DNA of 22,971 nt from IMG/VR virus record IMGVR_UViG_3300049595_002648, positions 1-22,971 of that record, one strand, 5' to 3'. The number at the start of each line of letters is the position of its first letter. Position 1 is the stretch's first letter. This document shows positions 1 through 22,971 of the stretch, in pieces. Origin of the DNA: a virus. The notes below the pieces were generated by a model. The model had not been told where the DNA came from. It searched no databases and saw nothing but the letters and a program-made list of their open reading frames with translations. A program made the translations under genes and the position numbers.

Positions 1-602
1 TTGTGCAAGGCGATACGAGAGCGGATGTATGCCATTGTCTCGGCCTCATGCCAAATCTGGAGTGGGATTTCTTGGATGGCGCATTTAGGATAGTCGGCCT
101 TGAATTCGGCGTCTTTTCGTCTCCAGTCCTTCATAACAAGAAGAATAGCAATCTTCTTAGGGTGGATTCCGTTGTGTTCGCACAGGAGCTTGTTGACGTT
201 GGCTTGCTTTGTCCACTCAAGCTTATCATCGCTCATGGCCTTGTAGACGCTGGAGACCTTGTAGTCCCATAGGGTTTCGGTCTCGCGGTCATAGAGGTCG
301 ATCTGTCCACCCAGCTTAACCCCGTCGATATCAATGTAGAAACGTTGCTCACAGACGTAGCGTTCGGGATTGCGCTTCGCTATCTGCTCCAAAACGTAGT
401 GGTTGGCCGTTCCCAGCATTGTCCACACCTTCTCAGAACAGTCCATGGTGATCTGATCTGCATGGCGTCTCCAGAGTTCGGAGATCTTGGGAGGTTGGGC
501 CAACCCCGTAGTAGTGATGTCGGACTCGCCCTTGCTGTAGGTGTCCTCGCTAACGAGGTCTACGAAAGGCTGGGGTAAAGAAAATCGGTTGGTTATGATC
601 AT
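1..602 (-). CDS. PD-(D/E)XK (RecB/Cas4-like) nuclease, C-terminus cut by window edge
   Basis: The frame opens at ATG 602-600 and stays open to the left edge, giving 200 residues with no stop. It shows the core of the PD-(D/E)XK nuclease fold: GTANH with His68, a glutamate at Glu85, GGQID with Asp102, then LWDYK with Asp113 and Lys115, followed by a W..QANV helix (130-136) of the kind that follows the active site in RecB/Cas4-type exonucleases. These enzymes cut DNA with divalent metal and in phages serve recombination, host DNA degradation or end processing. It is the last visible gene of a four-gene minus-strand cluster. There is no Shine-Dalgarno sequence. Its ATG overlaps the TGA of a possible 24-43 residue ORF. 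The fold is seen in the motifs; the exact role is inferred. Confidence 0.8.
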   Translation of the reverse strand, partial: MIITNRFSLPQPFVDLVSEDTYSKGESDITTTGLAQPPKISELWRRHADQITMDCSEKVWTMLGTANHYVLEQIAKRNPERYVCEQRFYIDIDGVKLGGQIDLYDRETETLWDYKVSSVYKAMSDDKLEWTKQANVNKLLCEHNGIHPKKIAILLVMKDWRRKDAEFKADYPKCAIQEIPLQIWHEAETMAYIRSRIALH

Positions 603-652
603 GGTGTTGTTATGAATCTGACGCTGTTTTTATAACAACGTTCAAAGAAAGT

Positions 653-728
653 AGCGGGGCTGGGCGATCCCATATTTGGCTGAACCTGACGGTTAGATGT
701 AAGATCTGCCGTTTTCGGCCACCCCGCC
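653..728 (-). ncRNA. Cloverleaf-like structured RNA candidate (tRNA-like, not a canonical tRNA)
   Basis: On the minus strand GGCGGGG (728-722) pairs with CCCCGCT (659-653), a 7-bp closing stem with one terminal G.U. Inside are four small hairpins: GCCG-AAAA-CGGC (719-708), AGAT-CTTAC-ATCT (707-695), AACC-GTCA-GGTT (694-683) and TGGG-ATCG-CCCA (672-661). The first three are directly stacked. It resembles a tRNA in having a 7-bp acceptor stem, T at position 8, a G10-C25-type D stem, a purine at 26 and an A at the discriminator position followed by C. However, the D and T loops are only 4 nt and the anticodon arm is replaced by two hairpins. It lies 6 nt downstream of the DUF6496-like gene and upstream of the nuclease gene. 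Function is unknown. Confidence 0.35.
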
Positions 729-734
729 AAAGGA

Positions 735-896
735 TTATTTCCCCTTTTTCTTTTTGCTCATGCCAGCCTCGCTGAGTGCAATGGCTACAGCCTGTTTCTG
801 GCTCTTGACCTTTTGGCCAGAGCTACTTTTGAGTTTGCCAGCTTTATATTCTGACATGACGGTTTTAATCTTGTTTTTTCCTTTGGATTTTTTCAT
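735..896 (-). CDS. Small basic protein, DUF6496-like
   Basis: A 53-residue Lys-rich protein. The order of motifs is a basic start, VMSEYKAGKL (13-22), SSGQKV (25-30), then KQAVAIALSEAGMS (34-47) and a Lys-rich end. This matches the pattern I recall for the DUF6496 family of short bacterial and phage proteins (a V(M)xEFKxGxL...SGxxV..xxQAIAIALSEAG core). The biochemical role of the family is not known to me; the basic nature suggests nucleic-acid binding. It starts 4 bp after the stop of the SWIM gene, so the two are surely co-transcribed. The start ATG at 896-894 has only an A/T-rich leader. Confidence 0.75.
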   Translation of the reverse strand: MKKSKGKNKIKTVMSEYKAGKLKSSSGQKVKSQKQAVAIALSEAGMSKKKKGK

Positions 897-900
897 ATTT

Positions 901-1134
901 TTATGCTGCTATTAGTTGGTTGTTTGTTGGCTTCGGCGTTTTGACGCCCAAGAGTTTACAGATATATCGGATGTGGAAGCACTCTTTGCGGAATTGATAG
1001 CTTGGACAAGTGCAGGTAACGGGGTCTTCGGTGAGGTCAACGAGGTAGAAGTCTTCTTGGTGGGTTCTTGACTGGATAAGAAATGTTCCCTGATCGTGCG
1101 GCAAAATCTTAATGCCTTTTCCATAGCTAGTCAT
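901..1134 (-). CDS. SWIM-type zinc-finger protein
   Basis: A 77-residue protein with Cys41, Cys43, Cys52 and His54 in the spacing C-x-C-x8-C-x-H, the signature of the SWIM zinc-binding domain, preceded by a beta-rich half (GTFLIQSRTHQEDFYLVDL). SWIM domains bind DNA or protein and occur in transposases, SNF2 helicases and recombination mediators. I choose ATG 1134-1132 because its first 8 bases overlap the end of the upstream gene (ATGACTAG). The longer reading to 1185 would run 59 bp into that gene. It lies between a 216-residue unknown and the DUF6496-like gene, in the same cluster as the nuclease, which suggests a DNA-processing role. The zinc ligands are seen; the role is inferred. Confidence 0.75.
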   Translation of the reverse strand: MTSYGKGIKILPHDQGTFLIQSRTHQEDFYLVDLTEDPVTCTCPSYQFRKECFHIRYICKLLGVKTPKPTNNQLIAA

Positions 1135-1777
1135 TGACCTCCTCTGGTTGCGGGGTTTTGAGGGACTCGGCCTTGCTTGCCCCATAGCCCAATTCTTCGG
1201 GGCTGTAGGGTTGGATTGGCATCTTGAAGGTATGGCCAGAGCGGTCTGCTTGGATGAACAGGCTCGTAGCTATGCCCTGACGGTGTTCGTTGGGAAGGTC
1301 TAGCTCGACAGCAATGTCATTAGCCTTCTTGACGCATAGTCTCATCAGATTCGCCGCCTGACAGAGGAAGACTTTGACTTCGCGGTCTTTGGGTTCGGGG
1401 TTCTTGATAGCCTCTCCTGCGGGCTTCTGGGGCTCGCGAGGGGTGTCATTCACCAACGTCGATCCCTTGACCATGGCAGCTTGGATCTCCATCGTAGCGG
1501 TTCCCTGCTTGTCGTTGCCCGAAGCAATCAAGACTACTGTCTTGCCGACATACTCTTTGAATCCATCTTCGATATCCTTGTTCGGGATGAAGTAGGTATG
1601 ATCCACTCCCCCGACTTCCACTGTTACCAGATGGAACTTCTTTTGATCGGCCTTGCGGACAATGACCTTGGGAACTGATTTGATCGTAACCAGCTTTGGC
1701 CCATTTTTGACGAGGTCGCCATGGTGGAGGCTGGGTGTTTTGTCGTAGTTCTTTTGATTGGGTTTTTGGAATGACAT
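1127..1777 (-). CDS. Conserved-looking hypothetical protein, possible DNA-metabolism factor
   Basis: A 216-residue soluble protein that I do not recognise with certainty. The N-terminal third is basic (KPNQKNYDKTPS...). Residues about 40-105 alternate hydrophobic and polar residues as in a small beta-barrel, including HLVTVEVGG and YFIPNKDIEDGF. A Pro/Lys-rich linker (about 113-132) leads to a helical C-terminal half (VFLCQAANLMRLCVKKANDI). This layout and its position at the head of a nuclease/SWIM cluster would suit a single-strand-binding or recombination accessory protein, but that is only inference. It is the first gene of the cluster. The leader has no Shine-Dalgarno and reads ...aacaaaacct before the ATG. 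Confidence 0.65.
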   Translation of the reverse strand: MSFQKPNQKNYDKTPSLHHGDLVKNGPKLVTIKSVPKVIVRKADQKKFHLVTVEVGGVDHTYFIPNKDIEDGFKEYVGKTVVLIASGNDKQGTATMEIQAAMVKGSTLVNDTPREPQKPAGEAIKNPEPKDREVKVFLCQAANLMRLCVKKANDIAVELDLPNEHRQGIATSLFIQADRSGHTFKMPIQPYSPEELGYGASKAESLKTPQPEEVND

Positions 1778-1789
1778 AGGTTTTGTTGT

Positions 1790-1818
1790 TCTCTATCTCC
1801 GACAAGGCTGGTTGTCAA
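1790..1818 (-). promoter_or_regulatory. Promoter-like site upstream of the nuclease cluster
   Basis: On the minus strand TTGACA (1818-1813) is followed by a 17-nt spacer and TAGAGA (1795-1790). The -35 is a perfect sigma-70 match but the -10 is poor (T, A and A at positions 1, 2 and 4). The implied start lies only a few bases before the ATG at 1777, so the transcript would be nearly leaderless. It overlaps a copy of AACGTTCAAA (1818-1827) by one base. Confidence 0.3.
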
Positions 1819-1836
1819 ACGTTCAAACTATTTTTG

Positions 1837-1882
1837 AAAAAAAAGGGGGCGGGGGGCAGGAAAAACCACTAACCTACCCCCC
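1837..1882 (-). terminator. G/C-rich hairpin with T8 tract, minus-strand terminator candidate
   Basis: Read on the minus strand, GGGGGG-T-AGG (1882-1873) pairs with CCT-G-CCCCCC (1860-1851) across a 12-nt loop, giving nine pairs and one mismatch. A further GCCCCC and a run of eight T (1844-1837) follow. It lies between the divergent starts at 1777 and 2010, where it could stop minus-strand transcripts that have read antisense through the 1578-residue gene. Confidence 0.5.
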
Positions 1883-1951
1883 GACCACACACACATGCAA
1901 ATGAGGGAGAACACATACCCTCAGACCTATATCTACCACAATCGTTCAATC

Positions 1952-1980
1952 TTGCAAGGGGAAAATGACCTTGCTAGGCT
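1952..1980 (+). promoter_or_regulatory. Weak promoter-like site upstream of the giant repeat protein
   Basis: TTGCAA (1952-1957), a 17-nt spacer and TAGGCT (1975-1980) precede the ATG at 2010. The -10 matches only at T, A and the final T. Some promoter is expected here because this is the first gene of the only plus-strand transcription unit, but the sequence match itself is weak. Confidence 0.25.
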
Positions 1981-2009
1981 AGGTGTTTTAGAGTAGGTTC
2001 TCTTGATCC

Positions 2010-5000
2010 ATGGCTGTTGAAAACCCTCCCCTAAATAGAATCTACGTCCTTGGCTATGCAGCCAACGACAGAGATTATCCGATAGTATCAATGAGCCTTG
2101 ATCCGCGTGTTGCGGGATACAAGGTTCCTGAAGATCTTTCGACCTGTCCAGATAAACGTTACAAAACCCATGTTTTTACTGGTGCCCAGCCCCTCTCTGG
2201 GGACGAGCGGGTGCGCCATGTGTGGGAAATCCTCCCCTCTCCTTGGGTTCCATTTACCCGCTATGATGATGACCTTGGCCCCATTCAGGGACGCAGGCGG
2301 TCTGTTGAGAACACGGGACAGCAAGCCTCTTTAACTTCCGATACTAAGATATCATATGAGGGGAGAGAGGGCTCTGCTATTGTTTCTACAGAGTTAGAGG
2401 AGACTTGGTCGATCAAGACCGACGAGGATGGCAATTCTCTTTTCCCTATCAAGGATCGGGATTTTTATGATGCCTCTCGCGGCCCCGTCCAAGAACGCCG
2501 CCAACTCTTTGTCCCCACGGGAGAAGAGGTTGGCAGTCTGGAAAACATAGGCGGAGTTATCACCCAAACCAGCTACGAGCCCTACAACGAATTTCTTTCG
2601 GTCAAGATCGTCCAGACCTACAGGGTGGATGGGCCTCAGTTGATCGGTAAAACCACCGACAATGACGGCCAGTTGGTTACAGTTACCACTCAGCGCAAGG
2701 GTGCGTTAAACTATATCCCGCCCAACCCTACCGCAACTAGGACTGTTGAGGTTAACCGCGAAGATGCCGAATCGTTGGTTGAGCGGGTTATTGACACGCC
2801 AGAAATCTTCAAAGCGAATACATTTTCTGTTGAACGCCCTGATCCCATTCCTCAGAAGTTTCGCGTAGCCGTCCCCATCCAGTCCTCTCAGGAGATTGTC
2901 GAGGGGGACGCTGACCCCAATGTCAGCCTAGACGAAGGAGAACTCTCTAAGAGCGAGGAACAACGCAATAAGTTTATCAAGCGCGTGTCTTCTACTTCGC
3001 GGGATCAAGCTGTTCTGCCTAAAACACTTACGGGAAAGTCCACCAACAACGAAAGACAGGAAGTCACTGTCACCGAGACTCTTCAGCTAGGCAACACCGA
3101 CGAAACCCCCACAGCTACCACCACCGTTGAATCCGAGGCTTTGGGTGATGGGAACTACGTCATTACTAAGACGCAAGTGGATGAGGTGTTTTCTGCCATC
3201 ACATTTTCCAAAGAACGACCAGACCCCGTTCCTCCCAAGTTCCGCGCAGCCATTCCCTCGTTGACCCGCCAAGAAGACTTGGAGGGTGAAGCCGAAGAAC
3301 CCACTTTAGTTGCGGGAGAAATTGTCAAGAGCGAACAACAGGTCAATCAGTTCGTTAAACGGATGTCTACTACGGCCAGAGATGCCGCCCAGCTTCCTAA
3401 GTCACTGACTCAAAAGCTAACAACCAATGAAGGGTTGCTGGCCACCGTTACCGAAACTCTACAGAATGGAGATACTACGGCAGTACCAACATCAAAAAAG
3501 ACAGTTGAATCAGAAGCCCTTGGGGATGGGACGTATGTGGTTCGCGTCACCGAAAGCCCAAAAGTATTTTCCGCCAAAACATTCCGCGCCGAAAAAGCAG
3601 ATCTTACCCCGCAAAAGTTCAGAGCTAAACAGTCTGATTTAACCACCGAAGAAAACATTGAAGGAACAGCCGCGCAACCAACTCTTGGTGAAAATCAATT
3701 TTTAAAGTCGGAACAACAGATCAATGAATTTGTAAAGAGGGTTACTACAAACACCAGAACCACGGAGATTAGTGATACACTGGATGAATCTGTAATTACG
3801 CCAGAAGGCCAGCTTGCCACTAGGACAATCACGCTTTCAAAATCAGCGCAAACACTTGTCCCATCAGCTACAGTTATTGATGGTAACGTGGAAGAACTTG
3901 GTGATGGGCGCACGGTCAAAACAGAAGTCAGGGTTGATGAGGTGTTTGACGGAAAACAAGAGTCCTTGGAGAAGCCAGAAGTTATTCCTCCTGAGTTTCG
4001 GGCTTCGCTGCAAAACAGAACAATCTCAGAAGTAAAGACGGGACAAGCCATTAGCCTGCCGAGCCTGTCTCAAGACGAGCTTTCCAAAACCATTCAAAGG
4101 GTTACCGAACACAAGATTCGCGAGACCAAGGTTACCAGACCCTCTGATGACTATCCAGAACTTACAGGCGAACTGGTTGACAATGATCAAATCAAAGTAA
4201 CTCGCACCAGAACGGTTGCCAAGGGAGGTCAAACTATTACACCTAGCGCCACGGTAAGCGGAAGTGTGGAGGCCTTGGGAGATGGATACACGCTCAAAAC
4301 TGAAGACACCAAGGAAAAATTCTTTGAAGGAAAATCTTTTTCCCAAGAAAAACCAGACAACATCCCCGTTGAATTCCGCGCCGAAAAACCCGTTACCATT
4401 GAAGAGTTTACGGAGGAAGGTAATGCTGGAGCAGTAAGCCTTTCTGACAATGAAATTTCCAAGTCAGAACAACAGGTCACAGAATTCCTTAAACGCACCA
4501 GAACGGCCACAAGAGACATTGTTGGCGGGGTTACACTTGAGGGCGAGCAAATAGACCAAGACGGGATTAAGGTAACCGTTACAAGAAGCCTTCAAGATGG
4601 ATCGCAATCAATAGCACCAAGCGCAACAACGAGCGGTCAGGTTGAGGCCATCGGTGATGGGAAGACAATCAAAACAGAACTTGAGAAATCTGAAGTATTT
4701 GATGCAAGAACCCTGACGCGCCAGCAGGCATTTCAACTTCCAGCTAAGTTTGTCACTGGAGAGACCGAAGAAGAGTCTTTTGTTGAAGCAGCAGAGGATG
4801 CCGAACCCGAAGAATTGGGCGACAACGGAATTGGAATTGTCCAATCTACAGCCCAGCGAGTAACGGCATTTACCGTCAGAAAAACAACGAGGACGGTTGA
4901 TGGAGAAACATCAACCACAGAAAAACAACTCAGCAACAGCGGCCAAGAGATAACCATTGAATCCGAAATATCCGACAATTCGTCCATTGAAACTGGTGCC

Positions 5001-6746
5001 AAAGTTGAAATCGCCAGAACGCAAGCCATCGGAGGCGGAAAGTTCCTCAAGGAAATTGGAAAAGTTGAGGAGGTTTTTGATTCCAAGCAAAGAACTTTCA
5101 CTCAAGCTGCTCAAATTCCAGCCAAATTCCTTGATGGAAAGATAACCGAAACAAACTTTATTGAAGAGGGAACAACCGAAGAACCCGAGGAACTTGGAAC
5201 TGATGGATTCGGGATTGTCCAATCCTCGTCACAAAGAGTCAATGCGTTTTTGCGCCGTCAAACCCAAAGAGAGCAAGAGGGCACAACATCTCTCACAGAA
5301 AACCAAACCAACAACTTCAAACAAAAGATTACTGTAGAATCTTCTATTGTTGACGATCCCGAAGTAGAACCTTCCGCCAAAACTGAATTTGCCAGAACGC
5401 AAGCTATTGGAGGGGGAAAATACGTCAAGGAAATCGGGACAGTTGACAATCTCTTTCCTCAACAATCATTTACAAAAGAAAAACCAGATCCAGCGCCCCA
5501 AAAATTCAGAATAGAACTTCCAGCCTTAACGGACGAGGTAACAACCGAGGCAACTAGCGTAAGCGAGGGAGATGTTAATTTAGGTCCCGATGATTTAGCA
5601 AAAAGTGTGCAGCAGGTAGACGCATTTACCAAAAGAACAAGAACCACATCAAGAAGCGGAAATGCAGACGGATCACTCTCTGGAGAGGTTTTCACAACTG
5701 AACTTGGTGGCGGAAAAGCAACAGTTGTTGAAAACTATGGATCCAACCCGACAATTAATCCAGCTTTTGGAACAATAGCTTCAGAAAAAGAAGCTCTTGG
5801 TGGAGGAAAGTTCTTAACAAGAGAAGTAACACTTACCAACCCGCCGCCCCTTGATGGACAGGAATATGACGAGACATATGATGTTTTGATACCATACACC
5901 GAACAATTCGTGGAAGGCGGAACAACAGACACTCCAAACGCATCTATTGTTCCGAGAGATGTTTTCCATTCAAGGCAGAGGATTATTGATGTTGAAGCGG
6001 CAAGGCAAGCATATCTTGATAGCATTATTGTTCTTGATGATGTGGTAAATATATCCCTTCCAGACAAGCTTATTGATGTTATTGTAAACATTGAAAAAAT
6101 AGAAGGAGGAGAAAATCAAACATCCGAAGGTAACTCCTGTTCGGCAAGCGCCACGGCTTTTGCCAGCTATGATCTTGATGTTGGATTTGAGGTTCGCAAT
6201 GGATATTCTGGCCCAACCATTGCCAAAAAGTATGTATTCTTTATTGATGCAGTAAGTCAATATGAGGTATCTGGAATTATTGGAAGAGTGAACAGGGTGG
6301 CCGGTGAAGGCAGTTCAGGCGTAAAAGAGTTTCCTGTATTTCGCACAAAATCCGAAACAATAACAACAAAAGTTATATCAGAGCGAATTACGGCAACCGC
6401 TTCTGTTTCGCTTCCAAAAAACAAAAACAAATCTTTGTCTGTGGACAAACAAGTGAATGCGAACATTATAAATATTCCCCCAACACTTCATGGCCGTTTC
6501 ACTATTAAAACAAACAAAGAACATATTGTTGAAAGAACAGCAAAAGCAGTGGGAGAAAACACTGGTACATCTGAGGTCATCGCAAAAGCAAAAGCCCAAG
6601 CCATTATTTCTCAAGACATAATAGAAACTTTTCCAGAAAAATTTCCAACTGGGAGATATCTTGTTTCTGTCAACTCTCAACCATACAGGTTTAATTTAAT
6701 TAGAATTGAGGCCGTTGTGGTTGAAGTTACAGAAAACATGGTATAA
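2010..6746 (+). CDS. Giant tandem-repeat virion-like protein (about 126-residue repeats)
   Basis: A 1578-residue protein dominated by tandem units. A conserved PxKFR-type anchor recurs at residues 283, 410, 536, 662, 788, 913, 1039 and 1165, a period of 125-127 residues. Degenerate units flank these near 157 and 1291. Each unit has the order anchor, acidic stretch, KSEQQV..F.KR, a Thr-rich strand region, T.T.T, P(S/T)AT, and (V/A)EALGDG..(V/I)KTE, before (E)VF..KTFS.EKPD and the next anchor. The N-terminus (to about 150) has VRHVWEILPSPWVPFT, like the LPGPW segments I recall from repetitive phage structural proteins. The C-terminal 230 residues are non-repetitive and beta-rich, with IPPTLHGRF. 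No transmembrane segment or signal peptide is evident. It is probably a fibre or decoration protein. It is the only large gene on the plus strand, and GC falls clearly from 5' to 3'. Confidence 0.8.
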   Translation: MAVENPPLNRIYVLGYAANDRDYPIVSMSLDPRVAGYKVPEDLSTCPDKRYKTHVFTGAQPLSGDERVRHVWEILPSPWVPFTRYDDDLGPIQGRRRSVENTGQQASLTSDTKISYEGREGSAIVSTELEETWSIKTDEDGNSLFPIKDRDFYDASRGPVQERRQLFVPTGEEVGSLENIGGVITQTSYEPYNEFLSVKIVQTYRVDGPQLIGKTTDNDGQLVTVTTQRKGALNYIPPNPTATRTVEVNREDAESLVERVIDTPEIFKANTFSVERPDPIPQKFRVAVPIQSSQEIVEGDADPNVSLDEGELSKSEEQRNKFIKRVSSTSRDQAVLPKTLTGKSTNNERQEVTVTETLQLGNTDETPTATTTVESEALGDGNYVITKTQVDEVFSAITFSKERPDPVPPKFRAAIPSLTRQEDLEGEAEEPTLVAGEIVKSEQQVNQFVKRMSTTARDAAQLPKSLTQKLTTNEGLLATVTETLQNGDTTAVPTSKKTVESEALGDGTYVVRVTESPKVFSAKTFRAEKADLTPQKFRAKQSDLTTEENIEGTAAQPTLGENQFLKSEQQINEFVKRVTTNTRTTEISDTLDESVITPEGQLATRTITLSKSAQTLVPSATVIDGNVEELGDGRTVKTEVRVDEVFDGKQESLEKPEVIPPEFRASLQNRTISEVKTGQAISLPSLSQDELSKTIQRVTEHKIRETKVTRPSDDYPELTGELVDNDQIKVTRTRTVAKGGQTITPSATVSGSVEALGDGYTLKTEDTKEKFFEGKSFSQEKPDNIPVEFRAEKPVTIEEFTEEGNAGAVSLSDNEISKSEQQVTEFLKRTRTATRDIVGGVTLEGEQIDQDGIKVTVTRSLQDGSQSIAPSATTSGQVEAIGDGKTIKTELEKSEVFDARTLTRQQAFQLPAKFVTGETEEESFVEAAEDAEPEELGDNGIGIVQSTAQRVTAFTVRKTTRTVDGETSTTEKQLSNSGQEITIESEISDNSSIETGAKVEIARTQAIGGGKFLKEIGKVEEVFDSKQRTFTQAAQIPAKFLDGKITETNFIEEGTTEEPEELGTDGFGIVQSSSQRVNAFLRRQTQREQEGTTSLTENQTNNFKQKITVESSIVDDPEVEPSAKTEFARTQAIGGGKYVKEIGTVDNLFPQQSFTKEKPDPAPQKFRIELPALTDEVTTEATSVSEGDVNLGPDDLAKSVQQVDAFTKRTRTTSRSGNADGSLSGEVFTTELGGGKATVVENYGSNPTINPAFGTIASEKEALGGGKFLTREVTLTNPPPLDGQEYDETYDVLIPYTEQFVEGGTTDTPNASIVPRDVFHSRQRIIDVEAARQAYLDSIIVLDDVVNISLPDKLIDVIVNIEKIEGGENQTSEGNSCSASATAFASYDLDVGFEVRNGYSGPTIAKKYVFFIDAVSQYEVSGIIGRVNRVAGEGSSGVKEFPVFRTKSETITTKVISERITATASVSLPKNKNKSLSVDKQVNANIINIPPTLHGRFTIKTNKEHIVERTAKAVGENTGTSEVIAKAKAQAIISQDIIETFPEKFPTGRYLVSVNSQPYRFNLIRIEAVVVEVTENMV
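2856..5880 (+). repeat. Tandem coding repeat, unit about 378 bp
   Basis: Codons for the repeat anchor Lys/Glu occur at 2856, 3237, 3615, 3993, 4371, 4746, 5124 and 5502, a period of 375-381 bp, always in frame. The next expected anchor, about 5880, is degenerate. Protein conservation exceeds DNA conservation, so these are old duplications under selection. Units 6 and 7 (from about 4746 and 5124) are closest to each other, sharing EPEELG, GIGIVQS or GFGIVQS, and FARTQAIGGGK-type blocks. Confidence 0.85.
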
Positions 6747-6755
6747 ATTGCACAA

Positions 6756-7061
6756 ATGAACAAAGACACACCATCACTTGGAACCTCAATAGAGGCAGCG
6801 CAAATTAACTCAAGAATAACTGGGCTTGATTCAAAATTAACCTCAGTTGCTGCAAATTCGCTTAAATCGAAATCCGAAACCAAGTCTCCAGCGTCTTCAT
6901 CACAATCTTCTTCTGCGCTTGATCGTGGCGGGCAGGCTTCATCACCTCAATACAATTGCATTTTTAACATTTGTTATAACGGAGAGCCAAGGCAATTTGC
7001 GCTTGCTGGCCAACTTTTGAGAGAAGACGAGGAGTTTGATCCAGTTCCGCCGCTTATATGA
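6756..7061 (+). CDS. Ser-rich hypothetical protein
   Basis: A 101-residue protein starting 9 bp after the giant repeat gene and surely co-transcribed with it. The N-terminal half is low-complexity and Ser/Thr/Lys-rich (KSKSETKSPASSSQSSSA). The C-terminal half has YNCIFNICYNGEPRQFALAG and an acidic end. No family recognised. It shares the A/T-rich composition of the 3' end of the preceding gene. Its last codons overlap the end of the convergent helix-turn-helix-like gene by 8 bp (7054-7061), leaving no room for an intergenic terminator. It could be a chaperone, head or capping partner of the large protein, which is only a guess from adjacency. Confidence 0.6.
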   Translation: MNKDTPSLGTSIEAAQINSRITGLDSKLTSVAANSLKSKSETKSPASSSQSSSALDRGGQASSPQYNCIFNICYNGEPRQFALAGQLLREDEEFDPVPPLI

Positions 7062-7344
7062 TGGGCCTGACGAAGTTTATTGTCTTAATAGTCCCGCCAT
7101 CTTTGACCCTTTTCTTTTCGCGATCAAACTTTCCTTCGCCAATCATGTTGCGGATTCGGGTATTGGACAGGCCAGTAATTTTCGTTACCTGATCCACTGT
7201 TTTCCATCCTTCGGCGTTCATGGCCTCAATGGTGGTGAATGTGGTATCCCTGCCAACGGACTCCCAAACCTTATCCCATGATGAGATTACAATTTTAGGA
7301 GCGGGCTTTTTTGTTCTACTAGCTTTGCTATGTGTTGTTTCCAT
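7054..7344 (-). CDS. Helix-turn-helix-like DNA-binding protein
   Basis: A 96-residue protein with a basic N-terminal arm (about 1-18). Residues 47-70 (GWKTVDQVTKITGLSNTRIR) look like a helix-turn-helix, with the helix VDQVTKIT, turn GLS and recognition helix NTRIRNMIGEG. A beta-hairpin-like KRVKDGG.IKTINFV end follows, in the manner of a small winged helix. The start at 7344 overlaps the end of the phosphoesterase gene by 58 bp in another frame. The next Met (42) would remove only the tail, so the overlap is not decisive for function. It is the last gene of the long minus-strand series and converges on the plus-strand unit. A late regulator is plausible but not shown. Confidence 0.6.
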   Translation of the reverse strand: METTHSKASRTKKPAPKIVISSWDKVWESVGRDTTFTTIEAMNAEGWKTVDQVTKITGLSNTRIRNMIGEGKFDREKKRVKDGGTIKTINFVRPII

Positions 7345-8081
7345 GAGAATGTGCCTTTGTCTACGGTAAATGTGAGGAATCCGAAGTCTACTTTGCCTAC
7401 ACAGCGGCGGGCTCCGAACTTGCTGCCTGCTCCTTGGAGTGCTGGGGTGGTCATGGCGATCCAGTCGCTTCCTCCGCAGAAGTTGTGGTAATGAACATGA
7501 CTTCTTAGCAAGACGTTGGCCTTGTGCTGCTCTCCTTCTTCGGTAAGCAATACATTCCAGAGGCGGTCTTTGGCTACTCCTGTATGCCTTGTGTGGGGGA
7601 GGCTTCCGCTTCCTGCTGGGTGGTGTTTGAGATCGAAGACGATTCCTTCGACTTCAATCCAGAGTTGGTCGGAGATGGTAGCTCCCACTCGTTCTGCGAT
7701 AACATTCTCCCAATCCTCTCCGTCTGAGGAACTCACATGGTAGGGAGTGCCCCTTGAAATTGCTATCTTGCAGTTCTTTGTTTTCGGGATTTGACGGATG
7801 ATCTTTACGGCCATATCCGCCTGATCCTCCATATCGGGGGCTAGAAGCTCCGTAGCCCCGCTTTTCTTGCCCTTACCATCCACCAGATCCCCGTTGACGA
7901 AAATAATGTCGTAGGGGCCGTTACGCGCAATCTCGCGGGCATACCATGTCCAGTGGGCTTTGTTAATTTGAGCCCAGAGAGGGATTTCTCCATTCTCGTC
8001 TTTTTCGGGCAACCAGCCTGTTGGGGTTAATCCGACCCTGTGGCCGCAATGAAAGTCCGATAGGACTGCTATTTTTTTCAT
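7287..8081 (-). CDS. Calcineurin-like metallophosphoesterase
   Basis: A 264-residue protein with the metal-site motifs of the calcineurin-like phosphoesterase superfamily in order: DFHCGH (Asp9, His11), VNGDLVDG (Asp65), GTPYH (His115, in place of the usual GNHD/E), LKHHPAGS (His153/154) and RSHVHYH (His195, His197). Members hydrolyse phosphomonoesters or phosphodiesters using a two-metal centre; phage members act on nucleic acids or nucleotides, but the substrate here is unknown. The GTPYH block departs from the standard GNHE, although a His at this place is kept. It starts 6 bp after the preceding 73-residue gene, with a leader reading taacctact before the ATG and no Shine-Dalgarno. Confidence 0.8.
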   Translation of the reverse strand: MKKIAVLSDFHCGHRVGLTPTGWLPEKDENGEIPLWAQINKAHWTWYAREIARNGPYDIIFVNGDLVDGKGKKSGATELLAPDMEDQADMAVKIIRQIPKTKNCKIAISRGTPYHVSSSDGEDWENVIAERVGATISDQLWIEVEGIVFDLKHHPAGSGSLPHTRHTGVAKDRLWNVLLTEEGEQHKANVLLRSHVHYHNFCGGSDWIAMTTPALQGAGSKFGARRCVGKVDFGFLTFTVDKGTFSWKQHIAKLVEQKSPLLKL

Positions 8082-8087
8082 AGTAGG

Positions 8088-8309
8088 TTAGTTGAAGTTG
8101 ACACCACGATCCGCCATTTCGTTCAAAAGAAACTCGCGGACAGACTCTATGGTCTCGGTGTGCCATTCAGGGTCAGACCCGTGTTTAACGTGGGATCGGA
8201 AGCGGTCTTCCATTCCGAACAAGATTGAATACATATCCCCAGCCTTGTGGGCCATGTCGCATTCAACCTGATCCTCTGGAAGGTCGAAGCTAAGTGTGGA
8301 TTTTGGCAT
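8088..8309 (-). CDS. Hypothetical protein, 73 residues
   Basis: A short, mildly acidic, soluble protein beginning MPKSTLSFDLPEDQVE and containing a helical stretch (MYSILFGMEDRFRSHV) and TESVREFL-like C-terminal helix. It resembles the small unnamed proteins common in phage accessory blocks, for which I know no function. It lies 5 bp downstream of the acidic 87-residue gene and 6 bp upstream of the phosphoesterase gene, so it belongs to the same transcript. ATG 8309-8307 is the only reasonable start, and no Shine-Dalgarno is seen. Confidence 0.65.
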   Translation of the reverse strand: MPKSTLSFDLPEDQVECDMAHKAGDMYSILFGMEDRFRSHVKHGSDPEWHTETIESVREFLLNEMADRGVNFN

Positions 8310-8314
8310 AAGAG

Positions 8315-8578
8315 TTATTTGTCTTTAAGGACTTTCTTTAAATCCCCGTCATCCAAATCATCGTCATCGTCTTCGTCCTCATCCTGCCCGTAGAGGATGT
8401 CGTGGATGTTGGAGACAATACCTTCGATGGCGTAGTCATTGCCGAATTTAAGGAAGGCGTTCTTTGTCTCCCCGCCGTCTTGGAAAGTAGCAACGACAAA
8501 CCCCGAATCAAAGTATTCAACAAGCTCAGTGCATAGCTTGTCCAACACCTTCTGGAGCCTTTCGTCATGGACGGCCAT
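8315..8578 (-). CDS. Acidic-tailed hypothetical protein
   Basis: An 87-residue protein with an ordered-looking N-terminal part (LQKVLDKLCTELVEYFDSGF, then VVATFQDGG) and a strongly acidic tail with an almost unbroken D/E run (about residues 66-77) before a basic-acidic end. I choose ATG 8578-8576, which lies 4 bp after the stop of the zinc-ribbon gene. The longer frame to GTG 8665 would overlap most of that gene in another frame. Acidic tails of this kind occur in DNA mimics and in proteins that bind basic partners, but nothing here proves either. No family recognised. Confidence 0.65.
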   Translation of the reverse strand: MAVHDERLQKVLDKLCTELVEYFDSGFVVATFQDGGETKNAFLKFGNDYAIEGIVSNIHDILYGQDEDEDDDDDLDDGDLKKVLKDK

Positions 8579-8582
8579 AAGC

Positions 8583-8726
8583 TCAGTCTTGGGTTTCTCC
8601 GCAGTTTTTGCATCGGATGATATTGACACCGCCCATTGAGATGCGTTCAATCTTTTCTGACCCACAGTAGAAACAGGTCTTAGGAGCGGGCTTGCGGTAG
8701 ACTTTCTTCTTCTTGTCCTTGCTCAT
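8583..8726 (-). CDS. Small zinc-ribbon protein
   Basis: A 47-residue protein with Cys18-x2-Cys21 and Cys39-x2-Cys42 (CFYC and CKNC), separated by 17 residues, giving a classic four-Cys zinc ribbon after a Lys-rich N-terminal arm (KDKKKK). Zinc ribbons of this size often bind nucleic acid or RNA polymerase; its target is unknown. The start ATG 8726-8724 overlaps the endolysin TGA in an ATGA junction, strong evidence of real translational coupling. Because it is short it would be missed by length-limited gene calling. The four Cys are direct observation; the role is not known. Confidence 0.75.
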   Translation of the reverse strand: MSKDKKKKVYRKPAPKTCFYCGSEKIERISMGGVNIIRCKNCGETQD

Positions 8727-9379
8727 TTGACTGTTGATGGATTGATTCTGACAAAGTTGCGGACCAAAGACGCAGACCGCGTCTTAAGCCACACCCCGTC
8801 TCCAGAGGTAGAGTCGCGGGTTCCGCGCCCATTGGTATTACCCTCCACACATTGGAACCTTCCATCAGATAGAACCTTAGTCACAATCCCGATATGGGAG
8901 AAGTCAAAAATGGCGAAGTCTCCAACATGGGGTTTAGACCTGCTGGATAGAACCTTGGTGGTAGCTGGTCGTTCTTTGGCCCATGAGATATACCCAAACG
9001 CTGCTGCTGTCTTCGGTCTCCATTGCTCTGGAGTCATTACCCTTAGACCCAGCCATTCAATTGCTTCGGGGTCTTTAAGCCACTCCCTTGTAACCCAAGA
9101 TGTCAGTGCGGCACACCACGGCCAAGATGCTGGCTTCAGGTTAGTGGATGCTTGGTATTTCCTGATTTCGGGGCCGTTGTTATTTCCCCCGACTTCTTTT
9201 ACTCCAACTTGGGACAGGGCAATATCAACCAGTTTTTCTAGTGGGCTTTTGGTTGCGGGCTTTTTGGATGGGGGAACGATTACCGATGGCTCTTTGGATT
9301 CGGATGGCAAGCTCGGCAAGGACGGCGCTGGGCCAGCCTTTGATTCGATGCCAAGTAGTTTCAGGATTAACTTCCACAT
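8723..9379 (-). CDS. Endolysin with CHAP-type cysteine amidase/peptidase domain
   Basis: A 218-residue protein that should cut peptidoglycan at the end of infection. The CHAP-like domain spans about 48-212, with catalytic Cys89 in WPWCAA, His162 in FSHIGIVT and a polar third residue in VEGNTN (Glu179/Asn181), plus GDFAIFDF before the His, as usual in this family. Residues about 14-46 form a Pro/Ser/Lys-rich linker after a short hydrophobic N-terminus (WKLILKLLGI), too short to be a clear signal peptide. No separate wall-binding domain is present. It follows the holin candidates and a 66-residue unknown, as expected for a lysis block. Amidase versus endopeptidase cannot be told from sequence. 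Confidence 0.8.
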   Translation of the reverse strand: MWKLILKLLGIESKAGPAPSLPSLPSESKEPSVIVPPSKKPATKSPLEKLVDIALSQVGVKEVGGNNNGPEIRKYQASTNLKPASWPWCAALTSWVTREWLKDPEAIEWLGLRVMTPEQWRPKTAAAFGYISWAKERPATTKVLSSRSKPHVGDFAIFDFSHIGIVTKVLSDGRFQCVEGNTNGRGTRDSTSGDGVWLKTRSASLVRNFVRINPSTVK

Positions 9380-9401
9380 GGGTTGATTTCACCCACAAAC
9401 C

Positions 9402-9602
9402 TTACCACTTGCAAACTCTTTTTCCGATATCCCAATTCCTAGAAATCCGCTCCACCTCTGACTCCGATGGTGAGGGAAGTCTTTCCATCATGGCCCCGCT
9501 TGCCTTTGGCCCAGAAGCGGAGGGAACCGAGTAAACGGACAAGGAAACTTCTGCGATCTTCTTGGGGCGGGGTTGGGACGAGGATTGCTTTGAGTAGTTC
9601 AT
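9402..9602 (-). CDS. Hypothetical protein in the lysis block
   Basis: A 66-residue protein, Ser/Pro-rich and basic at both ends, with no transmembrane segment. It contains KASGAMMERLPSPSESEVER. No family recognised. The case for it being real is position: it fills exactly the space between the holin-like gene (stop at 9612) and the endolysin start (9379), with short gaps on both sides and the same strand. A competing plus-strand frame covers 9467-9658 but runs against all neighbours. Moderate confidence. Confidence 0.5.
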   Translation of the reverse strand: MNYSKQSSSQPRPKKIAEVSLSVYSVPSASGPKASGAMMERLPSPSESEVERISRNWDIGKRVCKW

Positions 9603-9611
9603 GGGAGAGTT

Positions 9612-9968
9612 TCACAACCTTTTCTTGCGGCTACAGGCGGGTTTGCGGGCCTTCATAGCCTTGGGAACCTCAATGGCCCGACGAACCTCTGTATAGGTCA
9701 CAGGGCCAGCCACTCCGTCCACATCGGTATTGACCAAGGCTTGGATCTTCTTGACCCCCTTGACGTTGATGGCGTTGGTGGTGTAGTTGACGATGGAGAT
9801 AATGAAGGCCACCACAAACCCTGTGAGAGATACTTGGTCTACGGACTCAGCCAGCTTGGGGTCAACCATGGCGAGTTTGCTAACCACGGCAGCAATGGCC
9901 ATGGCGATAAGGGGGGAGATGATGCCGCCAGACTTACTAACGAGAAATGCGAGAATTTTATCTTTCAT
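9612..9968 (-). CDS. Holin-like membrane protein with peptidoglycan-binding-like motif
   Basis: A 118-residue protein with two predicted membrane helices (about 16-35 and 48-66) and a basic tail (KARKPACSRKKRL), a common holin layout. Holins form the membrane lesion that lets endolysin reach the wall. Unusually, residues about 74-99 (KIQALVNTDVDGVAGPVTYT) resemble the repeat of PG_binding_1 domains, with the N..VDG..GP.T core. The gene has one of the few clear Shine-Dalgarno sites: GGAGG 9 nt before ATG 9968-9966, lying inside the last codons of the upstream holin gene, whose stop is at 9973. It sits between two other lysis candidates. Confidence 0.6.
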   Translation of the reverse strand: MKDKILAFLVSKSGGIISPLIAMAIAAVVSKLAMVDPKLAESVDQVSLTGFVVAFIISIVNYTTNAINVKGVKKIQALVNTDVDGVAGPVTYTEVRRAIEVPKAMKARKPACSRKKRL

Positions 9969-9972
9969 TTGA

Positions 9973-10257
9973 TTATTCCTCCACCTTCACACGTTGAACC
10001 GCTGATTCAATGGTAAAGCGGATCAGAGACTCGGAAGCATCAATGCCATTGCGAAGAGCGGCTTGGGTAAGTTTTTTTACGGCAGCTTCGCGTTTTTGTG
10101 AACCAGTTTTGCTGGAATCAGCCAACTCACGAACAATATCCAAGGCGAGGGGAAGGAGGGATGCGGCGGCATCCACAAAGAGTTCACGAAGGATCGGTGC
10201 GTAGAAGTTCCAGATTTTGGCAGGAACCCCGAATAGATAGGTGAAGAATGATTTCAT
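9973..10257 (-). CDS. Phage holin candidate, LLH-family-like
   Basis: A 94-residue protein with an N-terminal hydrophobic/amphipathic half (about 4-43, with LPLALDIVRELA) and a C-terminal half QKREAAVKKLTQAALRNGI (about 54-72), followed by SLIRFTIESAVQRVK. The order KREAAV, then GI, then a final I.SAV..VK helix is what I recall of the LL-H type phage holin superfamily. Its place upstream of a second membrane protein and the endolysin supports a lysis role. The start has no Shine-Dalgarno (leader ...cttctact before the ATG). Alternatives are an antiholin or other membrane-associated lysis regulator. Confidence 0.55.
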   Translation of the reverse strand: MKSFFTYLFGVPAKIWNFYAPILRELFVDAAASLLPLALDIVRELADSSKTGSQKREAAVKKLTQAALRNGIDASESLIRFTIESAVQRVKVEE

Positions 10258-10275
10258 AGTAGAAGTAAGGCTAGG

Positions 10276-10560
10276 CTAGAATCCCTTGGATTTCAAGTAA
10301 TCTTCGATTCTTTTTGTGCGTTCGTCAATTCGGGCTAGGGTCTCAGATCTCTCTTGGTTTTCTTTATTAATCATCTCAATCCGCGCATCCTGCTTGGCAT
10401 CATTAGTTTGGATGTGTCTCATCTGCTCTGGAAGGACAATCCACCCATTAAGCGCCGAAAACAAAGTAATCATCAAAGCTACCCCTGCAATCAACTCGCT
10501 CATGGTGAGCTTTATTCCGCGCTCCATCCCCCTGCGTCTTGGAATCTCTTCAATGCTCAT
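10276..10560 (-). CDS. Membrane-anchored coiled-coil protein (spanin- or holin-like)
   Basis: A 94-residue protein with a basic N-terminus (RRRGMERGIK), one membrane helix (about 21-45, GVALMITLFSALNGWIVL) and a charged coiled-coil tail rich in E, K and R (ENQERSETLARIDERTKRIE). This topology, a short inner tail, one helix and a coiled coil on the far side, fits an inner-membrane spanin or a holin accessory, and its position at the head of the lysis block agrees. I choose ATG 10560-10558, which overlaps the TGA of the upstream gene (ATGA). The frame extending to 10596 runs into that gene. The topology is inferred from charge. Confidence 0.6.
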   Translation of the reverse strand: MSIEEIPRRRGMERGIKLTMSELIAGVALMITLFSALNGWIVLPEQMRHIQTNDAKQDARIEMINKENQERSETLARIDERTKRIEDYLKSKGF

Positions 10561-11501
10561 AGTGACGTAATAATGGAAGCCACTTGATAACGCCAAGGCC
10601 AGTTGATATAGGTAGCTAGGTTTGCGGGGTTGCCCGTGTCTCCGCGATAGGCGGCGGCGATATGACCTAGAGCCTGCTTCTCGCTCCAGTCGGTATGGTT
10701 TGGGGTTTCGGGCGTTAGGACAAGATCTGTGGGATCAAGACCGTCATTAAACCATCCAGTGGCCAACCAAGGATAAGCAACATTTGATATAGACCTAGCA
10801 AAATCCCCAGCAATATTTATAACCCATTCATTTAATTCCCCCCAAGTAATATTGGCATCACCATTTAGGCGATAGGATGGTCTTTCATTAACATCACCAT
10901 CATACACATAGTTTCCATTGTTTTGACTGTCGCTCAAGCCCGAAACAACAACTGTAGATTGAGCTATATCTCCACTGATTGCATTGTAGATGTCACTCCA
11001 AGCGTAGTTCTTTGGGAGAGAAATGTAATCAGTTTCTCCTCGCGGGGCTCCAGCGGCGACGGCAATCTTGGCCCAGAGATAGCGTTCTGGGAGGGTGAGG
11101 TAATTGGCTATTGGATTAAGCGCGGGGACTTCTGTGACTGTTGGGACTGGTCCTTCACCTTCTTGAGGTTCCCATTCAGTGGCCTGCCATGGAAATTCTG
11201 TATCGCTATTTGATAAATAAATACCATCCTCTATTAAAATGCGCCATTGTTCATTATCAAATCTAATAACAAAAATATCGGTGTCGCTATCTTCGCCTAC
11301 CAAATTGTAATACGGTTTGCCGTCAAATGTTCCGCGCTCGGTATAAATCCCGTTAACCTCCTCCGACCCTGCCCCCGAAACCAAAACACTAGAAGGAGCC
11401 TGAGTTTCTCCTTTTTCTTCTACTAGCCACTTGGCCAGCATCTGCCGTCTAGGCAGGTCTGCCGCTGAAGCAAAGACGCTATCTAAAGTTGGGAGGGCCA
11501 T
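10557..11501 (-). CDS. Modular virion-like protein with two duplicated beta domains and four LPxxY motifs
   Basis: A 314-residue protein. Residues 39-110 and 184-250 are diverged copies of one roughly 70-residue module, sharing V(L/V)VSG, NG.Y, (K/R)P.Y.L.G, W.I and PW.AT.W. Around them a short helical motif recurs: ADLPRRQMLAKW (14-25), LTLPERYLWAKIAVA (135-149), ISLPKNYAWSDIYNA (160-174) and INWPWRYQVASII (299-311). Such modules occur in environmental phage fibre and baseplate-like proteins, and a receptor- or sugar-binding role is inferred. The beta modules are A/T-rich while the helical motifs are G/C-rich. A GGAGG lies 13 nt before the start, farther than usual. It sits between the 81-residue acidic gene and the lysis block. 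Confidence 0.65.
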   Translation of the reverse strand: MALPTLDSVFASAADLPRRQMLAKWLVEEKGETQAPSSVLVSGAGSEEVNGIYTERGTFDGKPYYNLVGEDSDTDIFVIRFDNEQWRILIEDGIYLSNSDTEFPWQATEWEPQEGEGPVPTVTEVPALNPIANYLTLPERYLWAKIAVAAGAPRGETDYISLPKNYAWSDIYNAISGDIAQSTVVVSGLSDSQNNGNYVYDGDVNERPSYRLNGDANITWGELNEWVINIAGDFARSISNVAYPWLATGWFNDGLDPTDLVLTPETPNHTDWSEKQALGHIAAAYRGDTGNPANLATYINWPWRYQVASIITSL

Positions 11502-11522
11502 AGTCTATGGAACCCCTCCTAG

Positions 11523-11768
11523 CTAGGCCATGCCCATGATGCGCTCGCCCATACCAGCCATAGGATTGGCCGCTTCCATTTCGTCAACGGCTTCGTCTTC
11601 TTCCATCTCGGTATCTTCTTCGACGTCTTCAGCCGCAAGCTCGACGCCAGCAATCATGGTCGGGACAAGCGAGTCGCCTTCAACGCGAAAGGTAACGAGT
11701 TCTTCAAAAGTATCGCCATCAGTAACATCTTCGGGAAGCGTAAAGTTTTCGGGAATTTCGATTTTCAT
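11523..11768 (-). CDS. Acidic hypothetical protein
   Basis: An 81-residue, strongly acidic protein. The N-terminal half looks folded (MKIEIPENFTLPEDV, then TFEELVTFRVEGD), followed by an E/D-rich segment (about 46-68) and a Met/Gly-rich end (MAGMGERIMGMA). No family recognised. It lies between two virion-like genes with short gaps (51 bp upstream, 21 bp downstream), so it is probably a late protein, perhaps a small chaperone or decoration protein. The leader reads ccaaataacct before the ATG, without Shine-Dalgarno. Confidence 0.65.
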   Translation of the reverse strand: MKIEIPENFTLPEDVTDGDTFEELVTFRVEGDSLVPTMIAGVELAAEDVEEDTEMEEDEAVDEMEAANPMAGMGERIMGMA

Positions 11769-11819
11769 AGGTTATTTGGTTATAGTGGAACAAATGCAGG
11801 ACAAGGTCAAGCTATCATT

Positions 11820-13616
11820 CTATTTTAAAACATCGTTGTATATTCTTACAGCACACGGGAGCGTTGTATTGGTTGTGCCAGCCTCATTCCATTCAATTTC
11901 TATTTTGGCCATTACAAAATTTTCGTCGCCAGTCACAAAAAGATCTTGAATCTCTGGTGTTGTCAAATCTAATGAAAACCCATAAAAGACACCATTACCA
12001 GACTCAACAACAGTCCAATCACCATCAATAGCCAAAAGTTCTCCAGTGTATTGATTTTTTATCCCGATTCTTCCGCTTGATCCATAAGAAAGACCAGAAA
12101 GAACCCCGCGACGAACAAACTTTACATCAATTGCCGAAACGTCATTTCTGGTCAAATCTATTTCGGTAACTGGGCGGACAAATGTTTGATCGGTGACAAT
12201 CTGTCTATTTTCCAAGTTAATATAAATGGGGATTCCGCTAACCCTTGATTCAACCAACAAATTTCCACTACCTAAAGAAACAATTGTGGATTCAGATTGA
12301 ATAAGTGTTGGGGCAACAACTCTGAGATACGGCTCAGATAGGGAAGTTGCGGTGATTTGAGAAGAAATAGCGTAATCGTAATTCAGGCTTCCAGAAGACA
12401 AAACGGAAGAAACGGCTTGCACAGACAGCAAAACACCCCCCTCAATCTGTCCCACGGCAGATGCTGTTGCGCTGCCCCCAAAAGAAAACAGAACCTCTCT
12501 CAAGCGGCTTTCTGCCACCATATCGGTGTAATCGGTTGTGATATCTACCTGAGACCCGCCAAAACTTGTGCTAACCCTAAATGTGTTGGCGGTAAATCCA
12601 GAAGCTATTACCCAATAAACAACATTTTCGGTTAACCCAACCCCGCCAGTAAGGCTAACAAAGATAATGGGCTCACCAATGTCGAAGCCATGGTCTGTTC
12701 CAGTAATTAAATTATCGTCAGCTTCTGCCGTCAATCCCGCAACTTGTGCTGAGTTTATGATGGATAGCCTTGAATTGGTAACCCTACCGCTAGAATAAAG
12801 TTCTGAAGCCAAAAATGTTGGAAGAAGAAAATTAAGAGACGCTACCGCCGTTACTGAAGAAGTTAAACTTTGGGCATCCAGTAAATTAAACTGGGGTTCC
12901 TGAATAACGCCAGAAAATGACCCCTCAATTGGAATCACTATTGGAACTTCTCTATATGGGTATGAACTATATGGAATTTGATTATTAGCAAAAACAAGGG
13001 AATTGTTTGAAGACAGGCGAACAACAATGCTTATTGGTGTTTTTGTTCCGCGATATGTCGTAGAGGCTCTTGTTTGAGAGATATTAACTGTATATGTCCC
13101 AACACCGCCCTGCCCAGTTCCATAACCAGTAACAATAGTTCCAGCGGCAAGCAATGAACTGCTTGTTAAAACTGTACCAATTATAATTTCCCCGCGAGAA
13201 ATAGATGTTACGTTTAATGTTGTTCCGCTTATTTCTCCAACAAAAACTGGTTCAAAATTTTGGATGTTTTTATCAAATGTTAAAAATGCAGTATCTATTA
13301 ATGCTGGTACTATTGTTTCTGCTCTTGTCTGTTGCGTTCTTCCACAAGAAACGTTTACTTCAATCTTTAAATCTTCATTTGGCCTAATGACATTTGATTC
13401 TCCAACAAACCTCCCCCGCGCCCCCGCCGAACTGAAGCCGTATATTGCTTTTAGTTTTAAAATTAATGTAGATAACTGCGTAGAATCTATATTTAAAATT
13501 TTATCGTATGTCGCAACATCAACAAAACGCCCCTGTCTATCACCCAATGCTACATAAAGATCAGAGGCGGTGAGTGTTTCTTCACTCGGGGCAAATGCTA
13601 ATGAATAAAGAGCCAT
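11820..13616 (-). CDS. Virion/tail structural protein with fibre-type modules
   Basis: A 598-residue, beta-rich, Ser/Thr/Gly-rich protein. Residues about 127-187 (GEISGTTLNVTSI, then GTGQGGVGTYTVNISQ) and about 295-365 (GTDHGFDIGEPIIF, then LTGGVGLTENVVYWVI and FTANTFRVS) are two modules widely seen in phage tail and fibre proteins, although their exact role is not known. The C-terminus (about 480-598) has EIDLTRNDVSAIDVKFVRRG and looks like a separate beta-sandwich. No signal peptide or membrane helix. It is markedly A/T-rich (for example 20 of 60 bases G/C at 13201-13260) compared with the capsid gene. It follows the 135-residue structural gene and precedes the 81-residue gene. Confidence 0.7.
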   Translation of the reverse strand: MALYSLAFAPSEETLTASDLYVALGDRQGRFVDVATYDKILNIDSTQLSTLILKLKAIYGFSSAGARGRFVGESNVIRPNEDLKIEVNVSCGRTQQTRAETIVPALIDTAFLTFDKNIQNFEPVFVGEISGTTLNVTSISRGEIIIGTVLTSSSLLAAGTIVTGYGTGQGGVGTYTVNISQTRASTTYRGTKTPISIVVRLSSNNSLVFANNQIPYSSYPYREVPIVIPIEGSFSGVIQEPQFNLLDAQSLTSSVTAVASLNFLLPTFLASELYSSGRVTNSRLSIINSAQVAGLTAEADDNLITGTDHGFDIGEPIIFVSLTGGVGLTENVVYWVIASGFTANTFRVSTSFGGSQVDITTDYTDMVAESRLREVLFSFGGSATASAVGQIEGGVLLSVQAVSSVLSSGSLNYDYAISSQITATSLSEPYLRVVAPTLIQSESTIVSLGSGNLLVESRVSGIPIYINLENRQIVTDQTFVRPVTEIDLTRNDVSAIDVKFVRRGVLSGLSYGSSGRIGIKNQYTGELLAIDGDWTVVESGNGVFYGFSLDLTTPEIQDLFVTGDENFVMAKIEIEWNEAGTTNTTLPCAVRIYNDVLK

Positions 13617-13669
13617 GGCACAATTAACCTACCAGCCGAGAACAATCGACTGATGGGCCCCTCATAGCT

Positions 13670-14077
13670 TTATTCAAAGGTGATGGAAAAGTCGCCAGCG
13701 GCAAAGCGGGCAGTATCACCAGAAGCGATAGAACGCGAAGAAGTAAGGTTGCCGAAATACAGCAAGTTACCAGCAGTAGCGGCGTCAAATACTCCGAAAG
13801 CAACCACACTACCCCAAGTAGCGGTGGCCGTAGGGAATGCAATGGCTGTTCCGTTGGACTTAACACCATTGGCAGAAGCGGGGAAATTGGTAGCATTGTT
13901 GGTTACCGTAGCGCGGGCGTACGCCGTTCCGCTGGTGGAAACCTCAGTGCCGCCACCAGATTCAGTTGGTGCTACGGTGTAAAGAGCGAAATACACAGTC
14001 GCGGGACGAGAATAATCCGAACCACCGAGAACGTGATCGTTGACTTTGTTTTCCAGATAAGAGCTAAGTGCTGCCAT
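13670..14077 (-). CDS. Small phage structural protein, tail-fibre-associated type
   Basis: A 135-residue protein of a family I recognise from many tailed phages: an N-terminal helix (LSSYLENKVNDHVLGG), Y..PATVYFALYT.AP, GGGTEVS, YARATVTNNATNFPA, and a closing ASGDTARFAAGDFSITF. Databases usually call these virion structural or tail-fibre proteins without a proven function. Length and all blocks look complete. It follows the capsid gene after a 147-bp gap that holds a hairpin and a promoter-like site, suggesting it starts a separately tuned transcript. No Shine-Dalgarno; the leader reads aaacactact before the ATG. Confidence 0.75.
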   Translation of the reverse strand: MAALSSYLENKVNDHVLGGSDYSRPATVYFALYTVAPTESGGGTEVSTSGTAYARATVTNNATNFPASANGVKSNGTAIAFPTATATWGSVVAFGVFDAATAGNLLYFGNLTSSRSIASGDTARFAAGDFSITFE

Positions 14078-14122
14078 AGTAGTGTTTAGTTAATTGTTTT
14101 TGGATTGAGATTGTTGAAAATG

Positions 14123-14151
14123 AAGTTATGCTATTTCCTCTATCTAGTCAA
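14123..14151 (-). promoter_or_regulatory. Promoter-like site upstream of the 135-residue structural gene
   Basis: On the minus strand TTGACT (14151-14146), a 17-nt spacer and TAACTT (14128-14123) lie 45 nt before ATG 14077. The -35 matches 5 of 6 bases of TTGACA, while the -10 matches only T, A and the final T. The architecture is the same as that of the site before the capsid gene. Confidence 0.35.
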
Positions 14152-14171
14152 TTTTTATTTCTCCTCATAGA

Positions 14172-14201
14172 GCCTGCCTCAGATTTTACTCCGAGGCAAG
14201 C
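14172..14201 (-). terminator. Hairpin downstream of the major capsid gene
   Basis: On the minus strand GCTTGCCTC (14201-14193) pairs with GAGGCAGGC (14180-14172). The stem contains one G.U and is continued by GGA/TCU into a 6-nt loop. The complementary strand would have a C-A mismatch instead of the G.U, so the structure favours minus-strand RNA. No good U-run follows, so it may be an attenuator or a 3' stabilising stem rather than a full terminator. Confidence 0.45.
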
Positions 14202-14224
14202 CTTGATGAAGGGAACCTAATTAA

Positions 14225-15484
14225 TTAGGGAACCAAGTATCCGTAGCCGCTGCCGCTGGCGCAAGGAACGAGATCGTTCGCAAGGCTGCAACGCAGGTGG
14301 ATGATGTAATAGCCCCATTCAGGGAAGATCTGCTTGACGGCACAGGCCATCTTCGCGCGCCAGTAACCACTGTTTTTGTCGGGGTTACAATTTTTATCAT
14401 ACTCGTTGACCCAGCGGAAATCTCCGCGATAGTTTTGAGCATCATAAACCAGTTTGCCGACTTTGAGGTTCGGGTTCGGGACGAGCCACTCCATCGCCTT
14501 CGGATGGAAGATAACCGTGGAGGTATACTTCGCATTCTTGTAGGCGGGGTTGACCACGGCTTTCGTGCCCTTGAAGGCACCTTCCGTGATGTAAGGAGCA
14601 ACCTCGACCAACGTGCCACCAGCGCCATCGTTGAAGCGTTTCGGGAACGGACGGCTGTGGAACACATAACCAGCGTAGCTCTTCTTAGGAAGAAGCATCT
14701 GGCCGTTGGTGCCCAACAGGTCGTTCACGCGATCACTCCAGCGGATGTCCTGACGGATGTCCTCGTTGATCTTGACCAACTGTTCGATGGTGGCGCGATC
14801 CGACATCACGTTGAAGACGGGAGCGCCGTCATCGGTGACTGCATCGCCGTCATCTCCAGCGTTGTCCGAGTAGAGGGTGTCGTAGATCTGACGCAGAACG
14901 CCAGTCGTAAGAACACTCGTCGGGGCCGTAAGGTCACTGATCGTGGCCAGATCGTTGGTGATGGAACCAGTGGAACCAAGACCAGTCTGTTTGTCGAAAC
15001 CTGCCTCAACGCTCATAACATTGACGTTGGACAGATAATCGTTGTCGTAACGCTTGATCCACTCAACGTTGACGTTGTCGGCCAAGATCTTGATGTAGTT
15101 GTTTACATCGTCAATCGGGAAGGCCGAGGTGCGAACGTCTTCCAAGCAGATCCAATCCGACTCGACAGCCTGTTGGCGGAGCGAAAAGTTCTTCTGGTCG
15201 AAGGCGTAGCCGACTTTCTTGACGGGAGCCAAGCAGGAGTTGTCCTGACCAGCTTCGCCAGTAACACCGATGGTCTCCCAGCCGCTGCCAGAGGCAATCG
15301 TGCGGCGGGCGATGGTGTTGGTGATCGTTTTGCCCATGTTGTCGGGGAATGCCGACTGGGTGACAAGACGAAGGTAAGGATCTTTATAAAGACCCAAGCG
15401 ATGGGTGCCAAGCGCAATGCGTCCAGTTTCACGTTGAAACTGATCCGAAATCGCTTCGCAAGTTGTAGCAGTTTGTGCTGACAT
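14225..15484 (-). CDS. Major capsid protein
   Basis: A 419-residue protein identified as the major head protein by size, single-domain soluble character and order: portal, small gene, scaffold, this gene. The sequence starts SAQTATTCEAISDQFQRETG. It has a mixed alpha/beta body with FSLRQQAVESDWICLEDV and a long helix with NNYIKILADNVNVEWIKRYD, as in HK97-fold capsid spine regions, then a region near 230-300 with RSDRATIEQLVKINEDIRQD-like helices. I do not see a family-defining short motif, so the call rests mostly on context. It is G/C-rich (37 of 60 at 15241-15300) with the longest intergenic leader of the late region, fitting the most highly expressed gene. Confidence 0.75.
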   Translation of the reverse strand: MSAQTATTCEAISDQFQRETGRIALGTHRLGLYKDPYLRLVTQSAFPDNMGKTITNTIARRTIASGSGWETIGVTGEAGQDNSCLAPVKKVGYAFDQKNFSLRQQAVESDWICLEDVRTSAFPIDDVNNYIKILADNVNVEWIKRYDNDYLSNVNVMSVEAGFDKQTGLGSTGSITNDLATISDLTAPTSVLTTGVLRQIYDTLYSDNAGDDGDAVTDDGAPVFNVMSDRATIEQLVKINEDIRQDIRWSDRVNDLLGTNGQMLLPKKSYAGYVFHSRPFPKRFNDGAGGTLVEVAPYITEGAFKGTKAVVNPAYKNAKYTSTVIFHPKAMEWLVPNPNLKVGKLVYDAQNYRGDFRWVNEYDKNCNPDKNSGYWRAKMACAVKQIFPEWGYYIIHLRCSLANDLVPCASGSGYGYLVP

Positions 15485-15515
15485 ATTGTTAGTATTTCTT
15501 TCTAATTAATTGTTT

Positions 15516-15564
15516 GATATTTTGCTTCGGGATTTTCCCGTAGCAGTTAAGTTCTAGGCCGCGC
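15516..15564 (-). promoter_or_regulatory. Capsid gene leader with two hairpins
   Basis: In the minus-strand leader of the capsid gene TCTAG-CGCGGC-CTAGA is followed by CGGGA-AAA-TCCCG, both perfect 5-bp stems, some 40-90 nt before the ATG at 15484. Neither is followed by a U-run. They could stabilise the capsid mRNA 5' end; this is inference from position. Confidence 0.35.
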
Positions 15565-15651
15565 TAGAGATGTAACGGCGAATCTAATTTAGAAAGCACT
15601 AAGCCAGCTAACAAGGCATCTGTGACCAATTCAGATTTAAGTCTTGAGCGC

Positions 15652-15680
15652 AAACTATTACATTTACGCTAATTTGTCAA
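15652..15680 (-). promoter_or_regulatory. Promoter-like site upstream of the major capsid gene
   Basis: On the minus strand a perfect TTGACA (15680-15675), a 17-nt spacer and TAGTTT (15657-15652) sit in the 206-bp gap between scaffold and capsid genes. The -10 is weak (T, A, final T). The long gap before a gene that needs high expression makes a promoter likely here. Confidence 0.45.
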
Positions 15681-15690
15681 TAGCAGAATT

Positions 15691-17001
15691 TTAGCGGAAG
15701 ATAGATTTACCGAAATTCATCAGACTGTCGGGACTCTCGTCCTCGCCATCAGATTCGGTCTCGGTAGCCTTACCCAGACTTGGGGTGGCTCCGACCAGTC
15801 CTTCCAATTGAGTTTTGAGCTCTTTAATTTCGGCGTCCTTGGTCTCGCTCACCTTCTGCAACTGGGCGCTGTAATGGTTGATGGCACTTTCAAGGAAGGG
15901 GACAACAGCGGCCCGCGCAAGGATGGCGCTTCGGTCTTCGACGCTCAAGCGATCCAGATTGGTCTCTGCGGCGTTTTTCTTGGCGCTGCGGATACTTCCA
16001 TTCCACTCATCCTGTCCATCAATCTCTTGAAGGAAATTGTAGCGGTCTTCCAAATTTGTCCACGTTTTGGCCGTGAAGGCTTTTTGGAGACGAAGATCGT
16101 TTTCGATAAATTCCTGTTCAGACTGGGCCTTGCGGGCGTTTTCGGCCTCGGCAAGGGATTCTGCCTCATTCTGGAAACGTTCATGGTATTGAGCCAGTTC
16201 ATGGTATTTGTCGGCCATCTTGACAATGGACAACTGCTCCATGCGCTTAAAGTCGCTGGTCAGGTCTTCCAAGGAGTCGATTCGTTTGCGGGCATCGGGC
16301 TCAGTGATGGCCTGCCAGAGTTTGGAGAAGTCTGCGTCATTAGCTTCTGCAATAGCCTTCAAATCGCCCTGAAGGCCACTGAGAGGCTTTTTGATGGTTT
16401 CGACGTATTCGGGGCTTCTTTCAAAGTTTGCGGTCTTTAGCTCGCGATTAAGCTCTGCCATGCGAGTTTTGTAAGCCTCAAGCTCTTCTTGGAGGGTCTT
16501 GACCGTTTCCCCTTCATACTTACCGACCTTCTCTTTGGTGGCTTCCAGTTCGGCCTTAAGGCGATCCCGCTCTTCGCGGGCTTTTTTCATCTCTCCCTTG
16601 ATTTCTTTCCAGCTTGAGATACCCTTCTCAGAATCATCCCCTTCGGGTTTATCAGAGACAGGCTTGTCGGAAAAGTGTGGATTCAGCGGGAGATCTTCAT
16701 CAGAAGCTTCACTTTTTGCTTCGGCTTTCTCTGTCGTTGTCTCTGTAGCCGACTTCTTCGTAATTTCCTCTACAGCCTTGGCCGCTTCTTCCTTGGTGGC
16801 CTTGGGCTTGACCTTGGGCTCCGCCTTGACGGGTTTCTCTTCTTTGGGAGCTTCCGCTTTAGGGGCCTCCTCTTTCGGAGCTTCGGGCTCTGGGGTTGTT
16901 TCGACTGCGGGTGCTTCATTTACTTCTTGGTTCTTACCACCAAAGATGGTTCCAGCAAAGTCTGCTTCGCCCGTGAGGGCTGAGTTGAGGATATCGGCCA
17001 T
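15691..17001 (-). CDS. Scaffold-like protein
   Basis: A 436-residue, highly charged, mostly helical protein directly upstream of the capsid gene and downstream of the portal, the usual place of the internal scaffold. Residues about 25-95 are a disordered E/P/K/A-rich region (APKEEAPKAEAPKEEKPVKA). Residues about 130-200 form a clear coiled coil (KAREERDRLKAELEATKEK), followed by further helices to about 400. A short conserved-looking end (DSLMNFGKSIFR) could contact the coat protein, and the N-terminus (MADILNSALTGEADFAGTIF) is typical of such proteins in phages. No protease motif is seen. The function is inferred from order and composition. Confidence 0.7.
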   Translation of the reverse strand: MADILNSALTGEADFAGTIFGGKNQEVNEAPAVETTPEPEAPKEEAPKAEAPKEEKPVKAEPKVKPKATKEEAAKAVEEITKKSATETTTEKAEAKSEASDEDLPLNPHFSDKPVSDKPEGDDSEKGISSWKEIKGEMKKAREERDRLKAELEATKEKVGKYEGETVKTLQEELEAYKTRMAELNRELKTANFERSPEYVETIKKPLSGLQGDLKAIAEANDADFSKLWQAITEPDARKRIDSLEDLTSDFKRMEQLSIVKMADKYHELAQYHERFQNEAESLAEAENARKAQSEQEFIENDLRLQKAFTAKTWTNLEDRYNFLQEIDGQDEWNGSIRSAKKNAAETNLDRLSVEDRSAILARAAVVPFLESAINHYSAQLQKVSETKDAEIKELKTQLEGLVGATPSLGKATETESDGEDESPDSLMNFGKSIFR

Positions 17002-17037
17002 AGGATGTATCGTTAATAGTTACTTGTTTGTATATAT

Positions 17038-17053
17038 GCTTAATATATTAAGC
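17038..17053. repeat. Perfect 16-bp palindrome between two head genes
   Basis: GCTTAATATATTAAGC (17038-17053) is a perfect inverted repeat. It includes the TAA stop of the gene ending at 17048 and lies 37 bp before the scaffold start. It could be a protein-binding operator or an A/T-rich mRNA hairpin; the sequence alone cannot decide. Confidence 0.6.
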
Positions 17054-17347
17054 TGTTTGTGTTTCTTCTGAAGTTATATGGGAGAAGGGTTCTGGCAAGT
17101 CGAATCTTGGTTTAGTCTCTAGCTTGCCTTCGGCCAGAATAGAAATGATATCAATGACTTCTTGAGAGCCCTCGTAAAAACCCGCACTCTTGATAAACAC
17201 GGGCGACAAATCAAACCCTTGGGCCACTGGGCCTGCACTACGCTTCGGCCTAACGCGCCTTGCAATGTATCGCAAGCCCTTCTGCATATGGGGCATCGCC
17301 CATGTTTTGCTCCATTCACGGGCGTCCTGATCTGTCCATTCAGTCAT
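17048..17347 (-). CDS. Hypothetical protein between portal and scaffold
   Basis: A 99-residue protein beginning MTEWTDQDAREWSKTW, with a basic centre (IARRVRPKRS) and an acidic C-terminal third. No membrane segment. I choose ATG 17347-17345 rather than the upstream TTG at 17377, because that extension would run through two short hairpins and use a rare start. No family recognised. Genes at this place often encode head-assembly accessory proteins, which is only positional inference. The palindrome at 17038-17053 overlaps its stop codon. Confidence 0.6.
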   Translation of the reverse strand: MTEWTDQDAREWSKTWAMPHMQKGLRYIARRVRPKRSAGPVAQGFDLSPVFIKSAGFYEGSQEVIDIISILAEGKLETKPRFDLPEPFSHITSEETQTA

Positions 17348-17360
17348 TAGATATATACTA

Positions 17361-17387
17361 CCGCTAGCAGCGGACAAGTGGTTTGTC
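17361..17387 (-). other. Two short tandem hairpins between portal and next gene
   Basis: On the minus strand GACAA-ACCAC-TTGTC (17387-17373) is followed directly by CCGCT-GCT-AGCGG (17373-17361), sharing one base. Both are perfect 5-bp stems in the gap between the portal stop (17398) and the ATG at 17347. No U-run follows, so an mRNA-processing or translation-control role is as likely as termination. Confidence 0.4.
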
Positions 17388-17397
17388 TAGAAGAAAA

Positions 17398-19674
17398 TTA
17401 TGCTTGGGTGGCCATCGGGGGTCGGCCTGCGGGTCTAGCTGTTTTCTCAAGAATAGAACTCCGCGTCTTGAGGTCGTTAAGAGCCATTTGCTGACGGATC
17501 GTCTCCATCTTCTGTTGATGGGTTTCTTGATTCATCATCCGCTTCTCCTGCATCTCAGCTAGTTTAAGTTGGGCCTTTTGGAATTCCATTTCCATCTTGG
17601 GATCAATCTGCTGCTGTCCTCCTTCTTGCGGGGCCATAGCAGCCTCTTGCATTTGGCTCTGTTCGGCCATAGCCCGATTGATTACCTGCTGCTCCAACTC
17701 ATCAACATAGGCAGTGACGTTCTGAAGCTGACGCTTAAGTTCGTTGACCTCCTGCTTGCGGAAGCTGTTATTTGAGAAAAGAACCAAATGCTCAGTGGTA
17801 TGGTCGGCTGCGGGACGGAGGATGGCCATAGCCTGCTCGTCTGCCATCTGCTGTTGACGATGCATTTCAATAATCTCCGCCATGAGGGGAATATGGGCTT
17901 CGATATGGACGGCATGATTTTGGCTGTCATGCACCAACTGCTGAATACCATTACGAAGATTGCCGTTTTCAAGGTTGGCAATATCAAAGTCAATTGTTCT
18001 GCGCGGGCCCTTCTCGGAGACGAAGAGATTAACCTTCTGCCAACCCACTCCAGAGATACCAGCGATGACGGAACGGAGAGTGTTTTCTTTCCCCTTTTCA
18101 TCCATCAAGGAGTAAAGCTCCATGAGTTGCTTGGAGGCCATCTCGGTCATTACGGGGCTTCCGTCTCCCATGGCTCGGAAAGCTGTTACTTTCAAAAACT
18201 GGCGCATACGCTCAACACTAACCCCTCTGCGTAGACAACGTTTACGGAATTCTAAGGCTAGGCGTCCACCCTTGTCGTTTGCCGTTAATAGCGGGCTTAC
18301 TGCCCTGCGATACTGCTCAGTCAGAAGTTTGTTATACGGGGTATAAAAGAGTTCCAGTGCTGCGGCGTTGAGGGTGGATTCTTGGCGGGCTTGCTGGACA
18401 ACCTCCGTAGCCGACCTTGCTTGGCCTTCGGGCGTGGTTTGGCGCGAGCGGTAGCTACCTGTATTATTCTGTAACACCTGACTCATCAGGTTGTAAACAG
18501 GAAGTCCCTGAGTTGCTACTGCGGGAGGTTGAAGTTGGATCGGGGTCAGCCCACTAGGGATGAAGGTATAAGGCCCGACCTCAATGTATTGAAAATCTTG
18601 AATGGCTTCGGCGTCACCCTGCAACTGAATAAGCCCAGAAGTAATGGCGGCTTGGGCGGCTTGGCACAACACGCGGTTGGAAATCTGAATCTGATTGTAG
18701 ATCTTCTGCTTGAGACCGCGAATGGTGTGGAAGGTTCCTTGTCCGACTCCGTAGGTGAAGATGACAAAGCATTGATTTACATCTCCATAGCGGCTGTAGC
18801 GTTCGTAGAGGAAATCCGAAGAATCCCGACTGCCGATTAGCTGGGTGAATTTGCCGTCAAACTCCTTGTTATATCCATAGACTAGTTGGGCTCTGTGGTA
18901 AGCCGATTCACCCGCATATAGGTCGTTTTCTTTGATTTCGCGCTCAAAGTCCTCCCAGTGGGCGGTGTAATTCTTCCACTGATCCCGTTTAGTCGAAGCC
19001 TTCCAGATGGCCTGTTTGACCGCGTTGAGATTCCAGCCAAGGGCTTTAGCTGCCTTGGGATTGCGGATGTAGTTGTAAAGTTCGCTCACGCTCATGGAGC
19101 GTTGGACGATGGCTACTTCGATAGATTCGTCTGAAACTTTAGTGTCGCGAGCCACTTTAAAGTCCTTGAGTCCGCACGGCTCCCAGAAGATGGAGCGTTC
19201 GTCGGGCCACATAGCTACACCAACTCCATCTCCAACAAACTCGCGGGAGATGAGTTGCATGTTGTATGCATGGTCGTTCCACTCCTTGAGCATCCAATCA
19301 AACTCTTCAGAAATGATCTCAGAGTCCTCGTTGGAGTCTCCTTCGTAGGAGTCCATGATGACGTTGGCGATACGCGGCACCCCGTTCTGGAGTTCGATAT
19401 AGGGGGCTAGAGCGGCCTCCATAATGGAGTTGGCTTCTCCAAAGTTAGCATTAACTACATGCGTAAGTCCCTTGGATTTAAGCTCTTCGGCATCATAGGG
19501 TGCTTCGCCGTTGACTAGAGCTTGAGCCCGCGCCCGAAGATACGCCGCATCCTCGTCCTGTTCGATATACTTATTTGCAATGGAGATAAGATTGTCGGAG
19601 GATTTGATCCGCTTTTTAGGAGGAGATCCTGCCTCGTTTAGATTCTCCAGTTCTGCGTTGCCGTTAGAAGCCAT
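17398..19674 (-). CDS. Portal protein
   Basis: A 758-residue protein that forms the dodecameric DNA gate at the head vertex. The call rests on size, on order (upstream of scaffold and capsid) and on features typical of large podovirus-type portals: an N-terminal region with YLRARAQALVNG, a long central domain with KQKIYNQIQISNRVLCQAAQ, a helical stretch with RSATEVVQQARQESTLNAAA, and ELFYTPYNKLLTEQYRR. The last 120 residues are a Gln/Met-rich coiled coil (about 635-745, MEFQKAQLKLAEMQEKRM), as in barrel-forming C-termini. It is complete at both ends. The start ATG 19674-19672 has no Shine-Dalgarno (leader tatttatteccta-like A/T tract ending in ccta). Confidence 0.85.
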   Translation of the reverse strand: MASNGNAELENLNEAGSPPKKRIKSSDNLISIANKYIEQDEDAAYLRARAQALVNGEAPYDAEELKSKGLTHVVNANFGEANSIMEAALAPYIELQNGVPRIANVIMDSYEGDSNEDSEIISEEFDWMLKEWNDHAYNMQLISREFVGDGVGVAMWPDERSIFWEPCGLKDFKVARDTKVSDESIEVAIVQRSMSVSELYNYIRNPKAAKALGWNLNAVKQAIWKASTKRDQWKNYTAHWEDFEREIKENDLYAGESAYHRAQLVYGYNKEFDGKFTQLIGSRDSSDFLYERYSRYGDVNQCFVIFTYGVGQGTFHTIRGLKQKIYNQIQISNRVLCQAAQAAITSGLIQLQGDAEAIQDFQYIEVGPYTFIPSGLTPIQLQPPAVATQGLPVYNLMSQVLQNNTGSYRSRQTTPEGQARSATEVVQQARQESTLNAAALELFYTPYNKLLTEQYRRAVSPLLTANDKGGRLALEFRKRCLRRGVSVERMRQFLKVTAFRAMGDGSPVMTEMASKQLMELYSLMDEKGKENTLRSVIAGISGVGWQKVNLFVSEKGPRRTIDFDIANLENGNLRNGIQQLVHDSQNHAVHIEAHIPLMAEIIEMHRQQQMADEQAMAILRPAADHTTEHLVLFSNNSFRKQEVNELKRQLQNVTAYVDELEQQVINRAMAEQSQMQEAAMAPQEGGQQQIDPKMEMEFQKAQLKLAEMQEKRMMNQETHQQKMETIRQQMALNDLKTRSSILEKTARPAGRPPMATQA

Positions 19675-19716
19675 TAGGAATAAATAGGTTAGTTTGTTTC
19701 GGGATTTAAGTCAAAG

Positions 19717-20223
19717 CTATTGCGTCCATCCCGTAATGATCCCGTTGGATATGGTCACAGAGTTGGTGGTGTAGTTGGTTCCATTATAGGAGACAAAAGT
19801 GCGGTTGGTGGTGATGCCGTTTCCGAGGCCGAGGTTGGTGCGGGTTTGTGCCGCGTTGGTTGTGTTCGCAAAATTAACAGTGGGCGAATTGCTTATTGTT
19901 GCGCCATCGTTAAAACGAAGCGAGCCGCCTGATACTACGATTATGCTTCCGCCTGAAGCGGTTGTTACTGTGCTGCCAGACAGGACGCCGTTTGCGCTTA
20001 AATTTCCGCTTGTTATGTTTGCGAGGATCGACGGCGCTCCGGTTTTAGGCATAATCAAAGTGTCTGCCTTTATTTCTCCAAAACTGACGCTGTTGGTAAA
20101 AGCGACATTGGTCGCGGCGACGATCTGGCCGTTCGTGCTGTTGTATCCAAGGCTCTTGATGGTCTGGCCGTAGGCCCCGACTCCCAGAATCCCGAATAAC
20201 AATGTAAGTGCTAGTTTCTTCAT
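19717..20223 (-). CDS. Fibre-like protein with N-terminal signal peptide
   Basis: A 168-residue protein. The N-terminus MKKLALTLLFGILGVGAYGQ is a typical Sec signal peptide: two Lys, a hydrophobic core and a small-residue site before Gln20. The rest is Asn/Thr/Gly/Ser-rich and beta-repetitive, with SGGSIIVVSGGSLRFNDG and TNAAQTRTNLGLGNG, the last being a block common in phage tail fibres. A secretion signal is odd for a virion protein and would suit a host-surface or secreted protein. The start overlaps the stop of the upstream 71-residue gene (ATGA), and AGAGGT precedes it. It is the last gene before the portal. Confidence 0.65.
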   Translation of the reverse strand: MKKLALTLLFGILGVGAYGQTIKSLGYNSTNGQIVAATNVAFTNSVSFGEIKADTLIMPKTGAPSILANITSGNLSANGVLSGSTVTTASGGSIIVVSGGSLRFNDGATISNSPTVNFANTTNAAQTRTNLGLGNGITTNRTFVSYNGTNYTTNSVTISNGIITGWTQ

Positions 20224-20435
20224 GGTAATACCTCTGTTAGCGGGGTTCCGTCTGTGTCTACTCTGAGTCGGCGTCTGACCCCATTGGAATCCCGAAAGAT
20301 AATCCCCTTGGCCGCATTGGTGATCTCAATGTCATCTGACCCCACCTTGAAGGCAGCATCATCTCCCTCCGCATAGGTTCCTGCGGTGGTTCCCGCCACT
20401 ACGGGCTGGGGGTAATATGCTGAGAGGAAGGCCAT
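20220..20435 (-). CDS. Hypothetical fibre-region protein, 71 residues
   Basis: A short protein with an N-terminal beta stretch (MAFLSAYYPQPVVAGTTAG) and a C-terminal block KGIIFRDSNGVRRRLRVDTD, followed by GTPLTEVLP. This block resembles C-terminal pieces of small phage tail-associated proteins, but I cannot name a family. Its TGA overlaps the ATG of the signal-peptide gene by 4 bp, so the two are translationally coupled. It starts 5 bp after the preceding gene's stop. Probably a small tail or fibre component. Confidence 0.65.
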   Translation of the reverse strand: MAFLSAYYPQPVVAGTTAGTYAEGDDAAFKVGSDDIEITNAAKGIIFRDSNGVRRRLRVDTDGTPLTEVLP

Positions 20436-20440
20436 AAGTT

Positions 20441-20830
20441 TTAGGATTCGGGATTCGGGGTGGATAGATCAGCAACCGCCTCCCCGCTCGCCTCCGCAAA
20501 GGTCGCCTGCGGCTGGCCGAAAGACTCCGCTGGTGCGGGTGTCGGGGATGCGGCCCATGAAAGCATGACGGTTTCTAGCCATTGCTTGCAGGCGGTCATC
20601 TTCGGGCCGAGGGGCTTGCCTGCTTGCATGAGGGCCATCTCCAAGCGTTGCAGGGCGAGCGTCTGGTAGGGCGAGAAGTATTGAGCAACGGCCTGTTCGG
20701 CGGTCAAAAGCGGCGGCACCTCCACCACTGGCTCTGGCGTGAAAATCTCCCATCCCTTGCGGACAAGGTTGTCGATGACGCTCTGGTCGGTTTCGGTGCG
20801 GGTCTGGGATTCGTAGCGGAGATGGGTCAT
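20441..20830 (-). CDS. Hypothetical protein, possible fibre-assembly factor
   Basis: A 129-residue protein: a short N-terminal region (MTHLRYESQTRTETDQSVID, then WEIFTPEP), a Pro/Val linker, a central helical part (LTAEQAVAQYFSPYQTLALQ, then LEMALMQAGK) and a disordered Pro/Ala/Glu-rich tail. I choose ATG 20830-20828, which follows the LamG-like gene's stop by 5 bp. The longer frame to 20881 would overlap that gene. Its place just after fibre genes is where tail-fibre assembly chaperones often lie, but no chaperone signature is visible. Confidence 0.6.
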   Translation of the reverse strand: MTHLRYESQTRTETDQSVIDNLVRKGWEIFTPEPVVEVPPLLTAEQAVAQYFSPYQTLALQRLEMALMQAGKPLGPKMTACKQWLETVMLSWAASPTPAPAESFGQPQATFAEASGEAVADLSTPNPES

Positions 20831-20835
20831 GGCGG

Positions 20836-21588
20836 TTAGTTGCAGGAATGTTTGAAAGCAAAAGCGTTGGCGTGTTCGCACCGCTTGCGAAGAGGCGATG
20901 CCATGTCGATGCCGAAGATGCCGACGAAACCAATATCGACCGAGGCCAGTTGTGTGTTGTTTGATCTGCCGCCGATGCCGACATTAGATAAGCGGCCAAG
21001 GGCCGCGTTGCCTCCAGCCGTTCCTTGGACAATAGTTTGTAAAGTGCCATCGCGGGAAAACGTGTAGCTGTCTTTGTTGTTTGATGTTCCGCCGTTGTAA
21101 GTAATTACACAAAGCGCATAGGCTCCAGCAGCGACATCAACGCCTTGCGACGGATCAATAACGCTTGTTCCGTTGTCGGCCCAGCCAATCCAATTCAATC
21201 CAGCGTCCGACCCGTTTGAAGAACCTGCGTCGATCTGGGCCACACGCACATAGTCTGGCACTTCAATGATTGTCCGAATGTCGTTAGAAGCGGTTCTTTT
21301 AAAATACAAAAACGCAGTAGCTGCCACTGGCGAAGAAATTGTGATCTCATTGCGCGTCAGCACATCGTTGGAGCCGTCGAAGCGCACGACACCGTTGCCT
21401 CCCTGCTCCGCTGTCTGAAATTTTGGGCGATTGGCGGAAGTGGCTTGCGAAACATCGTTGCCGCCTCCACTGCGATCTGCCCAAGGACTTACTTCGGTGT
21501 CATCGCTCTGGTGGATGTAGCGGCTGTCCAGAACAAGTCTGGCTTTTTCCACTGCGCCGAATTTGAAGTGTCTGTGCCGCGCTCTCAT
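20836..21588 (-). CDS. LamG/concanavalin-like jelly-roll tail protein
   Basis: A 250-residue protein with the pattern of a laminin-G/concanavalin-type beta-sandwich: LVLDSRYIHQSDDTEVSPWAD, then NRPKFQTAEQGGNGVVRFDG, ATAFLYFKRT, YALCVITYNG and LSNVGIGGRSNN, and a closing DIGFVGIFG. Such domains bind sugars on host surfaces in phage fibres. The start ATG 21588-21586 lies 2 bp after the tail-fibre stop; the in-frame extension to 21840 gives Arg/His-rich sequence unlike protein and overlaps the fibre gene, so it is rejected. Context among fibre genes supports an adhesin role. Confidence 0.75.
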   Translation of the reverse strand: MRARHRHFKFGAVEKARLVLDSRYIHQSDDTEVSPWADRSGGGNDVSQATSANRPKFQTAEQGGNGVVRFDGSNDVLTRNEITISSPVAATAFLYFKRTASNDIRTIIEVPDYVRVAQIDAGSSNGSDAGLNWIGWADNGTSVIDPSQGVDVAAGAYALCVITYNGGTSNNKDSYTFSRDGTLQTIVQGTAGGNAALGRLSNVGIGGRSNNTQLASVDIGFVGIFGIDMASPLRKRCEHANAFAFKHSCN

Positions 21589-21590
21589 GG

Positions 21591-22971
21591 TCAGTTGAAT
21601 ATGATCTCCACACCAAGCAGGCGGGCGTCCACGGCGAGCGAGTCTTCCGATACATCGCGGTAAATGGTGAATTGAATCGGCGTGTTGGCGGCGGGTGTGC
21701 CGCCGATGGTGCAGGCCGAGGTCGCGGAGGTGATGTGCATATCGTTGGCCGCGATCAGCGTGTCGTTGACTGCCTGCTTGGTTCCCGCCGCCGTGTCGAG
21801 CGCATCGTCGTTGGCAAAGGCGCGTCCTTGGATAGCCCATTCAACCGTTCCGCTGCCACTTGCCGCCGTCCAATAGAACCGCGCCGTGATGGTGCCGTTG
21901 TTGTAGTTGGACGGCATGACCACCAGCGCATCGGCAAATTCGTCCGATCCAGTGTCGAAAAGTAACTCGTCGAAGTTTTGGTCGTTGGTCGTAGTCTCGC
22001 GGGAATCGACGCCGCATCCTGCGGTGGTCTTGGGAATCCATGCGGAGGCGGGAATCCAGAGGTTTGTTGCGCCGCCAGATCCGCCACCCGACGCCGCCGC
22101 CCACTTCACTCCCAAGGTTTCCGCCGAATCGACTGTAAGCACATGTCCGTTCGTCCCGCCCACAGGGAGCCGTGCCACGGTGTCTGCTGCCGAGGCCACG
22201 ATGAGGTCGCCTTTGGCGTCGAGAAGCGTTGCAGGGATGCCCGCGCTGACGGTGGAAGAAAGCTCCCCCGCCGACAGACTCAAGCCCGAGCCGATTTGGA
22301 TCTCCTCGATGGAGCCTGTGCTGGCGCTTGTTCTTCCGAGGAGTCTTGCGGTGGCTTGGGTGAGGCCGCTTGAGGTGATGGAGCCGCTGGCGGCTGCGCC
22401 TGTTACGTCTGCGACAACGTGGGTGTGATTGCCTGCGGCTATTTGGGTGGAGCCTGCGCCGACGGGAAGGCGGGCGACATCCAAGGTTCCCGAGGTGATG
22501 GCCGAGGCTGCGTGGGTATGCGAAGCCGCCGCAAAGTCAGTTGTCGCTGCTGCTGCTGCCGTGCCGAGGGTCGGCTTGTTAAGGATCTGCGCGTCACCAC
22601 TGCTCGCGTTCCAGTCGGCGTTGACGTTTACTTCCGCGCCACTTGCAATGCCGTCGAGCTTGGTCTTGTCTGCCGTGGAAAGAAATCCAGCGACAGACTG
22701 TGTGGCGTCCGAGTGCGTGTGCGAGCTTGCCGCTGCGCCGACATCGGAGGGCGTTCCGTAAGCGAGCTTGTTGCTCGTGTTGTTCCAGTAAACGATCCGA
22801 TCTGCGCCCGCATCGTCTGCCGAGATTGCCCCCGATGAGACGGAAAGGATGTCTGCGGCGGTTGTTTCGATGGAGACGGTATCGCCGCCTCCTCCACCGC
22901 TTTGCGCCTCCCAAACTATCGTGCCATCGCCCTGTGCCACAGGAACGTAGTCGGCGCTGATGCCTGTGGCG
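21591..22971 (-). CDS. Tail fibre protein, N-terminus cut by window edge
   Basis: The frame is open to the right edge. Upstream of the GTG at 22940 it continues ATGISADYVPV without a start, so the true start is outside the window. The visible 460 residues contain three His-Thr-His motifs (SSHTHSDA, ASHTHAAS, GNHTHVVA), which in fibres bind metal ions on the trimer axis. Typical fibre linkers follow: STADKTKLDGIASGAEVNVN, LLDAKGDLIVASAADTVARL, and HVLTVDSAETLGVKW. A C-terminal beta domain of about 160 residues (NLWIPASAWIPKTTAGCGVD to GVEIIFN) is shared by many phage fibres and is probably the tip or head. It is the first visible gene of the minus-strand late series. Confidence 0.85.
   Translation of the reverse strand, partial: ATGISADYVPVAQGDGTIVWEAQSGGGGGDTVSIETTAADILSVSSGAISADDAGADRIVYWNNTSNKLAYGTPSDVGAAASSHTHSDATQSVAGFLSTADKTKLDGIASGAEVNVNADWNASSGDAQILNKPTLGTAAAAATTDFAAASHTHAASAITSGTLDVARLPVGAGSTQIAAGNHTHVVADVTGAAASGSITSSGLTQATARLLGRTSASTGSIEEIQIGSGLSLSAGELSSTVSAGIPATLLDAKGDLIVASAADTVARLPVGGTNGHVLTVDSAETLGVKWAAASGGGSGGATNLWIPASAWIPKTTAGCGVDSRETTTNDQNFDELLFDTGSDEFADALVVMPSNYNNGTITARFYWTAASGSGTVEWAIQGRAFANDDALDTAAGTKQAVNDTLIAANDMHITSATSACTIGGTPAANTPIQFTIYRDVSEDSLAVDARLLGVEIIFN

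What the first reader, a model, noticed from the sequence alone, without database searches (positions are those of the whole stretch)
2010..6746. 1578-residue protein made of strictly periodic 126-residue repeats on the opposite strand
Anchors at residues 283, 410, 536, 662, 788, 913, 1039 and 1165 show a 125-127 residue period, with degenerate units at each end. Such regular length with low sequence identity suggests a rod with one structural unit per repeat, so total length may be functionally set. It is the only large gene on the plus strand in an otherwise minus-strand late region, hence probably a separately regulated module.
Basis: seen in the sequence. Interest (0 to 1): 0.6.

Follow-up and report, generated by a model that had tools for sequence, protein, structure and literature searches.

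The report
Phage tail-fibre-like rod, variable length
This uncultured phage carries a large protein built from eight full 126-residue beta-strand units plus one partial unit, and close relatives carry the same protein with anything from about none to 14 units. It is therefore most likely a tail-fibre shaft whose length changes readily in whole-unit steps, a ready-made natural series for asking what fibre length does.

Summary
ORF 2010-6746 (+) encodes 1578 residues with a 126-residue period: eight full units at residues 283-1295, a partial unit at 186-282, and unique ends. Structure prediction of three units (mean pLDDT 84) gives about eight strands per unit, with boundaries following the period. 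No Pfam, PDB-sequence, PDB-fold or cultured-phage relative was found.

About 45 distinct viral-contig relatives show what it is: a conserved N-terminal domain, a stack of 2, 3, 4, 5, 7, 8, 9 or 14 recognised units (a few with 0-1; 6 and 10 on other N-termini), and a fast-evolving C-terminus. Protein length rises 126.7 residues per unit (r = 0.998). Phages with 94-98% identical flanking genes differ by up to 14 units. Shaft blocks are exchanged between phages. Nearly every relative then has a small adaptor-like gene, often followed by highly variable genes. In distant relatives the homologue lies on the structural-gene strand, beside or near tail-fibre genes.

Best explanation: a modular receptor-fibre shaft. 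"Length is functionally set" is not supported in general; "separately regulated" is supported by a unique conserved promoter-like element 10 nt before the start codon. Virion location and oligomeric state are not shown.

The parts
1946..1999 (+). conserved promoter-like element: inverted repeat GCAAG(1954-1958)...CTTGC(1970-1974), -35-like TTGCTA (1971-1976), 17-nt spacer, -10-like TAGGTT (1994-1999), 10 nt before the ATG
   Evidence: conserved in nearly all relatives with the -10-like box 7-13 nt from the ATG; single high-scoring copy per genome, 58.7-75.9 bits versus -0.5 or less elsewhere, on 5 contigs. The generic sigma-70 scan did not flag it
2010..6746 (+). whole rod protein, 1578 aa
   Evidence: dN/dS 0.06-0.41 against three close relatives over all three parts
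2010..2564 (+). conserved N-terminal domain (residues 1-185), proposed virion-attachment end
   Evidence: residues 1-282 are 70-88% identical across relatives; low-confidence in the model
2565..2855 (+). partial N-terminal unit (residues 186-282)
   Evidence: unit HMM hits 186-282 (31-126), E 3e-8
2856..3236 (+). unit 1 (residues 283-409)
3237..3614 (+). unit 2 (residues 410-535)
3615..3992 (+). unit 3 (residues 536-661)
3993..4370 (+). unit 4 (residues 662-787); relative L003 switches near its end (window about 4312) to the end of unit 6 (window about 5074), two units on, in the same phase
4371..4745 (+). unit 5 (residues 788-912), absent from L003 and L004
4746..5123 (+). unit 6 (residues 913-1038), largely absent from L003
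5124..5501 (+). unit 7 (residues 1039-1164)
5502..5894 (+). unit 8 (residues 1165-1295)
5895..6746 (+). C-terminal domain (residues 1296-1578), proposed tip-bearing end
   Evidence: fast-evolving; the equivalent region of homologue L008 is mostly predicted with high confidence, with long beta-hairpins
6756..7061 (+). small downstream ORF (101 aa), member of the adaptor-like gene cluster found right after the rod in 44 of 46 family members; short here, and no further tip gene follows

Best explanation
The gene encodes the shaft of a tail fibre (or equivalent receptor appendage) of an uncultured tailed phage. The conserved N-terminal domain docks on the virion; each 126-residue unit is one beta-structured module that adds a fixed rise to a rod; the variable C-terminal domain, with the small protein encoded next and often further variable proteins, makes the receptor-contacting tip. 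Shaft length is changed by gain, loss and exchange of blocks of units between phages at in-register positions, so reach and tip can evolve independently of the anchor. Shown here: unit architecture, integer copy-number variation, block exchange, the three-zone conservation gradient, operon structure and tail-gene synteny in distant relatives. Inferred: presence in the virion, the rod shape, the attachment and tip roles, oligomeric state (probably trimeric), and that length is adaptive.
For: Units and period; predicted fold repeats every 126 residues. Length = 434 + 126.7 x units in 39 complete relatives, r = 0.998. Copy number about 0 to 14 in relatives, differing between phages with near-identical neighbours, e.g. 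L040 (14) vs L046 (7) flanking proteins 97-98%; this window (9) vs L015 (3) 94-100%. Anchor-to-tip gradient typical of receptor fibres: dN/dS 0.07-0.13 in the N-terminal part, 0.06-0.36 in the first units, 0.21-0.49 in the rest. Shaft units match by position between phages rather than within a protein; against L002 synonymous divergence is 1.13 in the N-terminal part but 0.09 in the shaft, i.e. recent block exchange. Downstream gene cluster d0 follows the rod in 44 of 46 family members, often then highly variable genes. In distant relatives with other N-termini the gene lies on the structural strand: L142 next to a tail-fibre gene (phrog_6320, 2.7e-32), L143 one gene from a fibre-assembly homologue (phrog_3304, 1e-6), L139 one small gene from a 1318-aa tail-fibre-like gene (phrog_1591, 2.3e-7), L141 near a tail protein (phrog_5939, 1.8e-61).
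Against: No homology to any named tail fibre by sequence or by fold in the PDB. pTM of the three-unit model is only 0.43, so relative orientation of units (hence a straight rod) is not shown. Trimer formation untested. In the window's clade the gene is separated from the other tail genes by holin, endolysin and nuclease genes.
Confidence: 0.75

Rival explanations
1. A head fibre or capsid/collar whisker: same rod design, but attached to the head or neck and serving as an accessory adhesin rather than a tail fibre.
For: In the window's clade the gene is away from the tail-fibre genes and has its own promoter-like element; the phage has other fibre-like tail proteins.
Against: Distant relatives place it beside or near tail-fibre and fibre-assembly genes.
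Confidence: 0.15
2. A secreted or cell-surface protein of the infected cell (e.g. superinfection exclusion or host-adhesion factor) made from a separate early or middle promoter, not a virion part.
For: Opposite strand and a dedicated promoter-like element with no second copy in the genome; multi-domain beta repeats are common in surface adhesins (general knowledge).
Against: The start of the protein (MAVENPPLNRIYV...) has no visible signal peptide by eye in the translation (no predictor run); tail-gene synteny in distant relatives; the variable C-terminus with variable partner genes fits receptor recognition better.
Confidence: 0.06
3. A ruler or tape-measure-like protein whose unit number sets the length of another structure.
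For: Unit-wise length variation.
Against: Predicted almost wholly beta, while tail tape measures are largely alpha-helical (general knowledge); C-terminal end evolves fast, unlike a ruler.
Confidence: 0.03

Closest known systems
crAss-like phage BACON-domain tandem-repeat proteins (PMC6949934)
   Same: Phage proteins near tail genes built of tandem beta domains; poorly conserved C-terminus in one lineage; array evolution by duplication and horizontal transfer of domains.
   Different: No sequence match to BACON or any Pfam family; the array of eight is described as stable in crAssphage's own lineage, whereas here the number ranges from about 0 to 14 between phages with near-identical neighbouring genes; a single-copy promoter-like element is attached.
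T4 long-tail-fibre proximal shaft gp34 and its multi-gene fibre (PMC5537660)
   Same: Proximal shaft followed by separately encoded more distal parts and a receptor-binding tip.
   Different: No detectable homology; regular 126-residue units; number of units varies widely between close relatives.
Orsay virus CP-delta head fibre (PMC7565637)
   Same: Viral fibre made of repeated beta folding units (abstract only read).
   Different: Animal virus, pentameric beta-bracelet repeats fused to the capsid protein; no homology shown.
A0A6J5RCY2, uncultured Caudovirales phage protein of unknown function
   Same: Only significant viral fold match to homologue L008 (Foldseek E 1.9e-32, 745 aligned columns, 18% identity); likely a family member.
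   Different: Not annotated; its unit number was not examined.

Membership tests
Tailed-phage receptor fibre (shaft protein) | conserved N-terminal attachment end, repetitive shaft, variable C-terminal end | tested here: met
Tailed-phage receptor fibre (shaft protein) | gene located with tail or fibre genes | tested here: inconclusive
   met in distant relatives; in the window's clade it is in the late region but apart from the tail genes
Tailed-phage receptor fibre (shaft protein) | homotrimeric elongated structure in the virion | not testable with these tools
   no multimer prediction; monomer model only
BACON tandem-repeat proteins | repeat unit matches a known Ig-like/BACON profile | tested here: not met
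   no Pfam match at E 0.1; no PDB fold match at E 0.001
Tail tape measure protein | long, mainly alpha-helical protein | tested here: not met
   predicted almost entirely beta

The most novel reading that the evidence does not exclude
A phage group in which fibre length is a rapidly switching, unit-counted trait: an exchangeable shaft cassette under its own single-copy, possibly leaderless promoter, with length (about 0-14 units) tuned to the thickness of the host's surface layer independently of receptor specificity.
Probability: 0.3. Interest if true: 0.75.

Novelty: new variant of a known kind. Interest (0 to 1): 0.5.

Why it matters
Why phage fibres have the lengths they do is hard to test, because length, anchor and tip usually change together. 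Here nature supplies shafts of 2, 3, 4, 5, 7, 8, 9 and 14 recognised units on a nearly constant anchor, some in phages with almost identical neighbouring genes, plus an apparently new beta repeat that could serve as a modular rod.

Tried and rejected
Megablast of the window and tblastn of the protein against cultured phages: no match. The only PHROG hit of the protein (goF, E 0.0015, 22 residues) is not credible. The N4-like virion-RNA-polymerase idea for the giant neighbour gene (phrog_2206, E 3.6e-7) was dropped: another member does not hit it, the motif search showed no conserved polymerase motifs, and the family has an HExGHT zinc-peptidase-like motif. Terminase_6N search: no match. Genome-contig hits of the N-terminal domain are 28-49 residue chance-like matches. 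The first triplet alignment A2 was out of register and not used. An alternative that repeats arose by recent tandem duplication was rejected: within-protein unit identity never exceeds 63% in the panel and units match by position across phages. Assembly artefact was judged unlikely for the same reason.

Full report
Check of the observation. The ORF at 2010-6746 (+) is intact and encodes 1578 residues. A profile made from the eight units finds all eight near full length and a partial ninth at 186-282. Units are only 20-54% identical and TRF sees nothing in the DNA, so the array is old.

Relatives. The window is an IMG/VR virus record of 22,971 bases. No cultured phage has a relative. Three scans of viral contigs with the protein, its N-terminal domain and the units gave about 45 distinct proteins with the same N-terminal domain plus further proteins, several of which carry the same units on a different N-terminal domain. 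Counted with one profile (the partial N-terminal unit included), the number of units in the first set is 2, 3, 4, 5, 7, 8, 9 or 14, with five short or diverged members scoring 0 or 1; 6 and 10 units occur on other N-termini. Over 39 complete proteins length rises by 126.7 residues per unit, r = 0.998. Some low counts may be diverged units that the profile misses, particularly L083 and L085 (778-780 residues).

How length changes. Phages whose flanking proteins are 94-98% identical differ strongly in unit number: L040 has 14 and L046 has 7; L006 has 9 and L052 has 2; the window has 9 and L015 has 3. Units are most similar to the unit at the corresponding place in another phage, not to their neighbours, and blocks of consecutive units correspond (L040 units 4-8 to L006 units 2-6). 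Against L002 the window's synonymous divergence is 1.13 in the N-terminal part and 0.09 in the first units, so the shaft block was exchanged recently. Against L003, which shares the window's C-terminus, about two units differ, and the junction lies at the same phase of the unit (residue 106 versus 109). Which state is ancestral is not known. This pattern suggests in-register recombination rather than slippage; the mechanism itself is inferred.

Structure. AlphaFold2 of window residues 536-912 (three units) gives mean pLDDT 83.7 and roughly eight strands per unit, with short helices at 126-129 and 252-255. pTM is 0.43, so how units stack is unknown. A complete short homologue (L008) gives a mostly confident beta-rich C-terminal domain with long hairpins and a low-confidence N-terminal domain, the latter possibly because its alignment is nearly invariant. 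Foldseek finds no PDB match at E 0.001 for either model; profile searches of PDB sequences find nothing. One uncultured-phage protein is a clear fold match.

Surroundings. The window and its relatives are a late region of an unclassified tailed phage: endolysin, a holin-like protein, head and tail-fibre homologues and an exonuclease; related contigs up to 72.8 kb also carry terminase, DnaB-type helicase and primase homologues. In the window's clade the rod gene is always on the opposite strand to its conserved neighbours. It is followed in 44 of 46 family members by a member of one gene cluster (d0) and often by very variable genes; in the window d0 is short (101 aa) and the next gene is already on the other strand. 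In distant relatives the homologue is on the structural-gene strand, directly beside a tail-fibre gene (L142), one gene from a fibre-assembly homologue (L143), or near tail genes (L139, L141). This is the best evidence for a tail-fibre role.

Regulation. Directly upstream lies a conserved element: inverted repeat GCAAG-N11-CTTGC overlapping a -35-like TTG, a 17-nt spacer and a -10-like TAnnnT box that ends 7-13 nt before the ATG. It scores 58.7-75.9 bits here and at most -0.5 anywhere else in five contigs, so it is specific to this gene. If it is a promoter, the transcript would be nearly leaderless. These phages show no Shine-Dalgarno signal above background (29 of 210 genes against 22-32 of 210 at random positions). 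Their host is unknown; Bacteroidota lack Shine-Dalgarno sequences (PMC3155529), which is a lead only.

Mechanism proposed. Anchor, unit-counted shaft, variable tip: a modular receptor fibre. The conservation gradient (dN/dS 0.07-0.13 N-terminal, 0.06-0.36 first units, 0.21-0.49 remainder), the variable C-terminus and the variable downstream genes fit this. Not shown: virion location, oligomeric state, straightness of the rod, and any benefit of length.

Comparison with the known. The nearest described case is the tandem BACON domains of crAss-like phage proteins near tail genes (PMC6949934), where eight copies are stable in the lineage of crAssphage. The present family has no detectable relation to that domain and varies far more between close relatives. 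I rate it a new variant of a known kind.

Noticed in passing
window 1946-1999: Single-copy conserved promoter-like element with an inverted repeat, 10 nt before the start codon; suggests a dedicated, nearly leaderless transcript.
   Followed up: yes
window 2856-5440 versus L002: Sharp drop of synonymous divergence across the shaft (1.13 in the N-terminal part to 0.09 in the first units): recent horizontal exchange of a shaft block between phages with different C-termini.
   Followed up: yes
L025 15032-20000 continuing in L026 to 4265; L035 6994-14457; L033 10083-20000 continuing in L034 to 2745: Giant gene of 3077, 2487 and 4220 aa in relatives, with a conserved HExGHT zinc-peptidase-like motif; length varies by a factor of 1.7. 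Possibly an injected polyvalent protein.
   Followed up: partly
window and related contigs (whole): No Shine-Dalgarno signal above background in 210 genes, pointing to a host group that does not rely on it; host not identified.
   Followed up: partly
window 6756-7344: In this phage the adaptor-like gene is short and no variable tip gene follows, unlike most relatives.
   Followed up: partly
L003 and L056, downstream of the rod: Small cysteine-rich proteins (cluster d1) sharing a C-terminal CxxC-type motif at the end of the fibre operon.
   Followed up: no
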